Source of the DNA: Crambe crambe
Lineage: Eukaryota > Porifera > Demospongiae > Poecilosclerida > Crambeidae
Assembly: GCA_963924555.1 (NCBI GenBank)
Contig: OZ004582.1
Coordinates: forward strand, 3,224,001 to 3,288,000
Length of the DNA: 64,000 bases
Direction of reading: 5' to 3'
Position numbers and translations under genes: made by a program. The notes under the pieces are model-generated. The model saw only the letters and a list, made by a program, of their open reading frames with translations. It did no database searches and had not been told where the DNA came from. Below are positions 1-64,000 of this stretch, one piece after another; the stretch's first letter is position 1; each line of letters opens with the position of its first letter.

Positions 1-781
1 GCAGGGTCTTGTTCAGACTCTCTTCTATAGACAATGAAATATGATGCAGCACTGATAATCAGATTCTGTCTAACTCATAACTGTTGTAGAAGTCCCCCCC
101 CCCCCCCCCCCAAGCTAGCTAAATGTTCCAATTTACCCGATTGCAGTGTATATAATTATGCCAGGAAAAAATATTCAATTGGTGCGCTATTGGAGTGTGA
201 AATTAATATCAATGGTATTTTGGCGCCATTATTAGAGTGGCACCTTGTTGATAGAACAAAATTTTGATGTTGACCAACAACTGGACGTTTCCATACTGAT
301 TACAGGCTTGGAATTAGGACACTGTAGATCCTCATCCAATGCCTTAGCGAAATAATACTTCAAGGACTTCAACAGCCGTGCCTACTTCCCCCTAATCACA
401 CCCAGTACCCTTTGGAATAAACTGTGCCCACTTGGTGCAGCAAAAAATGTAAACAAGCGTAGTTTTTACAGTTTAGCTCTATTTGAGCTTGTGGATCTGA
501 GAGAAAATTATTAGTAAGTAGATCAGTAGATCTTGGTCTGATAATTAGCTAGCTCTGGTGATAGAGGGGTGCTCGAGCCCCCTGAGCCCCTCCCTAAGCA
601 CCAAAACTGCACTTTAATTAATTTTTTTTATTCGAATATACTGTCATCCAGGAAACTTGAATATGTGACCGGCTCTGGGAAAACCCTCCGTCCGGTGCAA
701 AAATCAATTATCAGATATGAGCACGTTTAGTTGGCAGTGCCAAAATTTGGCTAAAAATTTTTTTAAGCATAAATGACAACT
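1..781. other. Non-coding stretch, nothing recognised
   Basis: No reading frame here resembles a protein I recognise on either strand. Apart from one long cytosine run I see no structured repeat. The only frame of any length (plus, 34-267) runs straight through the homopolymer and is probably chance. Confidence 0.6.
94..111. repeat. 18-nt poly-C run
   Basis: An uninterrupted run of 18 cytosines. Such runs are unstable and prone to assembly error, so its exact length should not be trusted. Confidence 0.95.
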
Positions 782-1352
782 ATGATCCTTGAATAAAGCA
801 CAGATGAAGTTTGGAGCTCAGACTACAAAGGCTTCAAATGAAGCGCTAAAGTTAGCTAGTCAGCCATTGAAGCTTCGTGCACGGAGATTCTAGTCAGGCT
901 GAAATTCATTGAACTTTAGGCAGGCTTTCCAGCTTATACGCTGGGAAATATGAACTTACTAAGCTATCTGCGCTACCTTCGGTACCTTACTTCTCTTCTC
1001 GGAGCTTTGGTTGGACCTTTCTCGAGCCAAAAGGCAAGAAACTAGCTTCATAGCTTTGAAATTTGCGCAATAAAGAGCCAAAGGGCCATAGATAATAAAT
1101 TTTACCATAACAAAATTTTTTTAATTTTCACCGGATGGAGCGTTATTAGCGTTATTGTTTTTTCGAGAAAAGCTGACTAAGCAACGTGAACATTATTTCC
1201 GGACATGCCCGTGGACTAGTAAATTGACGGTGGGTGGGGTTTCGAACTGTAGTTAGTAAGAAGCTAGTTTCTTGTCTTTTGGCTCGAGAAAGGTCCAACC
1301 AAAGCTCCGAGAAGAGAACCAAGGTACCGAAGGTAGCGCAGATAGCTTACTA
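782..1352. mobile_element. Foldback (inverted-repeat) element, copy A
   Basis: Two 92-bp arms, 957-1048 and 1261-1352, are reverse complements of one another with only a few mismatches. They share the landmarks CGCTACCTTCGGTACC and CTTTCTCGAGCCAAAAG. They are separated by about 210 bp. Sequence to the left (782-890) and one arm recur, in the opposite orientation, at 27908-28210. That marks this as a dispersed repeat and not a one-off hairpin. No coding capacity is seen. I could not define a target-site duplication, so the outer limits are approximate. Confidence 0.75.
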
Positions 1353-1375
1353 CCAAATTATTAACCTCCGGTTGT

Positions 1376-2530
1376 TTGACAATTAAGCTGGTCTCCTTTT
1401 AGAAAATTCCTTGCAGGCATTTTGTTACCCTCCTGTCGAATTAGATTCTACTCACAGCCATTTTGGTTAACCTCCTGTTGGATTATGTTCTGAGGTACCC
1501 ATTTGACTCCAAAATTCCTCACAGCCATTTCTTTAAACCTTAGATTCTATGCTCCTGAGGTATTGTTTGACAAGCTGGTCTCCAAGGAACCATTTTGGTT
1601 CCTTAAAAAATTCCTCACAGCCATTTTTGTTAACCTCCTTATTGGATTGGATTCTGTGTTCCTGAGGTACCAAGGAACCATTTTGGTTCCTTTAAAAATT
1701 CCTCACAGCCATTTTTGTTAACCTCCTGTTGGATTAGTAGATTTATGCTGTTTGATAAGCTGGTCTCCAAGGAACCCTTTGGAAAATTCCTCACAGCCAA
1801 ATTATTAACCTCCAGTTGAATTATCCTGGAGGTATTGTTTGACAAGCTGGTCTCCTTTTAGAAAATTCCTCGCAGCCATTTTGTTACCCTCCTGTCGAAT
1901 TAGATTGTACGTCACTGAGGTACCGTTTGACAAGCTGGTCTCCAAGGAACCATTTTGTTCCTTTAAAAATTCCTCACAGCCATTTCTTTAGTCTCCAAGG
2001 AACCATTTTGGTTCCTTAAAAAAAGCCATTTTTGTTATTCCTGAGGTACCAAGGAACCATTTTGGTTCCTTTAGAAAATTCCTCACAACCAAATTTGTCA
2101 ACCTCCTGCTGTAGTAGATTCTATGCTCCTGTTTGACAAGCTAGTCTCCAAGGAACCCTTTGGAAAATTCCTCACAGCCAAAATTAATTATTAACCTCCG
2201 GTTGAATTATCCTTGAGGTATTGTTTGACAAGCTGGTCTCTTTTAGAAAATTCCTCGCAGGCATTTTGTTACCCTCTTGTCGAATTAGATTCTACGTCAC
2301 TGAAATACCGTTTGACAAGCTGGTCTCGAAGGAACCATTTTGTTGGATTAGATTCTATGTTCCTGAGGTACCCATTTGTCTCCATGGAACCATTTTGATT
2401 CCTTTAAAAATTCCTCACAGCCATTTCTTTAAACCTTAGATTCTATGCTCCTGAGGTATTATTTGACAAGCTGGTCTAAAATGGTTCCTTAAAAAATTCC
2501 TCACAGCTATGTTCCTGAGTACCTCAGGAT
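1376..2530. repeat. Long-period degenerate tandem array
   Basis: The phrase TTTGACAAGCTGGTCTCC, with small variants, occurs near 1376, 1566, 1747, 1836, 1925, 2130, 2223, 2308 and 2462. It alternates with TTCCTCACAGCCATTTT and with AAGGAACCATTTTGGTTCC. Spacing is irregular, about 85-200 bp, as expected from unequal exchange among a basic unit near 90 bp. At the right end (about 2508-2560) the end of the unit appears in inverted orientation. Short reading frames inside the array share the repeat and are not real genes. Confidence 0.85.
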
Positions 2531-2724
2531 CATAAAATCTAATTCAACAGGATGTTAATAAGTGACTGTGGACCAAAAATGGCCGGTGCCTTGGAGACAT
2601 CCCTGAGGCAAACCTACATGTATTACATGTTAATCTTAGGCACTGAGTATTGGAGCTGCTGTTCTTTGTATCTATTTTTGTTTGTATCAATTTTTGTTTG
2701 TATCAATTTTTAGTGTCATGAATC

Positions 2725-4680
2725 GTGAAAAGTGTGAAATATCTGAGGAACTACTTCCTTATAGAAAATTCTTTCGTGATATCAATGAGCCAAAGTATGA
2801 TTTCAAATCTGGGCTCAAAACGGTACGAAAAAGAAAAGCTCTACATCATGAGTCTCCTTCAAGGAAGATACCTAGTGTTAGTTCAAACATACATAATGTA
2901 TTATGTTGATGATAGATGAATTACATCTAACTGTTATCCTGTAGCTAGAAACCAAGCAGTCTCTAATCATAAACTTTACTGCATGCTTTGCTGTGGAGTC
3001 TGCAAGCACACTATGTTGAAGAATTGATTCATGATTCAGACCACGTTATGGAAGACCTTGAAGCATTAGCAGCTCAATAGGAATTTCGTGGATGAAGACA
3101 CCATTCATTCTTTCACATACTTTATCTCCTGGCCAGTGGACAGATGGCATAGTATTTTCATCCAGACCACAGAGCTGCTCTTCATGTAAATCAGATGTAA
3201 TTGGAAGTTCCATTTCTCTTCCACTTATCATGGAACGAAATATCTGCACTGCATTAGGTATACATATTGTACTATAGTTTATTTATTTGTAACTATATTT
3301 TTTTAATAGTTTATACTTGGACATGCTCCAATACTGAATACAGCCTTGTTAGCTATTATGATGGATCTGATGATGCTATACTTAATATGGGTATATTTCT
3401 TATCTCTTATGGTGTTATAAGAGCATATATGCATCATTTTCTACAAGCCGGGTATGTTGTAATAGACAATAGCTACCGCTATAAGTGATTCCGATTCTTT
3501 AGGTGCCCTATGTATACCTTCCATAATTTGCTGGCAGCTATGCACTTACTACTTAAATTTATTGGATATTGATTATTCTACTGGTTTCATCTGCCCAAAG
3601 TGTGGCAAAGAGCCTAGAATAATAATTGTGTGTGATGCTACATCTTTAGCATTTCGCAGAGAACTTCTACCGACCAAGGATAGACACTCTCCTGCTAGTG
3701 CTGAGCATTCTGTTTTGAATGGATGGTATGGTAATATAAGTACATGTCACCATTGATCATCTAGAAACTGTAAGAGATTACAGCATAGCAGGATCTCGAG
3801 GCTGTAGATGCATGTAGAAAGTTTGCTAGACCATTTTGACCACTGTTGTTTATTATAGTTCTATGCAGATCGAGTATTTATTAATGATAACCAATGTCGT
3901 CTACTTCTAAAAAGATATGCTTGTACATCTACTGACAGAAATGAACTAGCTAGATATCTTTATTCAGACTTGGAGCATTTATTGAAACTTCTGAAGATGC
4001 ATTGTCCTGTTTTAGCAAACTTAATAGATTATCAAGGAAAATGCATTCCATGTATTTCTACATATGCTGCATTGCTTAAAGATCTATCAGCTTCTACCCC
4101 TGTGTGCGCCCTTTTGATACCCCTTCCAGAAGTTACTAGCTTGGTGAATGATATTTGTGATCGATAAATGGAAATTTTTGCAAGAAAATGTTCCTTTTCT
4201 ATATGACCTATTTTATGCACTTGGACTAAATATTGTTTCTCTCCCAGTTGAATTCCGGCCTGTCATTAAGGAGCTTGTACGCAGGGCAGAATTTCCATTT
4301 CAAAACACACCTGTACATCCCTGTGTTTGTGCTGGGTCAGCTGCCGGTCATGTATACAAATTAGATAATCAGCAAGATAAAGTGTGCACAAAAGCTTATC
4401 GTGGCCACCCTTCCCTTCTTCCAGGAATATTTACCATTTTCTGTTCCCATGGTGTGTGACCAATATTATACTGATAAGTCATGGCCATTCTATTCTTACA
4501 GCACTTGAATGTATTGTTTATGACAATGCCTGTGGATTACATGCTTACTGTCTCAACAGAGACCCTAACTTCTTTAAAAACACTAGGTTTTTAGTGGATA
4601 GGTTTCATTATAGTAATCACACAGGTAAAACTGTATACGCATGTAGTTTATCATCAAAGTTGTACAATCAACCTACCTGA
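2725..4680 (+). pseudogene. KDZ-superfamily-like transposase, spliced and decayed
   Basis: Successive plus-strand pieces read in the order expected of Kyakuja-Dileera-Zisupton type transposases. They are a Cys-containing N-terminal segment (3092-3277), a piece with YYDGSDDAILNMG and YMHHFL (3267-3488), a piece with FICPKCGKEPRIIIVCDATSL (3562-3756), a helical piece (about 3850-4167), then PSLLPGIFTIFCSHGV (to 4459) and VYDNACGLHAYCLNRDP plus LVDRFHYSNHTG (to 4680). The last two lie in different frames. The stretch that normally separates the CxHG motif from the DNAC motif is missing, so the gene is broken or internally deleted. Two AATAAA-type signals sit just downstream near 4712-4726. The same fold occurs in host HMGXB3-like genes, but the lesions favour a transposon. 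The assignment comes from motif memory only. Confidence 0.6.
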
Positions 4681-4777
4681 AAATCTCTGTAAAACATTTT
4701 CCTTCACTACCATAATAAACAATAAAGATCTTGTTTGAGGAGAAAAAAAAGAGAGAATATAAATGGTTCATAGTTAA

Positions 4778-5378
4778 TTAAGAAATCAGCCATGGATTGG
4801 TTGATAAGGCTGTACTCGATCGTTCACCATAGTCAAACAGTAATTCTTCCCCCTTCTTAATCCTTCTACTTGCATGAAGTACTAAATGGGGTAGGCCCTT
4901 GAAATCATAGACTTTAGTATGAAGATTAGGTGCAGCCCGACAATGGTTAAGACGTCCCAGCCTACCATCCTCTTTGGTAGCATCGACACTGTAAATATAA
5001 GAGTAAATAGCTAAAGATAATACAGTAAATGTTGTACCTACCAATGCATTTTTCTTTTATATTTAAAAAAATATATGTATGATCCCATATTAAGAGTGTC
5101 ATATTCTTTCTCACGGAGGGTTCCCTCTTCCTCAGTGAGAAGATCTCCTGATATTGGCTCTCCTCTTGTGAAGGGCCTTGTGGTAATAATGCCTCGCCCT
5201 TTTCCTTTTATTTTAACTATTTTTAAGCCTTCCCTTTCATTTTCAGGGGTTATTCTTTCTTGGACACTTGTAACCTAGAAAAAAGACAGGTTTATGTCCA
5301 ACTGTAGCTATACAACAGGTTTCATAATCTATACCTTGCTAACCTTTTTTGAAATCACCTCGTTACTGGCTTGATTCC
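4778..5378 (-). CDS. KMT5A-like SET-domain exons (histone lysine methyltransferase type)
   Basis: Two minus-strand exons, 5274-5042 and 4988-4778, flank a 53-bp GT..AG intron (4989-5041). Joining them restores a cysteine codon at the junction, just before VDATKEDGRLGRL. The first exon carries GLKIVKIKGKGRGIITTRPF, the N-terminal SET signature. The second carries PHLVLHASRRIKKGEELLFDYGERS, which is close to the KMT5A/SETD8 class that monomethylates H4K20. A small exon at 5378-5345 may precede them in phase. Two oddities suggest decay or divergence. The usual GRLINHS reads GRLNHC, missing one Ile codon and with Cys for Ser. About four residues are also absent after TRGE, where a xEYxG stretch is expected. 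It ends in a clean stop at 4778, converging on the KDZ-like gene. Confidence 0.72.
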
Positions 5379-5404
5379 TGCATTTAATATAAATAGTGAT
5401 GCAT

Positions 5405-6097
5405 CATGGTACCAACTTCCACATGTTGAGCAAGCTATCCATTTGACAATCACGGAGTTCCTCGACCATGCATTGTCTAGCTCAACGCATGACACATATC
5501 TCATTCCAAACACACACTGGCATATTTTTCTCAATTGTCACTAAAATTAATGATAATAGCAATCTTATTCCATAATAATAGACGTTCTTACATGGAGTAG
5601 AATCCATTGGAATGAGTGGACATATGTGGTTCATTGTTCTTGATTCTGGTGCAAACTTAACCCACATAATATGCACACTTGGCAGTACACTGGACTCTAT
5701 GGGGCATGGCTCTACCAACAACTCGTACATCTCATCATAATGATATTCCACATGTTGTTGGATAGCTAGCCCTAAAGCTGTAGCCAAAAATTGTATTTGA
5801 AGCAGTCCTAAAAGGTATGTTGGGAAATGTTATCTCAAAATCAAGAGTAGAGTTTCAGAGAGGAAAGTGCATAGACTGACAGAGATGTGGTCTATCATAT
5901 TATTTTTAATGCAAATACATACCTGAATAAGAACCATTATACGCTGTTTGTAGTGTTTCATTCTGAAGAATGTACCGTAACAGTTCTTTGATATCACTGG
6001 TTGCTGGTTTGCATTCAAATATTTTTATTGTAGAAGCTACTGCTGCTATGAATTGGTGAGCTGTGCCAATGTCTTCAATTACAAAATGAATGATCAT
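5405..6097 (-). CDS. Upstream exons of the SET gene: OTU-like segment and PHD-like cysteines
   Basis: Exon 6097-5923 ends at a consensus donor (GTATGT). Exon 5807-5592 begins after an AG, and the 115-bp intron between them (5808-5922) splices in phase to give GSYSGLLQIQFLATALG. The join reads like the second half of an OTU-type cysteine protease: ALGLAIQQHVEYHYDEMYEL, then HIMWVKF and NHICPLIP, where the His would be the catalytic one. The matching N-terminal motif, normally DGxC, reads GTAHQF, so the catalytic Cys appears lost. Farther on, about 5540-5405, one frame shows IVKWIACSTCGSWYHD, a PHD-finger-like Cys pattern. The frame joining that segment to the others is not resolved. The OTU call is tentative. 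Confidence 0.42.
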
Positions 6098-6286
6098 GAT
6101 GTAGCTTTAAGAGCTTTGGTTTCATCTCCAAATAAACAGATACAGTTGATTTACTTAAACTTGCAACTAGACTTCTGAAAGCATACTGTATGGTGGAGTA
6201 GTGATACACAACCACAAAACTTCACACCTTTGCATTATGTTGCATGATGTAATAATAGTCCTGCAAGAAAATTTGAATTTCTTAGT

Positions 6287-7253
6287 ATGGCATCTGCTCA
6301 ACCTCAGAGAACATCACCTTACTCAGAAGAACTTCGATGGAGAGTAATATATCAGGTTTATGGATTAAGTCCGACATACAGACAAATAGCTAGGAATTTG
6401 AATATAGATGTATCTACAGTATGCAGGATTGTTCGAAGGTTTGAAGAAACTGGAAATGTTAGTAAGAGAGTTCACCCAAGAGGATATAATCATCACCTGA
6501 GAGAGTTAACTATGTATGATGAGTATTTTATAATGGAACTAGTAACAGAAAAACCGGGTATTATTATATCTTCGAGAAATACAAGCTGAAGTGTATAAGA
6601 TGACAGGTACTGATATTTCAACCTCTACAATTTGTAATTTTTTGCATAAGAGTGGATTTACACATCGGAAACTTAATAGAATAGCGGGACAGAGGAATGA
6701 CCTCTTAAGGTCTCAGTTTATGTTTGACATTTCTATCTTTCCATCAGAAATGTTAGTCTTTTTGGATGAGAGTGGCACTGACCGTAGAGATGCACTTTGC
6801 TGATATGGCTATAGTTTAAGGAGGAAACCTGCTAAAGCACTAAGTATGCTTCCTAGAGGGAATCATTTTTCTGCCATTGCAGCCATGTGTTCAGAGGGTG
6901 TGCTTGCATGCAAAGTAGTTGAAGGAGCAGTAAATGCAGAAACGTTTGAAACTTTCTTGTCCATTGAGCTCTCCTCTGAACTATTTCCATTTGATGGAGT
7001 TAATCCTAGAAGTATTGTTGTCATGGATAATGCTTCTATTCACCATGTAGATAAAGTGGTTGAATTTCTAGAAGACCTTGGTGTTCTAGTGTATTTTCTC
7101 CCCCCTTATAGCCCAGATTTCAATCCAATTGAAGAGCTTTTTTCTAAAGTGAAATATGTCATGAAAGCTAATGAAGTTTATATGGAAGATCAATTGGATA
7201 GAACACTCTGGATATTTATAGATAGGTGTGTATTTATTGGATCAAAAAAGTGA
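6287..7253 (+). pseudogene. Tc1/mariner-IS630-type transposase, broken
   Basis: The N-terminal part (6287-6589) is a helix-turn-helix repeat region with SPTYRQIARNLNIDVSTVCRI. The DDE domain follows: LVFLDESGTDRRD (first Asp), SIVVMDNASIHH (second Asp) and PPYSPDFNPIEELF (Glu). There are 34 residues between the last two, a DD34E spacing. A frameshift lies near 6555-6590, where the frame carrying LYLREIQAEVY picks up. An in-frame TGA sits at 6801-6803. The end after 7210 loses similarity to the family. Terminal inverted repeats were not found by eye. Confidence 0.82.
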
Positions 7254-7521
7254 TAACCACAATGACATCATACTGTCGCTAGGCCAATTAAATAACTGAC
7301 TGATAGCTAGCAGCTTAGTTCTGTGCCTCTTGGTTTTTGGGTGCCTATGGAGCCAAACTTTGTGTATAATACATTTAATGGACCGGGAAATCTACCTTGG
7401 TATACGGTAAGTAAGTAACTAGAGCATCTCTCAACCGGTTATTCTATTTATAGCCCACCTATAGGCTAATGCTCAGGCTGCTCAGCCTGTTCGAACTCTA
7501 GAACAGAGAACCCTGAATGAA
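7254..7521. other. Short spacer without recognised content
   Basis: I see no coding similarity and no repeat between the Tc1-type pseudogene and the PB1-like fragment. Confidence 0.5.
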
Positions 7522-7782
7522 TTCAAGTACAAAGTAAAGGCTATAAATCCAAAGAAGAAAAGTGATTTTGTCCTCCTAAACTGGCATCATGTGTCTAATA
7601 GATTTGAAAGTGTAGCTGAACTAAAGCTAAAACTTATGGATGATTTCCAAGAATTTGTTCCTTCAACACCTCAGTTTCAGGTAGGATATATAGAAGGAAG
7701 CTCAAAACAGCACTGGATTATCAGTCGAGAGGACCTAGACACAATGTATGAATCTGCTAGTGATAGAGAAGTTATGATATAA
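7522..7782 (+). pseudogene. PB1-like accessory domain fragment, copy 1
   Basis: The frame opens upstream of the first Met with FKYKVKAINPKKKSD and continues through NRFESVAELKLKLMDDFQEF, FQVGYIEGSSKQHWII and REDLDTMYES before a stop. Copies at 29868-30540 and 16590-17000 share the pattern: a YKV strand, an ESxxxLKxxL helix, FxVGFxEGxxxxKIWL, then an acidic DD-L stretch. This layout suggests a ubiquitin-like PB1 fold, but the assignment is from pattern only. The expected WCDG end is lost at the stop. Confidence 0.55.
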
Positions 7783-7786
7783 GTGG

Positions 7787-7945
7787 GAATCCTCATGCTG
7801 TTCAATTATTCCCTTCTGAGAGTTGCACTTGCCCTTCAACTAAGAGATGAAATCATAAACCTGACTCAACTGCGATGTAATGTACGGTCTAGAGTAGACA
7901 AGAAGTCAGGAAGGAAAGCTCCAAGGCCGGAGGCCCAGGATTGTA
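7787..7945 (+). pseudogene. C-terminal fragment of a MULE/SWIM transposase, plus-strand copy
   Basis: In one frame GNPHAVQLFPSESCTCPST resembles the first half of a SWIM zinc finger (CxC). After a disruption another frame reads INLTQLRCNVRSRVDKKSG. The same LTQLR-N-RSR tail occurs twice on the minus strand at 8212-8421. The second half of the SWIM finger (CxH) is missing between the two, so this is a deleted fragment of a second MULE copy in opposite orientation. Confidence 0.5.
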
Positions 7946-7959
7946 TTCTTTTGATGTAC

Positions 7960-8057
7960 TTGAGGGCTTGTTTAGCTGGGTGCCGTGAGCACAATTGCTT
8001 AGCTTGCTTACAAGGGCACTTCTTTGTAATGGTGCAGCGATTGGTGCAGGTACACAT
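7960..8057 (-). pseudogene. CXC (tesmin/TSO1-like) cysteine motif fragment
   Basis: The minus-strand frame reads CTCTNRCTITKKCPCKQAKQ and then LCS. The spacing CxCx3Cx5CxCx6C matches CXC/CRC motifs, which bind DNA and also occur near the C-termini of transposon proteins. It lies just downstream of the minus-strand MULE and may be its C-terminal end, but the connection is broken. Confidence 0.5.
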
Positions 8058-8249
8058 AACATCATCTGTGTATAATTATCAAAATATCTGGATTTCTTTG
8101 TTTGGTTCATACAATCTTCCTCACTAGCACTCCCCAGTTCATCCAAGATTTTCTGTGCTGTAGGCTTGCAATAATAATGTGCATAAAAATAATTATAAAT
8201 TATAGTATTACCTATTTGAACATCATTTGGACGAGGCTTCTTTCTTCCA

Positions 8250-8399
8250 CCTTTCTGGATCTTGTATTCTTTCGCAGCTGTGTAAAGTTTCTTTTCAATT
8301 GTTCATACCAACAGAGAGCTTTTTTCTCCTTTCTGGATCTTGTATTCTTTTGCAGCTGTGTAAAGTTTCTTTTCAATTGTTCATACCAACAGAGAGCTT
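8250..8399. repeat. 78-bp tandem duplication inside the MULE tail
   Basis: Positions 8250-8321 and 8328-8399 are near-identical; the only difference I see is CGCAG versus TGCAG. The period of 78 bp is 26 codons, so both copies stay open on the minus strand, each encoding a WYEQLKRNFTQL and NTRSRK block. Confidence 0.9.
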
Positions 8400-9389
8400 G
8401 GCTGCTACAATGTGGTAGCAATCACTTGTGGATGCGTTTGCTTTGGAAACAGTGTCACCACACGGGTGGTACCAGACAATCCTTTCACATTGAACACATG
8501 CAGCTTGCAATTGAAAGTGATATTATTAGCATCCAGTATAAGCTGAGCCTTGGCTTCAGTGGAGAGTGATCTTCATTGATGCTTGGTTCAGGAACAACAT
8601 TCTCCTTCAGTACATATGTATATATGACAGAACATGCGTTGTGTTACGATAATTATAGCAAAGCAGGCAAAGACATGCATTACTTTTTCTTCAAATTGCG
8701 ATCTAGAAATGTTACCATCTCTTATGCTCTGTACAATTTCATCTGGTGTACCTGTTGGTATGTATTCCAAATTGCATGGATCAACAACAAGGGACTTGTA
8801 TTCAGGTGCAAGAGTGTATCGTCCTAATTGAGCGAATCCCCTCTTTATCTCATTGCAGTAGAAGGCTTATAACTGATACAATGAAAGGACAACACAATCA
8901 ACAGGGTCTTCTTTCCATTCCTGGAGATCCTTCAGCACTCTGCATGCAAATAACATCACATTCAATTATATCTTACCACACAGAAAGTACCTGTTCAACC
9001 CTTCTGATTGGTTGTTGGTTACACCACTGTACGGATTGTACATATTCTTTTCCTCAAGAGCTCACATCAGGATGAAAGTCATGCATGTAGTATTGTTCAA
9101 AAGCAGCATCCCGTTTCGTTTTAAATTCAACCAGTTTCTTCTCATAACTGTCAGCTGTTGATAGGTGGAAAAGCTCCTTAACATCATTCACATATATTGC
9201 AATATCTGAAGAAGGGGCACCATGTTTGCGACATCACGTACGGATATCTCTGAATTGTGGGCATTTCTGAGTTAATTGCTTTAGTTGTGGCTTTCTATAG
9301 GACATGTGGTTTTCTTCAATGATGGTATTCTATTGACGCATTCCTTAAACATTTCTTGGTGAGTAACATTGAATTTGCGCTCATGGATC

Positions 9390-9749
9390 CATAGTTGCCA
9401 ACCGTCCCGATTTGGCCGGGACACTCACGATATTATACCTCTTGTCCCGGTCCCACCCGACATAGTGCTTTAACAAAAATAAATGACATCATGAAATCCA
9501 GCATGGCCAGTGTGAGATCTCTCGGTTTTGCTAGCTAACTTAGATAATAGTTAATTACCTAGTTCTTACAATCTCTTTACTTACTACATCTTAGTATATT
9601 ACTTAGTTAATACCGAGGTCTATCATTCCCTAGTTTAATCAAAATGGGCGTGTTTAATAGAAAGTAGGCGTGGCCTAGAAAAATATCGCGCGCGCTTCCG
9701 GCGCGCAAAAACTGTCCCTATATTCCATTTCCAGAAGTTGGCAACTATG
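9390..9749. mobile_element. 360-bp MITE inserted in the MULE gene
   Basis: Perfect 13-bp terminal inverted repeats, CATAGTTGCCAAC at 9390-9402 and its complement at 9737-9749, are flanked by a perfect 6-bp direct repeat TGGATC (9384-9389 and 9750-9755). The insertion splits a conserved stretch of the minus-strand MULE protein. That gives independent proof of the boundaries. The interior is non-coding, with GTCCCG words near the left end and a GC-rich CGCGCG patch near 9685-9705. Confidence 0.88.
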
Positions 9750-10034
9750 TGGATCATGAACATAACTGGAATACATGAGGGGCGAAACATAAAAATCACC
9801 CAACTGGAAGGTTGTATTATATGACAGCAACTGCAAGTCATGTTGGAGCATGTGCATCTTCCAGCACTTCTTGAAGACCACAGATGCACACAAGGTGATA
9901 GGTGATAATCTCCCAGGCACATCATATGCTATTTCATGCAAATTGAAGAGAACATCCCGTGATATGTGTGCATTGTGAAGATATTTAAACCTCAAATAAC
10001 GCAACTGTTTTAAGTTCCTGGGTGTTTGCACCAC

Positions 10035-10604
10035 TGTTGGGGTAATTGCAATTGGTAATTGTAATTAGTAGTAATCATTATACTCTTCTTATAATTTGTA
10101 ATTGTAATTGTAATTACATATCTGTAATTGAGAAGTAATTGGCTTGTACTCAACGGGCCTAGCAACCCAAATGATGTCACAAAAATGCACTATAGCAACT
10201 GCCTCGTGACATAGGCTTGTTCTTTGATTTTTCCAAGAGGAAGCAAGGAAATTGGCCCAGTAAAGCCTGAAATATGGCGCTCTATTCACACTACTAAATC
10301 GCTAAATATCTCAAATTAAATTCCATGTACTTACTTTCTCTGTAACAGGAGTTAGAAGGCCCATAGGTGGCCATAAAGTGTTCTATGCTTTAGTAGTAAG
10401 CACTGGCAGTCCTATATATTTACAATAATATTTACAACTTGAGCCATCCATGTCTCAGTCCCGACCCCTTCTCCTTCCAATGATCACTCTTTTAAACAGG
10501 CTTGAGAGTAATTTGACAGTCCCCTGCCAAGTATTTATAACATAGCCTAGCTAATATATACTAATATCCGCTCTGATTTTTGCAGAACTCATTCTTAACT
10601 GTAA
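10035..10604. other. Intergenic; AATTAC-rich patch, no gene seen
   Basis: Positions 10036-10145 are built from repeated TAATTGTAAT-type words, a pattern common at transposon ends. The rest shows no recognisable protein on either strand. A minus-strand frame at 10089-10289 runs through the patch and is not convincing. Confidence 0.55.
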
Positions 10605-10844
10605 CTAAACACTTTTTACGGTGTTAGTTATTAGAGTTTGAATGTCCTGCTGCAAGCATCGAATATCTTGGGTTTGCTGCTGCTGCCATTCATGCACTTG
10701 CTGCTGCCATTCATGCACTTGCTGCTGCCATTGCTGCTGCCATTCATGCACTTGCTGCTGCCATTGCTGCTGCCATTCATGCACTTGCTGTTGAAAGCGT
10801 CTAAGGTCTAAATTGACCTGCTGTATCTTGATATCCTGGATCAA
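10605..10844 (-). repeat. Minisatellite encoding QQVHEWQQQ repeats
   Basis: Positions 10680-10796 are made of 21- and 33-bp units of TGCTGCCATTCATGCACTTGC type. On the minus strand they stay open and give a glutamine-rich QQQVHEWQQQW repeat. The flanks (VNLDLRRFQQQ and QDIRCLQQDIQTL) continue the frame and look like coiled coil. It could be an exon of a small coiled-coil protein. No start or splice set was convincing, and an upstream minus frame (11010-10801) does not join it in phase. Confidence 0.6.
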
Positions 10845-11524
10845 TATGATTTGAGGTCAACACATGGCACACTAACTTACAAGATTTACGATCGATATCT
10901 TCTTCGAGGCGAGATATTCTACCAAGTACGAGGTCAGTCATTTCTGCTTCACCTAAAGCACAGGGGAGAATAAGGTGATCATTTTTCAGACAGGGACCAT
11001 TAACAATCATGGCCTCTATTCATGCAGATTTAAGTTTCTCATCAAGGATTTACCCACTGTGTAGTGGGGACAATGAGGTCAAAAATCTGAAATCATTGAC
11101 AAGAAACTTGAGCAGAAAAAAGTACATGCTACCAGTCAAATTGCTGGAATCAAACCTTGATTCATGACCCTGTCACCCTGACCTTCCAAGCCCATGGCCT
11201 TGGATGTGAAACTTGATGAAGCACTGTCTACGCAGCTGGGGAATTTGTCACGTGGAAAATGATGTAATATGATGTACTCAACATTCCATTTGGACATGAA
11301 AACCTTGCATCTTTTACCAGACGTAATTTCTCCTTCCCCCTCCCATTCTTCTGCAATTATATCTGGCTCGCGAGACTAACTGATCCTATACTACCATAGA
11401 TATAGTTCAAGAGATTCAAAATGAACTGCAGACACTGGACAAGATTGGTTCAGCATATGGTGTTGACTGAAGGTATCAAAGGTCAACTTTGGTAAAGATC
11501 ATTGATTGAATGGCCAAAAATCTC
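10845..11524. other. Spacer with no assigned gene
   Basis: A minus-strand frame at 11010-10801 carries LVLGRISRLEEDIDRKSC, a possible coiled-coil exon ending at a GTAAGT donor, but its partner exon is out of phase. The remainder shows nothing recognisable. A single TCGCGAGACTA word at 11369-11379 matches the ends of the elements at 19.3 and 49.8 kb. Confidence 0.45.
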
Positions 11525-12386
11525 CTGTTTTTGAGCACTACTGTGATATTTCACAGAGCAGTGAAGTTTTAGAAGGAAAGTGTAAAGTCTGTAAAACAAA
11601 AATACGTGGCAAACCTGGTATAACCTCAAATTTTGTTACTCATTTGAAGGTAAGGTAAATTAGCTAGCAGCTATAGCTGGCAATCTACTGCTTAGAGTTG
11701 GTTTGTTGTTATTTTAGCGTAAGCATCCTGATGAACACAGTGACTATGTAAAGCACAAGGAGAGCCCAGGCCAAGGGCAACTTAAACTTACAGATATTGC
11801 AAGCAGTTCAGGTGCTTTTCACCCTCAACGAAAGTTTGACAAAGATGCACTGATTAAAATGATTGTAAAGGATATGCAGCCAGCCTATATGGTGGAGCGA
11901 GAAGGATTTTGTGAGCTAATGAATGTACTTGAACCACGGTATACTGTTGTTTCAAGGAAACACCTTCAGCATTCATTACTGCCAGGTTATCATAGCAAGG
12001 TAGCAGACAGGTATGCTAGTGGATGTAGTCTTGCTTTTTCAGGAAGTCTACCTGGATTTCAAGTTGAACTAGACAGTGATGAAGACGATCTGGATGATGA
12101 TGATGATGATGATCAGGATGAGCAGTCCACGGAATCAGATGATGATGTACAACTTGATGAGATAGAAATTCCACAGAGAATATCTTGTTTTGCACATACT
12201 CTACAGCTTACCATCAAAGATGGGTTGAAGTCATGCAAGCAAATTTCTTCAGTTCTCACTAAGGCTTCTCTAATAGTGAATCATGTAAGAAAGTCAACAA
12301 TTGCTACTGGAAAAATGGAAACTTTGTATGGAAAAACTCTTATTGCTAAGCATACACATAGAAGAATGAACTCTAATCATAGCTAA
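11525..12386 (+). pseudogene. hAT-family transposase with BED finger, core deleted
   Basis: Exon 1 to 11649 encodes EHYCDIS and CKVCKTKIRGKPGITSNFVT. A 68-bp intron (11650-11717, GT..AG) follows, and exon 2 starts RKHPDEHSDYVKH. Together they form a BED zinc finger (CxxC...HLKRKH). Downstream come KMIVKDMQPAYMVEREGF and SRKHLQHSLLPGYHSKVADR, the usual hAT N-terminal blocks. Then, after an acidic DDLDDDDDDDQDEQ run, comes ISCFAHTLQLTIKDGLK. The part that normally carries the first catalytic residues between these blocks is absent, yet the frame stays open. The gene stops at 12386, before the RW and dimerisation regions. The element is therefore internally deleted and 3'-truncated. Confidence 0.8.
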
Positions 12387-12763
12387 AACCATAAAAGAGA
12401 GGAAAAAAGACCAGGAACAAGTAAGGGGAAAAGCATTTCGTGAAATGAAAAAAAGATGTAGGGATGACCACTGCTCAAAATAGTGTAGTAATGTGTGTAT
12501 ATGTAGGGATTGTTGGCTGGATATACAGAACAAAGATTGATCCCATTTCCATCCTTATATAATATAGGTCTCAGGGATGAAAATAATTTTAATAACATAA
12601 CCTGAAATTTATCAGACCAAAGTACTACTTGTTAGGCCATCATTGGTGTTTGACCTGACATACTAGATTTTGTTCCTTGTGCACCCTGTGCACCCGGGTA
12701 CCCTACAGCTACTCAAGAGAAAACACTATGTTTATTATCATGACAGTGGTAGCTATGTTATGG
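12387..12763. other. Spacer between two hAT remnants
   Basis: Purine-rich at the left end (12400-12460), with two GATGTAGGGAT-like words at 12451 and 12501 that recur at 15.0-15.4 kb. No coding similarity was seen. Confidence 0.5.
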
Positions 12764-14306
12764 TTAAGACATATGATAGTGTACAAAATTAGTCAGAGCC
12801 TGAGTCCACATCTTGAATTTCAGATGATTCCTCTTCAGAGTCGCTTGCTCCATGGGTGGAAGTTTGCTTATGCCGTCAATACTCCTTTTTAGGTTTCTGG
12901 ACTCTTCGTCCTGTTGAAATTTCCACCACAACTCCATGGCTGCATCAGCTGAAAAATTGCTGACAGAGGGTCCTTCAGTCTTGACCTCCAGCAAGTCATT
13001 GAGAGTGAAACAGTTCAAGTTTGTCCTTTTCTCGTTTTTGACAACTTTCAGTGACAAAAATAAACGTTCAACTTTAGCTGTAGAAAATGGTAAGCTGAAA
13101 AGTAGCTCACAGAGTTGTATGACATTATGCCACTTCACAGAATCTGGTGTTGTTCGTAGCTGGTACCAAATTTCTTATAAGTGTTATCATCAAGAATTGA
13201 GCTGAGGTCAGCACCCTTTACTTCCAGAGGAGCACGAAAGACTTCAGTAAGACTTACAGCAGCTGATTTAATTTCACTCATACGATCATCTTTAGAACTT
13301 TCTTCTGAATCTTGCCAGCTTTGGGTGTCTAGAAAGACAATAATTGATCACATCAAATCTACACCTGACCACTCAAGCCGAACACGCATTTGCTAATCAA
13401 GAGAACTCAAGTCAGCTAGTGCATGAATTTTACAACTGTGAAAAGTGCCATCATTGAAACGAAACAGCTCTGAACCTTGATATTTTTTACCACCATACTC
13501 ATCCTTCATCTTGCTCAAAACCACTTTGGTCACCGGCCACTCTTCTGGATTTTGGGAAGACAGTTTCTTTAGTGAGCTGTGAGACTTCAGGATGTGCTTG
13601 ATCCCTTGTATAACATCAATGTGACCCTCTTGTAAGGACAGACTAAGTACAGAAGCAGGCTTAAGTGCATCTGTATACAAACAGAACCAATTAGCATTTT
13701 TGCTTCTCTCCACTTCAGTAGATAACCCTTTAAGTGTTGTCTGTCAACACTCTTGATTGACTTGTCTTCTACAAGCTTTCCCAGATGCTTAAGATAGACT
13801 CCATATCGATCAACAAATCTCTGCAAAGCCTTTCTCTTGAAAGTAATCCAGCGACTTCCATGAGCTCTCACAGGAACACAACCACCTTCTTCGGGGAATT
13901 CATATACTTCTTCCAGATCATCCATTAAATCCGAAAGCTCCCGGCATTTCTTAGGTGATTTTTCATAGAGGTAGTAAAGCCTCAATAGCATCTCATCAAT
14001 CTATTTGAAGAGTTGACTGGTAAAGGCATCTTTACATGCAAGCTCAAGACGATGAGCATAACACCATGCCCAAAACAGCCACGGCAAACCAGCATGCAAC
14101 TTGCCTCGCATTCCATTTTGATTGGACACGTTGACAGAGGCACCATCAGTTCCACATCCAACAAGAACTGGATGGTCAGTAACACTCGAAACATTCTCCC
14201 TAACCAAAATATCTTCAATACCCATGCACGTCAGAGCCTTACCAAGACAGTCTACCAATCCATTTGCAACGGCTCTACTACACACTCTACTTACGGCAAA
14301 CAACAC
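12764..14306 (-). pseudogene. ZNF862-like hAT transposase, four lesions
   Basis: The minus strand begins with VLVGCGTDGASVNVSNQNGM and WLFWAWCYAHRLELACKDAF, continues with MLLRLYYLYEKSPKKCREL, GSRWITFKRKALQRF and DALKPASVLSLSLQEG, and ends with the dimerisation block ELLFSLPFSTAKVERLF followed by RRTNLN-type residues and a stop at 12764. In-frame TAG codons lie at 14001-14003 and 13393-13395, both where glutamine is plausible (CAG to TAG). Frameshifts lie near 13685 and 13160. The N-terminal zinc finger region is absent. This architecture matches ZNF862/KIAA0543-like domesticated hAT proteins, but with four lesions it is inactive. It is transcribed toward the other hAT and differs clearly from it. 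Confidence 0.82.
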
Positions 14307-16589
14307 AAGATTTAAGTTGTAGCTGCTATGACTGCTTACCCTGTATTTTCTTGTTCTTAATCATCATGATAATAATAATGGCATGATCTGGAGAAAAATT
14401 GGGCCGCGTTACGGCTATGTTCTATATATGAATGTGTAGCTTTTTACCCCAACCAGTGCAGTGTGGCATCGGTTTAGCCTCTAGTTCACTCAGAAAAAAG
14501 CCGCTCTCTTAGTATAGGGACTATACAACAAAGAAATTGAACATAATGCGCATGCGTAATAAACGATAGTTGCCATGACTCTCGATCTCATCGAAGCAAA
14601 AAGCCATTTCGAGCATAGATAGAACAGAATAATAGTTAGCTGAGCTGTAACGACAGCATGTAAATTTTTAATGGTAAGCTTTCTCGAGCCCAGTGAGTTG
14701 TGCATTATTTAGAAAGAAAGCAGGCTGATCGTAGCTCCCTATCCCTTCACCTTCTTTTATCTATGAACTCAGCTAGTTAGAAGATTTTAATCGCTTACCA
14801 AGCTTGGTTGTGATCCAGCATTGCAACACAAGAGCTATGAAATTAAATTCCATGAAACAAGAACAGCTACAGACCTTGCCTCCTTCCCCTACCACTCAAT
14901 GAACTTTATTCAGCATAACATAGAATTAGTATTAAAAACAGTTATATCACAAAATCAGAACAAGCAGCTATAATGAGATATTCATAGATATCCTCCTGCA
15001 AAAAGAATTTTAAAAAAATAAGTAAAGAAAAACATTTATTCTAATAAATGAAGGTGATGTAGGGATGACTAGTTAACTGGTCTTGGAACAAGAGCTGATT
15101 ATATTGCAAGGATGAAGTCAAATCCAGGTGCAGTCACTAGTGTGACGTACCCACCCACATTTGTGAGATGGAACAAAGAACATAATATACATAGCTATAA
15201 TTATACAAAAAAAACAACCACATAGTACGTATAAATAATAATTTAAGCCAGAGGAGATAATCACATGCAGCCTCAGGCTCTCCTTGTTCAGTACTTTCCT
15301 GGTTTTCGTATAGTTCGTCACATATTAACAGAGCTCTATTTATATGAAAAAAATGAAAGTTGATGTAGGGATGACAAAAACAGTGTACAAAAAAAATTAA
15401 GAAACAAGGAAAGAAATTGCGAAAAGAAAATGTTTGATCCCTACATCAAGCCAAGGAATTGTTGTAGCTATAGAAATTTTCATGCAAAGGAAAAAAAAAT
15501 TTTTTATCCACTTTCTTTTTTTTTTTTTTACCTCTACAGTATCTTTGGTCCTTTGACTGCCTCCATACCAAATTTGAGGAGGGAAGGCTTTGAAGTGGGC
15601 AAGCGCTCGAGTTGAAGTCACCCACTCAAACCGACAATGACCTACGTGCCAAAAGATTAATTTTTTTTCTTGCAAAATTATTATTATTTTTTTTAATTAA
15701 CAAGATTAATATTGAATTATGGAGGGCATGCATATGTAGTGCGCGGAAAAAAGGGAAATTCCCCCAAAATTATATTGATGTGTATGTTGAATCTAGCTGA
15801 AATATCTAGCTAGCTACAGGTAGGTACAAGCTATGGCAGTCGCCATCCAACTTCTCAGGCCACATCTGGAGGTGCTGGATTGTCTCCTTCAACCCTAGGT
15901 CCAGCTGGCAATGAAATTTTCACTCCAACAGAGCCCTGATCCCAGCAGTGTATATATCCTGTTTCCTTTATCATATGAATCAACTATACAAGCTTTAAAA
16001 TAGATGAAATTCACTAGTATCTAATGCTTTTCATACATCTATCTGCCCAAAACTTACCAGTTATGATCCAGGATTGGCCCCATGCCTTCACACCCTGATA
16101 ACCAAGGCGCTCAAAGATAACAACGCAGTGAAGCAAAACTTACATGGCCTTCTTCCTCTCTCAAACAGCTGGTGCAAAGATTGAAATGATGTCATCGCGT
16201 TATACGGACATACGTAACAATTTACGAGCGCTTATAGCTCAGGGGTGCTTTAAGGTATAGCCTCGAGCTTACTATCAATCGATAGCTAATGTAGTGAGCT
16301 ATTGTGTGATAGTCCGTTTTGAATTTTTGAGTAACATTCCTGGTTTTCATATAGCGTGTCACATAATTATAGGACCTCCGATATATACAGAGTTTTGCAG
16401 GTTGCTTGTCACATTGCAAAATACTAATACAAAAGTTATGACAACTAAATCAGCAATGTGAATAGAAAGGTATTTTCAGGGCATTTCCATGTAAATTTAC
16501 CATCATGTGACTGTTATGCATTAGCCAGATTTGAAAAAAAAATAGCCAGGTACTAGGTACAAGTCTGTGTAGCTAACTATGTCCTACTA
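14307..16589. other. 2.3-kb gene desert with dispersed short repeats
   Basis: No convincing protein on either strand. Contents I can name: A/T homopolymers (for example 15486-15530), GATGTAGGGATGAC words near 15056 and 15361, a 90-bp palindromic element (15360-15449), and two copies of a TCCTGGTTTTCRTATAG...GTCACATA segment at about 15297-15335 and 16338-16375 that mark another dispersed repeat. Confidence 0.6.
15360..15449. mobile_element. 90-bp palindromic mini-element
   Basis: The ends TTGATGTAGGGAT (15360-15372) and its complement (15437-15449) are perfect 13-bp inverted repeats around an A-rich interior. The same GATGTAGGGAT word occurs singly at about 12451 and 15056, and its complement at about 40410. 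This suggests fragments of a small MITE family. No target duplication could be defined. Confidence 0.5.
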
Positions 16590-17000
16590 ATGGCAGGTGT
16601 GAGTCAGAATGCTCGACAAGACTCTGGTAACAGCCCTATTCTCATTAGTCCATCAAAGAGTATAGTTGAAGATTCTGATCATGACTCAAGTGTAACTGAG
16701 CCTACACTTATATCAATATTGGCTTTTAGAAAAGAGATACTTGCCCAATTTGGTGATGGACTTATTGACAGTGATTGCGATTTTGATTTTGGATTCTACA
16801 AAGGAACTAAGCGAATATGGGTTAGAAACGATCACGATTTTGATGAACTGATCCAGTCGCTTCAAACAATACTATAACTGTATGGTGTGAAGGGCAGCAA
16901 AAAGCGAAAGAAGGACTCCTCAGGCTCTGAAGATGAATCTAACGGAACAAAATCACGTGATCTTTCACCAGTAAATTTAGAGCAAATGTGACTGTTAAAG
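16590..17000 (+). pseudogene. PB1-like accessory protein fragment, copy 2
   Basis: After a Ser-rich leader (SPSKSIVEDSDHDSS) the frame reads FRKEILAQFGDGLIDSD, FDFGFYKGTKRIWVRND and DHDFDELIQSLQ, then stops. A neighbouring frame gives TITVWCEG and, a little later, a basic-acidic stretch SKKRKKDSSGSEDESNG. Comparison with the copies at 7522 and 29868 shows the same FxxGFxxGxxxIWVxND and WCxG landmarks, so a frameshift lies near 16870. It has no partner transposase nearby. Confidence 0.5.
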
Positions 17001-18128
17001 CTGCTGAATTGAAGATAATTTATATATCTCTGGACACTTGAGTTTGGTATGGGAGGTTCCAGAGACATTTCTGAGTGTGGCGTGGCTGTGGCTAGGGTTC
17101 GGTTTCTGGAGGGCTGTTCTGGACGATGTTCTGGACAGTGTCTGTGGCCTGATATGTCCTACAAAGTGGTCACATATTAAGTCCCACTGTCGATCTTCAC
17201 CAGCTGTGGTTATCTGTAATGGATAACATGTAATAGTGACACTATACGGGACAAAACTTAAATGGGAGCTGAGAGTTTTAAAAAAAAAGAAAAAAAAAAG
17301 ATGATAGCAGTCTAGTGACCTGTTCTCCTTCCAGACAAGTTCAGACAGAGTACACGTCTCCTCACCTCTAAGGTGAGGAGAAGGTGACTCTGAGAGTGTA
17401 ACTGTTCGAATGATGCACGAAAAAACTCAGAGATGTACTGAGTTGAACTGCATTATAATTGGAATGCTTATAATTATGCTTATATTTATAAATGCATGGA
17501 ATGCTTGCTATTATCGTGCTGAATACATTGGGAAGCTAAAGAGCATAAAGAGCTTGAAACTTTAAGTAGATTGCTAGGTGTAGCCATATTGACTATATCC
17601 ATACAGCTTTATAGCTTACTAAAAGGAGTGGCTGCAACGATTGACCTGTATTGAACAGTATTAACACGAGCTCTGGCTAAGCTAGAAGGCATATGAATTG
17701 GAGCTCTGTTAGAACAGGTTCTAGAATGAGAAATAAGGAGTGGTTTACGAAACCTGGGTTGTGTAAACTATGTACTGCCAACCAACTTGCTGTCTAGCCT
17801 CTTCAGTTTGTTTATGATGCCTGGGCCAGCCACTTAACTCTACCAAGTGACACAACGAACTTGATGCATCATTACCTTAACGGTGCTCATTTGTGTGCCA
17901 CAACATCTGATACATCTCACAGGTTTTGTGTCACGGTTTATTTCTCCTCGCCTAATGTAGAGAAGATTTGTTGGGTTCTAGACAGACATGATGTAGTAAA
18001 ATTTAGTTCAACTAGCAATTCGTGCCAGACTCAACCATGCATGCACTCAGATTACAAAGAACTCTTATTGGTGATTTGCAAGCATATTACAAGGTCATTC
18101 CAACTCGTGACATTATTTCCCAAGCCTT
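17001..18128. other. Non-coding stretch
   Basis: Nothing recognised on either strand. A GGAGAAGGTGACTC patch and A-runs near 17280-17300 are the only local features. A plus frame at 17861-18130 shows no family resemblance. Confidence 0.55.
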
Positions 18129-18350
18129 GACCAATTTGGGTTTCAACAGTCAAAAGTGAATCTAGGCATCATGCTGAAAGTTTTGCTTCATATTTGAGTG
18201 CTATTGGTTTCGTAAAATTTTTTGGAAATTTCACAAGTCTATAATCTAGGCATGTTTCAGCTATTGGTTTTGTAAAAAAATTGGCCATTTTTTGAAATTT
18301 CCAAAGTCTATTATAGTATTGCTAAAAAAATTTTGTGACCAATTTGGATT
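18129..18350. repeat. Diverged tandem repeat, GACCAATTTGG family, block 1
   Basis: GACCAATTTGGGTTTCAACAG and TTTGAGTGCTATTGGTTT type phrases recur with drift at about 18129, 18235-18280 and 18335. Block 2 at 19797-20215 carries the same phrases. Confidence 0.65.
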
Positions 18351-19080
18351 TTGTGTGCTATCCGGCTTGTAAAATAGATTTATGAAAATATCTAGGCACT
18401 ATGCATGAATGGAGAAGAAACCAAAGGTTCACTATTATAGTGCACCCTACTTCTGCTGATGGCTAATTGGCAAGGCTGATTATGTATCAGAAGAGTTGGG
18501 TTTTCTGTCATCATCTACTGAACTTTGTGATATGAAGGTAAGATTATGTGCGACGAATGTAGCATTTCCAATGTCCAACTTCAGTACTGTGACAAACTGG
18601 CTATAGATATTTTAATAAACTGGCTATAGTCAATGTAACTCACCCACGGTTGGACTATCAGAAATGGCTATAGCTACTTTGACAGTAACAGTACCGGGTT
18701 GGAAAAAAGATTTAGCTTGACATGAGGCTGATCTCCTGGTGCTTCCATCTTCCTGGGCCCTCGAGAAGAGCAATAGGGGTATGAAAACAGCTAGCTCTGG
18801 CTGGCCACAGTGCCAATAGCTAAAGAGATAGATATAAATAGCTGATTTTGAGGGAGCTACAGCATTCAAAGACAAGATGCAGAGTTGAAGTCTTTTAGCA
18901 TTGGACAACCAACTTGCAATTCACTGACATAACAGAGTAGCCATGATATGGAAGCAGTAATGTCTGCTGATGCCTTGCCAATTAGGTACCAGAAGAGTCA
19001 GGTTTGCTCTCTCCACTAAATGTGACTGCTACAAGAGTTTCAATAATGTCAGTGCCGATACAAGGTAAACTGCAGCACAC
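18351..19080. other. Spacer, no gene seen
   Basis: CTAATTGGCAAGGC at about 18463 and its approximate complement at about 18974 form a weak, widely spaced inverted pair. No protein similarity was found. Confidence 0.5.
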
Positions 19081-19772
19081 TATTGGGTTTTGCAACGTTT
19101 CTGCAATTAACACCGCGAGAGCGCCATGCGCATGTCACAAATTGTCATGGTTACCCCCAGCGCCTGACATCGACAGCTGTCTTTAGCTAGCTATCTATAC
19201 TTATTTGAACTTGGCCTGGAGTAGGAAATACTTGAAGAGTTACTCTGGCACTAGTACTCATCGTCTCGCGAGCCAGCCCACTTATTTTTCGCGGGTGGTA
19301 GAAAAATAAGGGTCTGGTCAAACTCGCATGGTCGAGTTGTTCTGAGTGTCCAGATTTTTTCCGGACGGATGTACGTAACGCGTCATATTTCGTATTGGAG
19401 TGTGATAGTCTGTGGGTAATGGTACAAAAGTACACAAAAACAGTCACAGCTTCTATTTTGCATACTGCTGTAGCCCAACAACACAGCACTCTCCAAGATA
19501 GCATGATCTTCTGCAGATCTGCTCGAGCTCGGCTCATTAACATTGCATGCGTGATTCGTCTGGCTACTGTACTGCTGACTGTGCAGAACAACTCGACCAT
19601 GCGAGTTTGACCAGACCCTTATTTTTCAACCGCCCCGCAAAAAAGTGGGCTGGCTCGCGAGACTACATAATAAGCACTGTCGATGTCAGGGGCCAGGGGA
19701 ACCAAGACAATTTGTGAGCATGCGTGTGGCGCTCTCACGGTGTTAGTTGCGAAAACGTTGCAAAACCCAATA
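19081..19772. mobile_element. Outer inverted-repeat element with 96-bp arms
   Basis: Arms 19081-19176 and 19677-19772 are reverse complements (landmarks TATTGGGTTTTGCAACG and CTGACATCGACAG) with scattered mismatches. A second inverted repeat lies inside. No coding capacity and no clear target duplication were seen. Confidence 0.78.
19262..19663. mobile_element. Inner inverted-repeat element with TCTCGCG ends
   Basis: Arms 19262-19343 and 19584-19663 are inverted copies starting GTCTCGCGAGCCAGCCCACTT and ending at GAGTTGTTCTG. The terminal TCTCGCG and the internal AGGGTCTGG words are shared with the Mutator-type MITE at 49750-50396, so both probably belong to one family. It sits within the outer inverted repeat, as if one element had inserted into another. 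Confidence 0.78.
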
Positions 19773-19796
19773 AATTGCCAATTTCTTTTTTGTCCA

Positions 19797-20215
19797 ACAA
19801 CTTGTGACTAATGGGACCAGGTCCCAACATCAACTTGTGACCAATGGGACCAAGACCAATGAGACTAGGTCCCAACATCAACTTGGGACCTCAAGTTTGA
19901 TTTAGCACATTACAAGGTCATTGCAACTCTTGAAAGCCTTGACCAATTTGGGTTTGAAACAGTCAAAGGTCCATCTATGCATCTCAATATTTAGCTTCAT
20001 ATTTGAGTGCTATTAAGATCTTTTAGAAATTTCCAGCTATGACCAATTTGGGTTTTAACAGTCAAAAGTGGATCTCGTAAAAAAATCGGTTAAGCCTATA
20101 GCATTGGTAGGAAACAATTTTTGTGACCAATTTGGATCATAATGTTCAAAAAAGTGAGGTTGCTGAATGTTTAGATTCACATTTGAGTGTATTCCGTCAT
20201 GCAAAAAATTGCAGC
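19797..20215. repeat. 33-bp tandem triplet and GACCAATTTGG block 2
   Basis: Positions 19797-19890 hold three diverged copies of a unit containing ACTTGTGACCAATGGGACC and GGTCCCAACATCA. From 19925 to 20215 the GACCAATTTGGGTTT and ATTTGAGTGCTATT phrases of block 1 recur about every 100 bp. Confidence 0.7.
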
Positions 20216-20476
20216 TAATTAGACTGAGTCGAAATCTTTTAGATTTGCATCATAACTACAACTGCAGTTAAGACACGATACATTGAGACTTCCAGAATAC
20301 AGGGGTTGCCTCATTTAAGGGATCCCGATTACTGTATTCATACAGTATTTATAATAATCCTTGCTACAAGGAGTAGCCACAATATGGCAGCAGTTTACGT
20401 GTAATCTGACAGTTAGCAGAGGACAAATATGCAGCGAGTAGGGTTTGTGTCAATACCAAGCTGCAACAAACTCAGC

Positions 20477-20713
20477 CTATAAAAGGCCTTTGGTAGAGAA
20501 AACAATTTGTTTGCCTGCTGTAGGACGGCACATGTACACATGAACACATCGTTTTGATACTTTTGACTTGCGACAAGAGCACTGAAACTGCTTCTTGGCA
20601 TCAATTCTGACGTGAAGTAGTCCCAGTGGTGTTTCAGAATTTGGTATTGTTCTAATCACAAAAGACTGATCAGAAACACGGTGAATCAGTTTGTGTGTGC
20701 TTCCATTTTTCAT
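20477..20713 (-). pseudogene. SWIM-like zinc-finger fragment
   Basis: The minus frame reads VIRTIPNSETPLGLLHVRI and then FQCSCRKSKVSKRCVHVYMC, a CxC...CxH pattern typical of SWIM fingers. The wording resembles the zinc finger upstream of KDZ-like domains in HMGXB3-type proteins, and is unlike the MULE SWIM at 8.4 kb. Nothing around it continues the gene. Confidence 0.45.
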
Positions 20714-20786
20714 CCAATTTTTTTCACAAAGTCTTTTGATATAGTAAGAGGGAATGGGACATCTTGGAGTACACTAGGAGATAGAT

Positions 20787-21640
20787 ATGAACATGGCTCC
20801 ATTCACGTCAGGAGCCTCTGGAATTCCCACTGTGGTGGAGCAAAGCGATTCTAGCCAGAGTGATTTTGATTCCACTGGTTTAGTCCAGTCGTTTATAAAA
20901 TTGCTAGCAAGATCAATTCAAACTTTGGATACTTATGAAGTTTGAAAGCTTATAGCTAAAAATGTCATTCCTAAGTATTACAATAATTTTATCACATTCA
21001 ATAATTCAGGCACAGCAGATTGTATCTGTGGATGTAAAAACAGCATTGCTGTTTGAGTTACCAAAGCAATCCCCTATCATCAATGCTTTCCCTGATCTTC
21101 AATTTGTTAAATTTAGTGTTCCAGCATTGGAGAATGCTTTCAGGCACTCAGGTTTGGGAAAACCTTCCAAACAACGTTTTCATCAAGAGGTGACTCCATT
21201 AAGCATGCAGGGAGGTCTCATACAAATGCTTCATTGTGAAGCAGAATGTTATCCCTGAGGAAACTGTGGCACTTTTACGCAAAGGTTGGCATGCTTAAAT
21301 TATTTCAATAATAGGACTTGCAAGGAAGGAAATGAATGCACCATGAGGAGAAGGCGGTCCAAGCAATGAAGGTGTGTTAGCTACTAGCCAGCAGTATGTC
21401 ATTCATAATTTGTTCTTTGTTGCTGTAGCTTCAACTGCTGGACAAATGATAAGCACACCATTCCTATATTTTTTCATCACATGATCTATGCAATTATCCA
21501 TTCAGATGATAGTGATGAGAATTATTTACCCGCAAGAGAGTCATTCAATGCTGATGATGGGCGTATAAATGAATGGACTCACATCATTTTTCTTATTATA
21601 GAGAGCTTGGCAAAGAGAATGAAACTCCAAAGCTAACTGG
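20787..21640 (+). CDS. Unassigned spliced candidate, probably decayed
   Basis: A short frame from the ATG at 20787 (QSDSSQSDFDSTGLVQSFIK) is followed by a candidate exon after an AG near 21010 with KTALLFELPKQSPIINAFPD, FVKFSVPALENAFRHSGLGK and RFHQEVTPLSMQGG. One frame then shifts to KQNVIPEETVALLRK before a GT near 21284. A later segment (about 21505-21640) reads DDSDENYLPARESFNADDG. I do not recognise the family. The amino-acid wording looks coding, but the frame change argues for decay. Confidence refers to it being protein-derived. Confidence 0.35.
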
Positions 21641-23503
21641 CTTCATATATAGCTATATAGCTATAGCTAACAGTTAAAAGTACATTATAGTTACAATACT
21701 CTTATTATAAGAGATAATTAATTATGAAGTGTTGCCACAGAGTACATTGTTAATGCTAGGAGCCTAATGCAGCACATAAAATGAGCTGCTTATCAGTCTA
21801 ACTACTGGAAAAGCTCTAATTGCCCAACAGAGGGACTTCCCAATCCTGGGAACCACTGCTCAGTGCAGTTAAGGAATGTACATGCTGCGCTGTACTGCGT
21901 ACGTAATGCTATGAATATCATTAAGTGACATAAATCGTGACCTCTATCCGGCCGGCCAGCATTGCTTAATATTAGCGGTGGCCATGTTAGTGCGAGACCA
22001 TCCCCCTGCATCATTCGTGACGTCAGATTGCTTGCTAATGTCGGCAAGTAAGGGCTGCGATACCGTCCAACGTTCTTCCCGCTATCGTGGACCTTCAACA
22101 AGTGTAAGAAGTAGTAGATAAACTGCCTTCTCTGTTCAAGCTATTCACTATCCCTCTGGTGTAAATTTCAAGTATCATGCCAGGATTCTGCCCTCCAACT
22201 GTTAGCTTCATAGAACTAGTGCAATAATGTTGGAACTTTTAGATTTGTGTTTAGGGTTCGGTTATTTACAGATCAACCCACCCTATACAAAACAATGCTT
22301 TAATACTGTAGTACAGCCTCACAAATGTGCATGAAAACATGGTACAAAGTGCAGTGGTACCTGTCCTTAATTGCAATGAGTGTGGACCACTCTTTCAGAT
22401 GCTATGAATTGATCCATTGTGGATATAAGAAAGGCTGTACTAGATGGTGGAAGTGTGTGAAGGCTGCCCTTGTGCACCACTCTCTGCTCCTGTTGTGGAG
22501 ATTGCCAGTATCAATAACCTCTAATTTATACCATCACAATTAAAATTCTCGTAACTTTGGAATGGAATGATATGGGCATGATTCCAGTCCCATATTACTC
22601 CTTAAAGTGTCAGCTTTGTTCTGATACCTAACACTTGATAGTTAATCCAAGTATAAAATAGGAGGTTGTGGTTTCCAAAGTTAACGAGGTCTAGAGGTCA
22701 CCAGAGGTCAAATTCAAGATGGCTCCCTATCTGAAAATGATATGTAAAAACTGTGTACCAAATTTCATACTTTTATCAGAAAATCCACAAAACCCCCCTT
22801 TTTTGCCCTTGCTCTAGTCGAATAATATCAAGAACTCAACTCTCTAGTTAGAACATGTGGTCTATCTAAATATAGCACAAATCAAATGATGTAATTTTGG
22901 TATAAATAATGATTGATAATGTGTGTTACAGTATATCATAGGAATGGACATTATAACTGGAAGAAGGTGTGATAAGCGCTGGTCCTCACCTAGTGTCCTA
23001 TAGTGCTATGCAACATTCATACACCATTCATATTCATATCCATCCCAACTCACACTACCAATTCTAAACATTTCCCAATCTTAGTTGCACATGCGTGATC
23101 ACCGAGTTTCTTTTCAATATCATCGGTAAATTAATTTCTATGGGTAACACGAGTTGTTGTTGTTGTGCTGTTCGGTTGGGGGCATTTCTATTTTGTATAT
23201 ATTTTACAAAAGATTTCACCCTCTTCCATAGTAAAGTTCCTAGACTCTATACAAACACATTTCTGTTTCAGTGAAATGGTCAAATTCAATAGAATTGATC
23301 CAGAAGACAAATGGTACCACCATCCACCACTAGAATCTGAAATGATTACAAACTAATTAACATTCATCAACTCCCCTTTATTTCTGCAGCTCACAAATTC
23401 AAAAATCCAGATATCATACAGTACTACAATCAAAACATATCGAAAACCTAAAACAGAACACAAACCAAATAAAACTAATACTTAAAATATCTAAGAGTAC
23501 TCC
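21641..23503. other. Gene-free stretch
   Basis: Frames here are short and unlike any family I know. I see no inverted repeat and no tandem array. The stretch ends at the left LTR of the gypsy element. Confidence 0.55.
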
Positions 23504-23590
23504 CTGTGGTGGACCAGTCACACTTATCTTTGCCATGTGTCATTTAGCTAGTTTGCTATCTAATAAGTTTAGTTTGTATTGAATACAACA
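23504..23590 (+). repeat. 5' LTR remnant of the gypsy element
   Basis: About 87 bp from TGTGG to AACA, ending at the primer-binding site. It is shorter than the right copy (about 144 bp), which has extra sequence after TGTGGTGGAC and an extra GTTGTGATCT segment. Confidence 0.6.
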
Positions 23591-23609
23591 TTGGTGACCC
23601 CGACGCTGA

Positions 23610-24422
23610 ATGATGGACGAGGAAGGCAGAGAAGCTGACGAACACCCGACCGAACGCACAGCTGAAGCTGCTCGGGAGATTTCAGCCATCAACCTCAAGC
23701 TTCCGCCATTTTGGCCGGCAGACCCGGAAGTGTGGTTCGCACAGGTGGAAGCGCAATTCACCACTCGCAATATCCGGACTCAATGCACGAAATTTGACCA
23801 CATTGTGGCCTTGCTATCTCCGGAATTTGCCACTGAAGTTAGGGACCTGATCCTCCGCCCACCTGCTGATAATCCCTACAATAGTCTCAAGGAACAGTTA
23901 ATTAAGAGGACCACTGTCTCGGAGCAGAAGAAACTTCAGCAATTGTTCAGCACTGAAGACTTTGGCGACCGCAAGCCCTCACAGCTCCTTCGCAGGATGC
24001 AGCAATTACTTGGAGACAGAGCTGGTATGGTGGACAGCACCTTCCTCCGATAACTATTTCTCCAACGTTTGCCCAGCAATGTCAGGATGGTCCTTGCCTC
24101 AACTGCTGCTACTGTCAGCCTAGACGACTTAGCTGAGCTGGCTGATAAGATAGTCGAAGTGGCTGCACCAACCGTAAATGCAGTCCATACCCCTCAACTG
24201 ACATCGGAAGTTGAACAGCTCCGGTCTGAGGTAGCACGCCTCCAGGATCTAGTCAAGTCTCTCTCCACCAGACGCAAGCCTCGTCGCTCTCCCACCCCAA
24301 CCAGACTTTCTTCGGATACAAACACACAGTCGCTATGTTGGTACCATCAGAAGTATGGTGAGTCAGCCCACAAATGCAGACCTCCATGTGCTAAGGCACT
24401 AAACGACCAGGCCACTCACTAG
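23610..24422 (+). pseudogene. Gypsy gag
   Basis: The gag starts at 23610 with an acidic leader, then LKLPPFWPADPEVWFAQVEA, the typical gag entry. It continues with FDHIVALLSPEFATEVRDLI, TTVSEQKKLQQLF and LLRRMQQLLGD. A TAA at 24051-24053 interrupts the frame (single-base change plausible), after which LFLQRLP continues in frame. The segment ends with LCWYHQKYGESAHKCRPPC and a TAG at 24420-24422. That last motif is the usual gag zinc-like box before the protease. The protein packages element RNA in intact relatives. Confidence 0.85.
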
Positions 24423-24431
24423 TGGCGGCGA

Positions 24432-26012
24432 GTGATGGATGTACGACGCCACCGACTTTCTGACTCTGTCACCCACCTTAAGGTGCAGGGTATCCTTGCT
24501 GACACGCCCCCGTCAGGAATTTCTCGTTGTCCTACGGATCCTGATGACCCTTATCTCTCTCTTGTCTCAGAATTTCCAGCTGTGACACCAGTGAAGCACA
24601 GTGTCACACATCATATCCAAACCACCGGGCAGTCTGTCACTGCACGTACTCGCCGCTTAGCCCCAGAACGCCTTCGGGTAGCACGGCAAGAATTTGAACA
24701 TATGCTTCAACTTGGCATCATTCGTCCTTCCTCAAGCAACTGGTCTTCGCCATTACATCTAGTACCCAAAAAGACACCCGGGGATTGGCGCCCTTGTGGG
24801 TACTATAGGGCACTGAACATGTTACAATACCTGACCGCTACCCTATACCCCACATCCAAGATTTCACGGCAACACTACATGGTGCTACAGTCTTTTCTCA
24901 CATCGACCTTGTACGAGCATACCACCAGATCCCGGTTGAATCACAGGATGTACCAAAGACTGCCATCACAACTCCCTTCGGACTTTTCGAATTTCTGCGA
25001 ATGCCATTTGGCCTACGCAATGCTGCACAGACGTTTCAAAGGTTTATGGATGAAGTCCTCTGTGGCCTGGATTTTTGTTACAAGTATATTGACGATCTGT
25101 TGATTGCTAGTGCAAGCCCTGAGGGTCACCTTCGGCTAGTTTTGGAACGGCTCGACGAGCATGGACTCTTAATCAACGTACCCAAGAGCTTGTTTGGGGT
25201 CTCGGCCTTGGATTTCCTTGGACACCATGTCACCAGTGAAGGTATTTGTCCATTGCCACACAAAGTCAAGGCCATGCAAGATTTCCCTCAACCCTCCACT
25301 CACCGCAAACTGAGAGAATTCCTTGGACTGATCAATTTTTATCACCGATTCATCCCTGGTTGTGCGACCATTCTCAAACCTCTCAACGCACTTCTCACGG
25401 CCACAAAAGGAAATGCAACCCTCGCCTGGGATGAAGCCAGCACAGTCGCCTTCGCCAACATCAAGAATGCCTTGGCCAATGCCACTCTCTTAGTACATCC
25501 TGAACAAAATGCACCAACTAGCATCATGACTGATGCTTCTGAGGTCGCCGTTGGAGCAGTTCTACAACAGTACATTCAAGGCCAATGGTGTCCCATTGCA
25601 TACTTTTCAAAAACTTTGAAACCATCCGAAACCCATTACAGCACCTTCGATCGCGAGTTGCTGGCTATCTATTTAGCAATCAAACATTTTCGTTACTTCA
25701 TTGAAGGCCGTTCTTTCCACATCCTTACTGATCATAAGCCTCTCACTTATGCATTGGCTGCTCGCCCAGATCACTACTCACCCCAGCAGACAAGGCACCT
25801 TGATCTAATTTCGAAATTTACCTCTGACATTCGTCATGTCAAAGGTGCTCACAACCCAGTTGCTGATGCCTTATCCAGGGTAGGAATCAGTGCTATTGCT
25901 GTTAATGGCGAATCACCACCAGTGATTGATTTCAAGGCTATGGCTGCTGCTCAAAACAGTGACCCAGAGCTAGAACACCTTCGAACTGACTCCTCCCTCA
26001 GTACCGCTTGCA
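24432..26012 (+). pseudogene. Gypsy pol: reverse transcriptase and RNase H
   Basis: The frame enters after the protease has been lost: DVRRHRLSDSVTHLKVQGI normally lies beyond the DTGA active site. RT blocks include IIRPSSSNWSSPLHLVPKKT and the catalytic YIDD at 25085-25096. A one-base frameshift lies near 24818-24826. RNase H shows [36 protein letters not shown] and [10 protein letters not shown], with acidic residues present. The frame breaks again just before integrase near 26010. Confidence 0.9.
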
Positions 26013-27241
26013 ATGTCTGATGCCACTATCTTGTGTGATGTGTCTACTGGTATACCCCGACCCTATGTCCCAGCAGATTTTAGGCGTGTTATTTTTGACT
26101 CACTTCACTGTTTGTCTCATCCGGGAATACGAGCCACCCAACGCCTCATCACTACCCGCTATGTGTGGCCTGGCATCAAGTCTGATGTCCGCAGATGGGC
26201 ACGTACTTGCCTAAAATGTCAACATCAACATACAGCAGCACCACTTGCCACTTTTGTAACTCCAGATGTTCGATTGGACCATGTTCACATCGACCTTGTG
26301 GGTCCCCTCCCACCTTCCAACGGCTCTGTGTACATTCTGACCTGTATCGATAGGTTCACACGTTGGCCAGAAGCAATACCAATCGCCGATAGTACTGCTG
26401 AAACTGTTGCAAAAGCCTTCCTGTGCACCTGGATTTCACGCTTTGGTGTGCCCTCAACCACAGACCGTGGTCGGCAGTTTGAATCGAACCTTTGGAGCAA
26501 GCTAATGACATTACTTGGTACCAAACACATCCATACAACGTCCTACCATCCCATGTCAAACGGACTAGTGGAGCGTTTCCACAGGCAGCTCAAGTCGGCT
26601 CTGAAAGCACAATATCCAGAATATTGGACTGATGCTCTTCCGTTGGTCCTCCAGGTATCCGTGCTACCATCAAAGAGGACATTTCATGCACCACTGCAGA
26701 GCTGCTCTATGGCACAACCCTACGTCTACCAGGTGAATTTTTTTCTCCCAGTCTACAAACTGATGTGGACCCAGGTCACTATGTCAACAAGTTGAAGTCA
26801 ACCATGCAAGCACTTCGTGCAACAGCACCACGAACACCTGCACAGCAGCGAGTGTATATCAATCCCAACCTTTCATCGTCATCACATGTATTTGAACGAC
26901 ATGATGCTGTGAAAAAGCCCTTGCAGCCACCCTACGATGGCCCGTATAAGGTACTACTGAGAGCTGACAAGTTTTTCACTCTGGACATTAATGGCCGTCG
27001 TGACACCGTTTCGATCAATCGGCTAAAACCAGCTTACATGGACTGTTTGTCATCTCAAAACACTTCATCAATTCCCACATCCTCATCATCACAACCTCCC
27101 TCCCCTCAATCTACTCCTACTCCTCAACCTCCAAATCCACGGACCACACGATCTGGTCGCAGAGTGCATTTTCCAGCTCATTTTGTGGTGGACATTGAAC
27201 TGACATTACAAACACCCTTTACCCATTATTTTTTTGTCACG
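26013..27241 (+). pseudogene. Gypsy pol: integrase and C-terminal tail
   Basis: A zinc-binding HHCC region ([15 protein letters not shown] ... CLKCQ) precedes the catalytic core with [16 protein letters not shown] and GLVERFH, a complete DDE set. A frameshift near 26653 moves the C-terminus to another frame with HVFERHDAVKKPLQPPYDGPY and VSINRLKPAY, the usual chromatin-proximal end. A Ser/Pro/Thr-rich linker and RTTRSGRRVHFPAH close the protein at 27241, overlapping the start of the 3' LTR. Confidence 0.88.
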
Positions 27242-27328
27242 TGACAGTCACACTTATCTTTGCCATGTCATTTAGCTAGTTTGCTATCTAGTTGTGATCT
27301 ATAAGTTTAGTTTGTATTGAATACAACT
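27185..27328 (+). repeat. 3' LTR of the gypsy element
   Basis: Begins at TGTGGTGGAC, matching the left LTR start, and ends GAATACAAC. It overlaps the last codons of pol. The two LTRs differ by indels as well as substitutions, consistent with an old insertion. Confidence 0.6.
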
Positions 27329-27658
27329 CCTTTTCCCTAGAACTCTACCATGACTATAGAGCATAGAATAAATGATCCTATTATACACAAAATATCACAT
27401 GCAGTCATTCACAAACTGTCTTGCTATATTCTTATGGCATAGCTAGCCAGTTTGTTACTGTCATTGAGCCACCTGAGTGTGTGTGTGGCTGTACCATGAC
27501 ATGTATATTTTATTCCCATCACTATAATATAGGCAGATCATCTGACTTAAAACACTTACACAGCTTGCAGTGCAGGGGATCCATAAGGCGATTCATAATA
27601 AATTATTTAGACTATGGCATCCATAATATGCTTTGAAGTTTTGACCACAATTAGGTTT
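27329..27658. other. Spacer, nothing recognised
   Basis: No protein similarity and no repeat seen between the gypsy element and the next minus-strand fragment. Confidence 0.5.
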
Positions 27659-28850
27659 TTAAAATGGCATCTCATGAGGTGAGGGATTCCATTCGTCACC
27701 TTTTTTTAAGATCTGAATTTTATTTTCAGTGCTATCTGACTTTTCCCTCACAAAGCACATCCCAGGATTTGCTGCTGAAAATTGAAGGTGATGGAGTATC
27801 TTAATGCCTTTGGGGTCAGATTTGAAGTGAGGAAGGAAAAAACTCTTCCAGTCATAGGTTGGTACTATGACAGTGCCATCTTGGTGCCCCACCAGTTGTG
27901 CATAGTTTAACTAAGCTATCTACGCTACCTTCAGTACCTTGTTACTCTTATCTAGGCTTCAGTTGGCACTGCCTAGAGTCAGGAGGTGAGAAAGGTGGGG
28001 ATTCCTTGCCACTGAGATCATTTTTTCTATGCTTTTCCATTAGGTGGGCTGTCTTGATGATATAGCAAGAGTCTGTGAGCCTACCTTAGTTCTGGTGATT
28101 GCAGCTGCTGGATGCACGAAGCTTTCATGGCTGACTAGCTAGCTTTAGCACTTCATTTGAAGCCTTTCTACTTTAGTTTAAGTTCCAAAGCTTGTTTGTT
28201 TAAGAATCATTTTAGTCTGAAACTGTTGTTAGCAGTGCAAACTCTGAATTGATTGGTTAAATCTGATAATTCGGGAAATGACCAATGTCCGCCTGTTATT
28301 TTTAGCTCTGTCGTAGCCACTTCAAGGTGATCTTGCACCATTCCCACTACCTGTTGACAGTAAGTTCTGGATCTATTCCAGAGAAGCATTAGCTGCCCTC
28401 AAGAGTGCCCTGCTATTTTGCTGACACATCCAGCACAAATCAGACATCCTTTTCATCACTGTGATGTGTGGAACGCAAAAGGTGGAATACTGAGCAAACA
28501 GCTGTCTTGGTGGTGTGTATGGGGAGGAGTTGCAGGTCATTCCTCTTATACCCGGGAATGTAGTAAAATTGCAGCATAGCTAGTAATAAAGCACAGTACC
28601 ACCCTGTAATCAAGTATCATCCCACTAGCAACATAGCTGGCCTTAAGGTTTTCCAGCTGTTCCTTCCCTGCAAAATAACAAGTGTTTATGCTCTGTTGCT
28701 ATCACCATGCAGTTTCAGAAATACTTCTTCTCTGCACACCTGCCAGCCATGGAGACTTTCGACTGCTTCCGAAGAGATGGTCTCTTTGAGGTTGATGATC
28801 TCTGCCCAATCATGGATTCACAACAGATGTGAGCTCCTAAAGATAGAACT
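27659..28850 (-). pseudogene. Fragmented DDE-type transposon protein (DLCWxCQ family)
   Basis: Reading the minus strand from 28850: KETISSEAVESLHGWQVCREE, a splice-like AG before GKEQLENLKASYVASGM, then YSTFCVPHITVMKRMSDLCW followed by MCQQNSRALLRAAN, then VQDHLEVATTELK. After a foldback insertion (27908-28210) comes GHQDGTVIVPTYDWKSFFLP with GIKILHHLQFS, ending at 27659. I recall the same order of blocks in uncharacterised transposon proteins of sponges and cnidarians. The central catalytic portion between the two parts is missing. No family name is assigned. Confidence 0.48.
27908..28210. mobile_element. Foldback element, copy B
   Basis: The left end (CTAAGCTATCTACGCTACCTTC) matches one arm of the element at 782-1352. 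The right end, read in reverse, matches 782-890 there (GGCTTCAAATGAAG, TAGCTAGTCAGCCAT, GAAGCTT...GTGCA). The copy is in opposite orientation, more diverged and shorter. It interrupts a minus-strand transposon protein fragment, which supports a true insertion. A 4-bp TTTA may flank it, but that is weak. Confidence 0.65.
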
Positions 28851-28916
28851 TGCATCCACATCCCACAGCAAGAAATCGGGTCAGTTTTGTGTCTGGGTAA
28901 TCAGCCTATCAAAGGT

Positions 28917-29255
28917 AATGGTGGCTAAAATTAATAATAATCATTATGCTTTTTCACCATATCTGAACGTTGTGAAGATGAAATCTGAGACTGAGCAGAT
29001 ATGGAAGATTCTGATGACGTAGGAGTGGAAGATAAGGTAGGTGTGGAAGATTCTGATAAAGTAGGAGTAAATGATTCCGATAAGATAGGTGTGGAAGACA
29101 CTGATAAAGAAGTAGGGGTGGTAGGTGACATGGATGTGTCTGGATCATCAGACTATCAAAGGTTATGGTGGCAAAAATTAATAATAATTATGCTTTTTCA
29201 CCATGTCAGGTTGTGAAGATGAACTCAGAGACTGAGAAGACGACTCTGATGAAGA
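28917..29255. repeat. 24-bp minisatellite inside a ~240-bp duplication
   Basis: Positions 29007-29125 hold five or so units of GATTCTGATAAGGTAGGTGTGGAA type (24 bp). The array is flanked by two similar segments of about 95 bp, 28917-29010 and 29157-29255, both containing AATTAATAATAAT and TATGCTTTTTCACCAT. The duplication spans the end of the minus-strand frame described next. Confidence 0.85.
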
Positions 29256-29846
29256 GGTATGGGTAGTAGGTGTGGAAGATGTGCTATGCATGGAGAAGGA
29301 CTCTGGCGGCATGGAATACTCCGTAGGCTGCAAGGACACAACCAATTGGCTTATGTACACTTCTCTGTCAACAAAGATAGAGTTATCCTGCTCCTGCTCC
29401 CACTCCTCCCAGTCTTGTGTCCAGTCTTGTGTTACTTGTCTGTCAAAGCCTGTAGCAATTATTTTTATTATTGTTTTGATTGTGGTTAAACGTACCGCCC
29501 GCTTCTGCTTCCTTTTCCTGTTGCTCTTCCGTTTCCAACTCCTCCCCTTCCATTTGCCGGAAAAACCCGAAATAGACCTGTGATTGTGATAATCACATGA
29601 CTTACCATGTGCCGCGCCGCTAGCTACTGTACTGTACTCTGGTGATGTCTGGCCCAGAAAAGCAAAGAGATCTTTCAGCACTACTTCAGAAGCAGATACA
29701 TTATCTACAGCAGGCAATAACAAAGAACCAAAAATTCCACAGCACATCACAGTTATTCCAAGCTGTAATGCAATTACACCACCACCTCCACGGATCCAAT
29801 CTGTATCACAGAGTGTGGAAGGTGGTGGGTCTAGCTCTGATGCCAT
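29178..29846 (-). CDS. Hypothetical 222-residue protein, Ser-rich tail
   Basis: One of the longest uninterrupted frames in the window. It has a hydrophobic stretch ALQLGITVMCCGIFGSLLLP near residues 25-45 and a basic block KWKGRSWKRKSNRKRKQKR at about 95-115. A VTQDWTQDWEEWEQEQD segment follows, and a Ser/Thr-rich tail with EKxx-free SSSESSSQSLSSSSQ ends in MVKKHNYY. The tail end is repeated 240 bp downstream in the flanking duplication. I recognise no family. It may be a real but lineage-specific gene, or an open remnant. Introns cannot be excluded. Confidence 0.35.
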   Translation of the reverse strand: MASELDPPPSTLCDTDWIRGGGGVIALQLGITVMCCGIFGSLLLPAVDNVSASEVVLKDLFAFLGQTSPEYSTVASGAAHGKSCDYHNHRSISGFSGKWKGRSWKRKSNRKRKQKRAVRLTTIKTIIKIIATGFDRQVTQDWTQDWEEWEQEQDNSIFVDREVYISQLVVSLQPTEYSMPPESFSMHSTSSTPTTHTSSSESSSQSLSSSSQPDMVKKHNYY

Positions 29847-29867
29847 TCAATTTCATATCAATATAAA

Positions 29868-30540
29868 GTACGTATTATTAATCCTTGCAAGAAAAGTGAG
29901 GTGAAAGTGCATCTTCTTCATCATTTTTCTTCAAAGTTTGAATCTATAGATTCTCTGAAGCAACTATTAATGAGACAATTTAAGGACTCAGTTCCTTGTA
30001 TCACAGGATTTGATGTTGGTTTTATGGAAGGAAGTCAACAAGCCAAGATTTGGCTGGCAAACGAGGATGATATAAGCATGAATGAAGTCTATAAAAATGG
30101 TGGCAATATTACCTTATGGTGTGATGGCTGCTCCTCCCACGATTCTAGAAATATCTACAAGGAGACAAGAAAAAGAGGAAGAAGTTGACAGTGTTTTTAA
30201 GGAACTAAGCAAGAAGCACTAGGGGATGGAAAATATTAAGTTGCGTTTGTGGGCACGTATGATATGTGATGATTATGATGAACCTCCCAACGTTCCTGCC
30301 TTTAACCTTGTTAGGAAACGGCCAAGAAGAGAAAATGTCTCTGATGCTCTTGCTGGTGCAGCGACAGCTATATGTAAAGCACTGTCACCTGCTTCAACAG
30401 TAAGTGATAGTTGTAGTTCCCAAAACATATCCACCTTTTCTCCCATAAAGACAGTCACTTTGCGTATGAGAAATTATGAATACTTAAAACAGTTATACGA
30501 GGATGGGATACTGGAAGACCAATGCAATCTTCTGGTGTGA
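29868..30540 (+). pseudogene. PB1-like accessory protein, copy 3 (most complete)
   Basis: The frame starts upstream of the first Met with YKVRIINPCKKSEVKVHLLH, then KFESIDSLKQLLMRQF, FDVGFMEGSQQAKIWLANED and NITLWCDGCSS. A frameshift near 30175 leads to EEEVDSVFKELSKKH, an in-frame TAG (30220-30222), and KLRLWARMICDDYDEPPNVP. The end reads LAGAATAICKALSP and LRMRNYEYLKQLYEDGILED, stopping at 30538-30540. N-terminal PB1-like domain, a middle IKLRLWARMI block and a C-terminal short helical tail therefore make the full protein. In relatives such proteins accompany transposases; here no partner is adjacent in the same orientation. Confidence 0.6.
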
Positions 30541-30589
30541 TTTCAGCAAAACTCATTAGCAATAGTGCATTGATATGCTGCATAGTATT

Positions 30590-31076
30590 CTCATATGATT
30601 TCAAACTTGACTTGACCTTTCTTCAATTGGGTTGAAGTTGGGAGAATAGGGAGGAAGGAATAAAATATTCAGGGACACGGAACTGTACAGTTATCTAAAA
30701 TTACAGGGACATGAGCTGTACAGTTATCTAAAATTACAACTGAGTGAGGATTCCTGGTCGTCCCTTTCACCATTTTCACATTTGCAAGAAGTGCTGGAAG
30801 GCTGTCATCAGTCAGCTGGACTATTTCTTTGACCAGGAGAGAAGCTCCATGCTGACAACTGCACAGGCCAGAACAAGAACAACTGCATGCTCTGGTACCT
30901 GGCCTGGCATGACGACACACACAGATAACCTTGTGGTAGGGCACACAAAGTTTGCTCCGGACTGGTGCTTTGGTCTGTTTAAGCGGCTCTATTGAAGGAC
31001 CAAAGTGGGGAGCCTGCAGGCCATTGCACAAGTTGTAAACAACTTGGCTCAGTGCGACTGTTGGCAAATCCAGCAC
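30590..31076 (-). pseudogene. IS630-type DDE fragment with Cys-rich upstream segment
   Basis: The minus strand contains NPHSVVILDNCTAHV and, in another frame, FLPPYSPNFNPIEE, the second Asp and Glu blocks of an IS630/Tc1-like transposase. A 32-bp tandem duplication (30683-30737) repeats the VILDNCT stretch. The upstream part (31076-30770) has a cysteine cluster, CVCRHARPGTRACSCSCSG, of unknown meaning. It is clearly different from the Tc1-type copy at 6.3 kb. Confidence 0.55.
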
Positions 31077-31214
31077 AGGTCCGTCATTGGCTTCATCAGC
31101 CTAATGGATAGAAGTTGATTTCTCTAAAGCTGGCAAAAAGTGGAGTAAGCAACAGTGTGAACGGAGTCATTTCCTGCAGCAGCATCTTGGTATACTCTCC
31201 AATGGGGTCTATAG

Positions 31215-31450
31215 TGTTAGTCCTATCTTACCCTCCATGGGACAGGGGGACTGTACTGTGGACTTCCATAGATGTCCCATAGCTGCTATATACATTACCT
31301 GTCCTATGGACAGAGGGACTCTGTGGACTCTCAGAACTTCCCCCTGTCCACACCCTGTACCATGGAACAGAGGGACTAGGTACTGTGGACTTTCACAGCC
31401 TCTGGCTATATCTCTCTGTACCATGGGACACAGAGACACCTCGAGCTGTT
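31215..31450. repeat. Degenerate ~75-bp tandem repeat
   Basis: Four units with the landmarks ACCATGGGACAGAGGGACT and GTACTGTGGACTTTCACAG, heavily diverged. Frames through it on both strands share the repeat and are not genes. Confidence 0.7.
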
Positions 31451-31584
31451 GAGATTCTCTGAAGTGCACAACTAATACTAGTGGGATACTCAGGCTGAAA
31501 CTCGCTCAAAAAAAGAGAAAAAGGCTTGCGTGTTCAGCTTCATGTTCTGAACAAGATACCTCCTTTGTTGAACAGGGAAGCAAC

Positions 31585-32241
31585 ATGACTCAACAGCAGC
31601 AGGACCAATTTATGGGTTTCATGAAGCATATAGCAGACCAAGAAGCCAAGAAAGAGGAGAGAGAGAGCCAGCCAAGCAAGTAAAGAAAGAATGATGGAGA
31701 TGTTGCAGGAGATCACTACCAAGATGGTAGAGGGTCAGCTGCAAGTAACTGAGGTGGAGCAAGCAAATATCCAGCAAGGATTACGGCAAATGGGGTACAT
31801 GGCACAGCAAGACAGGAAGAATGCCGAGAGGAGAGAATTTGAGTTCAAGGTGACACAAAAACAAGCTAAGAAAGACAGGGAAGAAAGGCAGAGGCAAGAC
31901 TCAAGCAGTTGCCTAAACTACAGCCAATGACCGTCAAGGAAGACATTCAAGACTACCTGGAGCTGTTGCTGAAGACATATCCAGGCCAGCAGCTAATGGA
32001 AGGAGACATCAAGTATGTAAGAGCAGCTGCAGTGAGACTCATACTGCTTGCTAAGGATTATGCACCAAAAGAAGATGGTGATGTGCTCAGACGAAAGATG
32101 ATGATGGAGATCCTGCTAAAAGCCTTGCCCAAGGATACAGCAAAGTACGTTAGGGAGAAGGAGCCTGGAGATGTATTTGCTACAATGGATCTCGCCAGCA
32201 GGCATATGGCAAGAGAAGGACTGCATTTGGGCCGTAAATAG
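31585..32241 (+). pseudogene. LTR-retroelement gag fragment
   Basis: A start at 31585 (MTQQQQDQFMGFMKHIADQE) is followed, after frame changes, by a basic-acidic coiled coil (QKQAKKDREERQRQ). Then comes LPKLQPMTVKEDIQDYLE and, after what looks like an internal deletion, MMMEILLKALPKDTAKYV and MDLASRHMAREGL. This is the SCAN-like gag wording of gypsy relatives. No protease or RT follows. Confidence 0.55.
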
Positions 32242-32990
32242 TTTCTAAAGCCTCTGACAATCCAGAGCCTTTCATCATTTGGCCAATACTGCCAACGAAA
32301 CTCATCATGGTATGAAATCCACCAAGCCTGCATACAATGTTTAAAGATTTTGATTTTATTATTTCAATTGCTTTTATCCACAATGGCTGATCAAATGTAA
32401 TACATGGAGTGTGTACATTCAATCTCTGTGCTTGAGTCTGTATATACATCAGAGTTGAGTAAATGCAATCCTCAGATCCACAACAGGTAAAAGGAGAACG
32501 TCAGATTTTGGAACAAAGCAGTCATCACTACTAAAAATGTGTTGCATATAGCCTGACCAATTTGGTCTAGGTTTTTCTATATCACTAGATATTATCCTAA
32601 ATGCCAAAGTAAATCCGAGGACACCTCTTGTGGATATGTGTAAGGAACTTGTAACTCAAGAATGGGATGGTACGAAATCGAAGCTAATGCCTTAATAGTA
32701 GAAGGAAAATACTTTAAAATTGGCAAGCCTTTGTCTTTTATCAGTCTATTAACTGAAATCCGAGACTGCCGTGCAACTACACGCGAACTTGCCTTAAGTG
32801 GCACTTTATCTTGAGGTGTTGAGACAGCAATGATACCCATTCCGTGAAAGGTTCCTTGACCATCCAAAGTAATTAATTATGGTCCACATTGTCTGCTACC
32901 CACTGCGTAAATGTACCAGGAAAATATTCACTAAGCAGTGTCTCCAGTGTTTCACTTTGACTGTTTATATTTCGTCACCTCATCTACCTT
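32180..32990 (-). pseudogene. Unassigned transposon-type protein fragment
   Basis: Minus-strand blocks: YFPGTFTQWVADNVDHN, ITLDGQGTFHGMGIIAVSTP, SYHPILELQVPYTYP, then TPCITFDQPLWIKAIEIIKS, VCRLGGFHTMMSFVGSIGQM and LSEALETIYGPNAV. I recall these blocks in this order from uncharacterised transposon proteins of invertebrates. At least one frame change and several missing stretches separate them, so it is a decayed fragment. Confidence 0.5.
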
Positions 32991-33029
32991 GTTGTGCATT
33001 CTGACCTAACTTGGTCACTATCTGTTCAT

Positions 33030-35084
33030 AACCGTGATGTAGATTTAAAGAAGTGGAATATACCGGAGCACCTCAGCTCAGATTCGCTCAATGACCTGCT
33101 ACAACAGTTGAATAACTTGAATGTTTGCAATGGACAGTGTGACCCCCAGAAAGGGGAAAGTCTTTTCCTCTAGTGGTAATGTAGTGGCTTTTCTAGATAG
33201 TCATATTCAAGTCACTGTTCGTACAGTATCATGTCAGCTACTATCAACTTTTAAGAAGTGTCAGCATATCGGAATACCTTACGTGCCATGTATAGCCGTT
33301 GGAGTAAGCGAAGTTCAAGTGATTTCAGTGACATAAGCAGCCACCCACCAATGATCGCTATCTTAGTACCCCAGAGAAGATTTTAAAAATGAGCAATCTG
33401 AAAAAGAAAGTTAAATCTGTTGAGAAACGAGTTCGAACATTTAAAGTAAGAATCGAATTTTTGACTCAACAAGAAGGTGAAAGTATTGATTCTGCTCTTC
33501 AAGATGACCTGCTTTCTGTTATGGAAGAGAACAACAGGAGCATTATGGATGCTTATCCAAAAATTGCTTTGCACGAGTTTTCTGGGAGCAACTACTACAA
33601 GCTGCATCAGTCAAAGACAAACGCTAGGTCTGCTGGCACCCTCTAATAATAAAATGGTGCATTAACTTGAAACTGATATCAAGTGCAGCTTATCATACCT
33701 TACATAGTTCTGGATTTTTATGATTGCCATCAGAGCGTACACTTAGAGACTACACTCATTACTTCAGTAGTCAGCCAGGGTATCAGGTGGATCTGAATCT
33801 GCAACTTCAGAAGGAAGCAAATGTAGGACCACTCCCAGAATCACGTCGCTATGTATCACTTCTGATTGATGAAATGAAAATCAAGGAAGATTTGATATAC
33901 GATAAACATTCTGGGCATATAATAGGATTACACATTTGGGTGACATCAATGATGCTCTTTGTAAAATGGAAGCTGAATGTGAAGAGAATGACTCCAAGCA
34001 CCCCCCTGTATCAAAAAATATCTTGGTTTTGATGGTGAGAGGGATCTTTTTTAAACTCGAATTTCCATATGCTCACTTTGCCACCAGAAATGTGACGGCC
34101 GATATGCTTTTCCCCATTGTGTGGGAAGGAATTGGAATCCATTGGATTAAAAGTTATATGTGTCACAGCTGATGGCGTGAATCGGAAGTTTTTTTCGAAT
34201 GGATCGCAGCAAGGATGGATTTTCACAACCCATATGCAGATCCCAAAGAAAGACTACCAGAAGTGATAGTACTTGAGAAAAGGGGTCTTATCGTGCAAAA
34301 ATTCAAAACAGAGTTATTGGTATCATTCTAAAGCTCTTAAACTGGAGATTTACTGGTTTTTAAATCTAATTAATACACCACTTTGTTCCTGAGATATACT
34401 TGATTGAATTTTACATCTCATGTACATTTTATATGTAGCTTGTAAACTTTACAAGCGTTTAACAGCTTTTAATGTTTTGCAAGATAAGACCCCTTTTCTC
34501 AAGTACTATCACATATTAAACAAGCACTTTTAGTGAATAATGCCAGTGATGCCAGGGCTTTTCTTCTTTTATTTATTTTTTCATATTGGGTACTTCTTTA
34601 TTAAAAATTCACCTAGCAATATGTATGTGGTGTGTAGAGAAGTTAATAGACTTTATATAGTGAAACCTGCCTTAAAGACCACTTGTATCCATTTCTATAC
34701 AATGACCACTAGGTGTAGACAGGTTACATTGTAATCTCCCCAGCTAATTGTCCATACATTTAGTGTTGATTACACTTGACCTGAATGTAGGTTAATGGTA
34801 AGCATATTGAATGGAAGCACATAAAGGACTTGTATCACAAGTTATGGCAGAGGTGTCCGCTGGTCTCTTAGCTGCTCAAGTGAGTATATGTATGATTAGG
34901 TACAGAACATAAATTGGGACATATGCAGAGTTTTTCCTTTTCCTTTTTAAATTTCCAGTTATGGCCTTGACTTACAATCTGATTGTAAAACCCTCTGCTT
35001 TTGGTATAGGTATTGAGCAAAGCAAAGAGGAAGCCAGATTTAGAGCCCTATACGAACCCCAATGATAGCAGGTTGAAAGTAAGA
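33030..35084 (+). pseudogene. P-element/THAP9-like transposase, fragmented
   Basis: Order on the plus strand: VDLKKWNIPEHLSSDSLNDL, a Cys-containing block with VTVRTVSCQLL, then DRYLSTPEKILKMSNLKKKV and a coiled coil to 33646. Next come LRDYTHYFSSQPG and VSLLIDEMKIKEDLIYDKHS, with a frameshift near 33925, then LGDINDALCKMEAECEEND, VLMVRGIFFKLEFPYAHF and VICVTADG. After a 251-bp MITE come GKHIEWKHIKDLYHK (about 34795-34840) and VLSKAKRKPDLEPYTNPNDS before a GTAAG donor near 35084. The LIDEMKIKED acidic block is the catalytic neighbourhood of P/THAP9 transposases. The terminal part is missing on this strand. Confidence 0.75.
34262..34512. mobile_element. 251-bp MITE with perfect 29-bp inverted repeats
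   Basis: GTGATAGTACTTGAGAAAAG... at 34262-34290 is the exact complement of 34484-34512. The interior is AT-rich and non-coding. No target duplication is visible. It lies within the P-element-like pseudogene. A 26-bp copy of its end also occurs at 42683-42708. Confidence 0.85.
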
Positions 35085-35159
35085 TGCGGCAAGAATCCAG
35101 TTCACATGATGCATGCTTATGTTCAGTAATTGTTTGGAGCATATCATTTTCTACAGTTT

Positions 35160-35341
35160 CTCCTTACAGGATCAAGTGCAATAGATCCTTGCACTCTTAG
35201 TGCAGCAGCATTGTTCAAGCATTGTAGCAAGTTAGGGTTGTCGTTGCGGCCTCCCCTACATCTCTGTCTGCCAAAATAGTTTTCAAGGGGGTCCTGTGAG
35301 AACCTTTCACTAAGCAAAAACAGTTTATCGTCCCCTTTAAG
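35160..35341 (-). pseudogene. P-element-like C-terminal fragment, minus strand
   Basis: The frame KFLLKGDDKLFLLSERFS, SQDPLENYFGRQRCRGGRND and NPNLLQCLNNAAALRVQ is the conserved end of P/THAP9-type transposases. It is on the opposite strand to the copy at 33.0-35.1 kb and faces it tail to tail, so it is from a second insertion or an inversion. Confidence 0.7.
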
Positions 35342-35741
35342 CAGAAACTTTCAATAAAGGCATTCACTGCATAAAAAAAGAACCAAAATACACGACTGTT
35401 TGTATAATAATACTGCACTTACCAGTGAGATGAAGAATGGAAAACCCACATCAGCATTAGAACATGGTATTGACAAGAGACCTGCCATGAGCTTGGCAAG
35501 ATTGGGAAACCTTAGTTCTCCTAAAAATATTTTTATTTTGCTGACTTCCCACCAAAAGGGCCCAGGTCGAGGTTTCTCAGTTTGTGAACAATCTTTGTAA
35601 TATCTAACTGAAGGAAGATCTCCTGGTGGTGACAGAAGAAAATCTGTAAATTCAGAAGATAGAAGGTCAAGAGATTCTGAAGAAATCAACTCAATTTAAG
35701 GAAATCTTTTTGCAAGCCTCTTGACTGTTGCAAATGAGTAG

Positions 35742-35932
35742 TGTAATATCTCAATCAAATGTAATATCTCAAAGTAATATCTCAAAGTTATTGATAGAAC
35801 TGACAACTTACAAAAATGACTAAAACGCGATATTATATAAAAATTATACCGGTAGTCACACTCATTATAATTACAACATAAAATAACCACAAAATATACT
35901 AATTGTTTCACAGTACTTTACCAGTTACCACA
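35742..35932 (-). repeat. 3' LTR of the young element
   Basis: 191 bp. It differs from the other LTR at three sites that I can see, all transitions. Confidence 0.95.
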
Positions 35933-36273
35933 CTCCCCCCCTTTTAGGAGTAAAATCAGTTATTTGCCATATCGATCAGGTCGATTCCTGGTTCGAGTTG
36001 AATGTCTGAGAGGTGGAGGAGGTAGCACTGGCGGCTCAATGTGTAAATCAGGCAATGCTAGTGGATCTGTAGCAGTATTGCCAGAAATAGCTGTAATGTT
36101 TATCCAATAATCTCTGTAGTGGATTATCAATAACATCCGTCAAAAGGTTCACTTCCCCCAAATTGACCTCAAGTTGAGACAGCATGTCTCTACCCATGAG
36201 ATTAGGCCAATCTCCAGTGACCACCTGAATAGATAATATGTCTTTAGGTGTACGGTGGAAGGACTAAGTGGGG

Positions 36274-37134
36274 TTACCTTCTCCATCTCAAAGAGCGACT
36301 GATAATAGAGTTGTTGATGATAGTCGTGGATGCACCTGTATCTAACTCCATCTCAATCGGAACACTGTTTAAGAGTACTTCCAATACAATTGGCTCACTT
36401 ACATTATCCCGTATAGTGAACATAGCATAGGCACCATCCTCATCGTGGGCGTGGTCCTGGTCCTCCTGCATGTAGTGAGTCTGTTTTCCTGCTTTGGGTT
36501 TGGATTCTTGCTGAGCTTTACTGCGACACACTCTTGCAATGTGACCTTTCTTCTTGCAGTATCTGCACTCTGCTTCGATAAACTTGCATGCTGGAGCAAG
36601 ATGTGCTCCACCACATCTGTAACAGGTCAGAGATCCCTGGTTAGACGGGGGTTGACGTTTGTTTCTAGTCGAGGTTAACATTGTAGATTTGGTAGCCATG
36701 TAATTAACCTTGGGATTGGTACTGTTCATGCAGTCCTGGAAGTTATGAGTATCTTTTTCTGCTGTCTCGATTGCCAGGGAAAGTTTAAGTGCTGTTTCGT
36801 AGGTAAGTTCTGTCTCACCTAAGAGCTTCCTCTGGATTGACGCCACAAACCAGGCGATCTCGTAACATCTCTGGAAGAGAAGTTCCGTAGCTGCAATGCT
36901 CACCGAGCTCACGGAGAGCTGCAATGTAAGAAGCAATAGTTTCTCTGGGTTCTCGAACCCGAGTGTTGAACTGGAATCGTTTCACTATCGCTGATGGTTT
37001 CGGCTCATAGTGATCCTTGACTAGCTTGACAATGTCGGTGTAGCTCATCGTATTCAGGGTACCAGGTGTCTCGATGAGACTGCGGATCAGTTTGTATGTC
37101 TGGAAAAGGGTGACACAGTTCCATGTGTGGCCAT
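36274..37134 (-). pseudogene. Gag-protease remnant of the young LTR element
   Basis: The ATG at 37134 is followed by a short leader. An apparent deletion then leads to MSYTDIVKLVKDHYEPKPSA and FQFNTRVREPRETIASYIAA, ending in a frame break near 36850. The other frame continues LLGETELTYETALKLSLAIE to two CCHC knuckles, CYRCGGAHLAPAC and CRYCKKKGHIARVC (nucleocapsid-type RNA binding). Then comes EMELDTGASTTIINN, the aspartic protease active site. It stops at 36274. Beyond it lies only a scrap of pol ending NRPDRYGK near 35955. Confidence 0.85.
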
Positions 37135-37154
37135 CTTTTCACCTTGTCGCCAAA

Positions 37155-37345
37155 TGTAATATCTCAATCAAATGTAATATCTCAAAGTAATATCTCAAAG
37201 TTATTGATAGAACTGACAACTTACAAAAATAACTAAAACGCGATATTATATAAAAATTATACCGGTAGTCACACTCATCATAATTACAACATAAAATAAC
37301 CACAAAATATACTAATTGTTTCATAGTACTTTACCAGTTACCACA
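37155..37345 (-). repeat. 5' LTR of the young element
   Basis: 191 bp, same length as its partner, starting TGTGGTAACTGG on the minus strand and ending GAGATATTACA. Confidence 0.95.
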
Positions 37346-38260
37346 AGTAGGATTTAGTTTTATCTGGTTGAAATCCAGGAGAATGGTATCCTTAAATGGA
37401 AATTTCTTGAACATCTTCTTGAGCATTGCCAAATAAAACTCTCTTACAGAAGAAAAGAATGGGTTCATGTCCATTTCTTGCTCTAGTTGACTGACACAAA
37501 CCCAAGTATCATCACCAATATTCAAACTTTCGTAAGGCTTCAAATTTTCACTTTTATCCAGGTCTATTAAGTAAATTTTATCACCAGCCTTGCGAACTGC
37601 CTCTTCAGTACAGATATTTACTGCATAGATTCGTGTCAGCCGGGTGATCTCTGTGTATAACTCACATGTTGTATTTTCATTAGATTTTTGAAAGGATCTG
37701 TTGAAACGATACATAAATGGAAGTGATTAAGGAAGAGAAGAATTGGTTTGGTTAGAGGGTTCTGTGATGTGTATTACCTTGGCAGTTTGTTCATCGTAAG
37801 AAAGGAAATATGAAATCAACCCTTCGAGCTGGTCTATGTACCGCCTTAGGCTCTGTTGTGAAGAAGGAACGCCAAATGTCAACAAATATCTGAGTTCGTT
37901 TACTACTATGATGAAAGAAGTAGTAGATATCTGATCTATATCCAGAGGAAAAGCAGCCATTCCAGCCTTGATGCACAGGTCAGCTAAACCATACCTTTCT
38001 AAGGATTCCTTTAGAGCACTAAAATTTCTTTGGCTGTTCCAATGTTTACCACAGGCATGTCTAAGAACCTTGTCTTAACATTGAGGTGCCAAAGCTTCTG
38101 TAACTATGGCAGAGCATTTAGTTCGCCCACAAGCAAATTTGCTAGCTATCTCAGAGTCAGGAAACATCTGTGCAAAGAGCTTTGTAGCATGGTCACTGGT
38201 CAAGAAAGCTAAGTTATGCTTTGCAACAAACATAGACCACCTTCTGATTCATTCAGGATG

Positions 38261-38998
38261 TTAGAGACAGCAGGGACAGTAAGTAGGTCCAGACCATACT
38301 CAACCGCATCTTTCTGTGCATGCAGAGATCATAACAATCCTTGATTTCTATTATTAAAGGGTGGTATTACCCAAGAGCTAAGGAGCTTAGTGCTTTGCTA
38401 GTCAGGAGAACAGCAAGTTAGCTACTAGTTAGGGTTGCCAAAGTGAAAATTCGATCTTCAAGATATCAACAAATGACTATCAAAGCTACCTTATAAGATG
38501 CCCCAGCTTCGATAAAACCTCACCTCGAACAATTTCTGCGGCGAATTGAAGTTGCTCTAATTAAAGGAAGAAGTGCAATATTTCTCTAAAATTTTGTAAG
38601 GGCGTGCTTGAATCATGTTGAATGTACTGCTGTAGCCGCCAAACTTGCTCCCAGGTGTGAAAAAGTGCTTCCAGGTGTGAAAAACTGTGGAAAAGGTAAG
38701 ATTGGAGCCGGAATGGAGGGATAAAGCGAGTCCAAGGAAAGGGGGTGTTGAAGGGTGCTAGTCTCTCACACTATTTCTATGTTGGGTAGTAGGTAATCAG
38801 TCTATAGACCTAGTTTGAGGGAAGTTCAATGTTTCTCTCCAGCTGGATGAGTGCTATCAACTATATTTTTGTATATTGTGTCCAGAATTGAAGCTTATTT
38901 CCTTCAAATAGACATCTTTACTAAGGCATTGGTCATATTTATTTTGTTTCCATCCTCAGGATTTCTTTTTGACGTTACCATTGTGTATGTGAAGAGGT
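38261..38998. other. Spacer, nothing assigned
   Basis: Some minus-strand wording near 38330-38260 (YGLDLLTVPAVSNILNESEGG) may belong to the upstream end of the hAT gene. The rest has no recognisable content. Confidence 0.45.
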
Positions 38999-40078
38999 TT
39001 GGCCACGCCCACCTACACGATTATGGCAACTCACAAGAAACCAACATATGGAGAATTGATAGATCTGTTCAATAAGTGCCCTGACAATAATGAATATAGA
39101 GAGCAGTATCCTAAGATATACATAGGTCGTCCGAGAAGATTCTATGAAACTGTTAAACGTATTGTGGCACCTACCCAGCCCTCATTAAGGGGTGGAAGTA
39201 AGATCAGTGGATCTTCACTATCAACCTATAGAAAGAGGATTTGGGAGCCTCGTATAAGGAACCCTATAGCAGCAGGTTAGATAAATACTCTCCATAATTA
39301 TATGACACAAGTGTGTGCATGTATGCTCTTATGATTGGCTACTTTTATGGCTTCTGATATTCTTAATAGATACATTTCCTGAAGAGCTTATTGTTTATGG
39401 TTTGGATAAAAAAACTACTAGCTTCTGTTTATTACCAGGTTCAAAATGGGGAAAAAATCCTCAAATGGCATATTCCAGGTGTTCCTAATGTAGATTTTTA
39501 CAAACAATTGCACCCTTTCTTTAAAAAGTGGAGTATTACCCGTGGATCAACAAAAGTAGCCATAGGACAGTTTTATATGGCAATTGATAAGAATCTAGCA
39601 GAAAAAAGGTGTCGTGCAGACAATACATACAGGTTTATTGAAAGGATCGCAAAATGTAATCAACCTCCAGATAAACTAATGACTTATGGCCTTGACAAAG
39701 CTGTATGGTTGTGCAAGCAGAGATGAGAAGTTGCACTGAACAAGTACAGAAATTAAACATGGAAGTTGATGAATTAAGGCAGCAGTTATGTGCATCTAAA
39801 GATGAACTACACTCTACACGATGTGCATTGCGTGATGTTACTAATGAAAAGATAGCATTAAAGAAACAGAGAGATATAGCTAAAAGGAGGCGAGATATGG
39901 CTGAAAAGAGAACTTTTGCACTGGAGGAGGATATTCTCCAGCTACAGGAAGAAAACGTTGACTTATCCATAGCAATTTCAGATGTAGAAAAGGAATTAAC
40001 TGTAGCTTCTATTGGTGCTCATCCTACCAGTGATGTATATGTAGACTTCAGTATCAGAGAGTGCACTAGCACTCTCTA
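38999..40078 (+). CDS. Unassigned spliced gene with coiled coil
   Basis: Exon 1 (from the ATG at 38999 or 39023) reads KKPTYGELIDLFNKCPDNNE and YRKRIWEPRIRNPIAA. It ends at a GTTAGA donor near 39278. An AG near 39369 opens TFPEELIVYGLDKKTTSFCL. A frameshift at the A-run near 39452 passes to EKILKWHIPGVPNVDFYKQL, HPFFKKWSITRGSTKVAIGQ and DKLMTYGLDKAVWLCKQ. A last frame forms a long coiled coil (MEVDELRQQLCASKDEL ... LEEDILQLQEENVDLSIAI) with a stop at 40078. A VYGLDK motif appears twice. I do not recognise the family. The frame changes suggest decay, and the composition suggests a former protein-coding element or host gene. Confidence 0.42.
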
Positions 40079-40460
40079 AGTAGGGATGGCAGGTCAAAGG
40101 TCATAAGACTGTATAAACTAAAAACTCTTCTTTCTCTTCTACCCTTACTCTACAGGTTCTCAGAAGGCTACAGTGAATTATTACATCTACAAAGAAAAGA
40201 GGAGAATGTTCAAAGACCAAAAATTCATTCGCTAACATGAGAAAAAAACGATGTCTAAAAATGACTTTTGTTCTTTTTCTTCATCAGAGAGTGCGGTAGC
40301 ACTCTCTAAGTAGGGATGGCAGGTCAAAGTCCATAGGACAGTATAAACTAAAAACTCTTCTTTCTCTTCTACCCTTACTCTACAGATTCTCACAAGTCAT
40401 GGCCCTATCCCTACATCTACACAGAAGACAGGACAATGTATAAATCAGATCGGCGTACTG
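40046..40460. repeat. ~235-bp tandem duplication with palindrome
   Basis: The segments starting near 40053 and 40287 share about 105 bp. These include AGAGAGTGCNNTAGCACTCTCT, a near-perfect 22-bp palindrome, TAGGGATGGCAGGTCAAAG and AAAACTCTTCTTTCTCTTC. Weaker similarity extends to about 40460. The first copy overlaps the end of the preceding coding frame. Confidence 0.85.
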
Positions 40461-40831
40461 ACTAACTGGCTATAGTTAGATGGAGTGGTACTTAGAGGCT
40501 GATCTTTTGCTATTCGTTTTCACTAAGGTTATACTTCACAATTCAGTGGTATAGATGCACTACAGTGGCGGCGGAACAGCCCCGGCAGCCCCGGCAGCTG
40601 CCGGACCAATATCTAGCTAGCAAAACTAATCTTGCGAATAGAAGCAGGAGCTCGGTTTGGCTCCTGCATGTATATAGCTAGCTTCTACATACAGTGCATG
40701 CAGCACACTCAATAATAGATTACGTATGTAAAATTAATATTAACCACACCCAGTATCACATGGCAGCTAGCTAGCTATTTTTTGTGTAGCTATGGCTAAG
40801 GGATGTCTTCCAGAGCAATTTCAACCCAGTA
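40461..40831. other. Upstream region of the TTF-type hAT
   Basis: CAGTGGCGGCGGAACAGCCC at 40563 resembles a hAT left terminal inverted repeat, which commonly starts CAGTGGCGG. I did not find the matching right end. No gene was seen. Confidence 0.45.
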
Positions 40832-42757
40832 GTGCCACTAAGTTTCCTAAAAGAAGTTTTGGAAAGGGAAAGGAAGAAAGATCATTTCAGGGCAGAGTGG
40901 TGTCAGAAGTACCAGTGGCTACACTATGATGCTTCACAGGATCTGGCCTTTTGCTATACTTGCATGAGAGCTGCTCATGAGAATAAATTCATGACAAGCA
41001 CCAAGAGAGAGCCAGCCTTTCTTACCAAAGGATTCTCATACTGGAAAGAAGCAACCATTGCTTTTAATAGGCACCAAACAAGTGATTGCCACCGTGAAGC
41101 CACAGAAGCTATTATCACCCTCCCCCAACAGGTGAGTGATATAGGTGAGGTTATGAGCAAGGAAGTCAAGAAGCAGAAAGCAGAGAATCGAAAAATGCTT
41201 CTTACAATTTTTCAGAATGTTCGTTTTTTAGCACGTCAAGGCCTACCTTTTAGAAGTCATCAAGAGATCGATAGCAACTTTCATCAGCTGCTGCTGTTGA
41301 GAGGCAAAGATAGACCTGACATTGAAACGTGGATGAAAAAAAAATCCAATAAATATACCTGTCATGATATTCAGGATGAATGCCTCAAGATCTTAGCACT
41401 TTATATACTTCGAGGATTGAGTAGTAGTATTCGAGAAAGTGGCCATTATACAATCATGGCTGATGAGTGCACAGATTCTGCCAACAAGGAGCAATTCACT
41501 ATCTGTATTAGATGGGTTGGCAATGATCTTCAAGATCATGGAAACTTCATTGGCCTATATCAGGTTAATGCTATTGATGCTGATACCCTTGTCCATGCCA
41601 TCAGAGATAAAAACAGTCTGATATATGTAATGATGCCTTGGATGTAGCTTTTGAGGCAAGCAAGCTTATTAAGTTTTCACCTAAAAGGAATGCTGCATTC
41701 GATCAAATCCGAGTTGAAGAGAGTGATGATGCTTCTCCTGGTATTGGTATAAGAAAATTCTGCCCAACTAGGTGGACTGTACGAGGAGACTCCATCTCTA
41801 GTATTCTTGAAAACTACAATGCTTTGAAGCAGTTGTGGGACAAATGTCTGCAGAGCAAAAATTTGGATCCCAGCATAAAGGGAAGATTGATAGGAGCAAA
41901 ATTGCAGATGTCAAAGTTCAACACACTGTTTGGACTCCATCTCTGTGAAAGAATCTTGAAGATCACAGACAATTTAAGCAAAACTTTGCAAATTAAATCG
42001 ATGTGTGCTTCGGAAGCCCAAGATCTGACTAGGATGACTGTTGAGACATTAAAAGGAATGAGGAAGGATGAGATGTTCAAGCTTTTCTTTCAGCACGTTC
42101 ATAAGCTGTGTGAACAAACTGGAACTGAAGAACCTTCACTACCTAGGAAGAGAAGGGCACCAGCTCGTTTTGAGGTTGGTGAAGGAACTTGTTACTTCAG
42201 CTCAGATATTGATGAACATTATCGCAGGCTCTACTTTGAAGTTTTGGATTTAATAGTTTCAGGGATACAGCAGAGATTCAATCAGCCAGGGTATGCTATA
42301 TACCAAAACCTGGAAGACCTATTGCTGAATGCAGCAAATGGTAAAGATTATGCCACTGATCTGAAAGCTGTCACTGATTTTTATGGTGATGACTTCGTCA
42401 AAAGTGAGCTTATAACACAGTTGCAGATATTCAGCTCCAATTTCCCCCAAGAGCAACGAAGTGCCAGCCTGCATGAGATTATTCACTATTTTCAAGGTCT
42501 TGCTGCATCTCAAAGGGTATATTCTTGTTCTCCCATCAACAAATGCAGCAAGCGAACGCAGTTTCTCTACTATGAAACGGGTGAAGTCCTATTTAAGGAG
42601 TACCATGTGTCAACCAAAGCTATCTATATCCAGATTAAGAGCTTTGAATGATACCAATAACTCCGTTTTGAATGCTCCATTAGACCCCTTTTCTCAAGTA
42701 CTATCACAAATGGTAATGAAACACTTGCCACAGGAGTCACTACGATTTGTGTGGTGA
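40832..42757 (+). pseudogene. TTF-type (ZMYM6/DUF4371-like) hAT, catalytic centre deleted
   Basis: The N-terminus carries a TTF zinc finger (EWCQKYQWLHYDASQD, LAFCYTCMRA, NRHQTSDCHREATEAI). Then come KDRPDIETWMKKKSNKYTCH and HYTIMADECTDSANKEQFTI, the first catalytic Asp. At 41620-41640 the text jumps from VHAIRD to a different frame carrying ALDVAFEASKLIKFSPKRN, so the block with the second catalytic residue is deleted. FCPTRWTVRGDSISSIL and a long helical part follow. A frame change near 42515 gives LPSTNAASERSFSTMKRVKS, the dimerisation motif, ending at 42757. No intact transposase can be read. Confidence 0.85.
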
Positions 42758-42989
42758 AGTTCACTACTATTAATTTTATCTGGGTAGTGTTCATCACTAC
42801 TTGTTAGTAGTGAGCATCATTACATTGGATTAGCTACTTCACTACAAGTGTAGTGTTCCACTTGTTTGTTTCCACTTGTTTTGTTTGTCAAAATAATCAA
42901 TACAACTTATGACAGTACAGAGAGATCAGCTGTAAGCCTTGGCTTTCTACCCACTTTAAGAATACACACTCAAACACAAATAAAATAAA

Positions 42990-43849
42990 CAAAGCACGTT
43001 TTGCACATAACCATTTTCTCAATTATTAAATGACAATCTTGGATTGTTCTTTCTTCGATCCGAAGCAATAAACAAGGCTGTGAAGTAGCTCAGATGGCTC
43101 AGATTCTAATAAATATGAAACTACTTGTTGCAATTTCAGCCTAAAAGCTGATTCATTTTGTTGAAGAAGAAGCACTTAATTGGTTATATATTTCACTTCG
43201 GATATCGATGTTGTGTGGTTTCAAAACAATGTGATTTAACATGTTTAGATAATGCTTTTTGCCAAGCTCTGTCGACATGCCATGCACACAGTAACTTTTG
43301 TGTACCATCAACTCCAAACACTGTCCCCCAGGCATTGAAATATTGATCTGCGTCATCTGACATGAAATATCTTGGATTGATAGAGCCGATTCTTTTTTTA
43401 ATGGAAGATAGAAATGAAGAATCACTTGGGTAATATATATGTTCGTCCCCATGAATGGCATCCATGCAAATTACATTATTTCCATGTTCTATTAACAAAT
43501 CTCGCTGAAATTCTGTCTGAATTCCAAGCAGGAAATCACCATTTTTTAACTTCCCCATGGGACAACCATGTTCTGGAGTTCTTGAACCCCAGCACACACA
43601 CTTGAAGGAGGTTTGTCACTGGAAGTTGTACATGCATTACAGATACAATAAAGGTGTCCTTCAATAATGCATCTGGTTTAAATCGACACCCAGTTGCACA
43701 TACTTGTGCTTGTAGTTTGGATTTGCCGGTTGACTATCGTAACTATGATGACTTTCATCATGAATTTCAGTGCATATTGGACAAGAACAATGAAGTTTAT
43801 GTGTGGGGGGTGTATTCACTATAACTGACTCATTTTTTCTGTTATTCAA
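42990..43849 (-). pseudogene. Second MULE transposase, internally deleted
   Basis: The leader KLHCSCPICTEIHDESHHSY (43849-43661) is followed by FLLGIQTEFQRDLLIEHGNN, then VICMDAIHGD, the first catalytic Asp. After a deletion come PRYFMSDDADQYFNAWGTVF, the second Asp, and KLLCAWHVDRAWQKAL. A frame change leads to AFRLKLQQVVSYLLESEP near 43100. It differs from the MULE at 8.2-10.0 kb. The part between the two Asp blocks is missing. Confidence 0.72.
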
Positions 43850-43879
43850 TCACAATTAGCAGTAGCTAAACTAGCTACT

Positions 43880-45060
43880 GGTATATATATTTTTCAGAAA
43901 CTGTACTACTTGCTCATACAGATCAATGGCGTAGTCATTTGATGGAGTTAAGGGATCTACAGATTGTTGTAGCAATGTGAAATTAGCACTACTGAGCTCG
44001 TATGCAATTTCTGGCACAGATAAGTGTTTTCAATTTCTGGTACTGGTCCATCATCATCAATGCCATAACTTTCATCAACATTTCCAAAGAAATCTAATGC
44101 AGTAAGCCCAGAGTGTCAAGTATAAGCATTCCAGCACTGAAAAGCATGTAAGGTGACTTGTGTGGGTGGTGATTCCAACCTACTGAGGGTTTTATTAATG
44201 TGAGGAATATAGATGTAATGGAGAGCAAATAAGCAGGTCATTTTGTTCCATAAAATAGAAAAGCTTATAAAAGAGACTGGTCACTGATTTGTGCATATCT
44301 TTCCATAGTCTTTCAATCCGTTGGTTATGAATGGACGATCCAACAATCATACTGTTGCGATCAGCTCCCCTGTTTTGAAGCACACTTTAGATACACTGTA
44401 AGCCTGCTGTATCCATCTATACCAAACCCAACAGTCATTGATTTGGATAATCTTGCTGAAATTGTTTTACCTGGAGATCGTTGTCGGTTATCTCTCATCT
44501 CCTGAAATAATAATAATTGACATGAACTATCAGCTATTAGGCTACTGTTCTCCAGAATCTCTCTTGTGATGCACTCAATGTACAGACACACTTAACATGC
44601 ATGCACACACAGACACATAACATGCGCACGCACTCAACATGCACACACAGATACACTCAACATCCACACACAGACTGGCACAGATTCTATGCACAGACAA
44701 ACTTGTCACAGAAAGTATACACAGTGCAATACAATAGGGGTCATATTCTAAGGTACTGTACCTATATAAAGTCATCATAGAAATACCCAGAAGTGTAGCG
44801 ATTTCTGTTCAGGTGAAAGAGAGTGAAAGAAGATATTTAATTTGCTCTTTGCTAATATCAAATTTTGGCCGGCCACATCTTCCACTATGCACCACAGACA
44901 CTTGAAATGCATGCTCTGCAGAGGTGCAGTCCAAAACATTTCTATTTTCCTTCCATTCAGTCAGCACAGATCTCAGACTTGAAATGAGGCTATCCAAATA
45001 AGCTTTGTAATCGGACAACGCAGAGATGTGGCCCTTAATTGTATTTTTTATTGCAACCAC
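43880..45060 (-). pseudogene. Integrase-core DDE element with N-terminal HTH
   Basis: From the right: CGRPKFDISKEQIKYLLSL, then TEIATLLGISMMTLYR, a helix-turn-helix broken by an in-frame TGA at 44809-44811 (Trp to stop plausible). A minisatellite follows, then NRQRSPGKT, MTVGFGIDGYSRLTVYLKC, a deletion, SMIVGSSIHNQRIERLWKDM, and a C-terminus with HSGLTALDFFGNVDESYGID. The D (GIDGYSR) and E (QRIERLW) of an RNase H-like integrase core are present. The middle Asp block is absent. I recall this family as uncharacterised integrase-core proteins common in fish and invertebrates. Confidence 0.68.
44580..44700. repeat. ACACAG-rich minisatellite
   Basis: Five or so degenerate units of about 22 bp built from CAACATGCACACACAGACAC. 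It lies between the HTH and core of the integrase-like element, probably in a former intron. Confidence 0.8.
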
Positions 45061-45479
45061 TGATTGAATAGAAACGTTCTATGGTCATGTCAGTGAAATT
45101 AGAGTTTGCTATACCACAACTAGAGGTAATTATAACGTGACGTTCTGCTTATACCGTGACGTTGAGTTTTGTTATTGATGGCGTGCCATATAGCAGCGTG
45201 TGTGATGAGCAATCCCTTGAGCTTCTGTGACACACTTGACAGCTTCCTATCGAGTTGGGAATGTCGATCGCTCATCATCATCGACAGTGCAAGATCTCAA
45301 AAACTTAGGTTTGACCTTTTTGTCATCATGAATTTGTACTAGTTGACCTTGCATGCAGCAGTAAAAACAACAGCATGTCCTTCAAAGTATCATGTTGGTC
45401 TAGATTATGCACTGTCAAGCAAAACATAGACGTCCAATCCCGCCCCATTAAATTAGGCCCAGCCCGTTCACAACCAGCC
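45061..45479. other. Spacer, no gene seen
   Basis: Two CGTGACGTT words (near 45135 and 45158) are the only repeat-like feature. No protein similarity on either strand. Confidence 0.5.
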
Positions 45480-46125
45480 CGTCCACAACGTGCACTTGCG
45501 GGTGGTATGATACCTTACATCAACCTTGGCTGATCCCAAGATGGTGACCTCTTTTCCAGTGTAGGTTTTTATCTTCACCTCGGACTTCTCGAGGACAGGG
45601 ATATGAGGTTACCACAACCTATGCACGCCCCTGGATTGAGTGTACTGCTGTCGGTAGGCTTAGTCTGGACCGAGTTGACCTGTACGGCTGCCTCCAAGCC
45701 ACGACATTTTGGTCAAAGGTTGAGGTCTTGGACTTGGAGGAGCAGACATGCATTGGTACAAAAGTTACATGTTTTTGCGAGTTCACGGAAAGATATGAGG
45801 AAGTCATCGAAAGATTCACCAAACTGTTGTTTTCTCCGTCTGAGATTTCATCTTTCTACAGTTTCATTGATGCGTCCTTCAACGTGTTGCTTCAAGGCTG
45901 CTATAATTAGTGCTTGGTCTTGCTTCTGGGCATCAGTTCTTCACTGAGGCCAGAGAGGGATTGATAGGCTAGCCCTGTATCCAAGTCAAGTTTGGGGAGG
46001 TTGCCGGTTCTGAATGTGTAGGGCATAGTTTTATCTCTGGTCTGTGGGGTTTGAGTGAAGGTGGCAACAGTTCGACTGAGAGTTTATGTTCGCAGCGCCA
46101 TGTAGGATAATACTTTCAAGGAACG
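45480..46125 (-). pseudogene. Gypsy gag-protease scraps, copy 1
   Basis: The minus strand reads LDLDTGLAYQSLSGLSEEL, then in mixed frames ALKQHVEGRINETVER and FGESFDDFLISFRELAKTC, a gag block. Next come VAWRQPYRS and KSEVKIKTYTGKEVTILGSA, the region after the protease active site. Large parts are missing. It is joined directly to the next copy, so one probably inserted into the other. Confidence 0.55.
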
Positions 46126-47065
46126 ATATGATCACACAAAGCAAAGTAAAATGATACATAGTCCTTTTGGTAATTACAGAGACTTCAGCTCCTGTGTCTA
46201 TCTTAAAGTTAACCCCTTGGCCATTCACTTTTATTATGACTCTCCACGAATTGCTATTCCCTTCTGGTTCATCGACCACATCAAGGTAAGCTGTGTCATA
46301 GTACTTCGATTCTGGTACATCGTCTTGAGGTTCTTGAGGTGTTGTAACATCGTGAACTGCCTTCTTTGAAAAGCATTGAGAACGTTACAAGAATGGCATA
46401 CAACATCCTTTGCAGGGCACTGTTGTTTGGGATGAGGCCCTTTACCACACCTTGAACATTTATTCGATTTAAAATTGAAATTGACCTTTTTCTAGATAGT
46501 GACTGCTTTACATTGACCTTTGGCTTGTACCTGACAGCATCCACGGGTAACTTTGGCTTAAATCCCGCTTTCATCAGTTATTGCTGTTCTTGTACTGCCT
46601 CACGTTGCCTCACCATCTAAGGTGAGAGTCACATCCAATTGTAGCCTCTGCGAGAGCCCTGTGTCTCTGATGCTGACTACGATACGGTCCCTGATCATCT
46701 CCTCTTTCATTTCGCCGTAGGCACAATTCTCGGCTAGCTGATAGAGATTAGTGATAAACTGTTCGACTGACTCGTCGTTGTTTGGGCTCCGTCAGTTGAA
46801 ACGGGCACGCTCAAAAATAACGTTCTTTCTCACTTGGAAGAAAGCATCGAACTTTGCTACGACCCGGTCATAGATTTGTGGACGTTAGAATGTCGTCTGC
46901 TTCTTCTCCCATAGTGTATAGAAGGGTGCTGACCTGCCTCTCCTGTTCTTCAGAGGACAGACCAGATGCTGAGCGAAACTGCTCGAATCTCCTCTTCCAC
47001 TTAGGCCATTCATCTGGATGGCGGAAGGAAAACGGTGCCGGGGTTTGTAGTCTTACACAAGCCAT
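46126..47065 (-). pseudogene. Gypsy gag-protease, copy 2
   Basis: Starts at 47065 with LQTPAPFSFRHPDEWPKWKR, then FEQFRSASGLSSEEQERQVS and LLYTMGEEADDILTSTNL. In shifting frames it continues FDAFFQVRKNVIFERARFN, EQFITNLYQLAENCAYGEMK, EEMIRDRIVV, a Cys box with CPAKDVVCHSC, and VNFKIDTGAEVSVITK, the protease active site. It breaks off at about 46150, where copy 1 begins. At least four frame changes occur. Confidence 0.78.
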
Positions 47066-47090
47066 TCTCGTTGAGACACTTCTGACACCA

Positions 47091-47285
47091 TGTAGTAAAA
47101 GCTCTTATTCAATAAGACTGGATTGACCTACAAGTGGGGTGACTCAAAAGGTGACATGTAAAAAACACGTTGTGACGTCTACAATATTCTACTGAGCATG
47201 CACACAAAAGATAACCAATAAATATAATAAAAATACAAGTCAACTTATTCCACAATATCTAATGATAATTAATAATGTCTTTACA
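47091..47285 (-). repeat. Candidate 5' LTR of gypsy copy 2
   Basis: On the minus strand it begins TGTAAAGAC and ends TTTTACTACA. A primer-binding-like TGGTGTCAGAAGTG follows at once, then the gag start codon about 25 bp later. No second LTR was found in the window. Confidence 0.55.
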
Positions 47286-47287
47286 GT

Positions 47288-47575
47288 ACTATCACCCTAA
47301 TTAGAGCAGTCTGGTCCACACAATAGAGCCCGGTCCTTTTCTATCTGAGTCAATTCCATCACAGGATGTCAACTCTAATTACATGCAGTACAGATATTCT
47401 CAAGTTTGGTCTCTCTAATTAGAGCAGTCTGGTGCCCACAATAGAGCCGGGTCCTTCTGTTTTTGATCCAGTCCTCTGTAGTTCTAATTTGATTCTGTCA
47501 CAGGGTGTCACATGCGATACAGAGAGTGCTTCAGTGCTTCTAATGATCTCCTTAATTAGAGCAGTGATTCAAGAT
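47288..47575. repeat. ~125-bp tandem repeat, 2.3 copies
   Basis: CTAATTAGAGCAGTCTGGT...CACAATAGAGC recurs at 47290 and 47413 and, truncated, at 47553. A TCTAATT...CACAGG-GTGTCA segment is shared between the first two units. Confidence 0.8.
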
Positions 47576-47849
47576 TTTGCGAGATCCACACTTTGGACCC
47601 AGCCTTTTGTCCTTCCTAGAGAGGATGTATTCTTTTGGAGGTTATTTTGTATAGAGTGTAGGTACTCCTTCCCTCTAGAGAAGGAAAGGCTTTGTGTCCT
47701 AACTTCCATTCCAAGTTGTTCAATCGATTCTTCACACTGGACCATTCGATGAAAGTCTAGTCCTCTCAATTCTTCGATGTCAATTGGACGGAATCGGCTT
47801 CTACAGCATTGCTCTGCAGTCTTGGCAAGATGAAGCCTAGGCTGGACAT

Positions 47850-48460
47850 TCCAGGACTCTCAAAAGATGTCCCGTATAGACCAGATATTATATTCCATGT
47901 CCCAAGCGTCCAGCTATGCACAGAAATCCCATACCCAATCCCAGGGCTGTCTAGGGATGGTGGACCTCTATACCACTATGTGTCCCAAGATACCCAGGAC
48001 AACCCAGGACTGTCCAGGGATGTCCCACATAGTGGATCTATACCACCATGTGACCAGGACATCCAGGGATCGCAAAATAGTGTCCTAGGACTCTCCAGGG
48101 TAGTGGACCCAAGTGTCCTAAGATACCCAGGACATCCCAGGACAGTCCAGGGATGTGGACCTCTATACCGGTCCCATGTCCAAGTGTCCTAAGATACCCA
48201 GGACATCCCAGGACAGTCCAGGGATGTGGACCTCTATACCAGTCCCATGTCCAAGTGTCCTAAGATACCCAGGACATCCCAGGACAGTCCAGGGATGTCC
48301 CACATAGTGGACATCTACACTAGTCCCATGTCCAAGTGTCCTAAGATACCCAGGACTGTCCAGGGATGTCCCACATAGTCGACCTCTACACTAGTCCCAT
48401 GTCCCAAGTCTCCTAAGATACCCAAGACTGTCCAGGGATGTTCCACATACGTAGTACCAA
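47850..48460. repeat. ~72-bp minisatellite, about eight units
   Basis: Unit landmarks: AAGTGTCCTAAGATACCCAG, GACATCCCAGGACAGTCCAG and GACCTCTATACCGGTCCCAT. Units starting at 48109, 48181, 48253, 48334 and 48407 are the cleanest; those to the left are more degenerate. Frames through it are repeat artefacts. Confidence 0.9.
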
Positions 48461-48499
48461 GTGTTTTATACGGATGTTGCACATGATAGTCAACATCAC

Positions 48500-51186
48500 A
48501 AGACTCTCCGGGGGTGAACCTATACAGAAAGGAAACATTGAATGCTGGACATTTTCAGGCAATAATAGTATTTGTGATGAGCACTTTTGAGGTGTCCTCC
48601 ATTTGGGAGGTGTCTTCTGAGGAGACTTTCTGGGTGACTTAGTTTGTGGCATGCCTTCCTCCATTTCGTGGAGCAATGATCGCTTAGCTCCACTTCTGCT
48701 AAAACAAACAGTAAATACAGAATCACATGGTTGCTTACATAAACCACTAGGCATTTTTATATTCTGAGGACAGTTGCTATGCTAACGTACGGTCGTATCT
48801 CTTTCTGCTTTAAAACTCTTGCATACTCCTGCAGAGAAATGTTATATTTAGCTAATTTTTTGGCCAATTCAATATTTTCTTCCTTATTTGAAGGAATTGA
48901 AGCTTTCTCAAACTCATAGTGCTATATATGAAGGGGAGAGAGAGAGGGTATCTTTGATCATAATAGTAGACTTACTATTCCAGTGCCCCTTGCTCCACGT
49001 AACTCTACCACCTTTCCCAATCCTTCTGCCTCAAGTCTATAAAAAGATTCTTTGTTGCCCCACTTTCTAAATTTCTTCATCGCAAGTAAGGGTGTTAGGT
49101 ATAGGGTTTTTCCTGGAAGCAACAGGCAAAATTTAGCTGTACTTTCTTCAGATGCAGCTTCATCTCTAATCAATACACATAAGTAGATAGAGTGTAAGCC
49201 CTGCATCATTAGAATTGCTATGTAAACTTATTATAATACCTGAAGTTGACTTTAGTGTTATAGAACAGGACCTTAAGGGTGTAGGAAACATTTTAGTTTC
49301 CTTCTCTGCATGCTGTAAAATGGCAGTAATTAATTTTGATCATTACCTGCAACTTTCACAAAATTCACTGCAGCTTTAATAGCTTCATCTGAAACCATGT
49401 CAGATAATGATTCTTCGGAGTCAATATTGAAGAGCAGATGGAAAACGGTTGCAACTCTAAGTACCTGACCACGACTTTTGCTCAACATTCCTACACCAGA
49501 AAAAACAGGATGAATCTATTGTCCATGCTGATAAAATAATAATTACCTGGAATCAATTCATCCATTCCTGCTAATGACTGTAAAAGTTCCTGGACCTCAT
49601 CATAATAATTTTTAAATATAGTAGAGTCTAGTGAAATGGTGAACACTCTGGAAAACAACCACTTTACGTGGTCTTTTCCACTGCCTTGCTAGAAGAGTAG
49701 CTGGAAAGTAAAGAAATTATAACCACAAGGTGGGCCTTATGCCACCCACTAGTCTCGCGTGGCCAGACCCTTTACCAACTGCAGCACGGATGTATTACAT
49801 CATCCGCACGCAGAAGGAAGGGTCTGGTGTCAGCGTGTACTGGCTTTCGTTGCATTCCCCAGGAATGTGAACTTCAATACTTTGTGTGTATTGCTTATGG
49901 GAGTGTGGTTTTTTTTATCTCATTAATAATATTCACGCGCACGATAACCGTAGACACATGGGCAATTCCATGGCTGGACTACAATGCCTGGTTCCACTTG
50001 TGCTGACTGAACGCCAGTGCACTCTGCAAATTGTTGGTCAGCGTTTGCAGGCAAACGTATCCAGTGTGCCACTTCAGGAAACCTGGAGATCAGAGCAGTA
50101 AGGCATTCCAGTGCACTTGACATGCCAGGACTTGACAAGGGTCTCCTTCTCTTCTTCTCATTGGCACTGGCCACAGACTTTCCACAGCAAAAACAATTTT
50201 CTCATAGCTAAGCAGCCAGATGCAATAATAATAGCGCGCAGTTTACTCTTATGGTTTTGTGGTGTGAACGTGGGTGTAAATTCCATTCCACTGCAACGAG
50301 AGCCAGTACAAGCTGACACCAGACCCTTCCTTCTGCGTGCGGATGATGTAATACATCTGTGCTGCAGTTGGTAAAGGGTCTGGCCACGCGAGACTAGCCA
50401 CCCACCAAGTTGCTACTTTAAAACTTACTTATCTTTTTCATAAAATCCTTATCCACTTCCCCTAGGTTTGAAAACTTCCCAAAAAGAGGGTTTGGAAACA
50501 GCCAGATGAAACGATGTGACAATCCCTTTTCAGCATTAGCTGGCATTTCAATCAATGACCTAGCTACTCCTGGTTGTGTGAACCTTCCCACCGTTAGTTG
50601 GGTAGATTTCATCACAAAATTGGCTTCACCACAGACTACATTATACACAAACAATAATTATGCAGTGATTATCAAACAAACACACTGACTTGTGTCCCTC
50701 CTCCAAGGATGGCCGTTATAGAGCTGGAGGAAGAGAGCCATTTCATGTGAGTCAGATAATCCCCTGCCACAGTACAGGTTAATTTGCGTAAGAAAGGCTG
50801 ACATTTTCATCAACACCCCCATCTTTTCAAATGAAGCATCATCAAAGGTCCATGAAGGATCCCTGTCAGATAACTCATTATGGACCTCATTTCTTGCAAT
50901 ATAGAATAGAGATGCCGAAAAAGGGTGGATTTCCCACTGCCAGTAGGCATAGCTATGGTTAACCATATGAGGACTGGTTCAATCCAATCTGTACTAGGGA
51001 CCTTAACCACGGCTGGTGAAAGAACAGAACTACCAAGAGAACAGCTGTGGGTGGCAGGTTCATTGCTCTCCTAACCTGGACACATCCCTGCATCATGAAG
51101 TAGTAAACAGTATTATTGATGCTGTCTTCCCCTGGGGTTAATTTCGCACCATGCATTATCAGCATAAGTGACAAACCACCCAGCAC
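48500..51186 (-). CDS. DUF3987-like P-loop ATPase gene, multi-exon, interrupted
   Basis: Minus-strand order: AMPTGSGKSTLFRHLYSIL, a Walker A at about 50950-50919. Then DPSWTFDDASFEKMGVLMK, AFLTQINLYCGRGLSDSHEM and ALFLQLYNGHPWRRDT (to 50690), then VGRFTQPGVARSLIEMPANA and EKGLSHRFIWLFPNPLFGKF (50640-50420). A MITE follows (49750-50396). Then come YYDEVQELLQSLAGMDELIP, MLSKSRGQVLRVATVFHLLF (about 49495-49430) and a C-terminal exon with STAKFCLLLPGKTLYL and SFYRLEAEGLGKVVELRGAR. A last exon after TTTTAG near 48703 reads SRSGAKRSLLHEMEEG. These blocks match the DUF3987 family (P-loop, primase/helicase-like, common in bacterial mobile elements). Splice sites are plausible, but some joins are unverified. 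Confidence 0.6.
49750..50396. mobile_element. Mutator-type MITE, 105-bp TIRs, 9-bp target duplication
   Basis: Arms 49750-49854 and 50292-50396 are inverted copies differing at about three sites. They start TAGTCTCGCGTGGCCAGACC. The element is flanked by GCCACCCAC on both sides (49741-49749 and 50397-50405), a perfect 9-bp repeat. Long TIRs with 9-bp duplications are typical of Mutator-like elements. It sits in the DUF3987-like gene. No transposase is encoded. Confidence 0.93.
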
Positions 51187-51781
51187 TAAGTGACTTGCAT
51201 TATCAGCATAAGTGACAAACCACCACCAGCCAGTAGTGATTCTTCCATTAGAGTATGAAAATTATTTATAATATAAGGTATAGACTATATTATATCCAGT
51301 GAGAGAAGGCTACAAAAGTGAAACAGGAATAGGCAAATGATTTATCTATACGCTCAAGAAAGTTCTAATCAGCCCCCCAAAACAATCACTCTTATTGTTT
51401 TATGGCCACCTAATTTGGCAATGGGTCAACCAAGTGGTCAGTCATTAACTCTGCAAAACTATTCCATGCCATAATAATAGCTATACTCCATATCGTTATA
51501 ATTATAAGGCTCATAACCTTGAAAAACTCTCACCTCTTTTATTGAATTTGGAAACAGGGTCCAATCCACAAGTTTGATCTGTAGTCTGCTTGCATGTGCA
51601 CTTCACTGAGCATGTGCAGAACTGATTTACCATGCATGTGGTCTTAGTTTGAATTCAAGATGCTACAAGAAGCTTGCAGTCTTACCTCTGATGTTACAGC
51701 CATACAAAGGCCCCAAGTTATTGGGAGATCGTTATTAAGTTCAGCTTCAAGTCTGCTTCCACAGTACCTTCTTATGAAAAA
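51187..51781. other. Spacer; possible upstream exon
   Basis: A minus-strand stretch near 51620-51535 reads KCTCKQTTDQTCGLDPVSK up to a GTGAGA donor and may be an upstream exon. Two copies of CATTATCAGCATAAGTGACA lie at about 51157 and 51196. Nothing else is recognised. Confidence 0.4.
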
Positions 51782-53230
51782 GTGAAGCTGTTTTGTGAGA
51801 ATGTGGAGTACTTGGAAGATAAAGCATTTGATAGTGATGAAAAACTGAGACAAGAACTTATACAATTTGATGGCTTTGAAGGGCATCCATTAGGAATTGT
51901 CTTGAGATCTTCCAATGAAAGTTGCTTTGAATGTGGAGGAACTTTGCTTGTTCGTAAAGATAGACCTAGTTTCCCAGTCATCTATTCTGAAGACCATGGA
52001 ACAATTAATGGAACACATTTCCGCAAGTATTGCCAAAATACTTCCATAGGCTGCTCATTCACTCAGCACTACGGATTTCACTCAATTGGCAGAGAAGGTG
52101 AAATCATAATTATATGACAAGAACTATTTTGACCTACCATACTTCTTATCAAGTATGACTGCTTTTCAAACAAAGATGCTTCGGAATTTTACAGCTGAAC
52201 TTTTGCTAGGCCAAGTCACCTATCTACAGAAGGCAGATATTTACAACTATATTCATGGGTATGATACTGCAAATAAAGGTGTAAACAAAGTTTGTACTTC
52301 GACTGACCTCAGCACAAGCAGGTGAACATAACAATCATATAGGCTATGCAAATATTCATACTTCTTATTTATAGTGAATCTGGGATGAATAGGCAACAAC
52401 TGGATAGGCGCCGGTTAGAGGAAGCCCATTTGAAATTGTGTGTGCTTGATGTGTTCAATCGGTACCCAGAAGTTTTTCCGAAGTGGTTGTTAAACACAGA
52501 TCTACGCAGCAGTCTTAATGCCATTACTCCCCTCTATTATGAAGCATTCAGTTTGAAGTATGCTGGTAAGTGGGGTGATATAATTATTGGTTGCCTATGG
52601 ACACTGTAGCTATAATAGATATGAAGATTGATTGGTAACTGTATATTCAGTTTCATTAATGCACTAGGGCTTTTAGATTGCTTCTAGATTAAAGGGATTT
52701 TATCTGCTCCTCCCCCATGCCTATTGTTTAAAAATTATGCATTGTTAGCACAAGGTGTTTACTCACACAATGTATGCTAAAGCACACAGATGTGATTAAG
52801 AATACTCTTGTTATTGATGGTAACATGAAGAACAGGAGAGATGTGTGTGCTGCTACTGAGGCTGGATGCATAGAGTACGAGGGCCTACCTGGAGTAATCG
52901 TAACTGGCTGTCAGCAGACACCTGGCTATCAGTCAAGATATTGCTACAGTCATGCTCCTAGGATAAGCAAAACAAATCAAGCCCATTATGACATGCAGAG
53001 AACTGACTAAACGACAGCAGTGAACAAAAACAACAGAGATTGCAGTGTACATGAACTAGTGATCGTTTGAAGTGCCAAAGAGAGAGCCATGGTGAAGAAG
53101 AATTTCAGAACTAAGACTTTGAGGCTTCCAAACAATGAGAGAGTCCAGTACACATACTTCAATCAAGCTATGCGTGAGAATAACCATTCAAAACGGCAGT
53201 TGGTGTTGAACAGCAAGAATGCTAGCTGAC
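51782..53230 (+). pseudogene. Cysteine-cluster protein resembling KDZ-associated CxC5/CxC6
   Basis: Exon 51782-52117 reads NESCFECGGTLLVRKDRPSF, VIYSEDHGTINGTHFRKYC and GCSFTQHYGFHS. In other frames NYFDLPYFLSS, TAELLLGQVTYLQKADIYNY and NRQQLDRRRLEEAHLKLCVL follow. The segment 52774-53010 has NTLVIDGNMKNRRDVCAATE, GLPGVIVTGCQQTPGYQSRY and a YSHAP end. The paired Cys clusters and the DGNMKN...C...GC..TP...YC..H pattern resemble clusters that accompany KDZ transposases. The pieces look like exons separated by short introns and frame damage. It is 47 kb from the KDZ-like gene, so any functional link is inference. Confidence 0.55.
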
Positions 53231-53870
53231 TAATCAGTTATTACAGTATTAATGTCTGTACGTGGATATTGACTTGATCCTATAGTCTGGAGGGAGGTCC
53301 CGCGATTGTAGGGGGAGGGGGCCCTCGGCATATTCCCCGATTAACACTAATTAACTTGTGAGCTTGCTATAGCTAGATGTTTTGTACTATTAAACACCAA
53401 TTACCAGTAATTGACATTAGTTAGCAACCTGCCAAGGGCCCCCTTAATTAATTACCCATCCAGAGAGGAACTTGTTCCTCTTCTTCCTTCCTTATGTTAA
53501 GATGCTTGATGACTGATTACATAATATTCATTATGAGCGAGCTATAGACATTGACAGTCGTGCTAATTGTTCTCGGGGTATCCTGATGTAGAAGGTACAG
53601 CTGGCTAATTGAAGAAGACGAGAAAGCGAAATTCATATAACCACGAACAGGAAGTTTTCACGGTTATCAGATCTAGTTCAGACGGAAGCAGGTTCATTCC
53701 ACTACCTAGTTTCACAGGAAAGGTACACTGTCCATTTTTTCTCTCTGAATAAATGAGCATTGAATATAGCATAAATTCTAACAACAGTTCAACAAAATTT
53801 GAATTATAACAATACATGTAGCTAGATAATATGAGTATACAAATAAGATCACAGAGTTATCCTGGAGAAG
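53231..53870. other. Spacer with imperfect hairpin
   Basis: GGGGGCCCTCGGCA near 53318 and TGCCAAGGGCCCCC near 53430 are near-complements, with loosely complementary AATTAA-rich flanks. No gene was seen. Confidence 0.45.
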
Positions 53871-54300
53871 CTGTGCAGGGTTTGTGGCAAGCTTATAGCC
53901 ACAAAATCAGGGCATCTTGCAGCAATCATCTGGATGACCTACTCAACATCTTTGGGGTGTCAGCAGAATCTGATAACCCAAACATAGAACAGTGATTATT
54001 GAGGGGTGGTGTAGGCATGATGACAGTTCTTGTACTGTTTGTGAACACTACACAGTGATTCAGCGTGGAGGCAGACTACCGAGAGACCTTCCCCATAGCA
54101 ACTGTGCTCCCAAAAATGCACATGTTAGAAGAGCGTGGCATGGCTCCACAGATGGCATGCAGGGTTTGGGTTACGGAGAATAAGGAGCCGAGAGTATCCA
54201 TGCATAGTTTAACTCGCTTGGCCTATAGGGGGATTTCTGATCCAGTTGATCGACTAATATTGCACCCTCTAACATTGATGCCAGGCCTAAGATTAAGATA
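53870..54300 (+). pseudogene. C-terminal fragment of an unassigned transposon protein
   Basis: Mixed frames give CSNHLDDLLNIFGVSAESDN and then VLPKMHMLEERGMAPQMACR, with MHSLTRLAYRGISDPVDRL. I recall the KMHMLEEH...SIHARFN...I-DPVxRL pattern from invertebrate transposon proteins in which it precedes the stop. Several residues and at least one stretch are missing. Confidence 0.42.
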
Positions 54301-54372
54301 AGGAAAAAAATCTACATCATAAACTTCATATATAACTTACCACCAAACTCCTTCAGACCCCAATAAAATTAG

Positions 54373-54741
54373 GAGGTCCTGGCGTTGTTGTGCAAATTGA
54401 CAAATCTCTTTTCAGGCACAAGCCAAAGGTGAACATAATATGCTCCATCCTACAGTTTACTTGATAAATTTTCCCCCCTACAGAACCACAGAGGTAGAGC
54501 TACAACTCAAGAGGTGTGGGTGTTTGGACTTGTTGATACCTCGCATACACCAGCCCTGGGGTTCATGATGGAAGTTGCACAGATATTCAGGCCCATGTTG
54601 CTCCAGGGACAATCATTCATTCAGATCAGTGGGCCTCCTATAATCGTGTTGCCAGTCTTCCGAATGTAACCTCTCAACCTCGATGAGTTTATGTGGAGGG
54701 AGAGGTACGGCCAAACCAAGGCAGATGCATTTGCCAAATAA
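54373..54741 (+). pseudogene. ISXO2-like (Merlin/IS1016-type) transposase fragment with intron
   Basis: Exon 54373-54428 encodes GGPGVVVQIDKSLFRHKPK with the first catalytic Asp. A 55-bp GT..AG intron (54429-54483) follows. Exon 2 has NHRGRATTQEVWVFGLVDTS, AHVAPGTIIHSDQWASYNRV with the second Asp, and LDEFMWRERYGQTKADAFAK. A frame change separates GLVDTSHTPALGF from AHVAPG, and the block with the third catalytic residue (ESYWxxxK) is deleted between TSQPR and LDEFMW. No terminal repeats were found. Confidence 0.75.
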
Positions 54742-54787
54742 TACATAAACAATACTTTGATATTCAGGAAAACTTAGGATATGTGTG

Positions 54788-55146
54788 GGTATTATGAGTC
54801 AGTCCCTATTATGGGTTCACCACTTTATAAGAATCTACAAGAATTGATACTTTAGATATGAAAACTTAATAATTTTTTTGGTCTTTTGATCAAATAAAAA
54901 TTAATCATCCAGAAAATGCCTTATTCATGCATAAACACAATCTTAAATAAGAAGTTTAAAAATTGGTATAATCGTGACCAATCTGAATAAAAAAAGTGCA
55001 GGGAAGACAAGATGGAGTAAAAAATGAATTTTAAAGTAATCTAAGGTTATTGTTTCTATTTTGTAGAAATCTTAGCTACATTATCAATTCTTAGAGACAA
55101 AAATCAAGCCAGTGACTCATAATTCATACCTATGACTCATAATACC
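54788..55146. mobile_element. 359-bp AT-rich MITE candidate
   Basis: GGTATTATGAGTCA at 54788 and its exact complement at 55133 form 14-bp inverted repeats. A further ATTATGAGTCAC-type copy lies just inside the right end. The interior is about as AT-rich as any part of the window and non-coding. No target duplication is evident. Confidence 0.5.
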
Positions 55147-55984
55147 TTCCCGAGTGTGTCATGTAAGATCATGCCTCCTATCTACAAGATGCAATATTTT
55201 TATTACTTTCTCCACACATTAGTTCTACATAACGTATTAACTTTATTATACTCACTTTTATGTTATTTAAGTAGCTAGCCCCAATAATCTCCAAGAAGTT
55301 CATTCCAGCAGCACGAGGCTACACAGAATCATGAATCATGCCCACTCGCAAACCACACCCACCCGCGAACTTATTTTCATCGCGCGAAATAGTTCAGCAC
55401 TAGTGCCGGATAAGTCAATTGATCCCTAAATATTGTGCCTACTAGGTACCCGTATAACAGAAAGAAAAAAAATAGACAGTAGATAGCTGTAACAGAACCA
55501 GATACACCATTCCTTTATCTACTTAACCAGTAAGTCTCACCTCTTCAAAAACTGTAGCCTCTCCTCCAGACATCTTTTTCTCTCACCCCTTTGCGTGCCT
55601 TGTTATGAAGTACCTCAGTTAAAACTCCTGTATCTTCACTCCAGAGTACAATGAAGAACCAGGACAAACGCTAACCTGTTGTTCTAGACCTTATTTACTG
55701 TAGCACGTGATAAAGGTGACTCACAACACTACATCCGGTCTGACTTAATTGCCGCTAGCACATTGAATAAAACATCCGCGGTACATACGCGTAACAGCGG
55801 AAATAAAATCACATGATCGAGGCGTGATGTAGTGAAAGTTACCTGTAAAAACAGTGAGCTGAAAGAGATCGAAGCGAGATCGCCTCAAGCTTTCAACACT
55901 TATTATGATAATACTCATCAGTAGATACAATAATGCTGTTATTCAAATATTTGTGGGAATAATTATGAGGAATGTGTTATACCA
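55147..55984. other. Spacer, no gene seen
   Basis: A few CACACCCACCCGCG-type words near 55345-55375, otherwise nothing recognised on either strand. Confidence 0.5.
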
Positions 55985-56165
55985 GTTACTGTTCAAACAT
56001 AGCCCTTCCAGCCATCCCGCCGGCTTGAAATGCTTGTAGAAGTAAGCCGAACATAGTCATTTCATGTCGCCTATCTTCCTCTTTTCGCTTTTCTTCAATT
56101 TCTATTTCCCTCTTCCACCTTTCTTGGTACTCCACCAGCAGAAACTTTACAAAATTTTTGGAGGA
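55985..56165 (-). pseudogene. Coiled-coil tail fragment of a transposon-type protein
   Basis: One minus frame reads KNFVKFLLVEYQERWKREIE and EIEEKRKEEDRRHEMTMFGL, then LLQAFQAGG. Such ER/K-rich helices ending RHEMxMF close the Myb-like partner proteins of several invertebrate DNA transposons. No partner was found beside it. Confidence 0.35.
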
Positions 56166-56222
56166 TGCAGTAGCTGGTGTGATCTTTAGTGTGCTTTACA
56201 CAGGCCGACATCAATGCATACT

Positions 56223-57430
56223 CTACCTGTATATTATAGGGACAATAGTTGGTTTGTTTGCATACAATGCTACAGTGTATACCTCCTCATCCTCTCCTCT
56301 GTAAGAAACATAGTCACCAACATAACTCATCTCCATATGTGTCACTTCAGTCGCCTTGAAAAGAGACACTTCATCTTGGCAAGAAATGCAATCATTATGC
56401 ATGTTTCCTCCTATGAATTGAGGTGTTGTAGTAGTTCCATTAATGGTTTTAAGTGGAGTGTCCATAAATGTACATTTGTTATTGTCATCTTGCAGAATGC
56501 CATGCACTATAGCCGTGTCAAAGCCTCATTGCAAAAAGTAGCTACACACCTTTATCAAGACACCCGGTGTGTAGATTATCTTGTCAGGCAAAACTTCCTT
56601 TGAAGTTCTTCCAAATAAGTACTTCTGCACCTCGGGTGTAGCAGCTAAGGACTTCAGTCCAGGGCCAATCCTGCATATATGCCTTGTATGATACTACGTA
56701 TACAGACAGGTGTACTATTGCACACATGTATACATACCTTGATCCTCCTTCCAGAATATTTCTCAAGTGTTCTAGGTAGGTGAATTGGATTCATGACTGG
56801 AAGCATGTCTGTTAGAATGAACATTGTGCAATCTCATGAGTCCATTGAAAGACTCGCACCTGTTAATGGTCACAAACACACAGTATAAAATTTTAAGTGT
56901 TACGAATACTATGCTCATTTATGTAACATGAATGGGGAAGCAAAGCTCCTGTTTACAATCTCTTTTGATAACGAGCTGTGTAGGCTCACTGCTCGCCTCT
57001 TTCGCATGCACATGCATAATTTGTGCACATGTTAATTTATTTGAGGCCACAACATTTTCTCGATTTTCCAAACAAATAGCCTGTTCATGACACAGCTGAA
57101 TATAGTAATGTTGCTGCACGTCCAGTTAAAGGATTGACCAGTTACATGATATGTTAGGTTTGCCAGTTTGCAACAACATTATTATTATAGCAGAGCTATA
57201 TATACCTTTCTGTGTTGAATGAGGCTGTTCTTCCAAAGTCTAACATATTCTGGGGTAAGTGCAGCAGAAGATGAAATTTAGGTTTATTTAGTAGAACACT
57301 ATTGTGTGCTTTCACTGATGTTATTAAGTCTTCACAAGTTTGCTGTGCAGCTTTAAAATCATTTTTGCAGAATGGCTTAATAAGCAAGCCTGAACACCTA
57401 TAAAACAGTAAAGGGTCTATAAGCACTCTA
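56223..57430 (-). pseudogene. Unassigned transposon-type gene (KFHLLLHL family)
   Basis: From the right: KPKFHLLLHLPQNMLDFGRT and ASFNTERY (57426-57200), an apparent intron, then CESFNGLMRLHNVHSNRHAS near 56860-56800 with YLEHLRNILEGGSR next to a GTATGT donor. The last block (56507-56223) has KCTFMDTPLKTINGTTTTPQ and MEMSYVGDYVSYRGEDEEVY. I recall the motif KPKFHxLLHL...FGxxxxFxTERYES from uncharacterised transposon proteins of fungi and sponges. Its catalytic part is absent here. Confidence 0.45.
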
Positions 57431-57584
57431 GCTAGCTACTTAATTATTCTTATCACCTTTGCGAGAGAGAGCCAAACATTTTTCTCACTAGAATCACAAG
57501 TGAGTTGCACATGTTTTGGTGCACACCTGGATGTCCAGGCGCATATAGAAAAAAAGAAAAGAGAATCAAATGACACTGTAGTCT

Positions 57585-59923
57585 CCTGTGCCACAGCAAA
57601 AAGCAATCCTCTGAAGTGCCAGGGTGGCATAGCCAAACTCCACACTCATTGAAGAACCATGGGGTATCTGCACGGCGTTTTCTCTCCCTGCAGAGAGAAC
57701 ACCTGCCTCGTTTGTGGCCTCCTCCATCTGTGCACTTCTTCTAAGGGAAGTGTTGGAGCGACAGTGTCTTCACCTGGTTGTTGGACCGACCTCTTCTTCT
57801 TCTGCTGCAGTAGTCCTCTATCAGCTGGATTGCTAAGGCTTCTCTAAACTGCAGGATCTTCTTCACCTTGCTATCAGGGTGCTGAATCCTGTAGAGGACG
57901 AAAGCGTTGGTGATAGCCACATCTAGTAGGAAATTGGCAATGTAATTTTGTAGAATTTTCTACACTTCATCCTGACATGCCACGGAGCTGGTCACCATGG
58001 TCAACACCCCCCCCCATGTACTCTGCACAGGCAGTGGGACAAGGAACAAGTATTCTTGTTCCATGTCTATCTTGGCGGGGTCATAGCTGGTAGACATCAC
58101 TGTAACTGTCTTCCTGTCTAACCAGCACGATGCCACAACATTGTGTGACTGGACAGATGTAGATTCCCCCCTAGGTAAAAACACCCACAGTAATTAGAAT
58201 TAGAATTTTTATTCAATGTTTTTACCTGTTCTTCAATTTGACATTTTTCAGCTGCTCCGGGAAGCCCTTCCGATTGCTCTATGCAGTGCCACAACCGTAC
58301 AGTCCAACTGCCTCCAATCGCAAAGAAGGGCCTTTGATGTGAAAAAGTTATCAAAGAAGACCCTGTACCACTTCTTCTGAAAATCCCTGGTGAGATCCTT
58401 TACCACCCTTGCTCCTAGGTTCTTTTCAGTACTTTCCTTCTTCCCAGTGTACACCTCCAACCGGGAGAAAAAGCAGTTGACACTGTCAGCCAATACCCAC
58501 ACTTTGATCCCTCGCTTGATGGGTTTCTTTGGGAAGTACTGCTTCAGGCTCGAGCGTCCTTGAAACTTAATCATCGCTTCATCGACAGCTAGTTCCCGGC
58601 AAGGGGTGTACACTGATGAGAATCTGTCATGCAGGTAGTCAAGTGCAGGTAGTCAAGAACAGGTCTACTTTCCCATATCCTGGTGATCCTGGTGGAACGA
58701 GGGTGGAATTATCTGCATAGTGCAGGTACCTACTGATGTCAGTGAACCTGTCCCTGCTAATTTTGTCTGCGATAGGACCATAGTGGTAGATCGGGTTTTT
58801 CCTCCAATAGTCATCCAGAGAGGGAAGGGAATTTATCCCTATCAAAATTGTGAACCCTAAATATGCCTCATATTCTTTAGTGGAAAGAGGTTTCCACTTC
58901 TCATATCTCAGAGGATTCATAGTTTCCTGGGCATATTTGTTGGTTTCTTCACTCACCATCTTTACCAGGTCAGGGGTGTAGAAAAGTCGGAACACTTCTA
59001 ATGGTGTATCTGGGATGGTTACTGTGGGTCCTCAAGACTGGCCTTTGAAAGCATGAATCTTTTTTGGTGCTTTCAGGTTTGATGACCACCTTTTCAAGAA
59101 GTGGGATGTTGTGATCTGAGTTGGAACTGTGGGAGAAGATGGTGGGGATGGTGATTGTGAAGATGATCGAGATGGAGACAATGAACGGGGGTATTAAGTG
59201 GCGATAGAGTATATGATGAAGATGGTGATTGTGGAGGATCGGTACTGATGGCAGAGTAAGAGGTGACAACGGTGGAGGAGGTGAGTTTTCAAATGAAGGT
59301 GTCGTAGGTGGACTTATTGTAGGTGGAATGCTAATAGAGATTGGAGGAGTAGATGGATGCAACAAACGCGGAACAGAAAATGAATAACTTGGTAGATGGG
59401 GTGTGGCTACGGATGATGAAGGTTGGACTGCGAGTGGTGAAAAAGAAGACAGAGGAAGTGGAAGTAAGTAAGTCAGGAATTGAAATGATCTTTCCTTTGT
59501 AATAATTCTGGCTCGTTCCACATTGAGAAAGGAAGGATTCGTGGGTGGAACTTTGTCGAGGATTGGGTACTTCGTTCTGGGTTCTTCATCATCCTCTGAT
59601 GACTTGTCCAAAGACTCCACATCAGATTCTAAAGTTAGTTTCTTACCTTCATCATACCCAGCGTCAAAGCCTTCATCACTTCCTGCTGTGATGATTTCAA
59701 GGGGGTCATCAATATCCCCATCCGGTTCCTCCTCCACCATCTTCATTACTTCCTCAAGTAGTACATCATGCACACTAAATAATTATGTACTAACCTTCTG
59801 CACTTGAATGGCAAGCATTCACTATTCGCTGTTTGTCTTTGGAGGTACTTGCTTAGAAACTTTACTCCCATTTTGATGATAAGAAAATTGTAGATGGAAT
59901 CATATTCTTCTTCTCCAGTAGCC
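57585..59923 (-). pseudogene. piggyBac transposase, frameshifted
   Basis: A possible start (MATGEEEYDSIYNFLIIK) lies at 59923. An acidic region (59773 on) and a Pro/Ser-rich stretch follow. A frameshift near 59000 opens FRLFYTPDLVKMVSEETNKY and YEAYLGFTILIGINSLPSLD. A 14-bp tandem duplication near 58632-58660 shifts the frame before ELAVDEAMIKFQGR (first Asp). YRVFFDNFFTSKALL holds the second. A further break and a TAG precede a retained GT..AG intron (about 58166-58225) that joins in phase to GESTSVQSHNVVASCWLDRK. A G-run near 58010 breaks GGVDHGDQL (third Asp). The C-terminal cysteine-rich domain GRCSLCRERKRRADT ... WLCHPGTSEDC completes the protein. All domains are present, but at least five lesions disable it. 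Confidence 0.87.
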
Positions 59924-60099
59924 ATGGTGTAATAATAATCATTCCTGCATACATCTTTTTTTTATAGCACTCTTAGATAGAAAATAAATGATGGGTTTAT
60001 GCTGTTCCAGGCGTGAGATTCACAAATTTAATTGCGAAAAAAGGCGCGTGAAAGGGGGTCACTCTACACCGGAGAGGTCACTGTACACTAGTATACAGT

Positions 60100-61125
60100 G
60101 ACCCGGGAGACATTCTGCTCTAGTGTAAAATGACCAGGGGGTCATTCTCCACGGGGGGTCATTCCCCACTCCGACACCGTTATAATTAACAATTCGTCTA
60201 ATCGAATCCAAAGCTTCATTGGTTTTTGGGCGCTTACTTGGGTCAAGGTCACACGAGAGCACACAGATTTCCAACTTCTGGAGGGAGATGACTGGTATCG
60301 GGATAAGAACCAAGTACTTTTTGCATTATTGCTGGTCCATCTAAACCATACCATACTCGCCTTTTCCCAAACAATTCAATATATAGACAATCTAAAGAAT
60401 ACATGTCTACTGCAGCACCCCGCCTACTAGCCTTGAACATTTCTGGAGCCATGTAAGGAAATGTTCCTGGTCCTCTGGTTGAAGTCTGCACTCACCTAAA
60501 ATTTAACATGAAAGTGATAGCTAACTAATAACTAATTTTTTTTGATAGCTAATAACCCACCAATGTAGCATATGTACCTCTGATGTCATATATAACTTCT
60601 TTCCAAGGGGTATCTACTGCACTCAAACTAGTCTTCAAGTAGATAGTAGACCCTGTATTAAGTGTTGTCATGCATGTATTCACATGTATAGTGATCCAAA
60701 GAGTACCTTGGCTAACTTCACCACAATGAAATCATGTAACTCAGGTTGAAATTTTGCTCTTCTAATACCATATCTTCAAGAAGTGTTTGATTAGTAGCAA
60801 AATCCTATTGAGTGCATCTCCACACGCCGATCTGCCCAGTTGCAATCACTGATGTATGTATCTTCCCACAAATGACTGGACAATATTTGACTACATAGTA
60901 AACAATGATTATCTGGACACATAATTATACGAACAATACTGAAATTACCTATTACATTTTCCATAAAAACTTCTAATGGACCAGAATCAGAACTCAGAAC
61001 TACTGGAGGGGTCTCTCTAGGTATTAATAGTATAATAATCCCCAGGATTAAACATGAAATAAGTATAATTACTTGAACTTCCTTTGTAATGACCTCCTGG
61101 TGGCTATCGCTCAGTAAACCCAATA
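60100..61125 (-). pseudogene. Protein kinase fragment
   Basis: Minus strand: LGLLSDSHQEVITKEVQ, a likely intron, RETPPVVLSSDSGPLEVFME, then HDFIVVKLAK near 60740. After an AG near 60485 comes TSTRGPGTFPYMAPEMFKAS, the activation segment with the APE motif, then AAVDMYSLDCLYIELFGKRR and CDLDPSKRPKTNEALDSIRR, the C-lobe. In the C-lobe, SLGC reads SLDC. A frameshift lies near 60290. The N-lobe Lys and the catalytic HRD loop were not found. It is most likely a truncated duplicate of a sponge-type kinase. Confidence 0.6.
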
Positions 61126-62478
61126 ACTTGGGTAGTTCTCTTGAATCCCTTCAACTGGCATCTGAATTGTGCGAAATAATTAGAATGGTATACATTATAA
61201 TATACTCTTTCACTTGCTCACTTACAGCAAAATAGTTCATTGATATCTTAGCAGAGGCCGATTGCTTGCTTGATGATTGGGATTTATGATATCGACTGAC
61301 CAATTCTTTGTAGTCAACTGAAAAAAATAGAATATATGCACACCCATTCTAGAGCTACATGAGGTACTAGTATCCTAGCTTAGCCTTAGCTCAATATTAA
61401 CTATAGTACTGCTGGTTCATTATTGAAAGCATTCCGCGATAGACCTGCTTCTCTGCAGGCTGCCGTTGAACTTTTGGGAAGCTCCTTCACCTCAAGAGAG
61501 GGTGAGCAAGGTAACCTTAGTGGCTGAATACCTTCATCCATGCCATGCGCCATTTACTGAGCTTTACGCGACGTGGTATGCAGTGATAAGTGACAAATTT
61601 CAAAAATTCATTATGCGTAAAATAAAAAAAAGTGACGCGGTATGCAGTGACGCGATATGCAGTGATAGGTGAGTGATACGGTATGCAGTGATAAGTGACG
61701 CGGTACCGTGATGTGCAGACGCAGTAAGCGGCGACGTTAGAGCGGTGTGTAACCTTCAGGGCCACCGTAAGATAGCCTCCAAAAACTCACCGCTTTTCAC
61801 GGCAAACTACGGCTGAAGTATACGCGGTAGTATGCGGTAACTCCGGGAATTCCCCTACTTCTTAATAATTAATTTTTTTGTTTACTTTTTTGTAACCACA
61901 GAAACCATGAATATTTAGCTAGCAGATATGCAGCCTGTGAAGCTACATTCTGAATACAAAATTTACCGTCAGGGGTGTAGGTTGAAAAATGAAAAAAATT
62001 TAAAAAAAAAATCAGGTGTGCAGCATTAAGAAAGAACTTTAAGGTCAGGTGTGCACCACAGTTATGTGAATGGTGGACCTATTCAATAAATTATTAGAAT
62101 ACCCCACATAGGTACTGACCTGAGAGGTGATGATGATTTACCCGATTGGGATGATCGGGGACTATTGCTTGGGGGGAAGTGGTGCTGAAAGAGAAGAGTC
62201 TGAGATGTGTTTAGAGGGGGGAAGTGGTGGTGGAAGGGAAGAGCCTGTGGTGGATGGGATGTGTTTGGAGGGGGAAGTGGTGATGAGGACGGGTCGACTG
62301 ACGCTTCTTCTGCCTTATTTTAAGTTACACAAGCACCAAAAAAAAGTTAAATTTTTTGTGAAACTACGCTCTGACCAAGTCTGAGGGAACACACACTTGT
62401 GCAGTTAGTCTTCTGTTGTACATGACAGAGGGGGGCTGGATGGTCCCTCTATGCACAAGCTATGCAATTAATATTTCG
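61126..62478. other. Gene-free stretch with minisatellites
   Basis: Holds a GACGCGGTATGCAGTGATAAGT array (61568-61725), a G-rich duplicated GGAAGTGGTGNNGAAAGRGAAGAG patch (62175-62275), and the left copy of a 40-bp direct repeat (62306-62345). No recognisable protein on either strand. Confidence 0.55.
61568..61725. repeat. ~22-bp minisatellite, GTATGCAGTGATAAGTGACG
   Basis: GGTATGCAGTGA-type units occur at 61575, 61639, 61655 (as GATATGCAGTGA), 61679 and, degenerate, beyond. Spacing is 16-64 bp, so the array is irregular. Confidence 0.75.
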
Positions 62479-62550
62479 TTACATCCTAACGTGCTGGAGT
62501 GAAAGGGAATGCATCTTCTGCCTTATTTTAAGTTCCACAAGCACCAGCAC
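62306..62550. repeat. Direct repeat pair, 207-bp spacing
   Basis: CTTCTGCCTTATTTTAAGTTNCACAAGCACC occurs at about 62307 and 62514 with a single clear difference. The second copy overlaps the end of the minus-strand gene that follows. Confidence 0.8.
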
Positions 62551-63970
62551 CGAAAAACAGTTAATTATGATTTTCAAAATTATTTTTAAGTCTCCATTAA
62601 ACAGGTCCACAGAAAGATCAAAATAACAGTGTTCATCTTCTCCTTCATATATAATTTCATGTGTTTTTGTAGCAGTGTCATAGCCGAGTATAGTACCATG
62701 GTACCATCTGAACTCGCTTGTGCCCACCTCAAATTTATGACTTATCAAAGAATCAGGGTTCTGAATAAGATGTGAGGATTCAGAGGTGCTGTTTTGGATG
62801 TACTCTGATAGTTCACTAATGATATCATCAATAGGTCGCTGTTTCCCAGAACGGCTAAAAGTAATATGAATATTTTGATGTAAAATTTTCTTCCTTATCT
62901 TAAACTGTGTTTTTATAAGTGAAAGTTTCTGGGCTTTCATTTTTGCAGCTGTGAGTGGTAAGCTTTCAATGTCCACTCCCTTTGCACACTTAATCTTTTC
63001 TTAACAGCTAAGTCTATCACTTCACATTGTTGGTCATTGGTAAGGCTGCCTAACCACTGCAAAGTTTTATTCTTTTTAACTTCAACAAGGTTGGAACGTG
63101 CCATCTGGTGTAGGTTAGGGATTGCAGTGGTAAGATAATCATTTAGACCAAGGATTGATTCGCAAAGGTCATTACTTGGTTTCAACTCAGCAAGTGCTCT
63201 CTTTACATCTGGCTCTGGAGGGTCCCAGTACTTGCCTCCTGGAAGTTGGTTTTGTGCATACATGCATAATTTTTCTCTCATTTTCATTACCCCAGCAACC
63301 AACAATGGATATAGTGTTGCAGAATTACACTGACCTTGCTCAAATAATTCTTCATAAACAACTTTTGACTTTGGGTGTTGGCGATGATTGGTATTTTTAT
63401 TGTCTCCATAAAGCTTCCCTTCAGATCTGAACACTTTATGATTTTTGTCCAGTACCACTTTAGGATAACACTCAACTTCTTGCAAATAAGTTTTTAGTTC
63501 GAGATAATGATGGTTCATGTCCAAAGCTGATTTTCTTAAGTCACTAGATTTAGACAACATTACAAGGTCCGCATAAACATGATAAAACATCAACCCATCT
63601 GCTATTAACTGAGTAATTTCAGTAGAATCCAACAATTTCATATAAATATCCCTTTTTAATTTGTTACCAGTATCTTTACCCATATACTTTAGGAAGTGCA
63701 GAGCAGCATTCTTAAGAAATATGATCTTTGCTGCATTTGCAGCTGAAACAAACTAATTTGACGTGCAAGGGTTACACTAGAACAAGAAGAATAGTACACT
63801 CGAGATTCTTCACTCAAACTGGCATCAGCAGACATTACTGCCAAAAAATCGGGAAATCCTAGCACTCCACAACAGTATTCAGGGGTGCCATATTTGCCAA
63901 ATACTTTGCAGAATTCATGGACTAGCACATCCACTGGATGATATTGTCTACTAGTGGCATCACACCCCAC
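62479..63970 (-). pseudogene. Transposon-type protein with Tudor-like tail, runs off the edge
   Basis: Frames from the right: DVLVHEFCKVFGKYGTPEYC (63970-63689), a one-base frameshift near 63740, then IFLKNAALHFLKYMGKDTGN and a 248-residue open stretch. That stretch has GLMFYHVYADLVMLSKSSDL, YGDNKNTNHRQHPKSKVVYE, LPGGKYWDPPEPDVKRALAE and SNDLCESILGLNDYLTTAIP, ending near 62985 with another frameshift. The last part (to 62479) includes VDIESLPLTAAKMKAQKLSL and KFEVGTSEFRWYHGTILGYD with IYEGEDEHCYFDLSVDLFNG, a Tudor/chromo-barrel-like strand pattern. I recall the ESILGLNDYLTTAIPNLHQM block from uncharacterised sponge transposon proteins. The N-terminus lies beyond 64000. Confidence 0.5.
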
Positions 63971-64000
63971 AATTCCTGATAAAAAGGCCTTGCGTAGATT

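Follow-up and report, generated by a model that had tools for sequence, protein, structure and literature searches.

Transposons are usually viewed as targets of chromatin silencing. In the sponge Crambe crambe (Porifera, Demospongiae), a KDZ-like transposase gene lies tail to tail with a gene for a KMT5A-like SET domain, and the question is whether the two are neighbours or parts of one mobile element that brings a histone methyltransferase of its own. The locus lies in a window of 64,000 nucleotides (nt), the whole stretch of DNA that was analysed (GCA_963924555.1, OZ004582.1:3,224,001–3,288,000, forward strand), and related loci were searched for in a genome of 143 Mb, in which the locus lists from protein searches are lower bounds. 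The original prediction of a composite element is supported by the recurrence of the tail-to-tail pair and by arrays that lie outside both genes in a related copy. We assign a probability of about 0.72 to the joint reading that the window contains the dead remains of a two-gene DNA transposon of the KDZ superfamily, and that its second gene acted in anti-silencing or chromatin preparation.

We distinguish three copies of lineage A (the window, L009 and L010), four of lineage B (L011, L012, L013 and L018), an additional paired locus (L014) and lineage C, which comprises five sister loci found through the transposase. Both predicted genes are present in the window, with transposase-like exons on the plus strand at 2718–4680 and a SET gene on the minus strand with its stop at 4778. 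The features are as follows, with intron positions taken from reading frame and homology:

661–1352, no strand: unrelated insertion, bounded by inverted ends, that truncates the array on its outer side (96–98% identical stretches in L026 and L027)
1372–2513, plus strand: subterminal tandem array on the transposase side, with the core AAGCTGGTCTC (matches to the L010 and L009 arrays; core orientation)
2718–2906, plus strand: remnant of the first transposase-gene exon (MNREKCEISEEL...), kept in L010 (translation)
3502–3726, plus strand: transposase exon with CPKCG and CDATSLAFRR (homology to B and C copies)
3859–4459, plus strand: transposase exons in two overlapping frames (genome-wide protein search; translation)
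4477–4646, no strand: interval with a net deletion of about 1.3 kb (comparison with L009)
4501–4680, plus strand: transposase exon YDNACGLHAYCLNRDPNFF...VDRFHYSNH, with an altered end (Pfam KDZ, 16.6 bits)
4778–4996, minus strand: C-terminal exon of the SET domain (NHCRAAPN ... ELLFDYG), stop at 4778 (Pfam SET; KMT5A in the PDB)
5041–5274, minus strand: N-terminal exon of the SET domain (Pfam SET)
5355–5537, minus strand: PHD-finger remnant of the SET gene (PHD, 13.6 bits; cut-off 24)
5611–6150, minus strand: OTU-protease remnant of the SET gene (OTU scores of relatives; the GDGNCL part is gone here and kept in L010)

Gene 1 is, as judged by homology, a KDZ transposase. The window exon alone scores 16.6 bits, below the KDZ cut-off of 26.6 (Pfam PF18758), and the predicted identity is borne out by a B relative joined mainly from L013 exons, which reaches 35.5 bits over model positions 76–217; this query follows the C6 exons and borrows letters from the C1 copy at points where C6 is broken. 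In the Pfam scan, KDZ was not matched by a C-type piece that lacks the last exons, and no Harbinger or MuDR transposase family was listed for the pieces scanned. Motifs of the MDATSLSFR, YDNAC and NSEVVEQ types, which may correspond to the DDE-type catalytic residues, recur in the A, B and C transposase rows, with YDNA absent from the C row as typed. The last transposase exon of the family, present in B, C and L009, is absent from the window, where 169 bases (4477–4646) stand against about 1.5 kb in L009. Because this amounts to a net loss of about 1.3 kb, the gap of roughly 100 bp between the two window genes is a product of decay.

The two SET exons of gene 2, when joined, score 58 bits against a Pfam SET cut-off of 22.4, and their closest PDB relatives are KMT5A/SETD8 (126 bits), then 4ldg (71.5) and MLL/HRX (47), in agreement with the predicted KMT5A-like character. 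The N-terminal exon lacks 9 bp (3 residues) that L009 and L010 have. The predicted stop at 4778 stands, but the gene does not start near 5274: PHD and OTU remnants continue on the minus strand to about 6150. Among relatives, PHD scores 16.3–21.8 bits (L044, L018 and L045; cut-off 24) and OTU 18.4–22.5 bits (cut-off 23.3), so that the OTU, PHD and Ulp1 matches are each under their Pfam cut-offs; a C-type relative matches OTUD1 in the PDB (E 7e-5). OTU is followed by PHD in all three lineages, and a Ulp1-like piece comes next in B and C, giving a gene 2 with OTU and PHD parts, then (in B) a Ulp1-like stretch, and a SET domain of the KMT5A type at the C terminus. From strand and order, we infer that OTU, PHD, SET and, in B, the Ulp1-like part probably belong to a single accessory protein.

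Taken by itself, the window offers adjacency and common decay, which would also fit a transposon that had inserted next to an unrelated SET gene. This explanation is refuted by recurrence, and we consider it extremely improbable. KDZ-like transposase matches occur in at least 14 places in the genome, one of them a 34-residue fragment, and a SET gene lies tail to tail with the transposase, at a distance of 2.6 kb or less, in 8 of these places, against a chance expectation of about 0.02 of 13 for a SET gene within 3 kb. The search for further loci with this gene arrangement, proposed with the original prediction, was thus positive: the pair is found in all three A copies, in all four B copies found and in L014. 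At 27 canonical KDZ loci, no SET match was present within 20 kb. The B copies show the close tail-to-tail layout, with 11 bp between the stop codons in L011, L012 and L013 and 8 bp in L018. Between A and B, identity is 42% for the transposase and 38% for SET, which suggests that the pairing predates their split.

Two observations that the original prediction named as counter-evidence were found in part of the family. KDZ-like copies with no SET match nearby are present at the five C loci and not in A, B or L014; at these five loci a gene with OTU, PHD and Ulp1-like parts stands head to head with the transposase, in a gene order opposite to that of A and B. Repeats that close between the two genes are seen in L014, where inverted repeats lie between them. 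The C loci without a SET match and the inner repeats of L014 support limiting the composite claim to one branch of the family, without breaking it.

We then considered the ends. On the KDZ side, the window element reaches left to the array at 1372–2513, in which the core AAGCTGGTCTC has seven exact matches, all on the plus strand, with zero minus-strand matches in the 64-kb window. The inverted arms of the insertion next to it lie at 957–1052 and 1257–1352. In L010, the core occurs outside the SET gene on the plus strand only (two exact matches) and outside the transposase gene on the minus strand only (nine exact matches), which in outline answers the search for terminal repeats enclosing both genes with inverted subterminal arrays. 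The SET-side edge of the L010 array abuts a repeat, other copies of which (L029 and L030) are array-free. The lineage C locus at C18:0.91 Mb likewise has both of its genes bracketed by inverted arrays. Zisupton elements have terminal inverted repeats, and Kyakuja elements have CA..TG ends without such repeats. Target-site duplications measure 7 bp in Kyakuja and 8 bp in Zisupton, as given in the accessible text of PMC12730594. Self-alignment, flank comparison and comparison with array-free relatives revealed neither target-site duplications nor clean terminal inverted repeats in the L010, L009, L018, L012, L013 and C18 copies; there were no duplications at the L010 or C18 ends, and no copy had both ends clean. 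Two other candidates were rejected: an inverted array pair on C11 is a palindrome in which no KDZ or SET gene was recognized (open reading frames judged by eye), and an insertion in L012 (3744–5580; ends CAGG...CCTG, flanks AATAT) is an unrelated element that is nested there.

The absence of target-site duplications at the ends examined would also be expected if the transposase and SET genes were separate mobile or duplicated genes that once became neighbours and were then copied together by segmental duplication rather than transposition. Several copies show features of segmental or allelic duplication: past the element on one side, L011 and L012 are almost the same, the C18 copies show similar signs, and L009 resembles an allele or duplicate of L010, which in turn has a common flank with the window copy, so A may represent a single insertion. 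The different gene order in lineage C points the same way, as do arrays that occur without the genes. The A array is also found at C3:2.48 Mb (L031), in a 3.5-kb stretch that matches neither transposase nor SET, and the L018 array (401–1404) has relatives at many places, some of them inverted pairs about 12–18 kb apart (C10, C11 and C16), so arrays are not exclusive to the gene pair; at C1:5.018 Mb (L034), B 5′ DNA is present in a 3.2-kb stretch that gives no protein match to transposase or SET. Against separate genes, the B pair occurs at three unlinked sites (C1, C6 and C17) with matches that end at different points, its stop codons are 8–11 bp apart, both genes are enclosed by inverted arrays in L010 and C18, and an OTU gene adjoins the transposase in A, B and C, with transposase identities to B of 42% for A and 48% for C. 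Together, these observations make joint copying of separate genes unlikely. Every A and B copy has at least one damaged gene, and dN/dS among B copies (0.61–0.76 for the transposase; 0.24–0.58 for SET) shows weak constraint on recent copies. In the C6 copy, both SET exons have an uninterrupted reading frame.

A second gene with a histone-methylating domain suggests a transposon that edits host chromatin. In the two-gene KDZ element that we favour, the gene 1 transposase would cut and paste the element, and gene 2 would serve as an anti-silencing or chromatin-preparing factor: it may bind chromatin through its PHD finger, strip silencer-recruiting ubiquitin and SUMO marks with its OTU and Ulp1-like parts, and, through SET, place H4K20 methylation on the element or close to it. 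The element might then stay expressible, or its excision and repair might become easier. On this reading, the ancestral branch or branches of A, B and L014 took up the SET domain of a KMT5A-like gene, or else C lost the domain.

H4K20 methylation has been associated both with active genes and with chromatin compaction and repression. A composite element could thus carry a SET domain that is self-limiting, by repression through H4K20 methylation, or one that acts on non-histone targets. The window SET lacks the active-site Tyr334 of mono-methylating KMT5A; its FDYG places Phe where KMT5A has Tyr334 (YDYG), as in the Y334F mutant 3F9W. Phe is also present in the L021 SET fragment (FDYG) and in D-type SETs; the stretch is lost from L009 and L010, and YDYG is kept in the B copies L011–L013. 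Because Phe replaces Tyr334 in the window and in D-type SETs, the product may differ. The companion OTU and Ulp1-like parts, as eraser-type enzymes, would better fit the removal of silencing marks, and we see a self-limiting or redirected SET domain as possible, if somewhat doubtful. A bolder extension, which we put forward as distinctly improbable, is that a KDZ lineage built one multi-enzyme chromatin editor combining putative deubiquitinase, reader, deSUMOylase and H4K20 methyltransferase. Since the Tyr-to-Phe change (window and L021 fragment) is that of the Y334F mutant, the A-lineage SET could lay down H4K20me2 without host enzymes; this mark recruits origin-licensing and break-repair factors and might tie transposition to replication or repair.

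Related associations are known. Fungal KDZ (Kyakuja–Dileera–Zisupton) transposons carry TET/JBP dioxygenases, as reported in the accessible text of Kojima 2025 (PMC12730594), and have in common with the sponge element the transposase superfamily and an epigenetic accessory enzyme; the sponge element differs in having a KMT5A-type SET with OTU, PHD and Ulp1-like parts rather than a DNA dioxygenase. Phytophthora HarbingerS and MuDR transposons with SET methyltransferase genes (Repbase Reports 2014, in a brief mention in PMC12730594, on which the comparison rests) are likewise DNA transposons with a SET histone methyltransferase, but of other transposase superfamilies than the KDZ found here. SETMAR/Metnase, described in the accessible part of PMC12062965 as a mariner transposon fused with a SET gene in primates, also links a SET domain to a DNA-transposon transposase, whereas in the sponge the element is repeated, and its SET domain and transposase are encoded by separate genes. 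Giant KDZ and Sola-1 elements are found in the brown alga Ectocarpus; they include large KDZ elements, as here, and a Sola-1 element with a DNA methyltransferase gene opposite the transposase strand; the terms 'OTU' and 'SET domain' are absent from the main text of that report (PMC12477816). No report of a KDZ element with a KMT5A-type SET was among the literature matches listed, from a search whose coverage leaves out most subscription journals. Pattern matches to the transposase in GTDB contigs (32) and IMG/VR (326) included no confirmed relative, which says little about animals because these collections hold prokaryote genomes and viral contigs.

One branch of the KDZ family thus seems to have a histone-methyltransferase domain of its own, along with a reader and two protease-like domains, which, if true, would be a histone-side parallel to TET/JBP in fungal KDZ elements. 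With one branch carrying SET and a sister lineage showing no SET match, the writing of histone marks against silencing becomes directly testable. Compared with KMT5A/SETD8/PR-Set7, the closest PDB relative, the sponge protein has different N-terminal domains as well as Phe for Tyr334 in the window. SET identity and an RRSSRK motif, which we take to be a mark of KMT5A, point to L023 as the likely host KMT5A; A-type SET is 46% and B-type SET 45–48%, by exon, identical to L023. In a SET tree of 13 rows the paired SETs are not joined (two changes are needed, and they form one group in 2% of bootstrap trees); its strongly supported branches are compatible with a single origin, long branches meet in it, and the tree is too weak to place A, B and L014. 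A Pfam scan of the gene beside the D-type SETs yielded nothing useful; by a motif, it may be a tyrosine recombinase. SET matches occur in at least 20 places in the genome (19 by the window query, plus C17 by the B query), 8 of which adjoin a KDZ-like gene; in such genomes, transposon genes can inflate the number of KMT5A-like genes counted.

The gene pair stands in the window among these features:

2718 to 4680, + strand: transposase-like exons
end at 4778, − strand: SET gene
6248 to 7253, + strand: broken Tc1/IS630-type transposase (DDE_3, 92 bits), just past the OTU end, here truncated, of the accessory gene, the SET-bearing gene facing the transposase
7866 to 8075, − strand: cysteine-rich stretch CTNRCTITKKCPCKQAKQLCSRH, which resembles a CXC motif; no Pfam match was found for it

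Translation placed both genes where the original prediction had them. The SET domain scored 58 bits in Pfam, and its proposed KMT5A-like nature was upheld in the PDB (126 bits to SETD8 versus 71.5 to 4ldg and 47 to MLL). The KDZ-like assignment of its partner held too: a protein of transposase lineage B, joined mainly from the copy L013, reached 35.5 bits to KDZ, above the cut-off. The window lacks the spacer and the final transposase exon; compared with L009, another copy of the window's lineage, A, it has lost about 1.3 kb net. Some genes of this genome have an animal look: the KMT5A-like SET gene, an Arm repeat above its cut-off, and Roc and COR-A matches, which are weak and fall short of their cut-offs.

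We searched the genome (143 Mb, 119 contigs) with the window transposase and SET proteins and then with their B-type counterparts. The transposase family occupies at least 14 places by whole-genome protein search.

Places of the transposase family
Lineage A: window (C3:3224001–3288000); L010 at C3:3.21 Mb; L009 on contig C4
Lineage B: L011 and L012 on C1; L013 on C6; L018 on C17
Lineage C, the sister lineage: L015 on C10; L016, L017, L019 and L020 on C18
Further locus: L014 on C19
34-residue match: C3:1959567

The tail-to-tail arrangement recurs at 8 of the 14 places listed (3/3 A, 4/4 B and the C19 locus), against a chance expectation of about 0.02 among 13 transposase places for a SET place within 3 kb. 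Transposase copies lacking a SET match nearby, which speak in part against a composite element, are confined among the lineages to C (0/5 paired); the 34-residue fragment has no SET match within 67 kb. L018 has one of its transposase exons inverted. SET places number at least 19 with the window query and at least 20 once the C17 place, which came from the B query, is counted; matches on C15 and C20, found by the B query alone, were excluded. The 20 comprise 8 paired genes, 2 A-type fragments on C21, 5 of a second KMT5A-like group (D), 1 likely host KMT5A (L023), 1 like that of L014 (L036) and 3 distant ones. The C21 fragments are SET 3′ ends (L021 4641–4844 and L022 5038–5240) with no transposase match, and L021 is nearly identical to the window SET.

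Canonical KDZ transposases gave 54 matches, clustered to 27 loci, none of which has a SET match within 20 kb (nearest about 60 kb); the SET link is therefore a property of this transposase branch. Excerpts of Kojima 2025 (PMC12730594) describe SET genes in HarbingerS and MuDR of Phytophthora, TET/JBP carried by KDZ elements in fungi, and target duplications of 8 bp for Zisupton and 7 bp for two Kyakuja families. Among the papers listed from one open-access collection, none joined KDZ to a KMT5A-type SET.

By the strand and order of its pieces, the SET gene forms the 3′ part of a longer gene encoding OTU, PHD, a Ulp1-like stretch in B, and SET. Every non-SET domain scored below its Pfam cut-off: OTU 18.4–22.5 bits (23.3), PHD 13.6–21.8 bits (24) and the Ulp1-like stretch 15.4 bits (20.7; joined pieces of L012). 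The order OTU then PHD is nevertheless repeated in A, B and C, followed by the Ulp1-like piece in B and C, and the OTU part of a C-type relative matched OTUD1 in the PDB (E 7e-5). No Ulp1-like stretch was seen between PHD and SET in A, and Pfam found no Ulp1 match in single ORFs of L014, L018 or L044. In B the two stop codons face each other across 11 bp (L011, L012, L013) or 8 bp (L018), and no B copy retains the whole accessory gene.

Accessory gene in lineage B
L018: OTU, PHD and Ulp1-like pieces, damaged SET
L011, L012: Ulp1-like and SET pieces
L013: PHD, Ulp1-like and SET pieces

All five C loci have an OTU match upstream of the transposase and on the other strand, at a distance of about 4–5 kb in four of them and 14 kb in the remaining one; the locus at C18:0.91 Mb also showed PHD and Ulp1-like pieces. 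In L045 (C18:3782001–3788000) an OTU-PHD-Ulp1-like gene (1272–4693) is followed by a C-type array of tandem repeats, with no transposase or SET match within the 6 kb compared. Neither SET query matched contigs C18 or C10. At the C18:0.91 Mb locus, inverted arrays bracket both head-to-head genes. In the joined L044 and L019 copy on C18, the middle of the OTU gene (8042–8281) is on the opposite strand; in L045 it is in order.

Inverted arrays enclosing both genes were borne out in outline in L010, where the array core AAGCTGGTCTC occurs twice (+) beyond the SET gene and nine times (−) beyond the transposase, with no further exact match in its 10 kb; neither target-site duplications nor clean terminal repeats came to light in L010, L009, L018, L012, L013 or the C18 copies. 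The contrary arrangement, with repeats between the genes, does occur in L014: its transposase and SET are separated by a long inverted repeat that is related in part to C arrays and counts against a simple element there. The SET-side array edge of L010 (~3205/3206) adjoins a repeat whose copies in L029 and L030 lack the array. The window keeps only its transposase-side array (1372–2513), cut by an unrelated insertion. Arrays also stand without the gene pair, at L031 for A and at many places for L018, and L034 (315–1091; C1:5.018 Mb) holds DNA about 79–82% related to the B element 5′ end, although the 3.2 kb compared there gave no protein match to transposase or SET. L010 has an exact 608-bp direct repeat (1720–2327 and 2444–3051) just outside its element, next to the SET gene's side. 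The L018 array (401–1404, 138-bp period) adjoins its transposase and recurs on C10, C11, C16 and other places, some as inverted pairs about 12–18 kb apart; the C11 pair forms a large palindrome.

Duplication could account for part of this recurrence. Since L009 runs collinear with C3:3.209–3.219 Mb, except for about 4.1 kb and the far SET-side flank, it is likely to be allelic to L010 or a duplicate of that copy. A flank of 438 bp, 91% identical, is common to L010 and the window copy, though it resembles a repeat also seen in L012; the A copies may represent one insertion. On the SET side, L011 and L012 stay 99% identical up to the end of the compared stretch and were therefore counted once. 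The B loci on C1, C6 and C17 have the pair in common, and their matches stop at different points. The C copies, with long common flanks that in several include an Arm-repeat gene, are for the most part segmental duplicates. This reduces the paired loci to about five independent ones (A, three B and C19). Between A and B, identity is 42% in the transposase and 38% in SET, and the age of pairing suggested by this divergence is a stronger argument than the number of loci. Recurrence of a two-gene unit, a KDZ transposase with a chromatin-type protein, is shown. Its copies are decaying; pairwise dN/dS is 0.61–0.76 (B) and 0.41–0.81 (C) for transposase, and 0.24–0.58 (B, L018 rows partly misaligned) and 0.60–1.63 (A) for SET.

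The accessory protein would remove ubiquitin and SUMO, write H4K20 methylation and so counter silencing. A Tyr334-to-Phe change moves KMT5A from mono- to dimethylation. The window SET has Phe at this position (ELLFDYG), as do the L021 fragment and D-type SET; L011–L013 keep Tyr, and the stretch is gone from L009 and L010. The top PDB match of the window SET, 3F9W, is a Y334F mutant according to an excerpt of PMC3529403.

The D-type genes (L024 4590–5109, L026 4591–5143, L025, L027 and L035) are the group nearest the likely host KMT5A and may belong to a second kind of transposon that carries a SET gene. N-termini in L024, L025, L026 and L035 are zinc-finger-like. In L024 and L026 the SET gene and a putative tyrosine-recombinase gene, so read from its motif, stand head to head, and in L026 inverted arrays (3925–4013 and 8840–9227) enclose both.
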